DNA from: Actinomycetes bacterium
Lineage (GTDB): Bacteria > Actinomycetota > Actinomycetes > Mycobacteriales > Mycobacteriaceae
NCBI GenBank assembly: GCA_029780675.1
Contig: JAKOYE010000092.1
Coordinates: forward strand, 37,407-101,406
DNA length: 64,000 nucleotides
Direction of reading: 5' to 3'
The translations under genes were made by a program, and so were the position numbers. Below, one piece after another: positions 1-64,000 of the stretch (the first letter of the stretch is position 1; each line of letters opens with the position of its first letter). The notes below the pieces were generated by a model. That model made no database searches. It was not told where the DNA came from and was given only the letters and a program-made list of their open reading frames with translations.

Positions 1-387
1 CCCGAACCCGCTTTTAAGAAGGCAATCGCCCAGGCATCTGCTGCTGCGGCCGCCCAGCAGGCACAACAAGCCCAACAACACGGTCAGCCGCCGGGATCCG
101 GGAACGGCAACGGCGTGCACGGCCATTCGCAGACGCCCAACGGTCCAACCCAACCCGATTATGGAGCGCCTGCCGGGTGGCGCGCACCGGGATGGCCGCC
201 ACCACCGCAACAGCAGGGATACTGGTATCCGGCGCCCCCCGGATGGGGCGGCCATCAGCCCGGTCAGCACCAGCCCGGTCAGCATTACCCGCCACCGCAG
301 CAGACGTACCCCGGTCACGGTGGGAACGCGCCGGCGTCTGGAGACGATCCGGTGGAAGAGGCCGGTCGTCACCACGCCGGCCAGTAG
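1..387 (+). CDS. ftsH: FtsH membrane AAA+ zinc protease, C-terminal tail (partial)
   Basis: Only the last 128 codons are inside the window; the frame is open from base 1 to a TAG at 385-387. The visible part has none of the AAA or peptidase domains. It shows an Ala/Gln-rich stretch (AAAAAQQAQQAQQHGQPPG) followed by a Pro/Gly/Gln/Tyr-rich tail with a repeated GQHQPGQH-type motif. Mycobacterial FtsH proteins carry such a low-complexity cytoplasmic tail, and ftsH lies directly before folE in mycobacteria, so the assignment rests on tail composition plus synteny. The protease degrades membrane and short-lived cytosolic proteins. The catalytic part is outside the window and cannot be checked here. 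Confidence 0.8.
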   Translation, partial: PEPAFKKAIAQASAAAAAQQAQQAQQHGQPPGSGNGNGVHGHSQTPNGPTQPDYGAPAGWRAPGWPPPPQQQGYWYPAPPGWGGHQPGQHQPGQHYPPPQQTYPGHGGNAPASGDDPVEEAGRHHAGQ

Positions 388-444
388 CCTTCGTCGCGCC
401 GGCCAGTTGTTGTGTCGCCCACTTCGGAAACTGATGGAGCCGCC

Positions 445-1041
445 ATGCCCGATTCGGTCTCGTTCGACATCCCCGAGTTCGACCAGCCGCGGGCTGAGGC
501 GGCGGTTCGGGAACTCCTGCTCGCGGTAGGCGAGGACCCCGGACGGGACGGACTGAAGGCCACCCCCGCGCGGGTTGCCCGCGCGTTCCGGGAGATGTTC
601 GCCGGGCTGTACGTCGATCCCGACTCGGTCCTCGACACCACCTTCGACGAGGGTCACAGCGAACTCGTCCTGGTCAGACAGATTCCGATGTACTCCACGT
701 GTGAGCATCACCTCGTGGCTTTCCACGGGATGGCGCATGTCGGCTACATCCCGGGGGAGGACGGCCGTGTCACCGGGCTGTCCAAGCTCGCCCGGGTCGT
801 CGACCTCTACGCCAAGCGACCGCAGGTTCAGGAGAGGCTGACCGCCCAGATCGCCGATGCGGTGGTGCGCAAGCTGAATCCCCGTGGCGTCATCGTCGTG
901 ATCGAGGCCGAGCACCTGTGTATGGCGATGCGCGGGGTGCGTAAGCCCGGCGCGGTGACCACCACCTCAGCGGTGCGCGGACTGTTCAAGTCGAACAGCT
1001 CGTCCCGGGCCGAGGCGCTGGAACTCATCCTGCGCAAGTGA
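445..1041 (+). CDS. folE: GTP cyclohydrolase I FolE
   Basis: Converts GTP to 7,8-dihydroneopterin triphosphate, the first step of folate synthesis. The family core is clear: [13 protein letters not shown] carries the zinc-binding Cys and His residues, and HLCMAMRGV carries the second Cys. The ORF opens at a GTG at 412, but the ATG at 445 is preferred because a GGAG lies 6 nt upstream; this gives 198 aa, near the usual actinobacterial length of about 200. The stop overlaps the GTG of folP by 4 nt (GTGA), so it is the first gene of a translationally coupled folE-folP-folB-folK operon lying just after ftsH. Confidence 0.95.
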
Positions 1042-1919
1042 GCGATAACGATCCCTGGGTCGCTGCGCTTGGCCGGCCCGGTGCGCCGGTGGCGGGCGTG
1101 ATCGTGATGGGCGTCGTCAACGTCACCGATGACTCCTTCTCCGACGGCGGCCGTTATCTCGACCCCGCGCGTGCGGTACAGCGTGGCCTGGACCTTGCCG
1201 CAGAGGGCGCGGCGATCATCGATGTCGGCGGCGAGTCCACCCGTCCCGGAGCGGTCCGGATCGACCCGGGCGTTGAACTGGCGCGGGTCCTACCCGTCAT
1301 CAAAGATCTTGCCGCACAAGGGATCACGGTCAGTATCGATACGATGAATGCGGCCGTCGCGGGCGCGGCCCTGGAGCAGGGTGCCGCCATCGTCAACGAC
1401 GTCAGCGGAGGCCTCGCCGACCCCGCGATGGCGCCCCTGGTCGCCGAGGCCGGTGTGCCGTGGGTGGTGATGCACTGGAGGTCCGCGCAGGCGGCGCGGC
1501 CACATGACGCCCCGGACTATCCTGACGTGGTCACCGCCGTTCGTGACGAGTTGTGCGCGGCAGTGGACGGCGCGGTGTCGGCGGGCGTCGACCCGGCCAA
1601 CCTGATCATCGATCCCGGACTGGGTTTCGCCAAGACGGCCCAACACAACTGGGCTCTTCTGCACGCTCTGCCCACGTTCGTCTCGACCGGAATCCCGGTC
1701 CTGGTGGGAGCATCCCGGAAACGCTTCCTGGGGACCTTGCTGGCAGATGCCGACGGAACGCCCCGACCGCCGGACGGAAGGGAAACCGCCACCGCGGTGA
1801 TCTCGGCACTGGCCGCCCTGCACGGCGCCTGGGGCGTGCGAGTCCACGACGTGCGCGCCAGTGTGGACGCGCTCAAGGTCCTCGGGGCCTGGCAAGGAGG
1901 GGGTGACGGACGTGGCTGA
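1038..1919 (+). CDS. folP: Dihydropteroate synthase FolP
   Basis: Condenses dihydropterin pyrophosphate with p-aminobenzoate to dihydropteroate; it is the sulfonamide target. The TIM-barrel signatures are present: [14 protein letters not shown] near the N-terminus binds the pterin and pyrophosphate, [10 protein letters not shown] follows, and DPGLGFAK and GASRKRFLG lie in the second half. The 293-aa length fits the genuine FolP1 type rather than the FolP2 paralogue, and its place inside the folate operon supports this. The GTG start overlaps the folE stop by 4 nt, and the 3' end overlaps folB by 8 nt. Confidence 0.96.
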
Positions 1920-2316
1920 CCGAATCGAGTTACGTGGCCTGACTGTTCGCGGACACCACGGGGTGTTCGACCATGAACGGCGGGACGGGCAGGACTTCGT
2001 CATCGATGTCACCGTCTGGATCGACTTGGCCGACGCCGCAGCCAGTGACGATCTGACGGACACCTTCGACTACGGGGTGCTTGCCCAGCGTGCGGCCGAC
2101 ATCGTCGCCGGCCCGCCCCGCAACCTCATCGAAACGGTGGCCGCCGAGATCGCCGAGGACGTCATGAACGACACCAGGGTGCACGCCGTGGAGGTCGTCG
2201 TCCACAAGCCCAACGCCCCCATCCCGTTGAGCTTCGCCGACGTCGCCGTGGTGGCCCGGCGGTCGAGACGCGGCGGACGCGGACACGTCATCCCGGCGGA
2301 CGGCGGCGCGGTATGA
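1912..2316 (+). CDS. folB: Dihydroneopterin aldolase FolB
   Basis: Cleaves dihydroneopterin to 6-hydroxymethyl-dihydropterin and glycolaldehyde. The protein reads [20 protein letters not shown], with the family glutamate in the downstream [10 protein letters not shown] and a conserved lysine in VHKPNAPI. The track ORF begins at 1861 inside folP; the GTG at 1912 is chosen because homologues start with ADRIELRG and an AAGGAGG lies 11 nt upstream. A GTG at 1903 is possible but too close to that site. The product is 134 aa. It overlaps folP by 8 nt and folK by 4 nt. Confidence 0.95.
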
Positions 2317-2852
2317 CGAGAGTCGTCCTGTCGATCGGTTCCAACCTCGGCGACCGGATGGCCCGCCTGCAGTCGGTCGTCGACGGACTGGGTGGTTCCG
2401 TTCAGGCGGTGTCGCCGGTGTTCGAGAGCGATCCGTGGGGCGGAGTGGATCAGGACGCGTTCCTCAATGCCATCCTGGTCGCCGAGGACGAGGGCAAAGA
2501 CGCCTACGACTGGCTGGCTCGGGCACAGGAACTGGAACGGGAGAACGATCGGGTGCGCGAGGTCCGGTGGGGTCCGCGGACCCTCGATGTTGACCTCATC
2601 GTCTGCGGCGTGGCGGGCCGCGACATCCGAATCGACGACCCGACACTCACCCTTCCCCACCCGCAGGCGCACCGGCGCGCCTTCGTGCTGATTCCCTGGC
2701 TGGCTGTGGACCCGGCGGCTGAACTGACCGTTCACGGGCGTCGACGCCCGGTCGCCGAACTGCTCGAGGAACTCGACCCGGCCGAACGGTCGTCCGTCCG
2801 TCCGACGAATCGCGTGCTGCGGACCTCCACCGGTGATGGGGGTCGTCGATGA
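2313..2852 (+). CDS. folK: 2-amino-4-hydroxy-6-hydroxymethyldihydropteridine pyrophosphokinase FolK
   Basis: Transfers pyrophosphate from ATP to 6-hydroxymethyl-dihydropterin, supplying the FolP substrate. Family signatures visible are [14 protein letters not shown] at the N-terminus and [12 protein letters not shown], which supplies the Mg2+-binding aspartates, followed by [13 protein letters not shown]. The product is 179 aa, normal for mycobacteria. The ATG overlaps the folB stop by 4 nt and the stop overlaps the next membrane-protein gene by 4 nt, so the whole folate set plus the DUF3180 gene is probably one transcript with coupled translation. Confidence 0.96.
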
Positions 2853-3328
2853 TGGGCGTGACCCGACCCCGGGACCTCGCCGCGGCAGCGCTGGCCGCCG
2901 CAGTGGTCAGCTACTTTTTCGTCCGGCTGTCCTATCGCCATTTCCCGCCCATCACGGTGTGGACCGGCCTGTCGCTGCTCGGGGTGGCGGTCGCCGAGGC
3001 CGCGTGGGCGGTATCGGTGCGCCGGCGGATCCGGGATGGTCAGGTCGGTGTCGGCGGTGGCCGGCTGCACCCTCTGGCGGTCGCCCGCACCGTTGCGGTC
3101 GCCAAGGCGTCCGCCTGGGCGGGAACCTTGGCGCTCGGTTGGTGGGTGGGCGTGCTGGCCCATGTGCTGCCCCACCGGTCAGAACTGAGGGTCGCCGCCG
3201 CCGACACCCCGGGCGCGGTCGTGGCCGCCGGATGCGCGCTGGCCCTCGTTTCAGCGGCGCAGTGGTTGCAGCATTGCTGCCGTTCGCCGGAAGACCCCGC
3301 CGGCGATGGCACGCCTGCCGCGGAATAG
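2849..3328 (+). CDS. DUF3180 family membrane protein
   Basis: The 159-aa protein has about four hydrophobic segments (roughly residues 8-22, 33-50, 80-100 and 120-138) separated by short Arg-rich loops, matching the actinobacterial DUF3180 family found next to folK (Rv3605c position). Its function is unknown; the link to folate genes is positional only. It starts at an ATG overlapping the folK stop (ATGATGA, so 2849 or 2852). An 83-bp gap follows before the next gene. Confidence 0.85.
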   Translation: MMGVTRPRDLAAAALAAAVVSYFFVRLSYRHFPPITVWTGLSLLGVAVAEAAWAVSVRRRIRDGQVGVGGGRLHPLAVARTVAVAKASAWAGTLALGWWVGVLAHVLPHRSELRVAAADTPGAVVAAGCALALVSAAQWLQHCCRSPEDPAGDGTPAAE

Positions 3329-3411
3329 CGCTCGCCGGTGCCGACTTTCGGGCGAATCGCAGCAGCTTGTCGCTCCGGGCAACCGTCTGGGTTAGCGGTA
3401 CAGTCAGGCCC

Positions 3412-4785
3412 ATGACCGTTCTGCCCCGCGGCGCCAAAAATCGGCGCGGCGGCCGCAGGCCGGGCTGGCTGCTGCTCACGGCGTTGCTGGTACTGGCCAT
3501 CCTGGCCAGCACCACACTGGTATTCACCAACCGGGTGGAACTGCTGCGCCTGGCGGTCATCCTGTCGCTGTGGGCGGCCGTTCTGGCCGCGTTCGCGTCG
3601 GTGATCTACCGCCGCCAGAGTCAGCTTGACGCCGCGAAGGCCCGGGACATGAAGTTCGTCTACGACCTCCAACTCGATCGCGAAATCTCCGCGCGCCGCG
3701 AGTACGAGCTCGCGGTGGAAGCGCACCTGCGCCGGCAGTTGGCGGTCGAAGTACGGGCGCAGGCCGCCGACGAGATGGGGGCGCTGCGGGCGGAGTTGGC
3801 GACACTGCGCGCCAACTTGCAGGCCCTGCTGGGAGCCGACCTCGGTGAGCGTCCCGCGCTGGAGTCCGAACGGGTGGCGGACGCCGCACTCTCCGAACCG
3901 CTTGCAATGCCGCCGGCCCCCGGCCGGGTGCACAGCAGTCGGGTGACCGCGGACACCGAGGAGTTCGCCGCTCATGTGGGTACGACGCAGGTCGAGGTCA
4001 CGCGGGTAGAGGTTGTCGCCGAGGTGGATCTGGGGGGTGAGAGCCCGATCATCGATGTTCCTGAGGAGCCGCTCGTTACCGCCGCGCCCCTGCCACCCGC
4101 GTCTGAGCCCCCCGTGTCGCAGCCCCCCGTGTCTCAGCCCCCCGTGTCGCAGCCCCCGGTGTCCCCGCCGCCCGTGCCGCCTCGGACCCGCAGGCGGCAG
4201 CAGACCCCGCCCGTCGACCAGCAGCCGCCGTCGATCGAGAACGGCTCCCACCGACGCCAGGAGACGGACGGGGCCTGGCAGCGGCCTGCCCCGGCACCAC
4301 GGACTGCCCCGACACCACGACCGGCCCTGGCGCCACGATCAGCCCCGCCGCCACGGCGCACCGCACCTCAGCAACCACCTGCCGCGTCGCCGTCCGGCCC
4401 CGGCTGGGCACCGCAGCCGCCCCGGCCGCCGATTCCCCCGCCCGGCCCGACTACCCCGTGGCGTCCGCCTGAGACGCGAACCCGCCCGGGTCGGCACCGG
4501 GGCTTCGAGGAGCAGGCCGCTGACACCGGGTCGGGCCCGGCACCACAGCACCGCGCGCCCGGCGGTCGGCACGCGAACGAGGCGCCGGACGACCACGCCG
4601 CCGACGTGGCGGGCCGGCATCGCAACGCAGCGCAGAACGGGCCCGTCGAACAGGCCGTAGCCGAGGCTCCCCACGGCCAGCATGCAGGGGGCGCGCCGGT
4701 GGCCGACCTCGTCGCCCGTCTGCGGGGTGGCAACCCGTCGAGCGACCGCTCTGGTGGCGGCGGACGCCGTCGCCGGGAGGACTGA
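3412..4785 (+). CDS. DUF6779-type membrane protein with Pro-rich C-terminal tail
   Basis: The 457-aa protein has an Arg-rich N-terminus, two transmembrane segments (about residues 18-38 and 44-62), a coiled-coil-like region rich in Glu, Arg and Ala (about 65-150) and a long Pro/Arg-rich disordered tail. It matches the position and composition of Rv3604c. Its function is unknown; an inner-membrane protein with a cytoplasmic coiled coil is the best description. The track ORF begins far upstream at 2833 inside folK, which is a shadow; the ATG at 3412 is chosen. A TACAGT (3399-3404) lies 7 nt before this ATG and could be a -10 element of a leaderless transcript. Confidence 0.85.
   Translation: MTVLPRGAKNRRGGRRPGWLLLTALLVLAILASTTLVFTNRVELLRLAVILSLWAAVLAAFASVIYRRQSQLDAAKARDMKFVYDLQLDREISARREYELAVEAHLRRQLAVEVRAQAADEMGALRAELATLRANLQALLGADLGERPALESERVADAALSEPLAMPPAPGRVHSSRVTADTEEFAAHVGTTQVEVTRVEVVAEVDLGGESPIIDVPEEPLVTAAPLPPASEPPVSQPPVSQPPVSQPPVSPPPVPPRTRRRQQTPPVDQQPPSIENGSHRRQETDGAWQRPAPAPRTAPTPRPALAPRSAPPPRRTAPQQPPAASPSGPGWAPQPPRPPIPPPGPTTPWRPPETRTRPGRHRGFEEQAADTGSGPAPQHRAPGGRHANEAPDDHAADVAGRHRNAAQNGPVEQAVAEAPHGQHAGGAPVADLVARLRGGNPSSDRSGGGGRRRRED
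4108..4167 (+). repeat. 15-bp coding tandem repeat (PPVSQ units)
   Basis: Four consecutive 15-nt units encode PPVSQ, PPVSQ, PPVSQ, PPVSP in the disordered tail of the DUF6779 protein. Codons alternate (tcg/tct, ccc/ccg) but the units remain nearly identical, so recent slippage expansion is likely. Copy number probably varies between strains. Confidence 0.85.
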
Positions 4786-4863
4786 CCGGCGGCTACACTC
4801 AGGCCCACATCCGGTCCCCGCGACTCGGGACGGGAAAGCCGATTAGTCAGCGAGGTCGTCGAG

Positions 4864-5802
4864 GTGGGGACCCCCAACGGCCTGCGTCCGGCCCGCCTGA
4901 AAGTCGGGATCGTCTCCGGCGGTCGGGTGGGGACGGCGCTGGGCGCGGCGCTGGAACGCGCCGAGCATGTGGTCGTGGCGTGCAGTGCGATCTCGGCCAC
5001 CTCGCGGCGGTTGGTGGAGCGCCGCTTACCGGACACCCCGGTGCTGCCGGTGCCCGAGGTCGCCGACTCCGCCGAACTGCTGCTGCTCACCGTCCCGGAT
5101 TCCGAACTCCCCGGACTGATCGGCGGACTTGCCGCCACCGGCGCCGTGCGGCCGGGCACGATCGTGGCCCACACCTCCGGGGCCAACGGTGTCGGTATCC
5201 TCGCGCCGCTCGCCACGCAGGGATGCATCCCCCTGGCCGTGCATCCCGCGATGACGTTCACCGGAGGTGAGGAGGATGTGGCCCGACTTACCGACGCCTG
5301 CTTCGCGGTGACCGCGGCCGACGAGACCGGATACGCGGTGGCCCAATCCCTGGTGCTCGAGATGGGCGGTGAGCCCTTCCGCGTCCGCGAGGAGTCCCGC
5401 ACGCTCTACCACGCAGCCCTCGCGCACGGCAGCAATCATGTCGTCACTCTCCTCGCCGATTCTCTCGCGGCGCTGCGGCGCGCGCTGGCCGGCGACGAAC
5501 TTCTCGGCCAGCAGATCGTCAGCGACGCACCGGGTGGCCTTGCGGAGCGGATCATCGCGCCGCTGGCCCGGGCTGCTCTGGAGAACACCCTGCATAGGGG
5601 GCAGGCGGCCCTGACCGGTCCGGTGGCGCGCGGCGACGCCGCTGCCGTCTCGGCGCATCTGACCGCCCTCGATGCGGTGGATCCCGATCTGGCACAGGCG
5701 TATTGCGCCAACTCGTTGCGCACCGCGCAGCGCGCTCACGCCCCCCGGGAAGTGTTCGACGTTCTGACCACCTGGTCGAGCTCGAGAGGGTCACCGAAAT
5801 GA
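4864..5802 (+). CDS. Rossmann-like / DUF2520 protein (Rv3603c family)
   Basis: The 312-aa protein starts with a dinucleotide-binding glycine motif ([17 protein letters not shown]) and continues with [10 protein letters not shown] and [12 protein letters not shown], then a C-terminal helical DUF2520 domain ([15 protein letters not shown]). This architecture resembles ketopantoate-reductase or 6-phosphogluconate-dehydrogenase-like NAD(P) enzymes. It overlaps panC by 4 nt (ATGA), so a role in pantothenate synthesis, such as ketopantoate reduction, is tempting, but this is inference; homologues lack proof. It starts at GTG 4864. A TACACT at 4794-4799 in the 78-bp upstream gap could be a -10 element. 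Confidence 0.87.
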
Positions 5803-6722
5803 CATCCAGGACAACGCAATTCACCGCGGGTGAGCTGAACGTTTATCCCACCCCAAGGTCGGTGTCCGGTGTCACCGCGGCGTTGCGCCACACCGGTCGC
5901 CGGGTGATGCTGGTCCCGACCATGGGCGCACTGCACGACGGTCACTTGGCGCTGGTCCGGGCGGCGAGACGGGTTCCGGGCGCGGTGGTTGTGGTATCCA
6001 TCTTCGTCAATCCGCTGCAGTTCGGAGCGGGGGAGGACCTCGACGCCTATCCCCGGACTCTCGATGCGGATCTGGAGTTGCTCGCCGATGAGGGTGTGGA
6101 GGTGGTGTTCACTCCGACGCCGGACACCATGTACCCGGACGGACCGCGGACCACGGTGCAACCCGGCCCGTTGGGTGCCGAACTCGAGGGGGCGGTGCGC
6201 CCCACCCATTTCGGCGGCATGCTCACCGTCGTCCTCAAACTGCTGCAGATCGTCCGACCGGACCGCGCCTTCTTCGGGGAGAAGGACTATCAGCAGTTGA
6301 CCCTGATCCGGCAGATGGTCGCCGACCTCGATGTCGGTGTGCGCATCGTCGGCGTGCCCACCGTGCGGGAGCCCGACGGGTTGGCGATGTCCTCGCGCAA
6401 TCGCTACCTCAGTCCCGAACAGCGAGAGCAGGCCGGTGCGCTGTCCGCCGCATTGCTCGCCGGCGTGTACGCTGCCTCGGCGGGGCCCGCGGCCGTTCTG
6501 GACGCCGCCCGTGCGGTCCTCGACGAGGTGCCCGCCATCGCGGTCGACTATCTGGAACTCCGTGGACCGGGCCTGGAGCCCACGCCTGATTACGGCCCGG
6601 CGCGGCTGCTCGTGGCGGGTCGCCTCGGCGCCACCCGTCTTCTGGACAACATCGCCATCGAGCTGCCCGGCGGGCACCTCGGCGTCGAGCCGGGTGACTC
6701 CGAAATGACCTGGAGAAATTGA
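5799..6722 (+). CDS. panC: Pantothenate synthetase PanC
   Basis: Ligates pantoate and beta-alanine with ATP to give pantothenate. It has the HIGH-type nucleotide-binding motif HDGH (residues 46-49) after VPTMGA, the pantoate-binding region [17 protein letters not shown], and the KMSKS-equivalent MSSRNRYL. The true start is the ATG at 5799 overlapping the upstream stop, giving 307 aa, close to the 309 of M. tuberculosis PanC; the track start at 5703 lies inside the upstream gene. Its stop overlaps the panD ATG by 1 nt (TGATG), so panC-panD-coaX are co-expressed. Confidence 0.97.
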
Positions 6723-7138
6723 TGTTTCGGACCATGCTGAAGTCCAAGATCCACCGCGCGACGGTGACGCACGCCGACCTGCACTATGTGGGTTCGGTGA
6801 CCATCGACGCCGATCTGATGGATGCCGCGGACCTTCTCGACGGCGAGCAGGTGACCATCGTGGACATCGACAACGGCGCCCGTCTGGTGACGTACGCGAT
6901 CACCGGCGAGCGCGGCAGCGGTGTGATCGGAATCAACGGTGCCGCAGCGCATCTCGTGCACCCCGGTGATCTGGTGATACTCATCGCATACGCCTCGATG
7001 GACGATGCCGAAGCCCGCCGGTACCGTCCGCGGGTGGTGTTCGTCGACTCCGCCAACAGGCAGGTCCACCTCGGCGACGATCCCGCCCACGTTCCCGGCG
7101 ACGCCGCCGGTCTGAGCGCCCTGAAAGTGCTGCGGTAG
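6722..7138 (+). CDS. panD: Aspartate 1-decarboxylase PanD (proenzyme)
   Basis: Makes beta-alanine from aspartate for PanC. The self-cleavage site Gly24-Ser25 is present in [12 protein letters not shown]; cleavage generates the pyruvoyl cofactor on Ser25. Lys9 and the [15 protein letters not shown] core are conserved. The length is 138 aa. The ATG at 6722 is used, since a TTG at 6719 adds one residue not seen in homologues. A divergent C-terminal tail after about residue 115 is usual in mycobacteria; changes there are reported to affect pyrazinoic-acid binding. Confidence 0.97.
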
Positions 7139-7140
7139 TC

Positions 7141-7956
7141 GTGCTGCTGGCTATCGACGTCCGCAACACCCACACCGTTGTAGGTCTGATCTCGGGGTCC
7201 GGTGACCACGCCGAGGTCGTCCAGCATTGGCGGATCCGCACCGAACCGGAGGTGACCGCCGACGAACTCGCCTTGACCATCGAGGGTCTGATCGACGACG
7301 ACTCCGAACGACTCACCGGCGTCACCGGACTGTCGACCGTGCCGTCGGTGCTCTACGAGGTCAGGATCATGCTCGATCAGTACTGGGTGGACGTCCCGCA
7401 TGTGCTGATCGAACCCGGTGTGCGCACCGGGATACCGTTGCTGGTCGACAATCCCAAGGAGGTCGGCGCCGATCGCATCGTGAACTGCCTGGCCGCCCAC
7501 GCAAAGTTCAAGGGCGCGGCTATCGTGGTCGATTTCGGCTCGTCGATCTGCGTCGATGTCGTCTCCGCCAAAGGCGAGTTCCTCGGTGGCGCAATCGCTC
7601 CCGGTGTCCAGGTCTCCTCCGATGCGGCGGCCGCCCGATCGGCCGCGCTGCGCCGGGTGGAACTCGCCCGGCCGCGTTCGGTGGTGGGCAAGAACACCGT
7701 GGAGTGTATGCAGTCCGGAGCGGTGTTCGGCTTCGCCGGCTTGGTCGATGGTCTGGTCAGCAGAATCCGCCAGGACGTCGACGGGTTCGCCGGTGCCGGG
7801 GTTGCGGTGGTGGCAACCGGGCACACCGCGCCGCTCATGCTCCCCGACCTGCACACCGTCGATCACTATGACCAGCACCTCACGCTGGACGGTCTGCGGA
7901 TGGTGTTCGAACGCAATCAGGACGGCCAGCGCGGACGTCTCAAGCCCGGCCGTTGA
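7141..7956 (+). CDS. coaX: Type III pantothenate kinase CoaX
   Basis: Phosphorylates pantothenate, the first committed CoA step. Type III features are [11 protein letters not shown] at the N-terminus (phosphate loop), [20 protein letters not shown] and GGAIAPGVQ. The length of 271 aa matches the family. It starts at GTG, two nucleotides after the panD stop, and ends the pantothenate cluster. Mycobacteria also carry CoaA (type I), which lies outside this window; in M. tuberculosis CoaX is reported not to compensate for loss of CoaA, so catalytic activity here is inferred from family only. Confidence 0.93.
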
Positions 7957-7981
7957 GTCCCGCCGTTTATGCTGGCTCGCC

Positions 7982-9520
7982 GTGAGTGATGCGGACGCAC
8001 CGGAAGAGGCGGGCCTGGTCGTCGACCCTTCCGTCGATGAGGTTCCCGAACAGTTCCGGATCCGCCAGGCCAAGCGCCGGCGGATACTCGACTCGGGAGT
8101 CGAGGCCTATCCGGTAGCGGTGCCCCGAACCCATTCGCTGGCCGAGATCCGGGCCGCTTACCCCGATCTGGCGCCGGACACCGCGACTGGCGTCCGGGTT
8201 GGTGTCACGGGGCGGGTGGTGTTCTCCCGCAACTCCGGAAAGCTCTGCTTCGCCACCCTGCAGGAGGGCGACGGCACCCAACTGCAGGCGATGATCAGTC
8301 TCGCCGGGGTCGGGGACGACGCGCTCGAGAGGTGGAAATCCGATGTCGACCTCGGCGACATCGTGTTCGTGCACGGCGAGGTGATCAGTTCCCGGCGGGG
8401 AGAACTCTCGGTGTTGGCCGACTCCTGGCAGATGGCGGCGAAGTCGTTGCGCCCGTTGCCGGTGGCCCACAAGGAGATGAGCGAGGAATCGCGCGTCCGG
8501 CAACGCTACGTCGACCTCATCGTGCGTCCCCAGGCGCGAGAGGTCGCCCGGCAGCGCATCGCCGTGGTTCGCGCGGTCCGTAACGCCCTGGATCGTCGTG
8601 GCTTCCTCGAAGTCGAGACGCCGATGCTGCAGACCCTGGCAGGCGGTGCCGCGGCCAGGCCCTTCGTGACCCACTCCAATGCCCTGGACACCGATCTGTA
8701 CCTGCGTATCGCACCGGAACTGTTCCTCAAGCGATGTGTGGTGGGCGGGTTCGAGAAGGTCTTCGAACTTAACCGGAACTTCCGCAACGAGGGTGCCGAC
8801 TCCTCCCACTCGCCGGAGTTCGCCATGCTCGAGACGTACCAGGCCTGGGGCACCTATGACGATTCGGCGGTCGTCACCCGGGAACTGATTCAGGAGGTCG
8901 CCGATGAAGCCATCGGCACCCGGCAGGTCACACTGCCCGACGGATCCACCTATGACCTCGACGGCGAATGGCCGAGCATGGAGATGTATCCCTCGTTGTC
9001 GGAGGCCTTGGGGGAGGAGATTACCCCGGAGACTCCGGTTCGAAATCTATTCGGAATTGCCGACAGGCTGGCCCTGGAGATTCCCACCGACCGCGGATAC
9101 GGGCACGGGAAACTGGTCGAGGAACTGTGGGAGCACACCGTCGGCGACACATTATGGTCTCCGGTTTTCGTGAAGAATTTCCCCGTCGAGACCACCCCGT
9201 TGACGCGCCAGCATAGGAGTATTCCGGGAGTCACCGAAAAATGGGATCTCTATGTTCGGGGCATCGAGTTGGCGACCGGATACTCGGAACTTGTCGATCC
9301 GGTGATCCAACGCGAACGTTTCGAGGCCCAGGCTCGGCTCGCGGCGGCCGGTGACGACGAGGCGATGGCCCTTGACGAGGACTTTCTCGCGGCCATGGAG
9401 TATGCAATGCCGCCGACAACGGGTACCGGGATGGGAATTGACCGCCTCCTCATGGCTCTGACGGGGTTGTCGATTAGGGAGACGGTTCTGTTCCCGATCG
9501 TTCGCCGGCACGGAAACTGA
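7982..9520 (+). CDS. lysS: Lysyl-tRNA synthetase (class II) LysS
   Basis: Charges tRNA-Lys. Anticodon-binding OB fold in the first third ([19 protein letters not shown]), then the class II catalytic core with motif 2 ([18 protein letters not shown]) and motif 3 ([13 protein letters not shown]). The product is 512 aa using GTG 7982; the track start at 7556 is inside coaX. TATGCT lies upstream of the start (cgtttatgctggctcgcc) and may drive a leaderless transcript. The 3' third uses codons rare in the neighbours (TTA, CTA, AGG, ATT), which is noted as a finding. Confidence 0.95.
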
Positions 9521-9628
9521 AAGTGTTTGAACAGCAATTGTTGTAAATCGGTATGTGGTTATGGCACATTAACGGGCAACTAATACCGAATCTGTCGGCT
9601 TCCCGGCAGAGAAAGGCCCAGTGCTGGC
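9521..9628 (+). promoter_or_regulatory. AT-richer upstream region of lsr2
   Basis: This 108-bp gap is clearly richer in A/T than its surroundings and includes cagcaattgttgtaaat and several TA-rich stretches. Lsr2 binds AT-rich DNA, so self-regulation through this region is plausible. I cannot place a single -10/-35 pair with confidence. Confidence 0.4.
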
Positions 9629-9976
9629 ATGGCCAAGAAAGTGACCGTGACACTCGTCGATGATTTCGACGGCGCAGGACCGGCTGATGAGACGGTCGAA
9701 TTCTCCATCGACGGAGTGAGCTACGAGATCGACCTCTCGGCTCAGAATGCGCAGAAACTCCGCGATTTATTCACACCGTGGATCGAAGCCGGCCGCCGGG
9801 TCGGGGGGCGGCGCCGCGGCCGTCCGACCGCCGTGCCGAACGGACGCGGACGTGCCGTGATCGATCGGGAGCAGAGCGCGGCGATCAGGGAGTGGGCCCG
9901 GAACAACGGACACAAGGTGTCGACCCGCGGCCGCATCCCCGCCGACATCATCGAGGCCTTTCACGCCGCGACATGA
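9629..9976 (+). CDS. lsr2: Nucleoid-associated protein Lsr2
   Basis: H-NS-like xenogeneic silencer that bridges AT-rich DNA. The N-terminal dimerisation domain ([20 protein letters not shown]) leads into an Arg-rich linker and the C-terminal DNA-binding domain with [19 protein letters not shown] and the AT-hook-like RGR in [11 protein letters not shown]. Length is 115 aa, close to the usual 112. It sits in the canonical place between lysS and clpC1. Confidence 0.97.
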
Positions 9977-9996
9977 TGCGCGCGTGCCGGGGCGGT

Positions 9997-10011
9997 TTCG
10001 CTGGCCGCGAA
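9997..10011. promoter_or_regulatory. Candidate ClgR operator upstream of clpC1
   Basis: TTCGC-TGGCC-GCGAA is a perfect 5-bp inverted repeat with a 5-nt spacer, agreeing with the CGC-N5-GCG core described for the actinobacterial Clp regulator ClgR. It lies about 200 bp before clpC1 in the 236-bp lsr2-clpC1 gap. The inner spacer deviates from the published preference, so this is a candidate only. A TAGAGT at 10150-10155 could be the downstream -10 element. Confidence 0.5.
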
Positions 10012-10212
10012 GGCGGAATTGTTCGAGGTCGGTAACAAACCGTCGGCGAGCGGCGTTGACATGCTGTGTTCAGGGCTCGGGGACGGTTCGTCCGCGGGCT
10101 CACGGGCGGTGACGTCAGCGGGCAGAACGCCCCGGGTGAACCGCCCCACTAGAGTGGTTCCTGAGGTGAGCGGTGCCGTCCGCCACCAGGTGACGAGAGC
10201 AGGTAACAGGCG

Positions 10213-12741
<2,529 letters not shown>

Positions 12742-12747
12742 CGGGTA

Positions 12748-12798
12748 AGACACAGGCCGAGCGGTCACCCCATCGGGGTGGCCGCTCGGCCTGTGTCT
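12748..12798. terminator. Strong bidirectional hairpin between clpC1 and lpqF
   Basis: AGACACAGGCCGAGCGG (12748-12764) pairs perfectly with CCGCTCGGCCTGTGTCT (12782-12798). The inner arms CACCCC/GGGGTG extend it to about 24 pairs (one wobble) around a 3-nt loop. It starts 6 nt after the clpC1 stop and ends 14 nt before the lpqF stop, so it suits termination of both convergent genes. There is no U-tract, as is common in mycobacteria. Confidence 0.85.
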
Positions 12799-12812
12799 CA
12801 GCGGTATCGGTC

Positions 12813-14159
12813 TCAGCGGTAGCGCGGAAGCAGCCCGAAAACCTGCTTGATGATGGTCATCACCCAGGCCCCGGCATTGGTGCTGTGGAAACGGGGCCAG
12901 TTGAGTTGGAAGCTGACCACCCACGCCTGGCCGGTCCGGTCGACGGCGTACCAACTGAAGGTCAAGTCGCCGGGGAGGTTTCCGGCCTTGGCGCCGATAT
13001 ACGGCCACTCCTGCCGATCCAGGTCGATCCCGGCCACCTCGGACATGATGTCTCGTACCGGAGCGGCGGCGCCGACAGCCTCGTGCTGCAGCGCTGCGTG
13101 CACCCGACAGATGTCCTCTGCGGTGCCGTACCACTCGGCGCCGTAGGCGGACCCGGGTGAGTGGGTGCGCTTTGGATCCGGTTCGTAGGGGCGGGAATTC
13201 GCTTCCCGCAGGAGCACCGCCCGGTCGGCGGGCCCGGCTTGTTTCCACTGTTCGCGTACGTCCGGGTTGCCCCACCCGACCGCGAAGATCTCCCGCATGG
13301 TGGGGAAGGGCGTCATGCTGGCCGGATCGTGGTGGCCCGCATGGGCCAGCGCCTGCTCGACGGCACGGGTGCCGAGCCGTTCGATGAGTAGGTCGGTGGC
13401 CATGTTGTCGCTGGTCGCGATCATCTTCCCGGCAGCCTGACGCACCGTGATCTGGGACCCGGCGGGCAGTGTGTCGAACCCCGAGGAACCGAGTTTCTTG
13501 GCCTCGCTGGTGATGGTCAGGGTGTCGTCCCACCGGATCTTCCCGGCCAGTACCGCCTCCTCGACCGCGAACAACACGTAGGTCTTGAAGATCGAGGCCA
13601 GCGGAAGCGAGGTGGAAGTGTTTGCGCCGGCGACCTTTTCGCAGCGGCCCTCATCGACCTTGGAGACCATCCAGGAGTATCTGGCGCCGGTCTGGTTCAG
13701 TGCCGCGTCGACGTCCTTCCAGGCGTTGATCGTCGGCTTCTCGGTGGTGACGGTCATCCGGCTGACCATCGTCTGATCATTGATGTGCAGTTTGATCTCT
13801 TCGCGTGCGCCGAACGAACTGGTGACGTTCAGCGTCGCCCTGCCGGCGCGGATATCGAATGAGTTCAGCGTGTAGGGGCGGTCCCACCACAGCGAGTCCA
13901 TGATGGTCGTGACCGGCTTCACCATGTCCGGTGCCGCCAACGTCGAGACGCTGTGCGTTCCGATCGGCCAGTCGGAGTTGAGCATGTCCATGACCTGCTG
14001 GGCGCGGACACCCTGGGGGCTGTTCAGGCCGATGCGCAGACCGTCGGCCACCGGTGTCGCCGGGGCCTCGGCGCAACTGGTCGCCGCGGCGGCCGTGGTG
14101 ACGATCGCGACGGCGATCGCCAGCGCGCGGCGACTAACTCTTGTCGCTGGACCGCGCAA
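12813..14159 (-). CDS. lpqF: LpqF-like lipoprotein with serine beta-lactamase fold
   Basis: Secreted lipoprotein of about 448 aa: Arg-rich N-terminus, hydrophobic h-region (ALAIAVAIVTTAAAA) and a TSC lipobox near residue 28. The C-terminal half has a class A beta-lactamase/penicillin-binding fold: SxxK as S-I-F-K in LASIFKTYVLFA, SDN in ATSDNMATD, and KAG in place of KTG. The N-terminal half resembles an NTF2-like/Cpe domain of unknown role. Enzyme activity is unproven; the altered KTG suggests a hydrolase other than a penicillinase. The long ORF start at 14459 lies inside mhuD; no ATG or GTG is in frame near the signal peptide, so TTG 14159 is chosen, overlapping mhuD by 26 nt. Confidence 0.82.
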   Translation of the reverse strand: MRGPATRVSRRALAIAVAIVTTAAAATSCAEAPATPVADGLRIGLNSPQGVRAQQVMDMLNSDWPIGTHSVSTLAAPDMVKPVTTIMDSLWWDRPYTLNSFDIRAGRATLNVTSSFGAREEIKLHINDQTMVSRMTVTTEKPTINAWKDVDAALNQTGARYSWMVSKVDEGRCEKVAGANTSTSLPLASIFKTYVLFAVEEAVLAGKIRWDDTLTITSEAKKLGSSGFDTLPAGSQITVRQAAGKMIATSDNMATDLLIERLGTRAVEQALAHAGHHDPASMTPFPTMREIFAVGWGNPDVREQWKQAGPADRAVLLREANSRPYEPDPKRTHSPGSAYGAEWYGTAEDICRVHAALQHEAVGAAAPVRDIMSEVAGIDLDRQEWPYIGAKAGNLPGDLTFSWYAVDRTGQAWVVSFQLNWPRFHSTNAGAWVMTIIKQVFGLLPRYR

Positions 14160-14451
14160 CGTCCAACACAACCTCGAACTCGAGGAGCTGGGCACCCGTC
14201 GACACCGGATTGGCCCGCTCGCCGGCATGTGCGGCGATGGCTGGGCCGCTGGCCCAGGATTGGAAGGCCTCCTCGGACTCCCACTGGGTGACGACGAAGT
14301 ACCGGGTCTCACCCTTGATCGGCCGCAGCAACTGGAATCCGAGGAATCCGGGCTGGTTGTCGACGGCGTGCGCCCGATTGGCGAACCGCTTCTCCAGCTC
14401 CGGGCCGGCGCCGGGAGGAACCTCGATTGCATTGATCTTGACCACGGCCAT
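14134..14451 (-). CDS. mhuD: Heme-degrading monooxygenase MhuD
   Basis: ABM-fold dimeric enzyme that opens heme to mycobilin and iron. The key residues Asn7, Trp66 and His75 all fall at the positions known from M. tuberculosis MhuD (KINAIEV, FQSWAS, AIAAHAG). It is 105 aa from the ATG at 14451; the track start 45 nt upstream is not supported. TAACCT lies 7 nt before the ATG on this strand, suggesting a leaderless transcript. lpqF follows in the same direction with overlap; an alpha/beta hydrolase diverges only 26 bp away. Confidence 0.95.
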   Translation of the reverse strand: MAVVKINAIEVPPGAGPELEKRFANRAHAVDNQPGFLGFQLLRPIKGETRYFVVTQWESEEAFQSWASGPAIAAHAGERANPVSTGAQLLEFEVVLDVARSSDKS

Positions 14452-14477
14452 GGCGCCAAGGTTACCGGCAGGATGGG

Positions 14478-15248
14478 GTGGTGAACTCAGTACCACTGAC
14501 CTTCCGTGGTGGCGGCGGGCACCCGATCGTGCTTGTGCACGGGCTCATGGGCAAGGGCAGCACCTGGGGACGCCAGCTGCCCTGGTTGGTCGGACTCGGT
14601 GCGGTGTACACCTATGACGCTCCGGGACACCGGGGCTGCGAAGCCGATGTGGCCCCACCGCTCGGTACCGAACGGTTCGTCGCCGACCTGGCGGCTGCGG
14701 TGGAGTCGCTCGGTACGCCGGTGGTACTCGTAGGGCATTCGATGGGCGGTTTGCACTCCTGGTGCCTGGCGGGCGATCGACCCGAGTTGGTTCGCGGCCT
14801 CGTGGTCGAAGACATGGCACCGGATTTCGTGGGCCGCACGACGGGTCCATGGGAGCCGTGGCTGCACGCACTACCGCGGGAGTTCCCCTCGGCTGAAGCG
14901 GTTTTCGAGGAGTTCGGCCAGGTGGCCGGGCAGTACTTCCTGGAGGCTTTCGACCGGACCCCGACCGGATGGCGGTTACACGGACAGCCATCGACCTGGA
15001 TCGCCATCGCGGCGGAATGGGGAACGCGGGACTACTGGCAACAGTGGTCGGCGGTGCGCGCCCCGACCCTGCTGATCGAGGCGGGGAATTCGGTGGCGCC
15101 GCCGGGTCAGATGCTGCGGATGCGGGACGTCGCGGCCTGCCCAGCCCGATACGTCCGCATTCCGGAGGCGGGCCATCTGGTGCATGACGACGCACCGCAG
15201 CGGTATCGCGAGGTGGTCGAGGAGTTCCTGGACTCGCTTCCGGACTGA
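14478..15248 (+). CDS. Alpha/beta hydrolase (Rv3591c family)
   Basis: 256-aa alpha/beta-hydrolase with the oxyanion strand VLVHGLMGKG and nucleophile elbow GHSMGG (Ser near residue 90); the general acid lies around IEAGNSVAPPG and the catalytic His is in EAGHLVHDD. The substrate is unknown. It starts at GTG 14478 or 14481 and is divergent from mhuD. The gene ends at the mutY-tail repeat array, converging on mutY. Confidence 0.88.
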   Translation: MVNSVPLTFRGGGGHPIVLVHGLMGKGSTWGRQLPWLVGLGAVYTYDAPGHRGCEADVAPPLGTERFVADLAAAVESLGTPVVLVGHSMGGLHSWCLAGDRPELVRGLVVEDMAPDFVGRTTGPWEPWLHALPREFPSAEAVFEEFGQVAGQYFLEAFDRTPTGWRLHGQPSTWIAIAAEWGTRDYWQQWSAVRAPTLLIEAGNSVAPPGQMLRMRDVAACPARYVRIPEAGHLVHDDAPQRYREVVEEFLDSLPD

Positions 15249-15260
15249 GCGACGGCGGCT

Positions 15261-15402
15261 TCTCAGCGGGCCTGGGGGCCCGCATCGTCGCCTTCGGTGT
15301 GCATGACTCGGCGTCTCAGCGGGCCTGGCGGCCCGCATCGTCGCCTTCGGTGTGCATGACTCGGCTTCTCAGCGGGCCTGGCGGCCCGCATCGTCGCCTT
15401 CG
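15261..15402. repeat. 53-bp tandem repeat (about 2.7 copies) derived from the mutY 3' end
   Basis: Units start at 15261, 15314 and 15367 (period 53). The third, partial unit is the 3' end of mutY, including its TGA (15369-15371). On the minus strand units 1 and 2 each contain a 13-codon ORF, MHTEGDDAGPQAR and MHTEGDDAGRQAR, ending like MutY. Each unit also contains a 7-bp hairpin GCGGGCC-tggs-GGCCCGC, giving three tandem hairpins between convergent genes. These may also act as terminators. In M. tuberculosis a PE_PGRS gene occupies this site. Confidence 0.9.
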
Positions 15403-16265
15403 CCCGCCAGGGCGAATCGGCCGTCGCGGGTCTGTTCCACCAGGCCGTCCACCAGCAGTGAGTCCAGGGCCCGGTCCCGTTGCGCGGTGTCCGACAGCCA
15501 CACCACGTCCAGTTCGGCCCGTTCGACCGGAGCGGAACTGGCCCGCAGTACGTCGAGTAACCGACCGCGCACCTGACGGTCGGTGCCGGCGTAGCGCTGC
15601 GCCGTTCTGGCAGGGCTCTGCCCGGGTGGGAACCCGGCGGCCCGCCAGGCACACCGGTCCAGTGGGCAGTCGCCGCACCGTGGTGACCGTGCCGTGCACA
15701 CCGTCGCCCCGAGTTCCATCAGCGCCGCCGAGAACACCGCCGCCTCCGGCCCGTCCGGCAGCAGTGCCGCCACGGCGGTGTGATCGCGAACCGTCGAGGC
15801 GGGCCCGGCGTCGGCCCGACCGTCGACGGCCCGGGCGACCACCCGGCGGACGTTGGTGTCCACCACCGGCACCCGCATCCCGTAGGCGAAACAGGCCACC
15901 GCACGTGCCGTGTAGGCGCCCACTCCCGGCAGCGTCAGCAGCGTCTCGACGTCATCGGGCACCACATCGCCGTACTCGTCGGCGATCACCGTCGCGCATT
16001 CGTGCAGCCGTTTGGCCCGGCGCGGGTACCCCAGCTTCCCCCAGGCGCGCAGCACATCCGCCGCGCCGGCCGCGGCCGTCGCCGAGGGCGTCGGCCAGCG
16101 CCGCACCCAATCCACCCAGATCGGCGCGACCCGGGCCACCGGGGTCTGCTGCAGCATGAACTCGCTGACCAGAATCTGCCAGGCGGTGGTGCCCGGCGCC
16201 CGCCAGGGCAGGTCGCGGCGAGCCTTCTCGTACCAGCCCAGGAGATCGGCGGCAGGGATGCTCAT
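15369..16265 (-). CDS. mutY: A/G-specific adenine glycosylase MutY
   Basis: Removes adenine mispaired with 8-oxoguanine. It has the DLPWR N-terminal motif, the catalytic Glu35 in SEFMLQQT, the helix-hairpin-helix LPGVGAYTA, the catalytic Asp in VVDTNVRR and a 4Fe-4S cluster motif CTARSPRCGDCPLDRC. The last cysteine spacing is four rather than the common five residues. It is 298 aa from ATG 16265, and the final residues EGDDAGRQAR are encoded by the 53-bp repeat. The track start at 16523 lies in the carbonic anhydrase gene, which diverges 37 bp away. Confidence 0.95.
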   Translation of the reverse strand: MSIPAADLLGWYEKARRDLPWRAPGTTAWQILVSEFMLQQTPVARVAPIWVDWVRRWPTPSATAAAGAADVLRAWGKLGYPRRAKRLHECATVIADEYGDVVPDDVETLLTLPGVGAYTARAVACFAYGMRVPVVDTNVRRVVARAVDGRADAGPASTVRDHTAVAALLPDGPEAAVFSAALMELGATVCTARSPRCGDCPLDRCAWRAAGFPPGQSPARTAQRYAGTDRQVRGRLLDVLRASSAPVERAELDVVWLSDTAQRDRALDSLLVDGLVEQTRDGRFALAGEGDDAGRQAR

Positions 16266-16302
16266 CGACTGCCCGCGAACCGGGCAGGGCACAATGACCC
16301 GC

Positions 16303-16920
16303 ATGGCCAAGACCAGTCCGGCGTCCGCGTGGAAGGCACTGAAGGAGGGTAACGAGCGCTTCGTGGCCGGTCGTCCCGAGCATCCGAGCCAGAGCATCGA
16401 ACACCGCGCGGGTCTCGCGGTGGCGCAACGACCGACCGCGGTGGTGTTCGGCTGCGCCGATAGCAGGGTGGCCGCAGAGATCATTTTCGACCAGGGTCTG
16501 GGCGACGTGTTCGTGGTCCGCACCGCCGGTCACGTGATCGACTCCGCCGTGCTCGGCTCCATCGAATACGCCGTCACTGTTCTCGACGTCCCGTTGATCG
16601 TGGTGTTGGGCCACGACAGTTGCGGGGCCGTTCAGGCGACCATCGCGGCGCTGGACGAGGGAAAGGTGCCCGGTGGGTTCGTCCGCGATGTCGTCGAGCG
16701 GGTGACACCGTCGATCATGCTGGGCCGCCGTGACGGATTGACCAGGGTCGACGAGTTCGAGACACGGCACGTCATCGAGACGGGCTCGCAACTGCTGGCG
16801 CGCTCCACGGCGATCGCCGACCGGGTCGCCCAGGGCGCCGCGGCCATCGTCGGCGTCACCTACCAACTGGCCGACGGCCGCATCGTTCTGCGCGAGCATC
16901 TCGGCGACATCGGGGAGTAG
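16303..16920 (+). CDS. canB: Beta-carbonic anhydrase (CanB type)
   Basis: Reversible hydration of CO2. The zinc ligands Cys51, His104 and Cys107 and the Asp53-Arg55 dyad (CADSR, GHDSCGA) match the Rv3588c enzyme positions exactly. Length 205 aa. The ATG at 16303 is preferred by homology; another in-frame ATG lies at 16294. The track ORF opens inside mutY. Divergent from mutY. Confidence 0.94.
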   Translation: MAKTSPASAWKALKEGNERFVAGRPEHPSQSIEHRAGLAVAQRPTAVVFGCADSRVAAEIIFDQGLGDVFVVRTAGHVIDSAVLGSIEYAVTVLDVPLIVVLGHDSCGAVQATIAALDEGKVPGGFVRDVVERVTPSIMLGRRDGLTRVDEFETRHVIETGSQLLARSTAIADRVAQGAAAIVGVTYQLADGRIVLREHLGDIGE

Positions 16921-16982
16921 CGGCAGGCGATCAGTCCCGCATAAGGCAAGACGACACGCCGGGCGAGGTCGGACGGCTCGCG

Positions 16983-17798
16983 GTGACCTCGCCTTACGGT
17001 GGAAACGTGCTGGATCTTGAACCGCATGGCCCGCTGCCGCCGCAGATCTACTGGCGGCGTCGCGGACTGGCGCTCGGCATCGCCGCAGTGGTCATCGCGA
17101 TCGTCGTCGGCGTGTTGATTGCCGTGTTCGGTAAGTCCGAGCCCGCCAACACCGCCACCACCTCCGCCACCGTGAAATCCGAGGCGACCCAGAGCCCGGG
17201 ACAGATTCCGCAGCCGGAGAACAAGACTCCCGTCGTTCCGCCGGCGCAGGCCGGCCCGCCGCCGACGCCCACCGAGACGGCGGCGGTGGCGCCACCGCCG
17301 GTTCTGCAGGCCGGCGACGACTGCCCGGACTCCAACCTCGCGGTCAAAGGCGTCACCAATGCGCCCCAGTACGTGATCGGTGATCAGCCCAAGTTCACCA
17401 TGGTCGTCACCAACATCGGACTGGTCGCGTGCAAGCGTGATGTAGGCGCAGCCGTGTTGGCCGCCTATGTGTATTCGCTGGACAACAGCCGACTGTGGTC
17501 CAACCTCGACTGCGCCCCGTCCAACGAGACCCTGGTCAAGACCTTCAACCCCGGCGAGCAGGTGACCACCGAGGTGACCTGGACCGGGATGGGTTCGGCA
17601 CCGCAGTGCCCGCTGCCCCGGGAGCCGATCGGTCCGGGTACCTACAACCTGGTCGTGCAGTTGGGCAATCTCCGCTCGGCGGCCGTGCCCTTCATCCTCA
17701 CCGACGCCCCTCCGCCGCCACCGGTCGAGCCCGCGCCGGGCGGTGAACCCGCTCCGGCGCCGGTGGAGGGACAGCCGGCCCCTGCCCCGGCGGGCTGA
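16983..17798 (+). CDS. Membrane-anchored extracytoplasmic protein (Rv3587c family)
   Basis: 271-aa protein with one N-terminal transmembrane helix (about residues 31-52, LALGIAAVVIAIVVGVLIAV), a Thr/Pro/Ala-rich linker, and an extracytoplasmic beta-rich domain (about 110-240) with four cysteines able to form disulphides. It ends in a Pro/Ala/Glu-rich tail. Function unknown; topology indicates it faces the periplasm or cell wall. It converges on disA with only 8 bp between stops. Confidence 0.85.
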   Translation: MTSPYGGNVLDLEPHGPLPPQIYWRRRGLALGIAAVVIAIVVGVLIAVFGKSEPANTATTSATVKSEATQSPGQIPQPENKTPVVPPAQAGPPPTPTETAAVAPPPVLQAGDDCPDSNLAVKGVTNAPQYVIGDQPKFTMVVTNIGLVACKRDVGAAVLAAYVYSLDNSRLWSNLDCAPSNETLVKTFNPGEQVTTEVTWTGMGSAPQCPLPREPIGPGTYNLVVQLGNLRSAAVPFILTDAPPPPPVEPAPGGEPAPAPVEGQPAPAPAG

Positions 17799-17806
17799 CT
17801 CGGTTG

Positions 17807-18913
17807 CTACAGCATCCGGTCGGTGATCGTCGACTCGGCCAGCTGTGCGAGTCCCTCGCGGACGTGGCGGGCCCACATCTCCCCAATCCCGTCCACGGAC
17901 TGCAGGTCACTGGCGCTCGCCGCCAACAGGCCCTGGAGCGAGCCGAACCGGCGAACCAGTAGGTCGACATGGCCGAACTGCAACCGGGGGATACCCGACA
18001 TCGCTCGGTAACCGCGGGCGCTGAGCGCGGAATCCTGCGCCTCGGAGGTGGACGGATACCCGAAAACCCTTGCCAGTGCGGTGAAGTCGAGCAATTCGGT
18101 GTCCGACAGCGAATCGAGTTCGGCCAGCGTTGAAGCGACTTGAGAATTCGATGGCGCCTGGGGGCTGGCATGGTAGTCCCTGGCGATGAGTTCCCGGGCG
18201 TTGTCGTTTCCGCCGAGAAGCTCCTCGAGTTGCAGCCGCAACTGCCGGCCGTCGGTGCCGAGTTCTACCGCGTCATTGTCGATTTCGAGCCCGATGCGGC
18301 GAACCATCTCCAGGCGTTGCACCACGGTCATGACATCCCTCAGCGTGACGAAATCTTCGATCTCGGCGGTGGAGAGTTGCCGGGACACCTCGTCGAGCCT
18401 GGCCTTGTAACGCTCCAGAGTCGCAACGGCCTGATTCGCCCGGGACAGGATGGTCGCGGAATCGGCGACCACGTGACGATCGCCCCCCACGTAGACGGTC
18501 ACCAGATTCATCGAGTGGCTGACCGAGATCACCGGAAAACCGGTCTGGATGGCGGTGCGTTCGGCCGAGCGGTGCCGGGTGCCGGACTCATCTGTGGGGA
18601 TCGTCGGATCCGGAACCAACTGGACGTTGGCGCGCAGGATCCGGTCTCCGGTGGTGGAGAGAACGACCGCGCCGTCCATCTTCGACAGTTCGCGGAGTCG
18701 GGTGGCCGCGAAGCTGACATCGAGCGAGAAACCGCCGTCGCAGATCGACTCGACTCGCTCGTTGTAGCCCAGCACGATCAGGGCACCCGTGCGGCCGCGC
18801 AGGATGCGTTCCAGTCCGTCGCGCAGCGCGGTACCCGGTGCCAGCCGGCCGATCGTCTCCCGCAACGTGGTGGCCGTCGGCGGTGCGCTGCTGGGACGGT
18901 TGGCGTTGTTCAC
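17807..18913 (-). CDS. disA: Diadenylate cyclase DisA (DacA)
   Basis: Makes c-di-AMP from two ATP and scans DNA for lesions. The DAC domain carries DGA (Asp80-Gly-Ala in [10 protein letters not shown]) and RHR ([11 protein letters not shown]); a helical linker follows, then a C-terminal helix-hairpin-helix domain ([19 protein letters not shown]). Length 368 aa is standard for mycobacteria. It starts at GTG 18913, 6 nt after the radA stop, forming the conserved radA-disA operon; RadA is reported to inhibit DisA in M. smegmatis. Confidence 0.96.
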
Positions 18914-18919
18914 AGCCGG

Positions 18920-20374
18920 TTATTGTCCACCGCGGGACCCCGGTCGCCCGAACGCCGGCCGGATTCCGGCCCGAACGGGCGGCTCCTCAGGGAAAGCAGG
19001 CGCCAGACTGATCTCGCCGAGCGTCCGCAATGCATCGACGATGGTGGCGGATTCCAGGGTGCGCAGGCCCGGTGGGGGCGCCCCGCAGCCGACCGGCACG
19101 ACGGCGACGCCGAAACCCAGGCGGGCGGCCTCGGCGAGCCGTCGGTCCATGCCCGTGACCCGGCGCAGATCCCCGGCCAGACCGATCTCGCCGAACACCA
19201 CGGTGTCGGCGGGTAGCGGGCAGCCGGTTGCGGCAGAGGCCATCGCGGCGGCGACCGCGAGGTCTGACGACGGATCGGTCAGCCGCATCCCGCCGACAGT
19301 CGAGAGGTAGATGTCGAGCAGGCCCAGGGGAACCTTTGCGCGCTCGTGGATCACCGCGGTGATCATCGCAACCCGGGACTGATCGACTCCGCTCACCACC
19401 GTCCGCCGTGGGGAGTTCTCGCTGGGCGGTGAGGTCAGCAGGGCCTGGATCTCGCCGATCAACGCTCGCTTGCCGTCGAGAGTGACGGTTACCGCGGTGC
19501 CGGGCACCGGCTGGGCCCGCTGTTCGAGGAACAGCCCGGACGGATCAGCGATACCCTCGATTCCGTTGTCGTGCAGCAGGAAACATCCGACTTCGTCCGC
19601 AGCGCCGAACCGGTTCTTGACGCCCCGGACCATTCGGATCGGGGTGTTGCGGTCGCCCTCGAAATGCAGAACAACATCGACGAGGTGCTCCAGGGCCCGG
19701 GGGCCCGCGATCGCGCCGTCCTTGGTCACGTGGCCGACGAGGATCATCGCCACCCCGGTGGACTTTGCGGCCGAGGTGAGCGCGGCCGTGACCGCGCGCA
19801 CCTGGGTGACGCCACCGGACACGCCATCGGTGTCGGAGGCGGACATGGTCTGCACGGAATCGACGATCACCAGCGACGGGTCGACGGCCTCGATATGTCC
19901 GAGCACGGTGTTCACATCGGATTCGGCGGCCAGGTACATCTCGTCGTGGGTACAGCCGGTTCGGCCGGCCCGCATCCGGATCTGGCCCGCCGACTCCTCA
20001 CCGGAGATGTACAGGGCGCGCCGGCCGGACTGTGCCCACCGGTGAGCCACCTCGAGGAGCAGCGTCGACTTTCCGACACCGGGATCGCCGGCGAGCAGGC
20101 TCACCGACCCCGGCACCACACCACCACCCAGGACCCGGTCCAGTTCGGCAACCCCGGTGGGGAAGTGGCGAGTGCGGTCGGGGTCCACCGACGTGATGGG
20201 AACGGCCGGGGTCGAGGGAGTGAGGGGACGGTGCGATCTGCCGGCCGCCGCCGTCGTGAAGACGGCGACCTCCTCCACGGTGCCCCACGTTCCGCAGCCG
20301 GGACAGCGGCCGAGCCATTTCCCGGTGACGTGATGGCAGTCCGTACAGCGGTACTGCGCCCGAGGTTTCGCCAC
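18920..20374 (-). CDS. radA: DNA repair protein RadA (Sms)
   Basis: RecA-like branch-migration ATPase. It begins with a C4 zinc finger ([18 protein letters not shown]), has Walker [10 protein letters not shown], the RadA-specific KNRFG motif and a C-terminal Lon-like domain ([12 protein letters not shown]). 484 aa from GTG 20374, which fits homologues that start just before the zinc finger; the track start is a TTG at 20404 with no supporting homology. Co-transcribed with disA. Confidence 0.95.
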
Positions 20375-20440
20375 GCCGCCGAGGCTAACGACTGGCCCTG
20401 ACAAACTCAGTCAGCGCCGGGTCCTCATTGCGCCGACTGG

Positions 20441-20986
20441 TCAGGCGTCGCCAGCGGAGATCGGTACCGCCACGGTGGCCTTGCCGGCCTTCTCGAACGT
20501 GAAGGTGAAGTTGTAGTTCAGCCCGTTGGTGATCGGTTCGGTCAGGGTCACCAGCACGCCCGCGGGAGCATCCGATGCGGCCTGGCCCGCCGGCTGCGCG
20601 CCGTTCATCTGCTGGGCACCGGTCGGCTCGGCGGGAGCGTTGAGAACCAACGCTCCGGCGGCCGGGATCGCGCCGCTGCCGGTGAGGGATACCTCGCCGA
20701 CCTCGGAGGTGATGCTCAGCAGCTTGTCGTCGTTGTCCGGCGAGTTGTTCGCGGCGACGAGAACCAGCGGAACGACCGTACCGGGCTGGAGGAAGTCGCT
20801 GGACTGCTCGGCCTGCAGGTGGACATTGCGGAGGGCGATGTCCTTGATGTTGGCCGAGGTGCCGTTGACGGCGGACTCCTGGGTCGCGGTCTGAGCGATC
20901 TGCCCGGAACTGCAGCCGGTGACGACCAGACCGCAGGCAGCCAGGCCCGCGGTGGCGGCGGTGAGGCGGGTAGTCAAGCGGTTCAC
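20441..20986 (-). CDS. lpqE: LpqE-like lipoprotein
   Basis: 181-aa lipoprotein: positively charged start (NRLTTRLT), hydrophobic segment and lipobox LVVTGC, followed by a beta-rich secreted domain. An AGGAGG lies 6 nt before the GTG at 20986, fixing the start; the track start 66 nt upstream is not needed. Matches Rv3584 by size and place next to carD and radA. Its role is unknown; the fold suggests a copper-chaperone/PCu(A)C-like or immunoglobulin-like domain, but no metal motif is clear. Confidence 0.88.
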   Translation of the reverse strand: MNRLTTRLTAATAGLAACGLVVTGCSSGQIAQTATQESAVNGTSANIKDIALRNVHLQAEQSSDFLQPGTVVPLVLVAANNSPDNDDKLLSITSEVGEVSLTGSGAIPAAGALVLNAPAEPTGAQQMNGAQPAGQAASDAPAGVLVTLTEPITNGLNYNFTFTFEKAGKATVAVPISAGDA

Positions 20987-21786
<800 letters not shown>

Positions 21787-21847
21787 CTGTCGGCCGGATC
21801 GGTGGAGCTGCCGGAGGCAGTGAGCACATCGACGTCCGAGGCCTGAT

Positions 21848-22507
21848 GTGCCGGAGACAGTCGCAGTAGTCCCGGCTGCCGGTAGCGGCGAACGTCTTGG
21901 TGCCGGAATCGCCAAGGCCTTCGTCGAACTCGGTGGCCGCACCCTTCTGGAACTCGCCGTCGATGGGCTCCATGCCTCGGGGGTCGTCCAACGGATCGTT
22001 GTCGCCGTACCGGTGAACCGGGTGGACGAGACGGCGGATCTGCTGGGGGACCGTGCCGCCGTGGTGGCCGGCGGGCCGGAGCGACTCGACAGCGTCCGCC
22101 TGGCACTCGCTGCGGTGGGCGACCCCGAGTTCGTTCTCGTCCATGACGCCGCCAGGCCGCTGACCCCGGCCGACCAGATCCGTCGGGTAGTCGAGGCACT
22201 GCGCGACGGGCAACGAGCGGTCATCCCGGTCCTGCCCGTCGTCGACACCATCAAGGCCGTCGACGCCAATGGTGTCGTCCTGGGCACCCCCGAACGGTCC
22301 GGATTGCGCGCCGTCCAAACCCCGCAGGGCTTCGAAACCGCACTTCTGCGCCGCGCCTACGACCGGGCCGGTGCGGCGACCGACGACGCCGCACTGGTCG
22401 AGAACCTGGGGGTGCCGGTGCATACCGTCGCCGGTGACCCCCTGGCGTTCAAGATCACCACCCCTTTGGATTTGCGGTTGGCCTCGGCAGTGGTTGATTC
22501 CCGGTGA
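21848..22507 (+). CDS. ispD: 2-C-methyl-D-erythritol 4-phosphate cytidylyltransferase IspD
   Basis: Third step of the MEP isoprenoid pathway: CTP plus MEP to CDP-ME. Nucleotide loop [19 protein letters not shown], the DAARPL motif ([13 protein letters not shown]) and QTPQGF are present. 219 aa from GTG 21848, somewhat short but normal for actinobacteria. ispF starts 8 nt after the stop; carD-ispD-ispF-cysS-rlmB appear to run in one direction without terminators. Confidence 0.95.
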
Positions 22508-22514
22508 TGGACTC

Positions 22515-22994
22515 GTGACCCTGCCCCGGGTCGGCGTCGGTACCGACGTCCACCCCATCGAGAACGGCCGGCCGTGCTGGCTGCTCGGCCTGCTGTTCGA
22601 CGACGCTGATGGCTGCTCCGGGCACTCCGACGGGGACGTGGCCGTGCATGCACTCTGTGACGCGCTGCTCTCGGCATCCGGTCTCGGCGACCTCGGCAGC
22701 GTGTTCGGGGTCGATCAGCCGCGGTGGCGCGGGGTTACCGGAGCGCAGATGCTGACCCACGTCAGAGATCTGCTGGCCGCCAACGGATTCACCGTCGGCA
22801 ACGCCGCGGTACAGGTCATCGCCAATCGCCCCAAGGTCGGGCCGCGTCGCGAAGAAGCCCAACGGGTGCTCGCCGCCCTGCTCGGCGCGCCGGTGTCGGT
22901 GTCGGCGACCACCACGGACGGGCTGGGACTCACCGGCCGCGGGGAGGGAATGGCCGCGGTCGCCACCGCCCTCGTCGTCGAGACGGCCCGGTAA
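22515..22994 (+). CDS. ispF: 2-C-methyl-D-erythritol 2,4-cyclodiphosphate synthase IspF
   Basis: Cyclises CDP-ME 2-phosphate to MEcPP with loss of CMP. Zinc ligands lie in GTDVHP (Asp and His) and in the GHSDGDV region; [14 protein letters not shown] is the C-terminal substrate loop. 159 aa from GTG 22515, the length of the M. tuberculosis enzyme. The track start at 22269 lies inside ispD. Confidence 0.96.
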
Positions 22995-23005
22995 GCTGCG
23001 ACGTC

Positions 23006-24436
23006 GTGGCCGGACTGCGTTTGCATGACACCTTCACCGGTGGCGTGCGCGGCTTTCACCCCCTGCGTCCCGGCGAGGTGTCGATCTATCTGTGCGGTGC
23101 CACGGTGCAAGGGCTACCGCACATCGGACATGTGCGCAGCGGTGTCGCATTCGACGTCCTGCGCCGCTGGTTGCTGGCCAAGGGCTACGACGTCGCGTTC
23201 ATCCGCAACGTCACCGACATCGACGACAAGATCCTGACCAAAGCCGCTGAAGCCGGCCGGCCCTGGTGGGAGTGGGCCGCCACGCACGAACGCGCTTTCG
23301 CCGCGGCCTACGATGCGCTCGGCGTGCTGCCGCCGTCCGCTGAACCGCGCGCCACCGGGCACATCACCCAGATCGTCGAACTCATCGAACGTCTCATCGA
23401 CACCGGTCATGCGTACCCCGGTGCCGGGGACGTCTACTTCGACGTACTGAGCTTCCCGGACTACGGAAAGCTCTCCGGCCACCGGATCGACGACGTTCAC
23501 CAGGGTGAGGGGGCCGGCGCCGGTAAGCGCGATCCCCGGGACTTCACCCTCTGGAAGGCGGCGAAGCCGGGCGAGCCGTCCTGGCCCACCCCGTGGGGCC
23601 GGGGCCGACCCGGCTGGCACTCGGAGTGCGTCGCGATGGCCCACGAGTATCTCGGATCCGAGTTCGACATCCATTGTGGTGGAATGGATCTGGTCTTTCC
23701 GCATCACGAGAACGAGATCGCCCAAGCGCAGGCCGCCGGTGACGGATTCGCGCGGTTCTGGCTGCACAACGGCTGGGTCACGATGGGCGGCGAGAAGATG
23801 AGCAAGTCGCTGGGCAATGTGCTGTCGATTCCGGCCGTGCTGCAACGGGTCCGGCCAGCGGAGTTGCGGTACTACCTGGGTAGCGCGCACTACCGCTCGA
23901 TGCTGGAATTCACCGAGACCGCCCTGCAGGACGCCGCGAAGGCCTACAGCGGTATCGAGGATTTCCTGCACCGGGTGCGAACCAGGGTCGGCGCGGTCAT
24001 GCCGACCGGCTGGACGGACACGTTCGCCGCAGCCCTCGACGACGACCTTGCCGCCCCCGCCGCGCTCGCCGAGGTGCACGCGGCCCGGGCCGACGGGAAT
24101 CGGGCCCTGGAGTCCGGCGACCACGAAACGGCGCTGGCGAAGGCCGGCCAGATCCGCACGATGATGGGCATTCTCGGCTGTGACCCGCTCGATGTGCGCT
24201 GGGAGACCCGCGACGAGACGGCCGCCGCGCTGGGCGCCGTCGACGTGCTGGTCCGGGCGGAGGTGCAGCGCCGAGAGGATGCCCGCCGCCGGCGCGACTG
24301 GGCGCAGGCCGACGAGATCCGGGATCGGCTCAAGCAAGCCGGTATCGAGGTGACCGATACCGCCGACGGGCCGCAGTGGTCACTGCTGGAGGGGTCGCTG
24401 TTGGAGGGGTCGATGCGGGACGGGACGGGTGCCTAG
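23006..24436 (+). CDS. cysS: Cysteinyl-tRNA synthetase CysS
   Basis: Class I synthetase. It shows YLCGATVQG (zinc Cys), the HIGH motif [20 protein letters not shown], the zinc residues in HSECV and FPHHENE, and KMSKSLGN. 476 aa from GTG 23006. TAAGCT lies 8 nt before the start and could be a leaderless -10. The C-terminus carries a short duplication ([10 protein letters not shown]). It is the genuine synthetase rather than the mycothiol enzyme MshC because of length and context. Confidence 0.95.
24383..24412 (+). repeat. 15-bp duplication at the cysS 3' end
   Basis: Two adjacent 15-nt units (ctgctggaggggtcg, ctgttggaggggtcg) encode LLEGS twice, 8 codons before the cysS stop. A local duplication of the kind seen at several gene ends in this window. 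Confidence 0.8.
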
Positions 24437-25372
24437 ATGGCCGGAAACTCGAGACGGCGCGGCGCAGTCCGCAAGGCCGGCACCAAGAAGGGGCCGACGG
24501 TGGGTTCCGGGGGTGTCCGGCGGCGCGGTCTGGAAGGTCGCGGCGCCACCCCGCCCGCTCATATGCGGCCCGGGCATCCGGCCGCCAGGCGAGCCGCCAA
24601 ACAGAACCGCCCCCCCACGGCGAAGCCCGCGGACGAAACCGAGACCGTTCTCGGCCGAAATCCGGTGCTGGAGTGTCTGCGTGCCCACGCGCCGGCGTCG
24701 GCGCTCTACGTCGCACTCGGGGCGGAGGCCGACGAGCGGTTCACCGAATCGGTGACACTGGCAGCCGACCGGGGCATTCCGATCCTCGAGGTGCCGCGTA
24801 CCGATCTCGACCGACTCAGTGCCAACGGGCTGCACCAAGGTATCGCGCTGCAGGTACCGCCGTACTCCTACGTCCACCCCGATGACCTGCTGGCGTCGGC
24901 CCGCAACGATGTTCGGCCGGCGCTGCTGGTGGCCCTTGACAACATTTCCGATCCGCGGAACCTCGGCGCGATCATCCGTTCGGTTGCCGCCTTTGCCGGC
25001 CACGGTGTTCTGATCCCGCAGCGTCGGTCCGCGTCGGTGACCGCGGTGGCGTGGCGCACGAGTGCCGGTGCGGCCGCCCGGGTTCCGGTGTCGCGGGCCA
25101 CGAATCTCAATCGCACGCTGAAGGATTGGGTTTCGGCGGGATTGCAGGTCGTCGGCCTGGACGCCGGGGGTGACACCACCCTCGACGAGTTGGACGGTTC
25201 CGGCCCGATGGTCGTGGTGGTGGGTTCCGAGGGTAAGGGTCTGTCCCGGCTGGTTCGGGAGAACTGCGATGCCATCGTCTCCATTCCGATGGCGGGGCCG
25301 ACCGAGTCCCTCAACGCTGCTGTGGCAGCCGGTGTCGTGCTGGCCGAGATCGCACGGCAGCGGCGGTCCTGA
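24437..25372 (+). CDS. rlmB: 23S rRNA (guanosine-2'-O-)-methyltransferase RlmB / TrmH family
   Basis: SPOUT methyltransferase. A basic N-terminal extension (about 70 residues rich in Arg, Lys, Gly) precedes the substrate-binding domain ([13 protein letters not shown]) and the knotted SAM domain with motif 1 [14 protein letters not shown], motif 2 [14 protein letters not shown] and motif 3 [15 protein letters not shown]. 311 aa. The ATG begins immediately after the cysS TAG. The exact nucleotide modified (G2251-type) is inferred from the family. Confidence 0.88.
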
Positions 25373-25421
25373 CCGCCCCCCGCCCACCCCGATCACCTGG
25401 ATCCGGGCACCGTTCACCGGT

Positions 25422-26342
25422 TTACGCCCAGGGGTCTGCGTGCTGCCACAGTGTGGGTAGATGGACGGCCACACCATCGCGTGCGGCCAGTCGGTCGAAC
25501 TCCGCCATTGTCGCATCCAGATCGTCCGTGACGTAGGGCAGCGCCCGCATCGGTGCGGTCAGCGGCCGGAAGAAGTCGTCCCAATGGATCAGGACGACCT
25601 GCCGCGCACCGACGGTGCGGACGGTCTCCTCCCAGTACCGCTCGATGTAGCCGACCGGCTGCACTCCGAGCTGGCCGACGCCGAGGTAGGCGATCTCGGC
25701 CTGCCGCCCCGCCAGGGCGCCCGGTACGAAGCCGGCGCTGCCCTGGATCAGCAGGCGCCGACCGCTGGGCCGGTGTCGGACCACGGCCGACCAGGCCTCC
25801 CCGCACCGGTAGGCCGAGGCCCGGGCGGTGGGCGCGACCGGTGTGGTGATCGGACCCGGGAACCGGTCCGGAGGGCAGTGCGCTGACTCGATCAGCGTCA
25901 CGTCGAAGGAGCCGAACTCCAACTCGGATCCGGGAGTGGCCACCAGGATGCGATCTTCGGGAAGACCATGTCCCCGGGCGATATTGGCCGCCGACTCCCC
26001 GCCCACGACGACGGCGCCGGTGCGAAGTGCGACCTCGGCCGAGTCCAGAGCGTGGTCGTAATGGGTGTGCACCGGCAGGAGCGCGTCCACCCGGGTGATA
26101 CCGGCGTTGGCCAGCGCCTCATCGATCCGCGACGGGGAGCAGCGCAACGGCAGCAGTCCGACGCTCAGCATGCCGGGCCGCGAGAAGAACCCGTCGGTCA
26201 ACAACACGGACGTGCCGTCGTCCACGAGCAGGGTCGACACACCCAACCAGGTCACCGCCAGCGGGGCGGAGGGGTCCGCGGCCGTCAGGGTGAAGCGGTC
26301 GGCGTAACGACCGATATCGGGGCGGCCCGGTTTCAGGCGCAT
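25422..26342 (-). CDS. Metallo-beta-lactamase-fold hydrolase (Rv3577 family)
   Basis: 306-aa protein with the MBL zinc motif HTHYDH (in LLPVHTHYDHALD), the strand TWLGVSTLLVDDG, a third His in LIESAHCPPD and a late His in VLIHWDDF. Resembles the UlaG/NAPE-PLD-type branch; substrate unknown. Its ATG shares one base with the stop of pxpA (TGATG), so the two are translationally coupled. Last gene of the znu-pxpA unit; it converges on rlmB with a 49-bp gap. Confidence 0.88.
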   Translation of the reverse strand: MRLKPGRPDIGRYADRFTLTAADPSAPLAVTWLGVSTLLVDDGTSVLLTDGFFSRPGMLSVGLLPLRCSPSRIDEALANAGITRVDALLPVHTHYDHALDSAEVALRTGAVVVGGESAANIARGHGLPEDRILVATPGSELEFGSFDVTLIESAHCPPDRFPGPITTPVAPTARASAYRCGEAWSAVVRHRPSGRRLLIQGSAGFVPGALAGRQAEIAYLGVGQLGVQPVGYIERYWEETVRTVGARQVVLIHWDDFFRPLTAPMRALPYVTDDLDATMAEFDRLAARDGVAVHLPTLWQHADPWA

Positions 26343-27100
26343 CAGGCGAACGCCGTCAGGTCGACACCGTCATTCAGCAGACGTTCCCGCACCGCGGCGG
26401 CGATACTTACCGCCCCGGGCGAATCACCGTGTACGCACACCGATTCCACCTCTATCTTGATCGTTGAACCGTCCACCGCCGGCACCGTCCCCGTCGACAC
26501 CATCGTCGCCACCCGGTGGGCGATCTCGGCCGGATCATGCAGCACCGCACCTGCCGTACCGCGCGGTGCGAGTCGCCCGTCGGGCAGATACGCGCGGTCG
26601 GCGAACGCCTCGGCCACCGTCCGCAGCCCCATCCGGCGGGCCTCGGCGAAGAACACCGAACCGGCCTGCCCCAGCACCGGGAGTCCGGGGTCGACCGCGC
26701 GGACGGCCTCGGCGACCGCGCGGGCCTGATCGCGGTCCACCGCGATCGTGTTGTACAGCGCGCCGTGGGGTTTGACATAGCCCAGCGTCGATCCCGCGGT
26801 GCGGGCCAGTGCCTGCAGAGCGCCGATCTGGTAGACGACGTCGGCGGCCAACTCGTCCGGGTCGACCTCGATACGGCGACGGCCGAAACCCGCCAGGTCG
26901 AAGTAGCCGACCTGCGCGCCGATCCGGACTCCCCGCCGCGCGGCGGCGGCGCAGGCCCGGGCCAGACCGACGGGGTTACCGGCGTGGAACCCGCAGGCCA
27001 GGTTCGCGCTGGTGACGATGTCGAGCATCGCGTCATCATCGCCGAGTTCCCACACCCCGTACCCCTCGGCCAGGTCGGCGTTGAGGTCGACGGACGGCAT
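26342..27100 (-). CDS. pxpA: 5-oxoprolinase subunit PxpA (LamB/YcsF family)
   Basis: 252-aa LamB/YcsF protein: VDLNADLAEGYG at the N-terminus, ACGFHAGNP, QVGYFDLAGFGRR and VKPHGALYN are the family signatures. In bacteria PxpA acts with PxpB and PxpC to cleave 5-oxoproline using ATP. No pxpB or pxpC lies next to it here, so partners must be elsewhere or the role differs. Start is ATG 27100 (GTG 27103 also possible), 9 nt after the znuB stop. Coupled downstream to the MBL gene. Confidence 0.9.
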   Translation of the reverse strand: MPSVDLNADLAEGYGVWELGDDDAMLDIVTSANLACGFHAGNPVGLARACAAAARRGVRIGAQVGYFDLAGFGRRRIEVDPDELAADVVYQIGALQALARTAGSTLGYVKPHGALYNTIAVDRDQARAVAEAVRAVDPGLPVLGQAGSVFFAEARRMGLRTVAEAFADRAYLPDGRLAPRGTAGAVLHDPAEIAHRVATMVSTGTVPAVDGSTIKIEVESVCVHGDSPGAVSIAAAVRERLLNDGVDLTAFA

Positions 27101-27109
27101 CACGCGAGC

Positions 27110-27976
27110 TTACGCAGCGGCCGGGTCGTGCCGGCGACGGCTGAGCGCCCAGCACACCAGATAGATCACGAACGAGATGACGGTGACGAACACCGACACC
27201 GGCACCCCGGGTGCCAGCGACAGCAGGATGCCGCCCACCGCCGATACCTCGGCGAAGATCACCGACGCCGCGATGGTGGCGAACGGTGAACTGAACACCC
27301 GCGCTGCCGCGGCGGCAGGGGTGATCAGCAGCGACATCACCAGCAGCGCGCCGACGATCTGCACCCCCTGCGCGGCGACGACACCGACCAGCGCCGCGAA
27401 CACGATGCCCAGGGCGCGCACCGGCACACCACGGGCGGCGGCCACCTCCGGGTCGGCGGTGGCGAACAGCAGTGGTCGGTAGCTCGCCACCAGCACGCCG
27501 GTCACCGCCACGGTGACCCCTGCCAGCAGTGCCAGTCCGGAGTAGCCGACGCCGACGATCTGACCCGTCAGCAGCGCGAAGCTGGTACCGGTGCGGCCGG
27601 GATAGAGGTGGATGAACAGCACCGCCAGGCCGAGCCCGAACGCCAGCACCACCCCGATCGCCGAGTCTCGCTCCCGGGCGCGCTGACCCAGGAGACCGAA
27701 CAGCACCGCGGCGAGGGCACTGCCGACCAGAGCCCCCAGCCCGACGTTCAGTCCGGTGAGCAGTGCGAACGCCGCCCCGGTCAGCGACAGCTCGCTGGAG
27801 CCGTGCACGGCGAAGGACATCTGTCGCATCACGATGAACGGGCCGATCAGCCCCGCCACCAGCGCCAGCAGTGCGGCGGCGATCAGGGCGTGCTGGACGA
27901 ACTCCCGCCCCAGCAGGTCCGCGGTGACCCCGAAGGAGAACATGTCGTGCAGCAGGACGGTCAACCGGTCATTCAT
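27110..27976 (-). CDS. znuB: Zinc/manganese-type ABC transporter permease (ZnuB)
   Basis: ABC-3 family permease of 288 aa with about eight transmembrane helices. Conserved features are GPFIVMRQMSFAVHG near the N-terminus, ARERDSAIGVVLAFG, and LLVMSLLITPAAAAARV. Start ATG 27976 overlaps the znuC stop by 8 nt; the track start at 28039 is inside znuC. Forms the membrane channel of the ZnuABC importer. Confidence 0.9.
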   Translation of the reverse strand: MNDRLTVLLHDMFSFGVTADLLGREFVQHALIAAALLALVAGLIGPFIVMRQMSFAVHGSSELSLTGAAFALLTGLNVGLGALVGSALAAVLFGLLGQRARERDSAIGVVLAFGLGLAVLFIHLYPGRTGTSFALLTGQIVGVGYSGLALLAGVTVAVTGVLVASYRPLLFATADPEVAAARGVPVRALGIVFAALVGVVAAQGVQIVGALLVMSLLITPAAAAARVFSSPFATIAASVIFAEVSAVGGILLSLAPGVPVSVFVTVISFVIYLVCWALSRRRHDPAAA

Positions 27977-28781
27977 GGCTGTGTCCGTGGGTGTGGCCGG
28001 AATGATCGAGGTGCTCGCCCACGACGACGTACCGGCCACCGACCTGCACCACCTGGATGTCGGCCTGGTAGAGCTCCGAGAGCGTTTCCGATGTCATGAC
28101 CTCAGACACCGTCCCGATCATGAACCGCCCCGCCACCAGGTAGAGGATGCGGTCCACGAAGGGCAGGACCGGGTTGACCTCGTGGGTCACGAACAGCACC
28201 GCGGTTCCCGACTTTCGGCGGCGGTCGATGAGACCCGCGACCAACCGCGCGTTGGCCGGGTCGAGGTTGAGAAGCGGTTCGTCGCACAGCAGCAACGCGG
28301 GGTCGCTGGCCAGGGCCTGGGCGATCCGCACCCGCTGCAACTCGCCGCCGGACATGACGCCGACCGGGACAGCGGCCAGCTTTGCGGCGTTGACCTGAGC
28401 CAGCGCCCGACTGACCGCCTCGCGGCGGTGTCTGCGCGCGGCGGGCCGCATCGGTGTGAGACCCCAGCGGTGTCCGTCGACGCCGAGCCGCACCATATCC
28501 GCCCCGCACAGGCTCAGACCGCGATCGACGGCGCGGTGCTGCGGAACGTAACCGATCCGATCGCTTCCGGTACGCACCGGCTGTCCTTCGATCAGCGCGG
28601 TGCCGGTGCTCAGCGGGAGCTGGCCGAGAAGCACCTTGATCAGTGACGTCTTGCCGGTTCCGTTGGGGCCGAGGACGGCGATGAACTCCCCGGCGGACAC
28701 CGTCAGGTCGAGGTGGTCCCACAGCACCCGATCACCGAAGGCCAGGCGGGCTCCGGTGATCGAGACGACCTCGTTGGACAT
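27969..28781 (-). CDS. znuC: Zinc/manganese-type ABC transporter ATPase (ZnuC)
   Basis: ABC ATPase, 270 aa: Walker A GPNGTGKTS, Q-loop YVPQHR, signature SGGELQRVRIAQAL, Walker B ALLLCDEPLLNLD and H-loop FVTHEV. The C-terminus ends in a His-rich tail (HSGHTHGHSHE) suited to binding a transition metal. Start ATG 28781 shares its first base with the last base of the znuA stop. Confidence 0.92.
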   Translation of the reverse strand: MSNEVVSITGARLAFGDRVLWDHLDLTVSAGEFIAVLGPNGTGKTSLIKVLLGQLPLSTGTALIEGQPVRTGSDRIGYVPQHRAVDRGLSLCGADMVRLGVDGHRWGLTPMRPAARRHRREAVSRALAQVNAAKLAAVPVGVMSGGELQRVRIAQALASDPALLLCDEPLLNLDPANARLVAGLIDRRRKSGTAVLFVTHEVNPVLPFVDRILYLVAGRFMIGTVSEVMTSETLSELYQADIQVVQVGGRYVVVGEHLDHSGHTHGHSHE

Positions 28782-29683
28782 CACCGGGCCGTGCGGAGCG
28801 CGGCGGCCAACCGCTCAGTCAGCCCGGCCTGCCAGGGCAGGTACTCGGTCCCGTCCGGGAGCGTTTCGGTGACGGCGACGACCGGTACCCCCGCCTGATC
28901 GGCCGCTTCCCGAACCCGGCGGGTGGCGCCGGTGACGGTCTGGTCGTTGAACACCAGGGCCGCGACCTCCCGGCCGGTGATCAGGTCGAGCATTGCCGCG
29001 ATATCGACCGGCGCCGGGTCGGTGTCCTGCTCGATGGCGTTGGTGAACCCGATCGGGGTGCGATCGCGCAGGCCGGCCGCCTGGAGCAGGTAGTGCGCCA
29101 CCGGTTCGGTGGCAACCACCGCCCTACCGGGAAACTCCGTCCGCAGCGCGCGCTGCCGTTCGAGGATGGCGTCGGCCTGGCGACCGAAGTCCGCGGCGCG
29201 TGATCGGTAGCCGTCGGCGTGGGCGGGGTCCGCCCCGGCCAGCGCGTCAGCGATCCGGCCGGCCACCGCCTTGGCGGTATTCAACTCATAGAAGACATGC
29301 GCGTTGGCAGGCTCGGGCTCGCCGACGGCTCCCGGATCCAGCAGGGTGAAGGCGTCGACGGATACGACGTCGGGATGTTCCTCGAGGATGTCGGCGGCCC
29401 AGGCGTCGTAGCCGCCGCCGTTGAATACTACGAGGGCCGCATCGGCCATCTCGGCGACCGCTGCCGGACCGGGTTCGAAGGAATGCGGATCGGCCGTACC
29501 GGTGATGATCGACGACACCCGGGCGTCGGGGCCGGCCACCGACCTGGCGACGCTGCCCCACACGTCGGACGACGCGACCACCGCCGGTGGACCGGTCGGC
29601 GTGTCGGGGCCGCTCCCGGAACACGCGCTCAGCGTGCCCACGGCTACCAGGGCGGCCACGGCGTACATACCGAATCTGAGCAC
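28781..29683 (-). CDS. znuA: Metal-binding lipoprotein of a zinc/manganese ABC importer (ZnuA)
   Basis: 300-aa SsuA/TroA-fold lipoprotein: signal peptide with lipobox TLSAC (Cys near residue 21), metal ligands in TADPHSFEP (His), NAHVFYEL (His) and VATEPVAHYLL (His), plus an Asp late in the chain. Three histidines favour zinc over manganese. GGAGG lies 4 nt before the GTG at 29683. First gene of a znuA-znuC-znuB-pxpA-MBL unit. Confidence 0.9.
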   Translation of the reverse strand: MLRFGMYAVAALVAVGTLSACSGSGPDTPTGPPAVVASSDVWGSVARSVAGPDARVSSIITGTADPHSFEPGPAAVAEMADAALVVFNGGGYDAWAADILEEHPDVVSVDAFTLLDPGAVGEPEPANAHVFYELNTAKAVAGRIADALAGADPAHADGYRSRAADFGRQADAILERQRALRTEFPGRAVVATEPVAHYLLQAAGLRDRTPIGFTNAIEQDTDPAPVDIAAMLDLITGREVAALVFNDQTVTGATRRVREAADQAGVPVVAVTETLPDGTEYLPWQAGLTERLAAALRTAR

Positions 29684-29701
29684 GAATCCTCCGTAGCGAA
29701 A

Positions 29702-29717
29702 ATGAAAATCGTTTCCA
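29702..29717. promoter_or_regulatory. Zur-like box upstream of znuA
   Basis: ATGAAAATCGTTTCCA is a near match to the mycobacterial Zur (FurB) box core TGAAAATCATTTTCA, with two differences. It lies 18 nt before the znuA GTG, where bound repressor would block initiation. This supports zinc as substrate and zinc-dependent control of the whole unit. Confidence 0.75.
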
Positions 29718-29744
29718 AAAACTGTAGCGGAGGCCTCGCGGTCG

Positions 29745-30428
29745 CTAGCGGCCCGGCTGTCCTGACCCGTCGTCCGCGGAGCCCAGGAGAAGCCGCACCG
29801 TCAGATCCAGTCTTTTGCTGACATCGCTAGCAGAAGCCCGCCTGGTCAGCCAGGCCAGCAGATTCGACAGCCAGACATCGGAGATCACCCGGGCGATGTG
29901 GTACTGGTCCTCAGTCGGCTCGCCGTCGCTCATCGCCCGGGCGAACATGCCGTCGACGATCTTCTCGACATGGTCCACCTCGCCCGCGGCGGAGGCGTCG
30001 GCGAACACGTAGGCGCGGGTCATGGCCTCGGTCAGCAACGGGTTGCGCTGCATGGCTCGGGTGAGCTTGCTGACCATGAAGTTCAACCGCTGGAACGGGG
30101 TTCCGCCGGCGACGGCGGAGCGATCGGTCTTGGCGTCGATCCGCTCGAACTCCCGGCCCAGTGCGGACACCAGCAGGTGGACCTTGGACGGGAAATATCG
30201 GTACAGCGTGCCGACCGCGACATCCGCACGGTCAGCCACGGCCCGCATCTGCACCGCCTCGTAGCCGCCCTTGGAGGCGATCGCCAGGGTGGCGTCGAGG
30301 ATTCGTTTGCGCCTCTCGCGCTGTGCTTCCGAGCCCAGTTCCGATTCCGTCAGGACCGAGACCGGTGTCACCTCGCGTGGCTGAGAGCCGGGTTCTCCCG
30401 CCGAGGGCTGCTGCGCTGTCGAGGACAT
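29745..30428 (-). CDS. kstR: TetR-family cholesterol catabolism repressor KstR
   Basis: Represses the first half of sterol degradation; released by 3-oxo-4-cholestenoyl-CoA-type ligands. The TetR helix-turn-helix (AQRERRKRILDATLAIASKG, then VAVGTLYRYFPSK) is nearly the M. tuberculosis KstR sequence, as are GEPTEDQYHIARVISDVWL and LLAWLTRR. ATG 30428 gives 227 aa; GTG 30371 would give a protein closer to the M. tuberculosis length and is a valid alternative. The track start at 31787 is a shadow through fadE34. Divergent from fadE34 with a KstR box between. Confidence 0.95.
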   Translation of the reverse strand: MSSTAQQPSAGEPGSQPREVTPVSVLTESELGSEAQRERRKRILDATLAIASKGGYEAVQMRAVADRADVAVGTLYRYFPSKVHLLVSALGREFERIDAKTDRSAVAGGTPFQRLNFMVSKLTRAMQRNPLLTEAMTRAYVFADASAAGEVDHVEKIVDGMFARAMSDGEPTEDQYHIARVISDVWLSNLLAWLTRRASASDVSKRLDLTVRLLLGSADDGSGQPGR

Positions 30429-30514
30429 CGCTGGGGCGGCTCCTTCCCGGACTTCTCGGACGTGACCCTCGCTTCGGCGTGAGCGTCGACTTGACGCCTC
30501 GTCGCTGGCACTAT

Positions 30515-30528
30515 TAGAACACGTTCTA
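30515..30528. promoter_or_regulatory. KstR operator, kstR-fadE34
   Basis: tagAACacGTTcta is a full match to the KstR motif tnnAACnnGTTnna and is a palindrome. It lies in the 150-bp gap between divergent kstR and fadE34, so it should give autoregulation of kstR and repression of fadE34. Confidence 0.93.
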
Positions 30529-30578
30529 GTGGTCGGTGCCGGTAGCCGCCCATGTCGCACCGACCCGAGGAGACGACG

Positions 30579-32732
30579 GTGTCCGCCACCATCACCGACG
30601 AGCAGTTCGCTGCCCGCGAGCTGGTTCGCGCATGGGCGTCCGGCGCGGCCGCGGCGGCCGCCGTCCGCGAGCTCGAGCAGGGTCGGTCCGGCCCGGGGTC
30701 GGATGCCTGGCGGGCCGTCTTCGACGGTCTGGCGGAACTGGGGATCTTCGGGGTCGCGGTCGCCGAGGAGGCCGGCGGCGCCGCCGGATCGGTCGCGGAT
30801 CTGTGCGCGATGATCGACGAGGCCGCGTACGCCCTGATCCCGGGCCCGGTGGCCACCACCGCGCTGGCGACCCTGGTGGTCGACGACCCCGACCTGCTGG
30901 TCCGGCTGTGCACCGGTCGACTGACGGCGGGCGCGGCGTTCACCGCCGATCTGCATGAGCAGGCCGGCCGGGTGTCCGGGACGGCCGAGCATGTCCTCGG
31001 CGGGCTGTCGACCGGCGTGCTGCTGCTCCCGGTGGGTGACGGGGTCGTCGTCGTCGATGCGGACGGCCCGGGTGTCACGGTCGAACCGCTGCCCGCCACC
31101 GACTTCTCCAGGCCACTGGCCAGGGTGACGTTGCGGGACGTACCGGCTGTCCGACTCGCGGTGTCCGGGCGCCGGTTCCTCGACCTCGCCGCCACCGTGC
31201 TGGCCGCCGAGGCTGCCGGGGTCGCGCGCTGGACGTTGCACACCGCGGCCGAGTACGCCAAGGTGCGCGAACAGTTCGGAAAGCCCATCGGCAGCTTCCA
31301 GGCCGTCAAGCACATGTGTGCCGAGATGTTGCTGCGCTCGCAACAGGCCGCGGCCGCGTCGGCCGATGCCGCTGCGGCAGCCGACGCCGCCGTGGCGGCG
31401 GGAGCAGCCGAGCAGGACCAGTCGGTCGCCGACGAGCAGTTCGCCCTCGCCGCCGCGGTCGCCGCGGCCGTCGGCATCAGCGCGGCCACCGGCAACGCCA
31501 AGGACTGCATCCAGGTGCTGGGCGGGATCGGTTTCACCTGGGAGCACGACGCGCACCTCTATCTGCGACGGGCGTATGCCCTGGGGCAGCTGCTCGGTGG
31601 ACGTTCCCGGTGGTTGCGCCGGGTGGGGGAACTGACCCGGAGCGGGGTCCGCCGGGAACTGCGGATCGACCTCGACTCCGTCGAGCACCTCCGCCCGGAG
31701 ATCGCCGACGCGGTGGCCCGGGTGGCCGCGCTGCCGGAGGCCGAACGTCAGGTGGCCCTGGCCGACACCGGGTTGCTGGCCCCGCACTGGCCACGGCCCT
31801 ACGGGCGCGGCGCCTCCCCGGCCGAACAGCTGCTCATCGACGCGGAGCTGACGGCCGCCGGGGTCACCCGCCCCGATCTCGTCATCGGCTGGTGGGCGGC
31901 GCCCACCCTTCTCGAGGGCGGCACACCCGAACAGATCGAACGGTTCGTGCCGGCCACGCTGCGCGGTGAACTGCGCTGGTGCCAGTTGTTCAGCGAACCC
32001 GGCGCGGGCTCGGATCTGGCGGCCCTGCGCACCCGGGCGGTCCGCGACGAGCGCGGATGGAGGCTCACCGGCCAGAAGGTCTGGACCTCAGCGGCGCACA
32101 AGGCCGACTGGGGCGTCTGCCTGGCTCGAACGGACCCGAGCGCTCCGAAACACAAGGGCATCACCTACTTCCTGGTCGATATGCGCTCGCCGGGCATCGT
32201 GATCCGGCCGCTGCGTGAGATCACCGGCGACGAACTGTTCAACGAGGTCTTCTTCGACGATGTCTTCGTGCCCGACGAGATGGTGGTCGGTGCGGTCAAC
32301 GACGGCTGGCGGCTGGCCAGAACCACGCTGGCCAGTGAGCGGGTGGCGATGGCCCACGGCACCGCGCTGGGAAACCAGATGGAGCAGATGCTGCGCGATA
32401 TCGCCGGCGCCGACCTTGATGCCGCTACCGCCGACCGTCTCGGCGAACTGTTACTGGCCGCGCAGGTCGGTTCGCTGCTCGATCATCGGATCGCCCAGTT
32501 GGCCGTCGGGGGTCGGGACACCGGGGCGGAAGCCAGTGCCCGAAAGCTGATCGGGGTGCGTTACCGCCAAGCCCTCGAGGAGTTCCGGATGGACCTCTCG
32601 CCGGGCGGGGGACTGGTGGTCAACGGGGCCGTGCAGAGCTTCCTCAACACCCGGTGCCTGTCCATCGCCGGCGGCACCGAGCAGATTCTGCTCAGCATGG
32701 CCGGTGAACGACTGCTCGGCCTTCCCCGTTGA
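30579..32732 (+). CDS. fadE34: Two-domain acyl-CoA dehydrogenase FadE34 (ChsE3 type)
   Basis: 717-aa fusion of two acyl-CoA dehydrogenase modules. The first (about 1-360) has FGKPIGSFQAVKHM and GGIGFTWEHDAHLY; the second (about 370-717) has FSEPGAGSDLAAL, NEVFFDDVFVP and GGTEQILLSMAGERLLGLPR. Family FadE34 proteins oxidise steroid side-chain acyl-CoA esters with a five-carbon or 3-carbon chain. A GAGGAG lies 6 nt before GTG 30579, which is preferred over the ATG at 30552. Divergent from kstR and under a KstR box. Confidence 0.92.
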   Translation: MSATITDEQFAARELVRAWASGAAAAAAVRELEQGRSGPGSDAWRAVFDGLAELGIFGVAVAEEAGGAAGSVADLCAMIDEAAYALIPGPVATTALATLVVDDPDLLVRLCTGRLTAGAAFTADLHEQAGRVSGTAEHVLGGLSTGVLLLPVGDGVVVVDADGPGVTVEPLPATDFSRPLARVTLRDVPAVRLAVSGRRFLDLAATVLAAEAAGVARWTLHTAAEYAKVREQFGKPIGSFQAVKHMCAEMLLRSQQAAAASADAAAAADAAVAAGAAEQDQSVADEQFALAAAVAAAVGISAATGNAKDCIQVLGGIGFTWEHDAHLYLRRAYALGQLLGGRSRWLRRVGELTRSGVRRELRIDLDSVEHLRPEIADAVARVAALPEAERQVALADTGLLAPHWPRPYGRGASPAEQLLIDAELTAAGVTRPDLVIGWWAAPTLLEGGTPEQIERFVPATLRGELRWCQLFSEPGAGSDLAALRTRAVRDERGWRLTGQKVWTSAAHKADWGVCLARTDPSAPKHKGITYFLVDMRSPGIVIRPLREITGDELFNEVFFDDVFVPDEMVVGAVNDGWRLARTTLASERVAMAHGTALGNQMEQMLRDIAGADLDAATADRLGELLLAAQVGSLLDHRIAQLAVGGRDTGAEASARKLIGVRYRQALEEFRMDLSPGGGLVVNGAVQSFLNTRCLSIAGGTEQILLSMAGERLLGLPR

Positions 32733-32740
32733 GCGGGGTC

Positions 32741-33034
32741 CTAGACGTCGTAGCTGACTTCGACGGAATCGGTGACGGGGCGTGACTGGCAGGCCAGGAT
32801 CAGGCCGTCGGCGAGGTCGTCGGGCTCCAGCGCGTCGTTGACCTCCATCACGACCTCACCGGCGAGTTTGGTCGTCGCACAGGCGCCGCAGTGGCCCTCG
32901 CGGCAGGAGTAGGGCGCCTCCAGGCCCTTGTCGAGCAGGACGTCGAGCAACTTCTCGCCGCGCGGCCAGGACACGGTGTGCGTCTGGCCGTCGAGGTGCA
33001 CCACGGCGGTGGCCGGAACGTCGGGGCTCGTCAC
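32741..33034 (-). CDS. KshB-like [2Fe-2S] ferredoxin domain protein (N-terminal reductase missing)
   Basis: 97-aa plant-type ferredoxin with CREGHCGAC and a distal cysteine in LILACQSRP as cluster ligands. The sequence strongly resembles the C-terminal ferredoxin domain of KshB, the reductase of 3-ketosteroid 9-alpha-hydroxylase, and the gene sits exactly where kshB lies in M. tuberculosis, divergent from hsaA. The FAD- and NAD-binding domains of KshB (about 250 residues) are absent; only 157 bp separate it from hsaA. It has its own site AAAGGAG 9 nt before GTG 33034 and a KstR box, so it looks expressed. It could be a kshB remnant or a stand-alone ferredoxin for KshA or CYP125. Confidence 0.85.
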   Translation of the reverse strand: MTSPDVPATAVVHLDGQTHTVSWPRGEKLLDVLLDKGLEAPYSCREGHCGACATTKLAGEVVMEVNDALEPDDLADGLILACQSRPVTDSVEVSYDV

Positions 33035-33073
33035 TGGCGATGACTCCTTTCGGTGCGGACTTTTCCCGCGAAC

Positions 33074-33087
33074 TAGAACACGTTACA
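33074..33087. promoter_or_regulatory. KstR operator upstream of the KshB-like ferredoxin
   Basis: tagAACacGTTaca matches tnnAACnnGTTnna. It lies 40 nt before the ferredoxin GTG on the minus strand, so the short gene retains sterol-responsive control. Confidence 0.88.
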
Positions 33088-33141
33088 AAAATGGCAATTC
33101 GATGAACTAGCAGGTACAAGCTCAGGCTTCTCGACACGAAT

Positions 33142-33155
33142 CGTAACGTGTTCTA
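33142..33155. promoter_or_regulatory. KstR operator upstream of hsaA
   Basis: cgtAACgtGTTcta keeps the AAC/GTT core with one outer mismatch and lies 37 nt before hsaA. TAGTCT (33154-33159) overlaps its edge and could be the -10 of the hsaA promoter, so bound KstR would occlude it. Confidence 0.85.
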
Positions 33156-33191
33156 GTCTGAGGCGCAGGCACCCACTCCCGGGAGGAAGCA

Positions 33192-36208
<3,017 letters not shown>

Positions 36209-36214
36209 CCGCCG

Positions 36215-36781
36215 ATGTCGGACGGCGCCATCGATCCGCGGGTCTTCCGCCAGGTACTCGGACAGTTCTGCACCGGCATCACCATCATCACCACCACTCA
36301 CGCCGAGGTGCCCAGCGGCTTCGCCTGCCAGTCCTTCGCCGCGTTGTCGCTGGACCCGCCACTGGTGCTGTTCTGTCCCACCAAGATGTCGCGGTCCTGG
36401 CAGGCGATCGAGGCCAGCGGGAAGTTCTGCGTCAACATCCTCACCGAGGGCCAACGCGACACCTGTGTCCGGTTCGGGTCGAGGGAACCGGACAAGTTCG
36501 CCGGCGTCGACTGGCACCCGTCCCCGTTGGGTTCGCCGGTCCTGGACCATTCGCTGGCCCATATCGACTGCACGGTGCACTCGGTGCACGACGGTGGAGA
36601 TCACTTCGTGGTGTTCGGTCGGGTGCATTCGCTGTCCGAACTGCCGACCGTGCCGCCGCGGCCGCTGCTCTTCTACCGCGGCGAATACACCGGGATCGAA
36701 CCGGAGAAGAACACCCCGGCGCAGTGGCGCGACGATCTGGAGGCCTTCCTCACCACCACCACTCCCGACACCTGGCTGTGA
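36215..36781 (+). CDS. hsaB: Flavin reductase component HsaB
   Basis: Supplies reduced flavin to HsaA. FMN-binding split-barrel reductase of 188 aa; typical segments are QFCTGITIITTTH, GFACQSFAALSLDPPLVLF and FCVNILTEGQ. It is the last gene of the hsa group here. In M. tuberculosis nat follows hsaB; here a convergent hydrolase follows instead. Confidence 0.95.
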   Translation: MSDGAIDPRVFRQVLGQFCTGITIITTTHAEVPSGFACQSFAALSLDPPLVLFCPTKMSRSWQAIEASGKFCVNILTEGQRDTCVRFGSREPDKFAGVDWHPSPLGSPVLDHSLAHIDCTVHSVHDGGDHFVVFGRVHSLSELPTVPPRPLLFYRGEYTGIEPEKNTPAQWRDDLEAFLTTTTPDTWL

Positions 36782-36800
36782 TCGGCTGCCGCGATCGGAC

Positions 36801-36816
36801 ATGCGTTCGTACGCAT
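36801..36816. terminator. Short hairpin between hsaB and the convergent hydrolase gene
   Basis: ATGCGT-tcgt-ACGCAT forms a 6-bp stem with a 4-nt loop, placed 20 nt after the hsaB stop and touching the stop of the opposite gene. No U-tract. It may terminate both transcripts, but it is short. Confidence 0.4.
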
Positions 36817-37604
36817 CAGCGTTCGGTGACGCTACTGCCCGTCTGATCGTCGATGAAGGCGACGATCGTCGCCGCGACCTGGCGGTGGGCGATGTCGTTG
36901 AGTACGTCATGGCGGCACCCGGCAAACTCGACGTAACGCAGCGCCGGAATCTGCCCGGCGTAGGCGCGCACCGCCCCCGGATCGGCGATCGGGTCGACCT
37001 CACCATGCACGGCCAGGGTCGGCACGGTCAGCGCGGGAAGCTCCGCCCCGAGACGATCCCAGGCCCAGTCCAGTTCGCGGGTGAGCGTGCGGCCGTCGGC
37101 AGTGGTGAATGCCAGCGGATCGTTCTCGATGCAGTCGAGATAGAACGGGTCACCGGAGAGCCCGCGGACGTCGAGATTCATGGTGGTGTTGAGATCGAGC
37201 ATCTCGGCGATCGGCACCAGCGGCGCTCCGGAGATCACCGCGGCCCGATACCGGCCGGGGGCCGCCAGCAGGCGGAACAACGTCACCACCGCACCCCACG
37301 AATGTCCCTGCGCGACAAGTGGTATCCCAGGTGACTCGCGCTCGGCGAGGTCGGTGAGAGCCTCCGCGAGGGCCGCGCATTCCGCAATGGTCCCCAACTG
37401 TCCCCGCTCTCCCGGGGACAGGCCGTGGCCGAACTGATCCACCGCCCACAGGTCGATCCCGGCGGCGTTGAGCGCGAAACCGTACCGGTGATAGAGGCCG
37501 GCGTGTTCCCCGAAGCCGTGCAGAAACACCACGGCTGCTCGGGGTTCGTCGCATGCCCAATGTTGGTAGTACACCGGGCCACGGTCATGGGAGAGGAAAG
37601 GCAC
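36816..37604 (-). CDS. Monoacylglycerol-lipase-like alpha/beta hydrolase
   Basis: 262-aa Hydrolase_4 family protein: VVFLHGFGEHAGLYHRYGF is the MGL-type oxyanion segment, GHSWG the nucleophile elbow, VHGEVDPIADP holds the acid and AGCRHDVLND the catalytic His. A role in glyceride or ester turnover is plausible; no substrate is known. The track ORF begins at 37826 inside the aminotransferase; GTG 37604 is chosen because family members start shortly before the YYQHW-like segment. It occupies the nat position of M. tuberculosis. Confidence 0.8.
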   Translation of the reverse strand: MPFLSHDRGPVYYQHWACDEPRAAVVFLHGFGEHAGLYHRYGFALNAAGIDLWAVDQFGHGLSPGERGQLGTIAECAALAEALTDLAERESPGIPLVAQGHSWGAVVTLFRLLAAPGRYRAAVISGAPLVPIAEMLDLNTTMNLDVRGLSGDPFYLDCIENDPLAFTTADGRTLTRELDWAWDRLGAELPALTVPTLAVHGEVDPIADPGAVRAYAGQIPALRYVEFAGCRHDVLNDIAHRQVAATIVAFIDDQTGSSVTER

Positions 37605-37666
37605 ACCCCAACTGCACCAGGTTGACGTCCCGGTGACAAGCGGATCTGCGGTGCCGCCGACGGCGT

Positions 37667-38833
37667 TCAGGACCGCAGCCAGGACCCCAACCGACGCAGG
37701 GCCTCCTCGATATCCGTGGTCGGCCCGGCGAAGGACAGTCGGACGAACGATCCACCCCGAACCGGGTCGAAGTCGACGCCCGGGGCTATCGCCAACCCGG
37801 TGGCGGCCAGCAGGTCCTCGCACCATTGCAGCGAATCGGCGGTGAAGTCGGAGACGTCGGCGTAGGCGTAGAACGCCCCGTCGGCCGGCGCCAGCCGGTT
37901 GAGGCCGAGATCGCGCAGACCTGAGGTCAGAAGCTCACGGTTACGGGCGTAGTGCCGCAGGTGCCCGTCGGCCTCGGCGATGGCATCCGGCGTGAACGCC
38001 GCGACGGCGGCGAACTGCGGCAGAACCGGCGGACAGATGGTGAAGTTGCCGGTCAGACGGTCCACCGCGCGGCGCAGTGCCGACGGCACCAGCATCCAGC
38101 CGAGCCGCCACCCCGTCATCGCAAAGTACTTCGAGAAGCTGTTCACCACCACCGCGTCGCGGGAGGTCTCCCAGGCGCACGCCGTCGGCGGAGCGCCCGG
38201 ATACACCAGGCCGTGGTAGACCTCATCGCTGATCAGGCGCACCCCCCGGGCATCGCACCAGCGGGCGATCGCAGCCATCTCCTGCGGATCAATGATCGTC
38301 CCGGTGGGGTTGGCCGGGCTGGCGACGATCACCCCCTGCACCGGCGGGTCGATCTCGGCGAGCATGTCCACCGTCGGCTGGAACCGCGTCTGCGGCCCGC
38401 ATTCGATCTCGACGACCTCACAGCCCAGCGCGGACAGGATGTTCCGGTAGCAGGGATAGCCGGGGCTGGCCAGCGCGACCCGGTCCCCGGCGTCGAAAGA
38501 GGCCAGGAAGGCCAGCAGGAAGCCGCCGGAAGACCCCGTCGTCAGCACGACGTCATCGACCCCGACCTCGATCCGGTAGCGGTCGGCGTAGGAAGCCGCG
38601 ATCGCCGAGCGCAGCTCAGGGATTCCCAGGGCGACGGTGTAGCCGAGGTTGTCGCGTTCGAGTGCCGCCGCGGCAGCGGCCCGGACGGCCGCGGGGGCAC
38701 CGGCGCCCGGTTGCCCCGCGGACAGGTTGACCAGATCACCGTGGGTGCGCTGGCGCTCGGCAGCCGCCAGCCAGACGTCCATGACGTAGAAGGGTGGGAT
38801 ACCCGCCCGCAGCGCGACGCGATCGTTCACCAC
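37667..38833 (-). CDS. aspB: Class I/II PLP aminotransferase (AspB type)
   Basis: Fold-type I aminotransferase of 388 aa. SFSKYFAMTGWRLGW holds the PLP lysine, SPANPTGT the cofactor/substrate contact, and ISDEVYHGLVY the PLP-pairing Asp. Matches Rv3565 beside fadE33. Annotated as an aspartate aminotransferase from the family; its true substrate and any tie to sterol catabolism are unknown. It lies 28 nt after the fadE33 stop in the same direction, so it may be co-transcribed. Confidence 0.88.
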   Translation of the reverse strand: MVNDRVALRAGIPPFYVMDVWLAAAERQRTHGDLVNLSAGQPGAGAPAAVRAAAAAALERDNLGYTVALGIPELRSAIAASYADRYRIEVGVDDVVLTTGSSGGFLLAFLASFDAGDRVALASPGYPCYRNILSALGCEVVEIECGPQTRFQPTVDMLAEIDPPVQGVIVASPANPTGTIIDPQEMAAIARWCDARGVRLISDEVYHGLVYPGAPPTACAWETSRDAVVVNSFSKYFAMTGWRLGWMLVPSALRRAVDRLTGNFTICPPVLPQFAAVAAFTPDAIAEADGHLRHYARNRELLTSGLRDLGLNRLAPADGAFYAYADVSDFTADSLQWCEDLLAATGLAIAPGVDFDPVRGGSFVRLSFAGPTTDIEEALRRLGSWLRS

Positions 38834-38861
38834 TGTGACGCTAGCCTCCCCGCGAACTCCG

Positions 38862-39803
38862 TTACAGCGCCTGGCTTTCTAGGCTTCGCAGGACGTCGGT
38901 GGGCGCGGCCAGCAGCCGGGCGCTGGAATGGGCCCTCTTGAAGTAGAGCTGGATATCGTGCTCCCAGGTGATCGCGATCCCGCCGTGCATCTGGATCGCC
39001 TCGCCCGCCACGGCGCAGAACGCCTCGGTGGCGGCGAGCCGGGCCAGTGCGGCGGTGGTCGGGCCGGGGGCGTCAACCGCGTCCCCGACTGCCGCGCGGG
39101 CGGTCTGCACCGACACGTACAGATCGGCCAGGCGGTGTTTGAGCGCCTGGAAACTGCCGATGGGCCGGCCGAACTGCACCCGCTGCTTGGTGTAGTCCAC
39201 GGTCAGCTGGAGGCAGCGTGCCGCCGCCCCGATCTGTTCGGCCGCGAGCAGGATGGCGGCGGTATCGGCCAGGCCGGGATCGCGGCCGATCACCTCGGTC
39301 TGCCCGGGCCGCAGCCGGGCCAGCCGCCGGGTGGGGTCCAGTGGCACCAGTGGTTCGGCCTCCACCTGCGTCCAGCGTTCGATCCGGCCGTCCCGAACCG
39401 CGATGACGACGTCGGCGGCGTCGCCGTGGATGACGTGGTCGGGATCGAAAACCACGGCCCCGATGGAGGTTCCACCGGCCAGGGCGGCCAGCGCGTCGGC
39501 ATCCGGTTGATCGGCGGCCAGCAGCGCCAACTCCGCCAGGGTGCTGCCCCACAGCGGAGTGGGTGCCAGGGCGCGGCCCAACTCCTCGAAAACGACTGCG
39601 GCGTCACCCAGTTGACCCCCGGCACCGCCGAGTTCCTCGGGAACGACGAGCGCCGTCGCACCCACCTGATCGCAGAGCAGCGCCCACAGGGATTCGTCGT
39701 AGCCGCAATCGGAAGCCATCGCGCGGCGCACCGCCTGGGACGACGCGTACCGGTCGACAAGCGAGGCGACGGTCTGACGCAGCATCTCGCGTTCCGCGCT
39801 CAC
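38862..39803 (-). CDS. fadE33: Acyl-CoA dehydrogenase FadE33
   Basis: 313-aa ACAD subunit with VQFGRPIGSFQALKHRLAD and GGIAITWEHDIQLYFKRA. Short ACADs of this group pair with a partner to form alpha2beta2 enzymes. By position (fadD3-fadE31-fadE32-fadE33) it belongs to the KstR2 regulon for HIP-ring degradation. The start overlaps the fadE32 stop by 4 nt. Confidence 0.93.
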   Translation of the reverse strand: MSAEREMLRQTVASLVDRYASSQAVRRAMASDCGYDESLWALLCDQVGATALVVPEELGGAGGQLGDAAVVFEELGRALAPTPLWGSTLAELALLAADQPDADALAALAGGTSIGAVVFDPDHVIHGDAADVVIAVRDGRIERWTQVEAEPLVPLDPTRRLARLRPGQTEVIGRDPGLADTAAILLAAEQIGAAARCLQLTVDYTKQRVQFGRPIGSFQALKHRLADLYVSVQTARAAVGDAVDAPGPTTAALARLAATEAFCAVAGEAIQMHGGIAITWEHDIQLYFKRAHSSARLLAAPTDVLRSLESQAL

Positions 39804-40774
39804 CGGTGCGCCCCCTCACCGGTCAGCGACGCCAGCACCCGCCGTCGGTGCGTGGCGGGAGAGCCCCACGCCGAGTGCAGCGCCTGAACGCGTAAAAGCC
39901 AGTGGCTCAGATCATGTTCGGCGGTGTAGCCGATCGCCCCATGGGTCTGCAGGGCGACGCGCGCCGCGAGAAGCCCGGCCTCGGCGGCGGCCGCCTGGGC
40001 GGCACTGACGTTTCGCGGTGCGTCCGGGGAGCCATCGGCCAGGGACAACGCCGCCCCGTAGACCAGCGGGCGGGCCAAATCCACGGCGATGTGCACGTCG
40101 GCCAGCGCGTGCTTGATCGCCTGGTACGAGCCGATCGGCCGACCGAACTGACTGCGCTGCCGGGCGTAGTGCACCGCCATGTCCAGCATCGCCTGACCCG
40201 CCCCGATGAGCTGCGCGGCGGTGGCGAGCACCCCGACGTCGAAGGCAAGGCCGACGGCGGCCGGGCGGGGCGCACCCTCCGCGGTGACCTCGAAGAGTCG
40301 GCGGGTCGGATCCACCGACGAGTGCCCGGCACCAGCCTCAGCGTCACAGACCGCCCCGTCGGCGGCCACCAGCACCAGATCCGCGACGTCTGCGCCGACC
40401 GCCCGTGGCACGTCGGGCGGCATTGCCACCGTCGCGATCAGGTTCCCGGAAGCCAGCGCAGCCACCCGGTCGTCCCCCGCGAGCAGTACCGGCGCGACGG
40501 CGATGGACTCGGTCACCGGACCCGGCACGCACCAGCGGCCGAGCCGCTCGCAGGCCACCACCAGGTCCACCGGGTGTGCCCCCAGACCGCCGAACTCCTC
40601 CGGAACGGACAGTGCGGTGACCCCGAGGTCGGCCAACCGGGACCACACCGCCAGGCCGGGACGGGTGTCACCCTGTGCCCACATCCGAAGCGCCGCAGGG
40701 ATATCCGCGGTGCCCATCGCGGCGTCGATGCTGGCGGCGAAGTCCCGCTGTTCGGCGGCGAGGGTGAACTTCAT
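39800..40774 (-). CDS. fadE32: Acyl-CoA dehydrogenase FadE32
   Basis: 324-aa ACAD with SQFGRPIGSYQAIKHALAD and HGAIGYTAEHDLSHW. FadE32 is linked to dehydrogenation of MOODA-CoA late in ring degradation, probably with FadE31 or FadE33 as partner. ATG 40774 overlaps the fadE31 stop by 4 nt; the track start at 41113 is inside fadE31. Confidence 0.93.
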   Translation of the reverse strand: MKFTLAAEQRDFAASIDAAMGTADIPAALRMWAQGDTRPGLAVWSRLADLGVTALSVPEEFGGLGAHPVDLVVACERLGRWCVPGPVTESIAVAPVLLAGDDRVAALASGNLIATVAMPPDVPRAVGADVADLVLVAADGAVCDAEAGAGHSSVDPTRRLFEVTAEGAPRPAAVGLAFDVGVLATAAQLIGAGQAMLDMAVHYARQRSQFGRPIGSYQAIKHALADVHIAVDLARPLVYGAALSLADGSPDAPRNVSAAQAAAAEAGLLAARVALQTHGAIGYTAEHDLSHWLLRVQALHSAWGSPATHRRRVLASLTGEGAHR

Positions 40775-41904
40775 CGGGGTTCCCTCGGCAGGCCGAGCAG
40801 ACGTTCGGCGATGATGTTTCGCTGCACCTCGTTGGTGCCGGCGTAGATCGGGCCGCCGAGCGCGAACAGCAGGCCGTCGGTCCACGGGTCGATCAGTTCC
40901 GCCGCGGCCCCGCGTAATTCGCAGGCCGTTTGGTGCAGTGCGACGTCGAGATCCGACCAGAACACCTTGGTCACCGAGGATTCGGCACCCAGTTCGCCGC
41001 CGTCGGCCAGCCTGGTGACCGTGCCGAAGGTGTGGAGCCGATAGGCCTGCGCCTTGATCCAGGCGTCGGCCACCCGGTCGGTGTAGGCGGGGTCCGAGCC
41101 CGTCTCGTGCCACAGCCGCACCAGGCGCTCGGCCGGAGCGACGAACCGCGCCGGGCTGCGCAGCGACATACCGCGCTCATTGCTCGCCGTGCTCATGGCC
41201 GCCCGCCAGCCCTCGCCCGGGACGCCGATGACATCGGCGTCGGGGACGAAGACGTTGTCGCAGAAGATCTCCCCGAAACCGGCCGCCCCGCCGAGTTGGG
41301 TGATCGGCCGCACCGTCACACCCTCGGCATCGAGGTCGAACATCAGATACGTCAGACCCCGGTGCCGTTGCGCCGACGGATCCGAACGGAACAAGCCGAA
41401 CGCCCGGTCGCCGAATGGCGCTCGGCTGCTCCAGATCTTCTGTCCGTTGAGCAGCCAGCCACCATCGGTTCGGGTGGCCGTCGAGCGCAGCGACGCCAGG
41501 TCGCTGCCGGCTTCCGGCTCCGACCATGCCTGGGCCCAGATCTGTTCGCCGGAGGCCATTTTCGGCAGGATGCGCTCCCGTTGCTCCTCGGTGCCGTGGG
41601 CGAACAGGGTGGGGGCGAGCATCGAGGTCCCGTTGGCGCTGGCCCGCCCAGGGGCGCCGGCCCGGAAGTACTCCTCCTCGAACACCACCCACTGCAGCAG
41701 CGTGGCGTCCCGGCCGCCGTACTTCCCCGGCCAGGCGATCACCGACAGACGGGCGTCGAACAGCACCCGGTCCCAGTGCCGGTGCTGTTCGAAACCCTCC
41801 GCGGTGTCATAGGACTTGGTCGGGAAGTGCCGTGTGTTGGCGGCGAGGAAGTCGCGCACCTCGTCCCGGAATGCGCAGGTCGCCTCGTCGTAGTCGAGAT
41901 TCAC
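40771..41904 (-). CDS. fadE31: Acyl-CoA dehydrogenase FadE31
   Basis: 377-aa ACAD with WSEPEAGSDLASLR (flavin-binding), FGEIFCDNVFVPD and GTNEVQRNIIAERLLGLPR. It overlaps fadD3 and fadE32 by 4 nt each, so the operon is fully coupled. Predicted to act on CoA esters from the steroid C/D rings. Confidence 0.93.
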   Translation of the reverse strand: MNLDYDEATCAFRDEVRDFLAANTRHFPTKSYDTAEGFEQHRHWDRVLFDARLSVIAWPGKYGGRDATLLQWVVFEEEYFRAGAPGRASANGTSMLAPTLFAHGTEEQRERILPKMASGEQIWAQAWSEPEAGSDLASLRSTATRTDGGWLLNGQKIWSSRAPFGDRAFGLFRSDPSAQRHRGLTYLMFDLDAEGVTVRPITQLGGAAGFGEIFCDNVFVPDADVIGVPGEGWRAAMSTASNERGMSLRSPARFVAPAERLVRLWHETGSDPAYTDRVADAWIKAQAYRLHTFGTVTRLADGGELGAESSVTKVFWSDLDVALHQTACELRGAAAELIDPWTDGLLFALGGPIYAGTNEVQRNIIAERLLGLPREPR

Positions 41905-43445
41905 CCGGCCGTCTCCCGCAACACGGGTTTGACGACCTTGCCGGCGGCATTGCGGGGGAGTTCGGCGAGGAACACCACCGTCCGCGGAATCTTGAAGTTG
42001 GCCAGGTGTTTCCGGGTGTGGGAGATGACGGTCGTGTCATCGAGGTCGGCACCTGGGCGAGCCACCACGAACGCCCGACCCACTTCGCCGAGTCGTTCGT
42101 CGGGCACGCCGATCACCGCCGCATCGGCCACCCCGGGCAGTCGGGCGAGTACCTGTTCCACCTCGGCGGGGTAGACGTTGAATCCGCCGCAGATGTACAT
42201 GTCCTTCAGGCGGTCGGTGATCGTCAGGTTCCCGGCCGCGTCCACGGTGCCGATATCGCCGGTGTGCAGCCAGCCGTCTGCATCGATCGCAGCGGCGGTG
42301 GCGGCCGGGTCGTCGAGATAGCCGAGCATGACGTTCTCCCCGCGCAGCAGCACCTCGCCCGCTTCTCCGTCGTCGGGTGAGTCGATCCGCAGTTCGAACC
42401 CGGCGATCGGCCGGCCGCACGTGGTGGCCACCGTGACCGGGTCGTCGTCGGTGCGGCACATGGTGCCGAACCCGCTGGCCTCGGTGAGCCCGTAGGCGGT
42501 CAGGACGATGTCGAAGTCGAGTTCGCTCTGCATGCGTTCGATCAGGACCACCGGCACCGTGGCCGCACCCGTGACCGCGAACCGCAACGACGTGAGATTG
42601 AAATCCCGGCGGGACGGGTGGTCGAGGATCGTCTGGTAGATCGTCGGGGGGCCGGGCAGCACGGTGATCCGGTGCTCCTGCACGGCGCGCATCGCCCGCT
42701 CCGGGTCGAAGGTCAGCTGCGGGACGAGGGTGGCTCCGGTCTGCAGGCAGGCCAGAATCCCGGCCTTGTAGCCGAAATTGTGGAAGAACGGATTGATGCA
42801 CAGATAGCGGTCGGAACTGGTCAGCTCGCCGCACTCGGCCCAGGACGCGGACGCCGACAGGGACTGCCGGTGCGCGCACAGCACCCCCTTGCTACGACCG
42901 GTCGTGCCGGAGGTGAACAGGATGTCGGCGACGTCGTCGGGTTGTACTGCCGCCGCTCGGGCGTCGATGTCCCCCGGCGGAATCTGCGGCCCGCCGAGGA
43001 ACGCGTCCCAGGTGCCGTCCGCGGCGTCGACCGGGATCCGCACGATGTGACGCAACGCCGGCAGTGCACGCCGGTCCAGTTCGGCGACGCGATCGGCGCC
43101 CAGGAATCGGCCCGCACCGAACAGCAGTGGCGCCCTGGTGCGGGCCAGGATGTCGGTCGCCTCCTCGGCGGTGTAGCGGGTGTTCAACGGCACCAGCACC
43201 GCGCCGGCGTAGTGCGTCGCCAGGCATGCGACCACCCAGTGCCAGGTATTGGGCGACCAGATCGCCACCCGATCCCCTGGGGCGACACCCGCGCCGGCGA
43301 TCGCGGCGGCGGCCCGGCGGACCTCGGCGCGCAGTTCGGCGAAGCTCAAGGAGCGGTCCGGGGTGACCAGTGCGGGATGATCGGCGAGGTCGAGTGCCAT
43401 CCGGTCGAGTACCGCCGGGGTGGTGAGCCGGCCGCGCGCAGTCAT
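41901..43445 (-). CDS. fadD3: HIP-CoA synthetase FadD3
   Basis: ANL-family ligase that activates HIP (the C/D-ring propionate) with CoA and ATP, opening the KstR2 pathway. P-loop FTSGTTGRSKG, YGLTEASGFG, the hinge aspartate region TGDIGTVDAAGNLTITDR, and the catalytic Lys in AGKVVKP. 514 aa from ATG 43445; the longer track ORF to 44942 is a shadow across fadE30. First gene of fadD3-fadE31-fadE32-fadE33; shares a KstR2 operator with fadE30. Confidence 0.95.
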   Translation of the reverse strand: MTARGRLTTPAVLDRMALDLADHPALVTPDRSLSFAELRAEVRRAAAAIAGAGVAPGDRVAIWSPNTWHWVVACLATHYAGAVLVPLNTRYTAEEATDILARTRAPLLFGAGRFLGADRVAELDRRALPALRHIVRIPVDAADGTWDAFLGGPQIPPGDIDARAAAVQPDDVADILFTSGTTGRSKGVLCAHRQSLSASASWAECGELTSSDRYLCINPFFHNFGYKAGILACLQTGATLVPQLTFDPERAMRAVQEHRITVLPGPPTIYQTILDHPSRRDFNLTSLRFAVTGAATVPVVLIERMQSELDFDIVLTAYGLTEASGFGTMCRTDDDPVTVATTCGRPIAGFELRIDSPDDGEAGEVLLRGENVMLGYLDDPAATAAAIDADGWLHTGDIGTVDAAGNLTITDRLKDMYICGGFNVYPAEVEQVLARLPGVADAAVIGVPDERLGEVGRAFVVARPGADLDDTTVISHTRKHLANFKIPRTVVFLAELPRNAAGKVVKPVLRETAG

Positions 43446-43517
43446 CGCCGCTCCCTGTGCACGATGCCCGATCCGAACGCCGTGATGCGTGTGGCGAGTC
43501 CTCGAGCGAGTCAACAA

Positions 43518-43531
43518 AGCAAGTGCTTGGT
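43518..43531. promoter_or_regulatory. KstR2 operator between fadD3 and fadE30
   Basis: AgCAAGtgCTTGgT is a full match to the KstR2 motif AnCAAGnnCTTGnT. It lies in the 102-bp divergent gap. On the plus side TAGCCT (43536-43541) follows 5 nt later and fadE30 starts 6 nt after that, suggesting a leaderless promoter directly under the operator. Confidence 0.93.
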
Positions 43532-43547
43532 AGGTTAGCCTACGACG

Positions 43548-44747
43548 GTGATCACGGTCGAGGAGTTCCGGGCGGAGGTCCGGGATTGGCTGGCCGGAAA
43601 CCTGGTCGGCGAATTCGCCCGTCTCAAAGGCCTCGGCGGTCCGGGTCGGGAGCACGAGGCGTTTCCCGAGCGGTTGGCGTGGAACCGTCATCTGGCCGCC
43701 GCAGGGCTGACCTGCCTGGGCTGGCCGGTCGAGCACGGCGGTCGGGGGCTTTCGGTCGCTCACCGGGTGGCGTTCTACGAGGAGTACGCCCGCGCAGACG
43801 CGCCGGACAAGGTGAACCACCTCGGCGAGGAACTCGTCGGCCCGACGCTCATCGCCTTCGGAACCCCCGAACAACAGCAGCGGTTCCTGCCGTCCATCCG
43901 CGGCGTCACCGAGCTGTGGTGTCAGGGCTACTCCGAGCCGGGGGCGGGTAGCGACCTGGCCAACGTCGCCACATCGGCGGTTCTCACCGATGGCCAGTGG
44001 ATCCTCAACGGACAGAAGGTCTGGACGTCGCTGGCGCATTGGGCGCAGTGGTGCTTCGTGCTGGCCCGCTCGGAACCCGGATCCAGACGGCACGCGGGCC
44101 TGTCCTACCTGCTGGTCCCCCTCGACCAGCCCGGGGTCGAGATCCGCCCCATCGTCCAGCTCACTGGCGACTCGGAGTTCAACGAGGTCTTCTTCACCGA
44201 CGCCCAGACCGATGCCGACATGGTGGTGGGCGAGCCGGGCGACGGGTGGCGGGTGGCGATGGGCACCCTGGAGTTCGAGCGGGGCGTGTCCACGCTGGGC
44301 CAGCAGATCCGTTATGCCCGTGAGCTTTCCGGGCTGGTGGCGTTGGCGCGGCGTACCGGGGCCATTGACGATCCCGCCATTCGGGAACGGCTCACCCGGG
44401 CCTGGGTGGGACTGCAGGCCATGCGTTCCTATGCGCTGGCAACCATGGACGGTGACGGCCCGATGGACACGGACCGGACGGCCCGCCATTGGACCGGCGA
44501 CCTCGGCGCCGGCCGGGACAGTGTGTCCAAACTGCTGTGGGCGACCTGGCACCGCGATCTGGGCGAACTCGCCATGGCCATCAGGGGGGTCGACGGACTG
44601 GTCCTGCCAGACGGTGAGTTCGACGAATGGCAGCGGCTGTTCCTGTTCTCCCGCGCCGACACGATCTACGGCGGGTCCAACGAGATTCAGCGCAACATCA
44701 TCGCCGAGCGGGTACTCGGCCTGCCCCGGGAGGTTCGAGGTTCGTGA
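43548..44747 (+). CDS. fadE30: Acyl-CoA dehydrogenase FadE30
   Basis: Introduces the alpha,beta double bond into 5-hydroxy-HIP-CoA. 399-aa ACAD with YSEPGAGSDLANVA, FNEVFFTDAQTD and GGSNEIQRNIIAERVLGLPR. Starts at GTG 43548, 6 nt after a TANNNT -10, with no Shine-Dalgarno site. Overlaps ipdF by 4 nt. Confidence 0.94.
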   Translation: MITVEEFRAEVRDWLAGNLVGEFARLKGLGGPGREHEAFPERLAWNRHLAAAGLTCLGWPVEHGGRGLSVAHRVAFYEEYARADAPDKVNHLGEELVGPTLIAFGTPEQQQRFLPSIRGVTELWCQGYSEPGAGSDLANVATSAVLTDGQWILNGQKVWTSLAHWAQWCFVLARSEPGSRRHAGLSYLLVPLDQPGVEIRPIVQLTGDSEFNEVFFTDAQTDADMVVGEPGDGWRVAMGTLEFERGVSTLGQQIRYARELSGLVALARRTGAIDDPAIRERLTRAWVGLQAMRSYALATMDGDGPMDTDRTARHWTGDLGAGRDSVSKLLWATWHRDLGELAMAIRGVDGLVLPDGEFDEWQRLFLFSRADTIYGGSNEIQRNIIAERVLGLPREVRGS

Positions 44748-45535
44748 CGGCACTGAGTACCCCAACAGCCGAGATCGGCGGCCACGGACTGCTGGCCGGC
44801 AAGGTCGTCGTGGTGACCGCCGCGGCCGGAACCGGCATCGGCTCGGCGACCGCCCGCCGCGCTCTGCTCGAGGGCGCCGACGTGATGATCTCCGACCACC
44901 ACGAGCGCCGGTTGGCCGAGACCCGCGACGCGCTGACCGCACTGGGCCTCGGCCGGGTGGAGAGCGTGGTCTGCGATGTGACCTCGACCGCCCAGATCGA
45001 CGCCCTGGTGGATTCGACGACCGCCCGTCTCGACCGACTCGATGTGCTGGTCAACAACGCCGGACTGGGCGGGCAGACCGCGGTGGTGGATATGACGGAT
45101 GAGGAGTGGGACCGCGTCCTGAACGTGACGCTTACCTCCGTGATGCGGGCGACCCGCGCCGCGCTCACCTACTTCCGCGATGCCGGCCACGGCGGGTCGA
45201 TCGTCAACAACGCCAGCGTCCTGGGCTGGCGCGCCCAGCACTCCCAATCGCACTACGCGGCCGCCAAGGCCGGTGTGATGGCACTGACCCGATGCAGCGC
45301 CGTCGAGGCCGTCGAGTACGGCGTGCGGATCAACGCCGTCTCGCCCAGCATCGCCCGACATCGGTTCCTGGAGAAGACGAGTTCCGCCGAACTTCTGGAC
45401 CGGTTGTCGTCGAACGAGGCGTTCGGCCGGGCGGCCGAACCGTGGGAGGTGGCGGCGACCATCGCGTTCCTCGCCAGCGACTACGCCAGCTATCTCACCG
45501 GCGAGGTGATCTCGGTGTCGAGCCAGCACCCATGA
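44744..45535 (+). CDS. ipdF: Short-chain dehydrogenase IpdF
   Basis: SDR of 263 aa reported to oxidise the 5-hydroxyl of the ring-C/D CoA intermediate. NAD-binding glycine motif TAAAGTGIGSATA, NNAG (LVNNAGLGG), catalytic Ser in NNASVLGW and YxxxK in SHYAAAKAGV. GTG 44744 overlaps the fadE30 stop; the stop overlaps kstR2. The track start at 44627 lies in fadE30. Confidence 0.93.
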   Translation: MTALSTPTAEIGGHGLLAGKVVVVTAAAGTGIGSATARRALLEGADVMISDHHERRLAETRDALTALGLGRVESVVCDVTSTAQIDALVDSTTARLDRLDVLVNNAGLGGQTAVVDMTDEEWDRVLNVTLTSVMRATRAALTYFRDAGHGGSIVNNASVLGWRAQHSQSHYAAAKAGVMALTRCSAVEAVEYGVRINAVSPSIARHRFLEKTSSAELLDRLSSNEAFGRAAEPWEVAATIAFLASDYASYLTGEVISVSSQHP

Positions 45536-46200
45536 CCGGACCGACCTGGCAGCCGGCCACGCCCCCGCCGGCGACCCGGCGGACGGAACTCCTCGAACTG
45601 GCCGCGTCGATGTTCGCCCAACGCGGACTGCGGGCCACCACCGTCCGCGATATCGCCGACGCCGCCGGAATCCTGTCCGGCAGTCTGTATCACCACTTCT
45701 CGTCCAAGGAGGAGATGGTCGACGAGGTGCTGCGCGGTTTCCTGGACTGGCTGTTCGCCCGCTACCAGCACATCATCGACACCGAACCCAATCCGCTGGC
45801 CAGACTCGAGGGCCTGTTCATGGCGTCCTTCGACGCCATCGAGCACCACCACGCCGAGGTGGTGATCTACCAGGACGAGGCCAAGCGACTCGCCGGCCAA
45901 CCGAGGTTCGCCTATATCGACGAGTTGAACCGGCGCCAGCGCACGATGTGGGTGGACGTGCTCAACGAAGGCATCGCCCAGGGGTACTTCCGGGCGGGTA
46001 TCGACGTCGACCTGGTGTACCGGTTCATCCGGGACACCACCTGGGTCTCCGTGCGCTGGTACCAGCCGGGCGGCCCGCTGACCGCGGAGCAGGTGGGCCG
46101 GCAGTACCTGGCCGTCGTGCTCGGGGGCATCACCGAACAACCGGGTATCACCGAACGGGCCGGCATCACCGAACAACCGGGTATCACCGAACAACCCTGA
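45532..46200 (+). CDS. kstR2: TetR-family repressor KstR2
   Basis: Represses the HIP (ring C/D) regulon; relieved by HIP-CoA. TetR HTH: LLELAASMFAQRGLRATTVRDI then GSLYHHFSSKEEM. The ligand domain keeps FIRDTTWVSVRWY. 222 aa from ATG 45532, longer than the M. tuberculosis protein because of an 18-bp tandem repeat adding four GITEQP-like units at the C-terminus. Within the fadE30-ipdF-kstR2-fadA6 operon, so it is autoregulated through the 43518 operator. Confidence 0.95.
   Translation: MTGPTWQPATPPPATRRTELLELAASMFAQRGLRATTVRDIADAAGILSGSLYHHFSSKEEMVDEVLRGFLDWLFARYQHIIDTEPNPLARLEGLFMASFDAIEHHHAEVVIYQDEAKRLAGQPRFAYIDELNRRQRTMWVDVLNEGIAQGYFRAGIDVDLVYRFIRDTTWVSVRWYQPGGPLTAEQVGRQYLAVVLGGITEQPGITERAGITEQPGITEQP
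46126..46197 (+). repeat. 18-bp tandem repeat at the kstR2 3' end
   Basis: Four exact-length units encode GITEQP, GITERA, GITEQP, GITEQP up to the codon before the stop. The nucleotides of units 1, 3 and 4 are nearly identical, so expansion is recent. Confidence 0.9.
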
Positions 46201-46217
46201 GAGAGAAGGATTTCGGC

Positions 46218-47378
46218 GTGGCTGAAGCCTATGTGATCGACGCGGTGCGCACACCCGTCGGCAAACGCAACGGATCGCTGGCGAGCGTGCACCCCATCGA
46301 CCTCGGGGCGCACGCGTTCCGCGGAATCCTTGGGCGAAACGATGTCGACCCGGCGGCCGTCGAGGACGCGATCGTCGGATGCGTCGATGCCATCGGTGGC
46401 CAGGCCGGAAACATCGGCCGGCTGGCCTGGCTCGCGGCCGGATACCCCGAGGAGGTGCCGGGCGTCACCGTCGACCGGCAATGCGGGTCAAGCCAGCAGG
46501 CGATTTCCTTTGGTGCGCAGGCGATTATGTCCGGTACCGCCGATATCATCCTGGCCGGCGGTATGCAGAACATGAGTCAGATCCCGATCTCGTCGGCCAT
46601 GATCGTGGGCCGGGAGTTCGGTTTCTCCACCCCCACCGCGGAGTCCGAGGGCTGGCTGCAACGCTATGGAGACCAGGAGATCTCCCAGTTCCGTGGCGCG
46701 GAGATGATCGCCGAACGGTGGGACATCTCCCGTGAGGATATGGAGCGGTTCGCGCTGTCCAGCCATGAGCGGGCATTCGCCGCGATCCGCGCCGGGCATT
46801 TCGACCGCGAGATCGTGCCCGTCAGCATCGACGGTGTCGTGTTCGCCGTCGACGAAACGCCACGTCAGACATCGTTGGAGAAGATGGCCGGACTGCCCAC
46901 GCTGAGTGAGGGCGGCCGGATGACGGCGGCGGTCGCGAGCCAGATCTCCGATGGCGCCAGCGCTGTCCTGCTGGCCTCCGAACAGGCGGTGCGTGATCAC
47001 GGGCTGACGCCGCGGGCGAGGATCCACCACATCAGTTGCCGCGGTGCCGACCCGGTGCTGATGCTGACCGGGCCCATTCCGGCGACCCGCTACGCCCTGG
47101 ACAAGACCGGACTGTCGATCGACGATATCGACGTCGTCGAGATCAACGAAGCCTTCGCGCCGGTCGTCCTGGCCTGGATCAAGGAGACCGGGGCCGATCC
47201 GGCGAAGGTCAATCCCAACGGCGGCGCCATCGCACTGGGGCACCCACTGGGCGCGACGGGGGCGAAGTTGTTCGCCACCATGCTCTGCGAACTGGAGCGC
47301 ACCGGCGGCCGCTACGGCCTGCAGACCATGTGCGAAGGCGGCGGTACGGCGAACGTCACGATCATCGAGCGGCTTTAG
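46218..47378 (+). CDS. fadA6: Thiolase FadA6
   Basis: Beta-ketothiolase acting late in C/D-ring degradation (MOODA-CoA stage). Nucleophile Cys89 in DRQCGSSQQ, His in [14 protein letters not shown], and the second Cys in MCEGGGTAN. 386 aa from GTG 46218 with GAGAAGGA 8 nt upstream. It is the last gene of the fadE30 operon; its stop overlaps the stop of a convergent gene. Confidence 0.95.
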   Translation: MAEAYVIDAVRTPVGKRNGSLASVHPIDLGAHAFRGILGRNDVDPAAVEDAIVGCVDAIGGQAGNIGRLAWLAAGYPEEVPGVTVDRQCGSSQQAISFGAQAIMSGTADIILAGGMQNMSQIPISSAMIVGREFGFSTPTAESEGWLQRYGDQEISQFRGAEMIAERWDISREDMERFALSSHERAFAAIRAGHFDREIVPVSIDGVVFAVDETPRQTSLEKMAGLPTLSEGGRMTAAVASQISDGASAVLLASEQAVRDHGLTPRARIHHISCRGADPVLMLTGPIPATRYALDKTGLSIDDIDVVEINEAFAPVVLAWIKETGADPAKVNPNGGAIALGHPLGATGAKLFATMLCELERTGGRYGLQTMCEGGGTANVTIIERL

Positions 47379-47788
47379 TCCGCGATGGCCATCCGCAGAA
47401 AGTGGGTGATGCCGGCCCGTTCGAAGGTGCGCCGCCGGTCCCGCGGCAACATCGGCAACGCCTGGGTGGCGTCGATCAATTCGGGGGATGCGAGACGGTA
47501 GCTCTGGCCCTTGCTGACGATGGTGGCCGAGCCTGCCCGCATGACGTTGCGCACCCAGTCCGCCTGGGTTCCGTAGGGGAGCGGAACGATCATCTCGTCG
47601 CCCACCCGGTCGGCGACGACCGGCGTCGCGTAGTCCTTCCCGGAGCGTCGTCCGGTGTGGTGGATCACTGAGGCGTACCAGTACCGCTTACCGGCAAGTC
47701 GCAACATGACCGGATTGAGCAGGTACTTGTTCGAGGTCCGGATCAGCGTGCGAAACGGTGCGGGCCAACTTTCCGGTGCCATCCCCAT
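47375..47788 (-). CDS. Deazaflavin (F420)-dependent nitroreductase-family protein
   Basis: 137-aa split-barrel protein of the Ddn/FDOR-A group; TGRRSGKDYATPVVADR is the usual F420-binding strand pair and WVRNVMRAGSATI the second motif. Substrate unknown. It overlaps the fadA6 stop by 4 nt in convergent orientation and precedes nothing on its strand, as ipdC lies upstream (18-nt gap), so it may be the tail gene of the ipdC-ipdB-ipdA-echA20 transcript. In M. tuberculosis fdxB lies about here. Confidence 0.85.
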   Translation of the reverse strand: MGMAPESWPAPFRTLIRTSNKYLLNPVMLRLAGKRYWYASVIHHTGRRSGKDYATPVVADRVGDEMIVPLPYGTQADWVRNVMRAGSATIVSKGQSYRLASPELIDATQALPMLPRDRRRTFERAGITHFLRMAIAD

Positions 47789-47805
47789 TACTCGACCGTA
47801 CGCCT

Positions 47806-48888
47806 CTATTCGATGAGCGCGACAGCAGACCGGAGGTGGTCGACGGCCTCGGCGACGATGCTCTCGATCAACTCGGCGCAGGACGGCAGGTCCTCGATGA
47901 TCCCGGCGACCTGACCGGAGGCCAGCACGCCCGCGTCGGTGTTTCCGTCGACCAGGCCGGCCTTGAGCAACATCGGGGTGTTGGCCGCCATGACGACCTG
48001 CGACCAGGTGAGTTCCTTGCCGTGGCGCATCGCCAGTCCGTCACGCACCATGGACGCCCACGTCATTCCGGACATCTTCTTGAACGTGGCGGCGTTGCGG
48101 ATGGCGGCGCTGAAACCCTTGATACGCGAACCGCTTTCCAGTCTTTCCACCAGTCCGGTGCGCAATACCCGGTGCGGCATTCCGTCGACCCGGGTGGAGA
48201 CCACCGTCCCGTCCAGACCGGCGTCTAGGTATTGCCGCTTGACGGCGTCCGGGACCGTCGAGTCCGAGGTCAGCAGGAAACGGGTGCCCATCGCGACCCC
48301 GGCCGCCCCATAGGAGAGGGCTGCCGCCAGGCCCCGGCCGTCGAAGAAGCCCCCGGCCGCGACCACCGGAATCGCCGTCCCCGCCAGGGCGTCGAGCACC
48401 GAGGGCAGCAGCAACGTGGTGGCGACCGGCCCGGTGTGGCCGCCGCCCTCCCCGCCCTGCACGATCACCGCGTCTGCTCCCCAGGCCGCCACCTTGCGGG
48501 CGTGTTTCGCGGCGCCCACCGACGGCACCACCACCGCACCGGCGTCCTTGAGCCGGGCGATGAGTTCCGGTTTCGGCGCCAGCGCGAACGACGCGACCTT
48601 CACGCCCTCTCGGATCATCAACTCCACCCGATCGCCCGCATCGGCGGCATCGGCCCGGATGTTGACACCGAAGGGCCGATCGGTGGCCGACTTCACCTTC
48701 GCGATCGCCGTCGCCAACTCGTCGATGGTCATCGTCGCCGAAGCCAGGATTCCCAGGCCGCCGGCATTGGCGGTCGCCGAGACCAGTCGCGCCCCGGCCA
48801 CCCAGCCCATACCGGTCTGGACCACCGGGTGCTCGACGCCGACCAACCGGGTCAGCGCGGTCCGGATTCGTGGAGGATCCGCGGTCAC
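47806..48888 (-). CDS. ipdC: IpdC flavin-dependent (nitronate monooxygenase-like) reductase
   Basis: 360-aa TIM-barrel FMN protein of the NMO/NpdA fold: VVQTGMGWVAGARLVSA, GVNIRADA, VQGGEGGGHTG and VVAAGGFFDGRGLAAAL. Matches Rv3553; IpdC acts after IpdF in making HIEC-CoA, the ring-opening substrate. GTG 48888 overlaps the ipdB stop by 4 nt. Transcribed after echA20-ipdA-ipdB. Confidence 0.92.
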   Translation of the reverse strand: MTADPPRIRTALTRLVGVEHPVVQTGMGWVAGARLVSATANAGGLGILASATMTIDELATAIAKVKSATDRPFGVNIRADAADAGDRVELMIREGVKVASFALAPKPELIARLKDAGAVVVPSVGAAKHARKVAAWGADAVIVQGGEGGGHTGPVATTLLLPSVLDALAGTAIPVVAAGGFFDGRGLAAALSYGAAGVAMGTRFLLTSDSTVPDAVKRQYLDAGLDGTVVSTRVDGMPHRVLRTGLVERLESGSRIKGFSAAIRNAATFKKMSGMTWASMVRDGLAMRHGKELTWSQVVMAANTPMLLKAGLVDGNTDAGVLASGQVAGIIEDLPSCAELIESIVAEAVDHLRSAVALIE

Positions 48889-49631
48889 GGCTTGATTTCC
48901 CTGTCGCGCAGTGACTTCGGATCGAGGCGCCGGATGAGTTCGAGCTCCTCCCCGCTGGGCAGTCGGGTCGGTGGGGCATCGCCGACGCCGTGGATCTCGA
49001 AGGAGGTGTTCTCGCGCACATCCTGCGCCGTGATGCCCGGATGCAGTGACACCGCCCGCATCGTGTGTCCCGGGCCGTTGAAGTCGAACACGCCGAGGTT
49101 GCTGATCACCCGATGAACGTCGACGAAGCGGTAGGCGGGGTTGTCGGGATCAACCTTGTCCCAGCCGATTCCGCACACCACGTCGACGGTATCGCAGAAG
49201 ACCCGGGGGGAGTGGTTCCCCACCCAGTAACTCGTGGTGTGGTTGATGGTGTTTCCGGGTGCTCCCCGGACGCCGAACATCTGCCGGGTCGGGTGTTGCA
49301 GTGGGCCGAAGGCCGAGAGGTTCTGATTGCCGTACCGATCGATCTGGTTGGCGCCCATGACCACATGCCGACGGCCCCAGGCCAGCGTCTCGAAGACCCG
49401 CCCGAACGGCATCCATCCCTCCACCGCCCCGGTGGCTCCGATGGCCGGGGTGTCGGCCAGCAGTTGTGCCTCGCCGTCGGTCAGCAGGATGTCGGGGGCG
49501 AATGTCAGTCGGGCCAGTCGTGCACCGAGGGACACCATGGTGGCCATCGGGCTCACCATGATCTCCCCGGCGTCGCGGAACAACTCGGCGCAGGCGACGA
49601 CGCACACCTCGGCGCGGCTGACCTGGATCAC
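48885..49631 (-). CDS. ipdB: COCHEA-CoA hydrolase beta subunit IpdB
   Basis: CoA-transferase-fold subunit of IpdAB, which hydrolyses the C ring of COCHEA-CoA. 248 aa; VSPMATMVSLGARLARLTF, EGWMPFGRVFETL and VMGANQIDRYGN are family segments. Overlaps ipdA and ipdC by 4 nt each, as expected for a stoichiometric complex. Confidence 0.95.
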   Translation of the reverse strand: MIQVSRAEVCVVACAELFRDAGEIMVSPMATMVSLGARLARLTFAPDILLTDGEAQLLADTPAIGATGAVEGWMPFGRVFETLAWGRRHVVMGANQIDRYGNQNLSAFGPLQHPTRQMFGVRGAPGNTINHTTSYWVGNHSPRVFCDTVDVVCGIGWDKVDPDNPAYRFVDVHRVISNLGVFDFNGPGHTMRAVSLHPGITAQDVRENTSFEIHGVGDAPPTRLPSGEELELIRRLDPKSLRDREIKP

Positions 49632-50503
49632 GTTCCGGCCTCCCCGGCTGCAGTGAACCGGCGCACGGCGGCCTGGTAGTCGGCCTCGCTGCCGGTGAGG
49701 TAGGTGGCGACGAACTCCGCCCAGCTGTCGTGCTGCGCGGCGGCCTGGGCGTAGTGGCGCTGGAAGCGTTCGTCCCGGCCGTAATCGGGTGCCGCCGTGG
49801 TGAAATGGGCTCCGCCGGGGGCTTCGACCACCTGATCGACCATCATCCGGTTCACCAGCAGTGCCTGCGGCGGCACCGCCGTCACCAGTTCCTCGGTCGC
49901 GACGACCCGTTCCACCGACAGGTAGCGCCGGTCGGCGGCCATCAGGAACAGGTCATCGAAGTACGGGTCGATACCGGTGTAGGCCGCGTTTCCGTACCGG
50001 TCGCCCAGGTTGAGGTGGACGAATGCCGCGTCCAGGCGCAGCGCGGGCATGGCGATGAGTTCCTCGGTCCCGTAGGGCGAGCGAACCGTCGCGAGCTCAC
50101 CGTCCCAGAAGTCCGGTACCGAACTGCCCAGACCGGCTCGTGTCGGCAGGAACGGCAACCGCTGCGCCGCGGCTTGCAACCCGCAGCGCAGCATTCCCTC
50201 GTCCATCTCCCTGGCGACGATCGAACCCGTGGTGCGGGCCTTGGCGAACCACGGGTCGTAGAACGGCGGGGAGTCCAGTGAGACGAATCCGTAGTAGACC
50301 TTGCTGACTTTGCCGGCCGAGCACAGCAGACCGAGGTCGGGGCCGCCGTAGGTCACCACGGTGAGGTCGGTGACGTCGGTGCGAAGCAGAGCCCGGACGA
50401 ACGCCATCGGCTTGCGCCGGGATCCCCAGCCGCCGATCCCGATCGTCATCCCGCTTTCGATGCCGCTGACCGCCGCGTCGAGGGTGGTGCGTTTGTCCCT
50501 CAC
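49628..50503 (-). CDS. ipdA: COCHEA-CoA hydrolase alpha subunit IpdA
   Basis: 291 aa; GMTIGIGGWGSRRKPMAFVR and VTYGGPDLGLLCSAGKV are typical of the alpha subunit; with IpdB it opens the last steroid ring without using a covalent glutamate-CoA intermediate. GTG 50503 overlaps the echA20 stop by 4 nt. Confidence 0.95.
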   Translation of the reverse strand: MRDKRTTLDAAVSGIESGMTIGIGGWGSRRKPMAFVRALLRTDVTDLTVVTYGGPDLGLLCSAGKVSKVYYGFVSLDSPPFYDPWFAKARTTGSIVAREMDEGMLRCGLQAAAQRLPFLPTRAGLGSSVPDFWDGELATVRSPYGTEELIAMPALRLDAAFVHLNLGDRYGNAAYTGIDPYFDDLFLMAADRRYLSVERVVATEELVTAVPPQALLVNRMMVDQVVEAPGGAHFTTAAPDYGRDERFQRHYAQAAAQHDSWAEFVATYLTGSEADYQAAVRRFTAAGEAGT

Positions 50504-51267
50504 GATTGGGCTTTCCCGCCGGACTTGTCCGTACCGGCGAAATCGTCGCGGAGTTCATCGGAGACACCGGAGAGGTTCAGTTCGAAGGTGAAGCCCTGCT
50601 CCATCCGGTAGCTGGCGTTGACCCGCTGGGTGTCGATGAGGTTCAGCGCCTCTTTGGCCGCCCGGATCACCCGGGTGTCCTTCCGGGCGACATCGCGGGC
50701 GACTCGGAGGGCGGCCTCGTCCAACTCGGCCCGTGGCACCACTTCGTGCACCGATCCGAAATGGTGCAGGGTCGCCGCATCGACGGTGGCGGCGGTGAAG
50801 AACAACCGGCGCATCAGGTGCTGGGGCACCAGGCGCGACAGGTGGGTGGCCGCCCCCAGCGCCCCGCGCTCCACCTCCGGCAGCCCGAATGTCGCATCGT
50901 CGGAGGCGACGATCACATCGGCATTGCCCACCAGGCCTATCCCGCCTCCGACGCAGAAGCCGTTCACCGCCGCGATGACCGGGACCGCGCATTCGTAGAC
51001 CGCTTTGAACGCGGCGAAGCAGCCCCGATTGGCATCGATGAGGGCGGTGAAACCGGGGGTGCGCTGCATCTCCTTGATGTCGACACCGGCGTTGAAGCCG
51101 CGTCCTTCGGCGCGCAGGACCACGGCATGGGTTGCGGTGTCCCGGCCGGCCTCGGTGACCGCGTCGGCAAGGTCGAACCAGCCCCGGGAGGGGATCGCAT
51201 TGACCGGCGGATAGTCGACCGTCACGGCGACGATGCCGGGTTCGACGGTCCGCGACGTGATGGTCAT
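50500..51267 (-). CDS. echA20: Ring D hydrolase EchA20 (crotonase family)
   Basis: Crotonase-fold enzyme that hydrolyses ring D of HIEC-CoA to COCHEA-CoA. Oxyanion segments GRGFNAGVDIKEM and NGFCVGGGIGLVGNAD; acidic active-site region PEVERGALGAATHL. 255 aa from ATG 51267 with AGGAG 4 nt upstream; the track start at 51306 overlaps the KstR2 box and is not used. First gene of echA20-ipdA-ipdB-ipdC. Confidence 0.95.
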   Translation of the reverse strand: MTITSRTVEPGIVAVTVDYPPVNAIPSRGWFDLADAVTEAGRDTATHAVVLRAEGRGFNAGVDIKEMQRTPGFTALIDANRGCFAAFKAVYECAVPVIAAVNGFCVGGGIGLVGNADVIVASDDATFGLPEVERGALGAATHLSRLVPQHLMRRLFFTAATVDAATLHHFGSVHEVVPRAELDEAALRVARDVARKDTRVIRAAKEALNLIDTQRVNASYRMEQGFTFELNLSGVSDELRDDFAGTDKSGGKAQS

Positions 51268-51297
51268 GGCACTCCTGGGGCCGGTCACCTGAACCGG

Positions 51298-51311
51298 AGC
51301 AAGCACTTGCT
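51298..51311. promoter_or_regulatory. KstR2 operator between echA20 and the SDR genes
   Basis: AgCAAGcaCTTGcT is a full match to AnCAAGnnCTTGnT. It lies in the 59-bp divergent gap. On the plus side TACGCT (51315-51320) is a -10 candidate 6 nt before the ATG at 51327, the same arrangement as at fadE30. Confidence 0.93.
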
Positions 51312-51326
51312 TGGTACGCTAACACA

Positions 51327-52094
51327 ATGCCTGGCCCGATCAGCCTCGGCCTGGACGGCCGGGTCGTCCTGGTCACCGGTGGTGTACGCGGTGTCGGAGC
51401 CGGGATCAGCGAGGTGTTCGCAGGCCAGGGCGCTGTGGTGATCACCTGCGCGCGCCGGCCGGTGGACGGGCTGCCCTACGAGTTCCACCCGTGCGATGTC
51501 CGCGACCCCGATGCGGTGGCCGCCCTGATCGCCGTGATCGTGGAGCGGCACGGTCGCCTGGACGCGGTGGTCAACAACGCGGGCGGCTCACCCTTTGCGT
51601 TCGCCGCCGACGCCTCGCCCCGGTTCCACCAGAGGGTCGTCGAACTCAATCTGCTCGGCATGCTGCACGTCTCGCAGGCCGCCAACGTCATCATGCAGAA
51701 CCAGCCGCGTGGGGGGTCGATCGTGTCGATCTCCAGTGTCAGCGGCGCCCGGCCGTCGCCGGGAACCGCGGCCTACGCCGCAGCCAAGGCCGGAGTGGAC
51801 AGTCTGACCGCTTCGCTGGCGGTCGAGTGGGCGCCGAAGGTGCGGGTGAACGCCGTGGTGGCCGGAATGGTGCGCACCGAGCAGGCCGAACTGTTCTACG
51901 GCGACGAGCGCTCGCAGGCCGCGGTGGCGGCCACCATCCCGATGGGCCGGCTGGCACTGCCTACCGACATCGGCTGGGCGGCAGCGTTTCTCGCCTCCGA
52001 CGCGGCCTCCTACATCAGCGGGGCCGCCCTGGCCGTGCACGGCGGCGGGGAGCCGCCGGCGTACCTCGGTGCGTCGAATGCCAACCAGCGGTAG
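51327..52094 (+). CDS. Short-chain dehydrogenase (Rv3549c family)
   Basis: 255-aa SDR: VTGGVRGVGAGISEVF glycine motif, VVNNAGGSPF, catalytic Ser in SISSVSGARP and YxxxK in AAYAAAKAGVDS, with no C-terminal extension. Directly behind a KstR2 operator and next to echA20/ipdAB, so a role in ring C/D CoA intermediates is likely; the substrate is not established. Probably translated from a leaderless mRNA. Confidence 0.9.
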   Translation: MPGPISLGLDGRVVLVTGGVRGVGAGISEVFAGQGAVVITCARRPVDGLPYEFHPCDVRDPDAVAALIAVIVERHGRLDAVVNNAGGSPFAFAADASPRFHQRVVELNLLGMLHVSQAANVIMQNQPRGGSIVSISSVSGARPSPGTAAYAAAKAGVDSLTASLAVEWAPKVRVNAVVAGMVRTEQAELFYGDERSQAAVAATIPMGRLALPTDIGWAAAFLASDAASYISGAALAVHGGGEPPAYLGASNANQR

Positions 52095-52116
52095 GGCCGA
52101 CAGCTAAGGAGATGTC

Positions 52117-53034
52117 ATGGGATTGGTCGACGGCCGTGTGGTCATCGTCACCGGGGCCGGCGGCGGTATCGGCCGTGCCCACGCGCTGGCCTTCGCCGCG
52201 GAGGGCGCCCGGGTGGTGGTGAACGACATCGGGGTGGGCCTCGACGGATCCCCGGCTGGGGGCGGTAGCGCCGCGCAGGCCGTCGTCGACGAAATCCTTT
52301 CGGCGGGAGGTGAAGCGGTGCCCAGCGGTGCCGACGTCTCGGACTGGGAGCAGGCCGCCGGGCTGATCGGGACCGCCGTCGAGGAGTTCGGCCGACTCGA
52401 CGTGCTGGTGAACAACGCGGGGATCGTCCGGGACCGGATGATCGCCAACACCAGCGAGCAGGAGTTCGACGCCGTCATCGCCGTTCATCTGAAGGGACAT
52501 TTCGCCACCATGCGGCATGCCGCGGCCTACTGGCGCGGGCTGGTGAAGGATGGCGCGGTGTCCGCGGGGGACCTGCACGCCCGGATCATCAACACCAGTT
52601 CCGGTGCCGGGCTTCAGGGCAGCGTCGGCCAGGGGAACTACAGCGCCGCCAAGGCGGGCATCGCCGCATTGACCCTGGTGGCGGCCGCCGAGATGGGCCG
52701 CTACGGGGTGACGGTCAACGCCATTGCGCCGGCGGCGCGGACCCGGATGACCGAGACCGTCTTCGCCGACATGATGGCCGCACCGGAGTCCGGCTTCGAC
52801 GCCATGGCGCCGGAGAACGTCTCACCGCTGGTGGTCTGGCTGGGCAGCGCCGAGTCCGACGACGTCACCGGCCGGGTGTTCGAGGTCGAGGGCGGCATCG
52901 TGCGGGCCGCCGAAGGCTGGCAGCACGGGGCCCAGGTCGACAAGGGCGCCCGATGGGAGCCCGCCGAACTGGGTCCCGTGGTGCGCAGTCTGCTGGCGCA
53001 GGCGCGGCCCCCCGTCCCGGTCTACGGGGCGTGA
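52117..53034 (+). CDS. Short-chain dehydrogenase, HSD17B4-like (Rv3548c family)
   Basis: 305-aa SDR resembling the 3-hydroxyacyl-CoA dehydrogenase part of peroxisomal multifunctional enzymes: VTGAGGGIGRAHALAFA, VNDIGVGLDG, LVNNAGIVRDRM, NTSSGAGLQGSVGQGNYSA with the YxxxK in NYSAAKAG. AAGGAG lies just before the ATG. Likely oxidises a hydroxyacyl-CoA from the sterol pathway. Its TGA abuts the ddn stop of the opposite strand with no gap. Confidence 0.9.
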   Translation: MGLVDGRVVIVTGAGGGIGRAHALAFAAEGARVVVNDIGVGLDGSPAGGGSAAQAVVDEILSAGGEAVPSGADVSDWEQAAGLIGTAVEEFGRLDVLVNNAGIVRDRMIANTSEQEFDAVIAVHLKGHFATMRHAAAYWRGLVKDGAVSAGDLHARIINTSSGAGLQGSVGQGNYSAAKAGIAALTLVAAAEMGRYGVTVNAIAPAARTRMTETVFADMMAAPESGFDAMAPENVSPLVVWLGSAESDDVTGRVFEVEGGIVRAAEGWQHGAQVDKGARWEPAELGPVVRSLLAQARPPVPVYGA

Positions 53035-55237
<2,203 letters not shown>

Positions 55238-55260
55238 TCATATTGAGGAGTTCGTCACAG

Positions 55261-56514
55261 ATGTCCGCTACCGGCGCCGGCCCCCACGTGCCCCCAGGGT
55301 TCGACTTCCTGGACCCCGACCGCAACGTCGTCCGGCTGCCGGTCGAGGAGTTGGCCGAGTTGCGCCGGGTCGCCCCGGTCTGGTGGTGCGAACAGCAGAT
55401 CGGCAAGGGCGGCTTCAACGACGGGGGCTACTGGGTCGTCACCAGGCATAAGGACGTCAAAGAGGTGTCGCGCCGCAACGACGTCTACCACTCCGGGCCG
55501 AACACCGCGCTGCCGCAGTTCGCCGACGAGATGGCCCGGGAAGATATCGACATGCAGCGGGTCATCCTGCTCAACATGGACGGCGAGCACCACGATCGGC
55601 TGCGCCGGATCATCTCCCGCGGGTTCACCCCGCGCGCCATTGAGCGGTTACGGCCGGACCTCACCCAGCGGGCGCTGTCCATCGTCAAGGCCGCCGCGGG
55701 GGAGGGCTCGGGGGACTTCGTCGAGCAGGTCGCCTGCGAGTTGCCACTGCAGGTGATCGCCGGCCTGCTCGGGGTACCGCAGGAGGACCGGGCGAAGCTG
55801 TTCCGCTGGACCAATGAGATGACGGGAAACGAGGATCCCGAGTTCGCCCACATCGACGCGCGCGCCTCCTCGATCGAGGTTCTCGCCTACGCCATGCAGA
55901 TGGCCGCGATCAAGGCCAAGGATCCCGGCGACGATATCGTCACCGCGCTGATCAACGCCGACGTCGACGGCGAGAAGCTGACCGACGACGAGTTCGGGTT
56001 CTTTGTTCTCATGCTGGCCGTGGCCGGCAGTGAGACGACCCGCAACTCGATCACCCATGGGATGAAGGCGTTCATCGACAACCCCGACCAGTGGGAGCTG
56101 TACAAGCGGGAACGCCCCGCGACCGCCGCCGATGAGATCGTCCGGTGGGCCACCCCGGTTACCGCGTTCCAGCGCACCGCAGTCCGGGACACCGAACTGG
56201 CCGGGGTTTCGATCAAGGCCGGGCAGCGGGTGGTGATGTTCTACCGCTCGGCCAATTTCGACGAGGAGGTTTTCGACACACCTCACACGTTCAATATCCT
56301 TCGCGACCCGAATCCCCATGTCGGGTTCGGCGGCACCGGAGTGCACTACTGCATCGGCGCCAACCTGGCCCGGATGACCATCGACCTGATGTTCAACGCG
56401 ATCGCCGACAACATGCCCGATATCTCCTCGCTGGGGACACCCGAGCGGCTCCGGTCGGGATGGCTCAACGGCATCAAGCACTGGCAGGTGGACTACACGG
56501 GTGCGACCTCCTGA
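55261..56514 (+). CDS. cyp125: Steroid C26/C27 monooxygenase CYP125
   Basis: Cytochrome P450 that oxidises the terminal methyl of cholesterol or cholestenone to the carboxylate. I-helix AGSETTRNS, ExxR in DEIVRWATPV, and heme loop FGGTGVHYCIGANLA with Cys364. 417 aa from ATG 55261; GAGGAG lies 10 nt upstream and a TTG at 55243 is disregarded. Starts the cyp125-fadE28-fadE29-chsH2-chsH1-ltp2 run. Confidence 0.96.
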   Translation: MSATGAGPHVPPGFDFLDPDRNVVRLPVEELAELRRVAPVWWCEQQIGKGGFNDGGYWVVTRHKDVKEVSRRNDVYHSGPNTALPQFADEMAREDIDMQRVILLNMDGEHHDRLRRIISRGFTPRAIERLRPDLTQRALSIVKAAAGEGSGDFVEQVACELPLQVIAGLLGVPQEDRAKLFRWTNEMTGNEDPEFAHIDARASSIEVLAYAMQMAAIKAKDPGDDIVTALINADVDGEKLTDDEFGFFVLMLAVAGSETTRNSITHGMKAFIDNPDQWELYKRERPATAADEIVRWATPVTAFQRTAVRDTELAGVSIKAGQRVVMFYRSANFDEEVFDTPHTFNILRDPNPHVGFGGTGVHYCIGANLARMTIDLMFNAIADNMPDISSLGTPERLRSGWLNGIKHWQVDYTGATS

Positions 56515-56573
56515 TAACCCGTCCTGATAGCGACGTCCTGACTCGATCCGGTTAAGCGCAAGGAGGATTCCGG

Positions 56574-57632
56574 GTGGATTTCACTCCCGAACCGTCACAG
56601 CAGGCCGTCGCCGATGTCGTCAACTCCATTCTGGAGCGCGAGAACAGCTGGGAGGCTTTGGTTTCCGGGGGCGTGACGGCGCTGGGGCTCCCGGAGCGGC
56701 TGGGCGGTGACGGTGTCGGCCTCGCCGAGATCGCGACCGCGCTGACCGAGATCGGCCGGCACGCCACGCTCTCACCGGCGCTGGCCACACTGGGTCTGGG
56801 ACTGCTGCCGCTGCTGGACCTGGCCACCGAGCGGCAGCAGGATCGCTTCCTCGACGGGGTCGGGAAGGGGCTGATCCTGACCGCCGCCCTCAACGAACCC
56901 GGTGCCAGCCTGTCGGACCGTCCCGCCGTCACCCTCGATGGGGGTCGCCTCACCGGGACGAAAGTCGCGGTGCCCTACGCGCGGCAGGCGAACTGGATGG
57001 TGGTCAGCACCGACGGGGGTGTGGTGGTGGTGTCGCCGGATGCCGACGGAGTGCGGCTGATCGCCACGCCGACCTCCACGGGCACCGAGGAATACGCCGT
57101 CGAATTCTCGGATGTCGTAGTCGAACCCGGTGCGATCCTGGAGGGGGCGACGGCCCGGCGGGTCAACCAATTGGCGACCGCGGCGATCGGCGCGTACGCG
57201 GCCGGACTGATGGCCGGGGCGGTCCGGTTGACCGCCGACTACGTCACCCAGCGGCATCAGTTCGGCCGGCCGCTGGCGACGTTTCAGACCGTGGCGGCCC
57301 AGCTCGCCGAGGTCTACATCGCCTCGCGCACACTGGGTTTGGCGTCATCATCGACGATCTGGCGGCTCTCGGCGGGTCTGGACGCGGACGAGGATCTCGA
57401 CATCCTCGGCTACTGGCTCACCTCCCAGGTGCCGCCGGCCATGCAGACCTGCCATCATCTGCACGGCGGGATGGGGATGGACGTCACTTATCCGATGCAC
57501 CGCTACTACTCGTCGATCAAAGACCTGACCAGACTGCTCGGCGGGCCGGCCCACCGTCTCGATCTCGTGGCGGTCCGCCGGCATGACTCATCCGGTGCCG
57601 AATCGCGGGGAGCGCAATGTACATCGAACTGA
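56574..57632 (+). CDS. fadE28: Acyl-CoA dehydrogenase subunit FadE28 (ChsE1)
   Basis: One half of the heterotetrameric ChsE1-ChsE2 enzyme that dehydrogenates the 3-carbon side chain (3-OPC-CoA) . 352 aa with RHQFGRPLATFQTVAAQLAE and HGGMGMDVTYPMHRY. AAGGAGG lies 7 nt before GTG 56574. It overlaps fadE29 by 16 nt, consistent with a stoichiometric complex. Confidence 0.94.
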   Translation: MDFTPEPSQQAVADVVNSILERENSWEALVSGGVTALGLPERLGGDGVGLAEIATALTEIGRHATLSPALATLGLGLLPLLDLATERQQDRFLDGVGKGLILTAALNEPGASLSDRPAVTLDGGRLTGTKVAVPYARQANWMVVSTDGGVVVVSPDADGVRLIATPTSTGTEEYAVEFSDVVVEPGAILEGATARRVNQLATAAIGAYAAGLMAGAVRLTADYVTQRHQFGRPLATFQTVAAQLAEVYIASRTLGLASSSTIWRLSAGLDADEDLDILGYWLTSQVPPAMQTCHHLHGGMGMDVTYPMHRYYSSIKDLTRLLGGPAHRLDLVAVRRHDSSGAESRGAQCTSN

Positions 57633-58780
57633 CCCCCGAGCAGCGGCAGCTTCAAGCGGAGTTGCGGCAGTACTTCTCGACGCTCATCTCGGCCGAGGAG
57701 GCCAAGGAGATGGAGGTCGACCGGCACGGTAAGGCCTACCGCGCGGTGATCAAGCGGATGGGCTCCGACGGCAAGCTGGGCGTGGGCTGGCCGAAGGAGT
57801 ACGGCGGGCTGGGCTTCGGGCCGATCGAACAGCAGATCTTCGTCAACGAGGCTGCGCGCGCGGATGTTCCGCTGCCCGCGGTCACGCTGCAGACCGTCGG
57901 CCCGACCCTGATGGTGTACGGCAACGAGGCGCAGAAGCGAAAGTTCCTGCCCGCCATCCTCGCCGGGGAGGTGCATTTCGCCATCGGATACTCCGAGCCC
58001 GAAGCCGGCACCGACCTGGCGTCGCTGCGCACTGCGGCCGTTCGGTGCGGGGACGAATACATCGTCAACGGACAGAAGATCTGGACCACCGGCGGGCATG
58101 ACGCCGACTACGTCTGGTTGGCCTGCCGCACCGATCCGGAAGCCGCCAAACACAAGGGCATCTCGATCCTCATCGTCGACACAGGAGACCCGGGCTACTC
58201 GTGGACGCCGATCATCCTCGCCGACGGCGCCCACCACACCAACGCCACGTATTACAACGACGTCCGGGTGCCGGCGGACATGCTTGTGGGCGAGGAGAAC
58301 GCCGGCTGGCGGCTGATCACCACCCAGCTCAACCATGAGCGGGTGATGCTGGGACCGGCGGGAAAGATCGCCGGTCTCTACGACCGGGTGCACTCCTGGG
58401 CCGCCACGCCGGGCGGTGACGGCGTCACTCCGATCGACCACGGGGACGTCCGGCGGGCGCTCGGCGAGATTCGCGCCGTCTGGCGGATCAACGAACTGCT
58501 CAACTGGCAGGTCGCGGCCGCGGGGGAGACCGTCGACATCGCTGATGCCGCCGCCACCAAGGTGTTCTCCACCGAACGGATCCAGCGGATCGGCCGGCTC
58601 GCGGAGGAGATCGTCGGGAAGTACGGCAATCCGGCCGAGGAGGCGACGGCCGAACTGCTGCGCTGGCTGGACTCGCACACCAAACGCAACCTGGTCATCA
58701 CCTTCGGGGGCGGGGTCAACGAGGTGATGCGCGAGCAGGTCGCCGCGGCGGGCCTGAACGTGCCGAGGGTTCCGCGATGA
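57617..58780 (+). CDS. fadE29: Acyl-CoA dehydrogenase subunit FadE29 (ChsE2)
   Basis: Partner of FadE28; 387 aa carrying YSEPEAGTDLASLRTAAV, NGQKIWTTGGHDADYVWLA and the C-terminal GGGVNEVMREQVA. Its TGA overlaps an ATG that opens a tandem of two 11-codon ORFs before chsH2. Confidence 0.95.
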   Translation: MYIELTPEQRQLQAELRQYFSTLISAEEAKEMEVDRHGKAYRAVIKRMGSDGKLGVGWPKEYGGLGFGPIEQQIFVNEAARADVPLPAVTLQTVGPTLMVYGNEAQKRKFLPAILAGEVHFAIGYSEPEAGTDLASLRTAAVRCGDEYIVNGQKIWTTGGHDADYVWLACRTDPEAAKHKGISILIVDTGDPGYSWTPIILADGAHHTNATYYNDVRVPADMLVGEENAGWRLITTQLNHERVMLGPAGKIAGLYDRVHSWAATPGGDGVTPIDHGDVRRALGEIRAVWRINELLNWQVAAAGETVDIADAAATKVFSTERIQRIGRLAEEIVGKYGNPAEEATAELLRWLDSHTKRNLVITFGGGVNEVMREQVAAAGLNVPRVPR

Positions 58781-58840
58781 GCGCTTGCGCGAAGAGCAGA
58801 GGGCACCGATGAGCGCTTGCGCGAAGAGCAGAGGGCACCG
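58777..58840 (+). repeat. 32-bp tandem repeat forming two ATGA-linked 11-codon mini-ORFs
   Basis: Two identical 32-bp units (58777-58808, 58809-58840). Each opens with an ATG that overlaps the previous stop (ATGA) and encodes MSACAKSRGHR, whose TGA overlaps the next ATG: fadE29 stop to mini-ORF 1 (58777-58812), to mini-ORF 2 (58809-58844), to the chsH2 ATG at 58841. The period of 32 is 36 minus the 4-nt overlap, so each copy keeps the linkage. Whether the peptides are made is unknown. Confidence 0.93.
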
Positions 58841-59800
58841 ATGAGTATCGACGAGATCAAGCAGGCCGCGGAACGGATCAAGGCAGCCGGAAAGAGCAAG
58901 CCCCGCAAGGGCCGCCACCCGGTGAACCAGCCGATGGTCGACCACTGGCTCGACGCGATCGGTGATCGCAACCCGATCTACGTCGACGATGCCGCCGCCC
59001 GGGCGGCGGGCCACCCCGGGATCGTGGCCCCACCGGCGATGATTCAGGTCTGGACGATGATGGGCCTGGGTGGCAGCCGGCCCGACGACGATCCGCTGGG
59101 AAAGATTCTGGAGATTTTCGACGCCGCCGGGTACGTCGGCGTCGTCGCCACCAACTGCGAGCAGACCTACCACCGTTACCTGCGCCCCGGCGAAGAGGTC
59201 AGTGTGACAGCCGAACTCACCGATGTCGTCGGCCCGAAGAACACCGCACTGGGTGAGGGATTTTTCATCAACCAGAGGATCACCTGGTCGGTCGGTGCCG
59301 AGGACGTCGCGGAGATGATGTGGCGCATCCTGAAGTTCAGACCGGCCGACCGGTCGTCCGCGACCCCGGGGGTGCCCGCCGATCTCGACGCCGAACAGTT
59401 GATGCGCCCCGCAGTCTCCCGAGACACCCAGTTCTTCTGGGACGGGGTGAATGCGCACGAGTTGCGCATCCAGCGACTGCCCGACGGAACCCTGCAGCAT
59501 CCGCCGATGCCCGCGCTCTGGCAGTCGAAGGATCTTCCCGTCGACTACCTGGTTGCCGGCGGCAGTGGAACGGTGTTCAGCTTCGTCGTGCATCATGCGC
59601 CGCGGGTGCCCGGCCGGACCCTACCCTTCGTCATCGCGCTGGTCGAACTGGAGGAAGGGGTGCGGATGCTCGGCGAACTGCGTGGCATCGACCCGGCGGC
59701 GGTGACGATCGGAATGCCTGTGCGCGCAACGTATATCGACATTCCCGAGGGCGACGGCGGTCCCGCCTGGACTCTCTACGCGTGGGAGCCGGCGTCATGA
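58841..59800 (+). CDS. chsH2: ChsH2: MaoC-like hydratase subunit with C-terminal DUF35 domain
   Basis: 319-aa two-domain protein. The N-terminal MaoC-like hotdog (about 1-175; DRNPIYVDDAAARAAGHPGI) pairs with ChsH1 to hydrate the enoyl-CoA side chain; the C-terminal DUF35 OB-fold domain (about 195-319) recruits the Ltp2 aldolase. ATG 58841 is used; the track TTG at 58817 lies inside the repeat. Overlaps chsH1 by 4 nt. Confidence 0.95.
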   Translation: MSIDEIKQAAERIKAAGKSKPRKGRHPVNQPMVDHWLDAIGDRNPIYVDDAAARAAGHPGIVAPPAMIQVWTMMGLGGSRPDDDPLGKILEIFDAAGYVGVVATNCEQTYHRYLRPGEEVSVTAELTDVVGPKNTALGEGFFINQRITWSVGAEDVAEMMWRILKFRPADRSSATPGVPADLDAEQLMRPAVSRDTQFFWDGVNAHELRIQRLPDGTLQHPPMPALWQSKDLPVDYLVAGGSGTVFSFVVHHAPRVPGRTLPFVIALVELEEGVRMLGELRGIDPAAVTIGMPVRATYIDIPEGDGGPAWTLYAWEPAS

Positions 59801-60198
59801 GTCGGCCGACGGCCACGGTCGGCGCCGCCCTGCCCGAACTCTCGCTCTACGGCGACCCGACGTTCATCGTGTCGACCGCCATCGCCACCCGCGACTATCA
59901 GGACGTGCACCACGACCGGGACAAGGCTCAGGCCAAGGGTTCCAAGGACATCTTCGTCAACATCCTCACCGACACCGGTCTGGTGCAGCGCTACGTCACC
60001 GACTGGGCCGGGCCGACCGCCGTGATCAAGTCGATCGCACTGCGTCTCGGGGTGCCGTGGTACGCCTACGACACCGTCACGTTCCGCGGCGAGGTGACTG
60101 CCGTCGAGAACGACCTGGTCACGGTGAAGGTGGTCGGCACGAACAGCCTCGGTGACCACGTCATCGCCACGGTCACATTCACTTTCGGAGGTTCCTGA
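59797..60198 (+). CDS. chsH1: ChsH1: MaoC-like enoyl-CoA hydratase subunit
   Basis: 133-aa single hotdog; the hydratase motif region is YQDVHHDRDKAQAKGSKDIF with the catalytic Asp and His. Forms the ChsH1-ChsH2 heterotetramer hydrating the 17-propenoyl-CoA intermediate. ATG 59797 overlaps chsH2; the stop overlaps the ltp2 ATG by one base (TGATG). Confidence 0.95.
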   Translation: MSRPTATVGAALPELSLYGDPTFIVSTAIATRDYQDVHHDRDKAQAKGSKDIFVNILTDTGLVQRYVTDWAGPTAVIKSIALRLGVPWYAYDTVTFRGEVTAVENDLVTVKVVGTNSLGDHVIATVTFTFGGS

Positions 60199-61364
60199 TG
60201 CCCGGCGGACTGTCCGGAAAGGCGGCGATCGCGGGGATCGGCGCCACCGACTTCTCCAAGGACTCCGGCCGCAGTGAACTGCGACTGGCCGCCGAGGCCG
60301 TCAACGATGCCCTCGACGACGCCGGGCTCTCACCCGCCGACGTCGACGGCATGGTGACCTTCACGATGGACTCCAACACCGAGGTCGCCGTTGCCCGCGC
60401 CACCGGTATCGGGGAGCTGAAGTTCTTCTCCAAGATCCACCACGGCGGCGGTGCCGCCTGCGCGACCGTCCAGCAGGCCGCCATGGCGGTGGCCACCGGT
60501 GTCGCGGATTGCGTTGTGGCATATCGCGCGTTCAACGAGCGCTCCGGGATGCGCTTCGGGCAGGTGCAGTTGCGGTTGATCCAGGGCGCCGATTCCACCA
60601 GCGTCGACAACTCCTACAGCTACCCGCACGGACTGTCCACGCCGGCCGCCCAGGTCGCGATGATCGCCCGGCGGTACATGCACCTGTCCGGGGCGACCAG
60701 CCGCGACTTCGGGGCGGTGTCGGTGGCCGACCGCCGGCACGCGGCCAACAACCCCAGGGCGTACTTCTACGGCAAGCCGATCACGATCGACGATCACCAG
60801 AACTCCCGTTGGATCGCCGAGCCGTTGCGGTTGCTGGACTGCTGCCAGGAGACCGACGGCGGGGTGGCGATCGTCGTCACCTCCGTCGAACGGGCCCGCG
60901 ACCTCAAGCACCGGCCGGTGATCATCGAGGCGGCGGCGCAGGGTTCCAGCCCGGACCAGTACTCGATGACCAGCTACTACCGTCCCGAACTCGGGCTGCC
61001 GGAGATGGGATTGGTGGGCCGGCAGTTGTGGGGGCAATCCGGGCTGACGCCCGACGACATCCAGACCGCGGTCCTCTACGACCACTTCACCCCGTTCACC
61101 CTCATCCAACTCGAGGAACTCGGCTTCTGCGGCCGTGGCGAGGCCAAGGACTTCGTCGCCGACGGCGCGATCGAGATCGGCGGGCGGTTGCCGATCAACA
61201 CCCACGGCGGCCAACTCGGCGAGGCCTACATCCACGGGATGAACGGGATCGCCGAAGGGGTGCGCCAGTTGCGCGGAACCTCGGTCAACCAGGTCGACGG
61301 CGTCGAGCACGTCCTGGTGACGGCGGGCACCGGGGTGCCGACCTCCGGCTTGATCCTCGGCTGA
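60198..61364 (+). CDS. ltp2: Steroid side-chain aldolase Ltp2 (thiolase-like)
   Basis: 388-aa thiolase-superfamily protein of the SCP-x type: AAIAGIGATDFSKDSG, YMHLSGATSRDFGAV, LYDHFTPFTLIQLEELGFC and NTHGGQLGEAYIHGM. Performs the retro-aldol cleavage of 17-HOPC-CoA to androstenedione and propionyl-CoA together with the ChsH2 DUF35 domain. Last gene of the cyp125 run. Confidence 0.95.
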   Translation: MPGGLSGKAAIAGIGATDFSKDSGRSELRLAAEAVNDALDDAGLSPADVDGMVTFTMDSNTEVAVARATGIGELKFFSKIHHGGGAACATVQQAAMAVATGVADCVVAYRAFNERSGMRFGQVQLRLIQGADSTSVDNSYSYPHGLSTPAAQVAMIARRYMHLSGATSRDFGAVSVADRRHAANNPRAYFYGKPITIDDHQNSRWIAEPLRLLDCCQETDGGVAIVVTSVERARDLKHRPVIIEAAAQGSSPDQYSMTSYYRPELGLPEMGLVGRQLWGQSGLTPDDIQTAVLYDHFTPFTLIQLEELGFCGRGEAKDFVADGAIEIGGRLPINTHGGQLGEAYIHGMNGIAEGVRQLRGTSVNQVDGVEHVLVTAGTGVPTSGLILG

Positions 61365-61463
61365 CGGCCGCGCCGAGAGTAACGGTATGGCGTTGCGGGA
61401 GTCGGATTTCCGCCCTGACGTTCCGCTCGGTGATCTGTCGGTCGCCGTGAGCACACTCGTGCC

Positions 61464-62303
61464 ATGGACGAGCCCTTCCTCGGCAGTGCGGCCCTGGCAT
61501 CGGGCCGACTTACCCGCCACCAGTTACGCACCCGGTATGTCGCCGTTCACCAGGACGTCTACGTCTCAGCCACGACCGAGTTGACGCCGCTGCTCAAGGC
61601 GCGGGCGTCTTGGCTGCGTTCCCGCGGGCGCGGTGTCCTGGTCGGCCTCTCCGCAGCGGCAGTCCATGGCACGAAGTGGGTTGACTCGCGCCGGCCGGCT
61701 GAGATCGCGGACACCAACAGGCGGGCCGCCGCGGGGGTCATCGCGAGGGGCTGTGAACTTACCGCCGCGGAGATCTGCGAGCGCAAAGGAATGTGGGTGA
61801 CGACGCCCGCGCGCACCGCGGTGGATCTGCTGTGCTGGTATTCGGTCGACAAGGCCGTTCCGATGGTCGACGCACTCGCGCGGGCAACCCGGCTGAACGT
61901 CGCCGACATCGCCGATGCGGCGGAGGGCCACGGTGGCCGGCGCGGGATTCGCCGGGCGCGAGCGGCACTCGCGATGGTCGATCCCGGTGCCGAGTCGCCG
62001 CGGGAGACCTGGTTGCGTCTGCTGATCATCCGGGCCGGGCTGCCGCGGCCGCAGACCCAGATCGCGGTGCGTAACGGGTACGGAATCGTGATCGCCGAGG
62101 CTGACCTCGGCTGGGAAGAACTCAGGATCGCCGTCGAGTACGAGGGGGATCACCATCGGCTCGACCGCCGTCAGTTCAATCGGGATATCCACCGCATGGA
62201 CGAGATGCTCGAACTCGGCTGGATCGTCATCAGGGTCACCGTCGAGGACACCCCCGGGAGCATCGTCCACCGGATCTCCACCGCCATAGCGCGCCGGGCG
62301 TAA
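61464..62303 (+). CDS. AbiEi-like / DUF559-like hypothetical protein
   Basis: 279 aa. The N-terminal region resembles the winged-helix AbiEi-type domain (GRLTRHQLRTRYVAVHQDVYV); the C-terminal part has a Vsr/DUF559-like restriction-endonuclease-fold pattern with acidic residues in SPRETWLRLL, AEADLGW and VEYEGDHHR, then LELGWIVIRVT. This family is common and multicopy in mycobacteria; function unknown. No AbiEii-type toxin lies beside it, so a toxin-antitoxin pair is not supported here. It stands in the sterol island where M. tuberculosis has PPE63. A 99-bp gap precedes it with no KstR box. Confidence 0.75.
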   Translation: MDEPFLGSAALASGRLTRHQLRTRYVAVHQDVYVSATTELTPLLKARASWLRSRGRGVLVGLSAAAVHGTKWVDSRRPAEIADTNRRAAAGVIARGCELTAAEICERKGMWVTTPARTAVDLLCWYSVDKAVPMVDALARATRLNVADIADAAEGHGGRRGIRRARAALAMVDPGAESPRETWLRLLIIRAGLPRPQTQIAVRNGYGIVIAEADLGWEELRIAVEYEGDHHRLDRRQFNRDIHRMDEMLELGWIVIRVTVEDTPGSIVHRISTAIARRA

Positions 62304-62341
62304 CCACACGGCGATCGTGTAGGGGGTATTCCGCCGTGGGG

Positions 62342-63220
62342 TTACGTTCGGGGATGAGCAGGGTTGGCAACCAACTCCACGCCGGACAGCACGGTGGCAT
62401 CCTCGCGGCTCGGCGCGGTGACGACGGCGAGGAGCCGATCGCCCTCCCGCCAGATCGAGGCCCGCAGCGTCTCCCCGGGGAACACCACGCCGGCGAACCG
62501 CCCGCCGAACGAGCCGACCCGGGTGGCGTCACCGTCGAGCACCGAGTCGGCCAGGGCTTTGCAGGTCATGCCGTAGGTGCACAGCCCGTGCAGGATGGGC
62601 CGGGGGAACCCCGCCGCGGCGGCGAAGCCGGGATCGGAGTGCAGGGGATTGCGGTCCCCGCACATCCGGTACAACAGTGCCTGCTGGGGCAGGGTCGGGA
62701 TGTCGACGACCAGATCGGGTTCACGACCCGGCGGGTCCACGGATGCCGACGGACCGCGATCGCCGCCGAAGCCACCCTCGCCGCGGGCGAAGATCGACCG
62801 TTTCGTGGTCCACAGCGGGGTGCCGTCGAGCGCTGTCACGGAGGTCTCGTTGTCGATCACCGCGGCTTTGCCCTTGTCCCAGACCCCGGTGATGCGGGTC
62901 ACAGCCCTGGCCGATCCGCTCGCCGGCAGCGGCCGCGGGACCGTCACGGACTCGCTGGCGTGCAGCACGCGGCTCAGTTCGATCTCGACGCCGGGGAAGC
63001 GGACCGCCGGCGGTTCGGTCATGTGAAAGCTTGCGGCGACGCTGGAGAACGTCGGCAGCACCTGCGGTGTGCCATCGGCGAGATAGCGGAGTTCCCCGGC
63101 GTCCATCGGGTCAGCCCCGGCGCCCAGTGCCAAGTGATAGAGCTGCACATCGCTGCTATCCCAGGAGAACTCGACCGGTTCAAGCTCCGCGCCCAGGGCG
63201 ATGTCGGGGTTGATCGGCAT
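62342..63220 (-). CDS. MaoC-type 2-enoyl-CoA hydratase (Rv3538 family)
   Basis: 292-aa double-hotdog hydratase like the hydratase-2 part of peroxisomal multifunctional enzymes: RMCGDRNPLHSDPGFAAAAG carries the Asp-x4-His active site, followed by PRPILHGLCTYG. Likely hydrates steroid side-chain enoyl-CoA in the C8/C5 cycles; the exact substrate is unproven here. ATG 63220, 1 nt after the kstD stop on the same strand, so co-transcribed with kstD. Confidence 0.9.
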   Translation of the reverse strand: MPINPDIALGAELEPVEFSWDSSDVQLYHLALGAGADPMDAGELRYLADGTPQVLPTFSSVAASFHMTEPPAVRFPGVEIELSRVLHASESVTVPRPLPASGSARAVTRITGVWDKGKAAVIDNETSVTALDGTPLWTTKRSIFARGEGGFGGDRGPSASVDPPGREPDLVVDIPTLPQQALLYRMCGDRNPLHSDPGFAAAAGFPRPILHGLCTYGMTCKALADSVLDGDATRVGSFGGRFAGVVFPGETLRASIWREGDRLLAVVTAPSREDATVLSGVELVANPAHPRT

Positions 63221-63221
63221 C

Positions 63222-64000
63222 TCAGTCCTTCCGGGTGTTCGCCAGGTGCAGCGCCGCCAGGTAGCCGAAGGTCATCGCCGGGCCGATGGTGCCGCCCGGG
63301 CCGGGATAGGTGTGCCCCATCACCGGCGCGCTGACATTCCCGGCGGCGTACAGCCCTTCGATCACCGACCCGTCGTCACACAGGGCGCGGCCGTGAACGT
63401 CGGTCCGAATGCCACCCTTGGTGCCCAGGTCGCCGGGAACCAACCTGGCGGCGTAGTAGGGCGGATGCGTGATCTCGCCCAGGTTGGGGTTCGGCTTGTT
63501 GGTGGGGTCGCCGTAGTAACGGTCATACGCACTCTCGCCGCGGTGGAAGTCCTCATCGATCCCGGAGCGGGCGAAACCGTTGAACCGGTCCACCGTCGAG
63601 CGCAGCTCGGCGGCCGGCAACCCGGTCGAAGCGGCGAGTTCGTCGAGGGTATCCGCCTTGACGATGACGCCGGAGTCCAGCCACTTCTGTGGAATGCGTT
63701 GCCCCGGTTGCAGACCGGCGAAGATATAGCGGTCGCGGTACTGCTGGTCGAAGATCAGCCAGGCCGGGATGTTCTCCCCCGGACCGTCGCCCTGGCCGAA
63801 CTCGCCGCCGTACATCCGGTGACAGGCCTCGACATAGGGCATCGACTCGTTCATGAACCGTTGCCCCGACATGTTGACGATCATCGAACCCGGGGAGTTG
63901 CGTTCCGAGAGCGCGAACCAGGGCGCGCCCTCCAGCGGCACCGTCGGGCCCCACCAGGCATCCTCCATGAGATCCAAAGCCGCACCAAGCTTCTCGGCGA
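63222..64000 (-). CDS. kstD: 3-ketosteroid delta1-dehydrogenase KstD, C-terminal part (partial)
   Basis: The open frame runs off the window end; the start is outside. The visible 259 codons (first shown AEKLGAALDLMEDAWWGP) contain the flavoprotein C-terminal region with NMSGQRFMNESMPY, DPTNKPNPNLGEI, GTKGGIRTDVHGRAL and GLYAAGNVSAPVMGHTYPGP, typical of KstD. It inserts the delta1 double bond into 4-androstenedione-type steroids using FAD, enabling ring B opening with KshAB. Confidence 0.93.
   Translation of the reverse strand, partial: AEKLGAALDLMEDAWWGPTVPLEGAPWFALSERNSPGSMIVNMSGQRFMNESMPYVEACHRMYGGEFGQGDGPGENIPAWLIFDQQYRDRYIFAGLQPGQRIPQKWLDSGVIVKADTLDELAASTGLPAAELRSTVDRFNGFARSGIDEDFHRGESAYDRYYGDPTNKPNPNLGEITHPPYYAARLVPGDLGTKGGIRTDVHGRALCDDGSVIEGLYAAGNVSAPVMGHTYPGPGGTIGPAMTFGYLAALHLANTRKD

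Follow-up and report, generated by a model that had tools for sequence, protein, structure and literature searches.

The window, the whole stretch of 64,000 nucleotides analysed here, carries at the kshB site a stand-alone ferredoxin gene that appears to be what remains of kshB after loss of its reductase half. A single in-frame deletion, running from a point directly behind the start codon up to the linker that precedes PATAVV, would have removed the FAD and NAD domains in the shared ancestor of a Mycobacterium group that is uncultured and found mostly in freshwater. The C-terminal [2Fe-2S] domain would thereby have been joined to the native promoter with its KstR boxes, and to the ribosome site and start codon of kshB. 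The product would now act as a functional free ferredoxin, induced together with the steroid genes. Through it the Rieske oxygenase KshA would receive electrons from a separate flavoprotein reductase, most likely FprA and/or FdrA, which the genome already encodes. The 3-ketosteroid 9-alpha-hydroxylase (KSH) would thus have changed from two components (KshA and KshB) to three (reductase, free ferredoxin and KshA). We give this account as a whole a probability of about 0.7, all of the evidence being sequence, mostly that of metagenome-assembled genomes (MAGs).

The ferredoxin gene, its neighbours and its occurrence

The ferredoxin gene (32741..33034, minus strand) starts with GTG downstream of an AGGAG ribosome site and stops with TAG, and its GC content by codon position (0.71/0.44/0.93) follows the coding pattern usual for the host genome. 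Fer2 (PF00111, E 1.6e-18) is the sole Pfam domain in the 97-aa product, with cluster cysteines C44, C49, C52 and C82 in a CX4CX2C...C pattern, and in alignment the protein is 68–80% identical to the C-termini of fused KshB. Taken together, the ORF, the Fer2 domain, the alignment and the fold identify it as a stand-alone plant-type [2Fe-2S] ferredoxin, the probable remnant of the KshB C-terminal domain. This agrees with an earlier note on this DNA, which had likened the product to that domain and proposed alignment with the kshB of close relatives. The locus likewise bears out its description of a gene in the position and orientation of kshB that lacks the FAD/NAD domains and lies 157 bp from hsaA. 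On one side the gene converges, across a gap of 8 bp, with a fadE34-type acyl-CoA dehydrogenase gene (30552..32732, plus strand), and on the other it diverges from hsaA (33192..34376, plus strand; NCBIfam NF045629, 670 bits), the start of which is 157 bp away. The TetR-family repressor of the regulon, kstR (29745..30428, minus strand), was identified from synteny and from its conservation across the group. No FAD/NAD domain was found on searching the hsaA–fadE34 interval, nor were RNA families found at the ferredoxin locus.

In all, 22 species-level genomes have a stand-alone gene at the kshB site, and nearly all of them are MAGs of uncultured organisms; for this count, contig positions were matched by hand and the match between two collections was deduced from coordinates. 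Six other stand-alone cases were among 149 genomes drawn first from the genus, in about 130 of which the same domain ends an open frame of 354–417 aa; the second draw, of 397 genomes, contained 19, the window's own genome included. Scanning GTDB genomes recovered the stand-alone form in 16 MAG records and fused forms in named Mycobacterium and Mycolicibacterium, and the titles of several stand-alone MAG records indicate lakes or rivers. With the same neighbours, the gene occurs at 76–93% identity across many other MAG species, and wherever the contig reaches it is surrounded by kstR, fadE34, hsaA, hsaD, hsaC and hsaB. Of the 22 stand-alone genomes, 19 were placed in a tree of concatenated KstR, FadE34 and HsaA–D sequences (six proteins), built by a quick method without bootstrap, and a single branch (SH-aLRT 99) sets all of them apart as one group. 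Related MAGs have an amino-acid permease gene (L168:8266-9666) or a cyclopropane-synthase-like gene (L170:8312-9205) between the ferredoxin gene and fadE34; a reductase hidden in this longer gap was rejected, as these genes are what the gap contains.

KshA as the probable client of the free ferredoxin

In the usual KSH, electrons pass from NADH via FAD and the [2Fe-2S] cluster of KshB to KshA. KshA is kept in 16 of the 19 stand-alone genomes; that of the window's genome shares 83–94% identity with most of the orthologues compared, has an intact Rieske motif and is encoded 2 bp from a KstR box. Genes of the kstD type and hsa genes are also present. Of the three genomes without a close KshA, two are only 72–80% complete. 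The other, G254, has the free ferredoxin (locus L164) but, at 97% completeness, only a distant KshA homologue (E 2.5e-47), a case that counts against the model. In G140, conversely, KshA-type genes are present while a KshB-type ferredoxin was not matched at E 1e-15, perhaps owing to an assembly gap. Compensating changes in KshA were rejected, given that only three of its columns are diagnostic, and weakly so.

The window's kstD-type gene (63222-63977) is truncated at the end of contig C239 and resumes at the start of C167 (L095:2-1126), from which it follows that the steroid cluster, kshA included, continues on C167. Contigs C122 (L125) and C209 (L129) of the same genome carry a near-identical KstR-boxed region, suggesting strain mixture or duplication.

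In vitro, KshA can be supplied with electrons from a reductase through added free ferredoxins (PMC10992505). A three-component KSH function appears likely for the genes described here, with the ferredoxin probably passing its electrons to KshA. The earlier note had named KshA or CYP125 as possible users of a free ferredoxin; KshA is the better supported of the two by its retention, whereas the continued presence of FdxD speaks against CYP125. It is unlikely that the ferredoxin serves other oxygenases, e.g. CYP125 or another P450, and not KshA. The gene shares its KstR cluster with CYP125, M. tuberculosis KshB may serve more than one oxygenase (PMC4064121), and G254 lacks a close KshA but has the ferredoxin. 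However, CYP125 uses [3Fe-4S] ferredoxins, namely FdxD in M. tuberculosis (PMC6208970) and Fe3S4-type ferredoxins in M. neoaurum (PMC13254585), and the window's genome has kept an FdxD-type [3Fe-4S] gene adjoining a KstR box on C167. CYP125 is an unlikely client because its own [3Fe-4S] ferredoxin, as judged by this gene, is still present, and 16 of the 19 genomes have kept both KshA and the free ferredoxin.

Domain loss at the native kshB locus

The ferredoxin gene and hsaA have in common a bidirectional promoter region of 157 bp (33035..33191) with the same layout as that before intact kshB in relatives. It contains two putative KstR boxes, identified by matches to TNNAACNNGTTNNA, the KstR motif of the literature: the ferredoxin-proximal box TAGAACACGTTACA (33074..33087) matches exactly, and the hsaA-proximal box CGTAACGTGTTCTA (33142..33155), 68 bp from the other, has one mismatch. 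Genome-wide there are 29 exact matches to TNNAACNNGTTNNA, many of them before steroid genes, versus 11 for a reversed control. The ribosome site and KstR operator that the earlier note considered to have been kept are therefore both recognisable, the latter as two predicted boxes. Among the loci compared, the 68-bp spacing of the two boxes recurs in 18 of 19 with the stand-alone gene and in 15 of 15 with intact kshB, and the distance from the start codon to the second box is similar in both kinds. As the promoter and start-codon context match those of intact kshB, an ancestral in-frame deletion inside the gene, made in one step, would be the simplest event.

Strong support for domain loss at the native locus comes from synteny, the shared promoter and start context, the identity of 68–80% to KshB C-termini and the absence of the KshB reductase half from 19 genomes. 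Synteny and promoter carry this argument because the ferredoxin tree, based on 88 columns, resolves few deep forks, with weak deep support. Replacement of kshB at this site by an unrelated or paralogous stand-alone ferredoxin is very improbable. A protein of the kind exists in other mycobacteria, where a further stand-alone member of this ferredoxin family (L194–L199, in G123, G134, G108, G066, G115 and G103) is encoded next to a second hsaA-like cluster; its neighbours resemble hsaA, hsaC and hydrolase genes and, at the loci read, include a flavin monooxygenase gene. The weakness of the deep forks also leaves some room for replacement. Set against this, the window's protein is 57–59% identical to that paralogue versus 68–80% to KshB C-termini, the paralogue groups away from the kshB-locus ferredoxins and coexists with intact kshB, and the upstream region, promoter to start, is that of kshB. 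The earlier note had held that a phylogeny joining the gene to independent ferredoxins, or relatives with both this gene and an adjacent intact kshB, would speak against its proposal. Neither was found: the other stand-alone type, only 57–59% identical, branches elsewhere, albeit in a tree with weak deep support, and none of the stand-alone genomes has an intact kshB.

The lost reductase half and candidate reductases

A genome-wide search of the 19 stand-alone genomes, of the kind the earlier note had proposed, yielded no intact or full-length kshB. The best match to the KshB FAD/NAD half in these genomes is 36% identical, versus 77–100% in intact relatives, and neither these searches nor a survey of PF00175 found the NAD-binding domain of KshB. 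These results bear on the possibility that kshB was split and its reductase half is now encoded as a protein of its own at another locus, for which the odds are again very low. Several FNR-type reductases are left in each genome and some MAGs are incomplete; nevertheless, matches to the FAD/NAD half do not exceed 36% identity in any of the 19 genomes, and those inspected in the window's genome are other reductases, encoded beside a fatty-acid desaturase gene or beside Hcp, or a hydrogenase-type subunit.

Under outright loss of the reductase half, the ferredoxin would draw on reductases already present. FprA was found in 17 of the 19 stand-alone genomes (in two as contig-end fragments) and FdrA in 14; none of the 19 lacks both, G391 having a fragment only. 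The FprA query was based on the M. tuberculosis protein, and the matches are 69–83% identical to it. Both also occur in intact relatives, and in the group neither is specific or KstR-linked. M. tuberculosis has these two as separate ferredoxin reductases, FdrA preferring NADH and FprA NADPH, both active with several ferredoxins (PMC6208970). FprA and/or FdrA are likely candidates for the reductase of the free ferredoxin.

The earlier note had also considered domain loss coupled with a replacement reductase elsewhere, to be sought under KstR boxes. Domain loss is upheld by synteny, promoter and identity, but no reductase proved to be group-specific or, within the group, KstR-linked. On reading the surroundings of KstR-like boxes, a KstR-boxed replacement was rejected: the sole nearby case is FdrA on C195, about 4 kb downstream of a box with opposite-strand genes between, and beside FdrA in the group's other genomes no KstR box or partner SDR was found. 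On the same contig (L127:5001-10000, G000:C195), a KstR-boxed SDR and FdrA lie about 3 kb apart, also with opposite-strand genes between, and two intact relatives, G061 and G095, have box, SDR and FdrA in one run.

Selection, residue changes and fold

The stand-alone gene evolves under purifying selection, as indicated by a median pN/pS of 0.23 (171 pairs, median dS 0.79) versus 0.24 for the fused domain, and all four cysteines are kept across the 19 stand-alone lineages. The earlier impression that the gene is functional gains weight from this pN/pS and from the conserved cysteines and boxes. That it is instead a non-functional, decaying remnant in genomes undergoing reduction is slightly harder still to credit than replacement or a split gene: these genomes are small (1.9–5.0 Mb versus 5–7 Mb in most relatives), but a pN/pS of 0.23 over 171 pairs and conservation of the four cysteines and both KstR boxes in 19 lineages are at odds with decay. 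An assembly or binning artefact is next to inconceivable, for although the window's genome is fragmented and MAG-like (257 contigs, 93% complete), the arrangement recurs in 22 separately assembled genomes.

Two positions distinguish the free from the fused form. Residue 27 is Ala in 32 of 32 fused and Glu/Asp in 18 of 19 free sequences, and at residue 57 every fused sequence has Arg/Lys and each of the 19 free ones a hydrophobic residue or Cys; these changes would fit surfaces formerly covered by the lost domains. AlphaFold predicts a confident ferredoxin fold (pLDDT 95), and the folds closest to this predicted structure are those of chloroplast and cyanobacterial ferredoxins (TM about 0.85–0.88).

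Comparison with known systems

With KshB of the Rv3571 type the protein shares locus, orientation, KstR boxes, cysteines and 68–80% identity over the C-terminal [2Fe-2S] domain, but it lacks the FAD- and NAD-binding domains and has 97 aa compared with about 350–400. It resembles plant-type [2Fe-2S] ferredoxins (Fer2, PF00111) in its single domain, fold and cysteine pattern, cluster binding being predicted, and differs from them in deriving from a reductase C-terminus and in scoring 50 bits where the NCBIfam plant-ferredoxin cut-off is 81. The L194–L199 ferredoxin is similarly stand-alone, KshB-type and encoded in a ring-degradation-like cluster, yet it lies at another locus and, besides its 57–59% identity, belongs to genomes in which kshB is intact.

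Like three-component (Batie class IIA) Rieske systems, the proposed hydroxylase would combine a free [2Fe-2S] ferredoxin, a Rieske oxygenase and separate FAD reductases that are available in the genome. Unlike those systems, its genes are not in one operon, its oxygenase KshA comes from a normally two-component system, and in place of a dedicated FAD reductase there are FprA and/or FdrA in all 19 genomes (one by a fragment), neither dedicated nor KstR-linked. We therefore regard it as the known KSH system in altered form rather than as a different kind of system. A separate ferredoxin has never been detected for KSH according to a review (PMC4064121), which also cites a biochemical study (Strijewski 1982) of a 9-alpha-hydroxylase that was partly purified from Nocardia M117 and had three components. 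Among the papers searched, we found no earlier described case of such a stand-alone kshB.

Implications for steroid degradation

In characterised strains, KSH consists of KshA and a three-domain KshB, both of which are needed for steroid ring opening and for virulence of M. tuberculosis (PMC4064121). If the present lineage manages without the FAD/NAD half, it would illustrate how plain domain loss converts a Rieske oxygenase from a two-component into a three-component system. For steroid biocatalysis, the gene would offer a ready-made free ferredoxin, and added free ferredoxins already raise KshA turnover (PMC10992505). On balance we favour the view that a group of freshwater mycobacteria possesses a natural three-component KSH, in which the left-over ferredoxin would draw on the general ferredoxin reductases by which their P450s are also supplied; two electron-transfer chains kept apart in other mycobacteria would thereby be joined.
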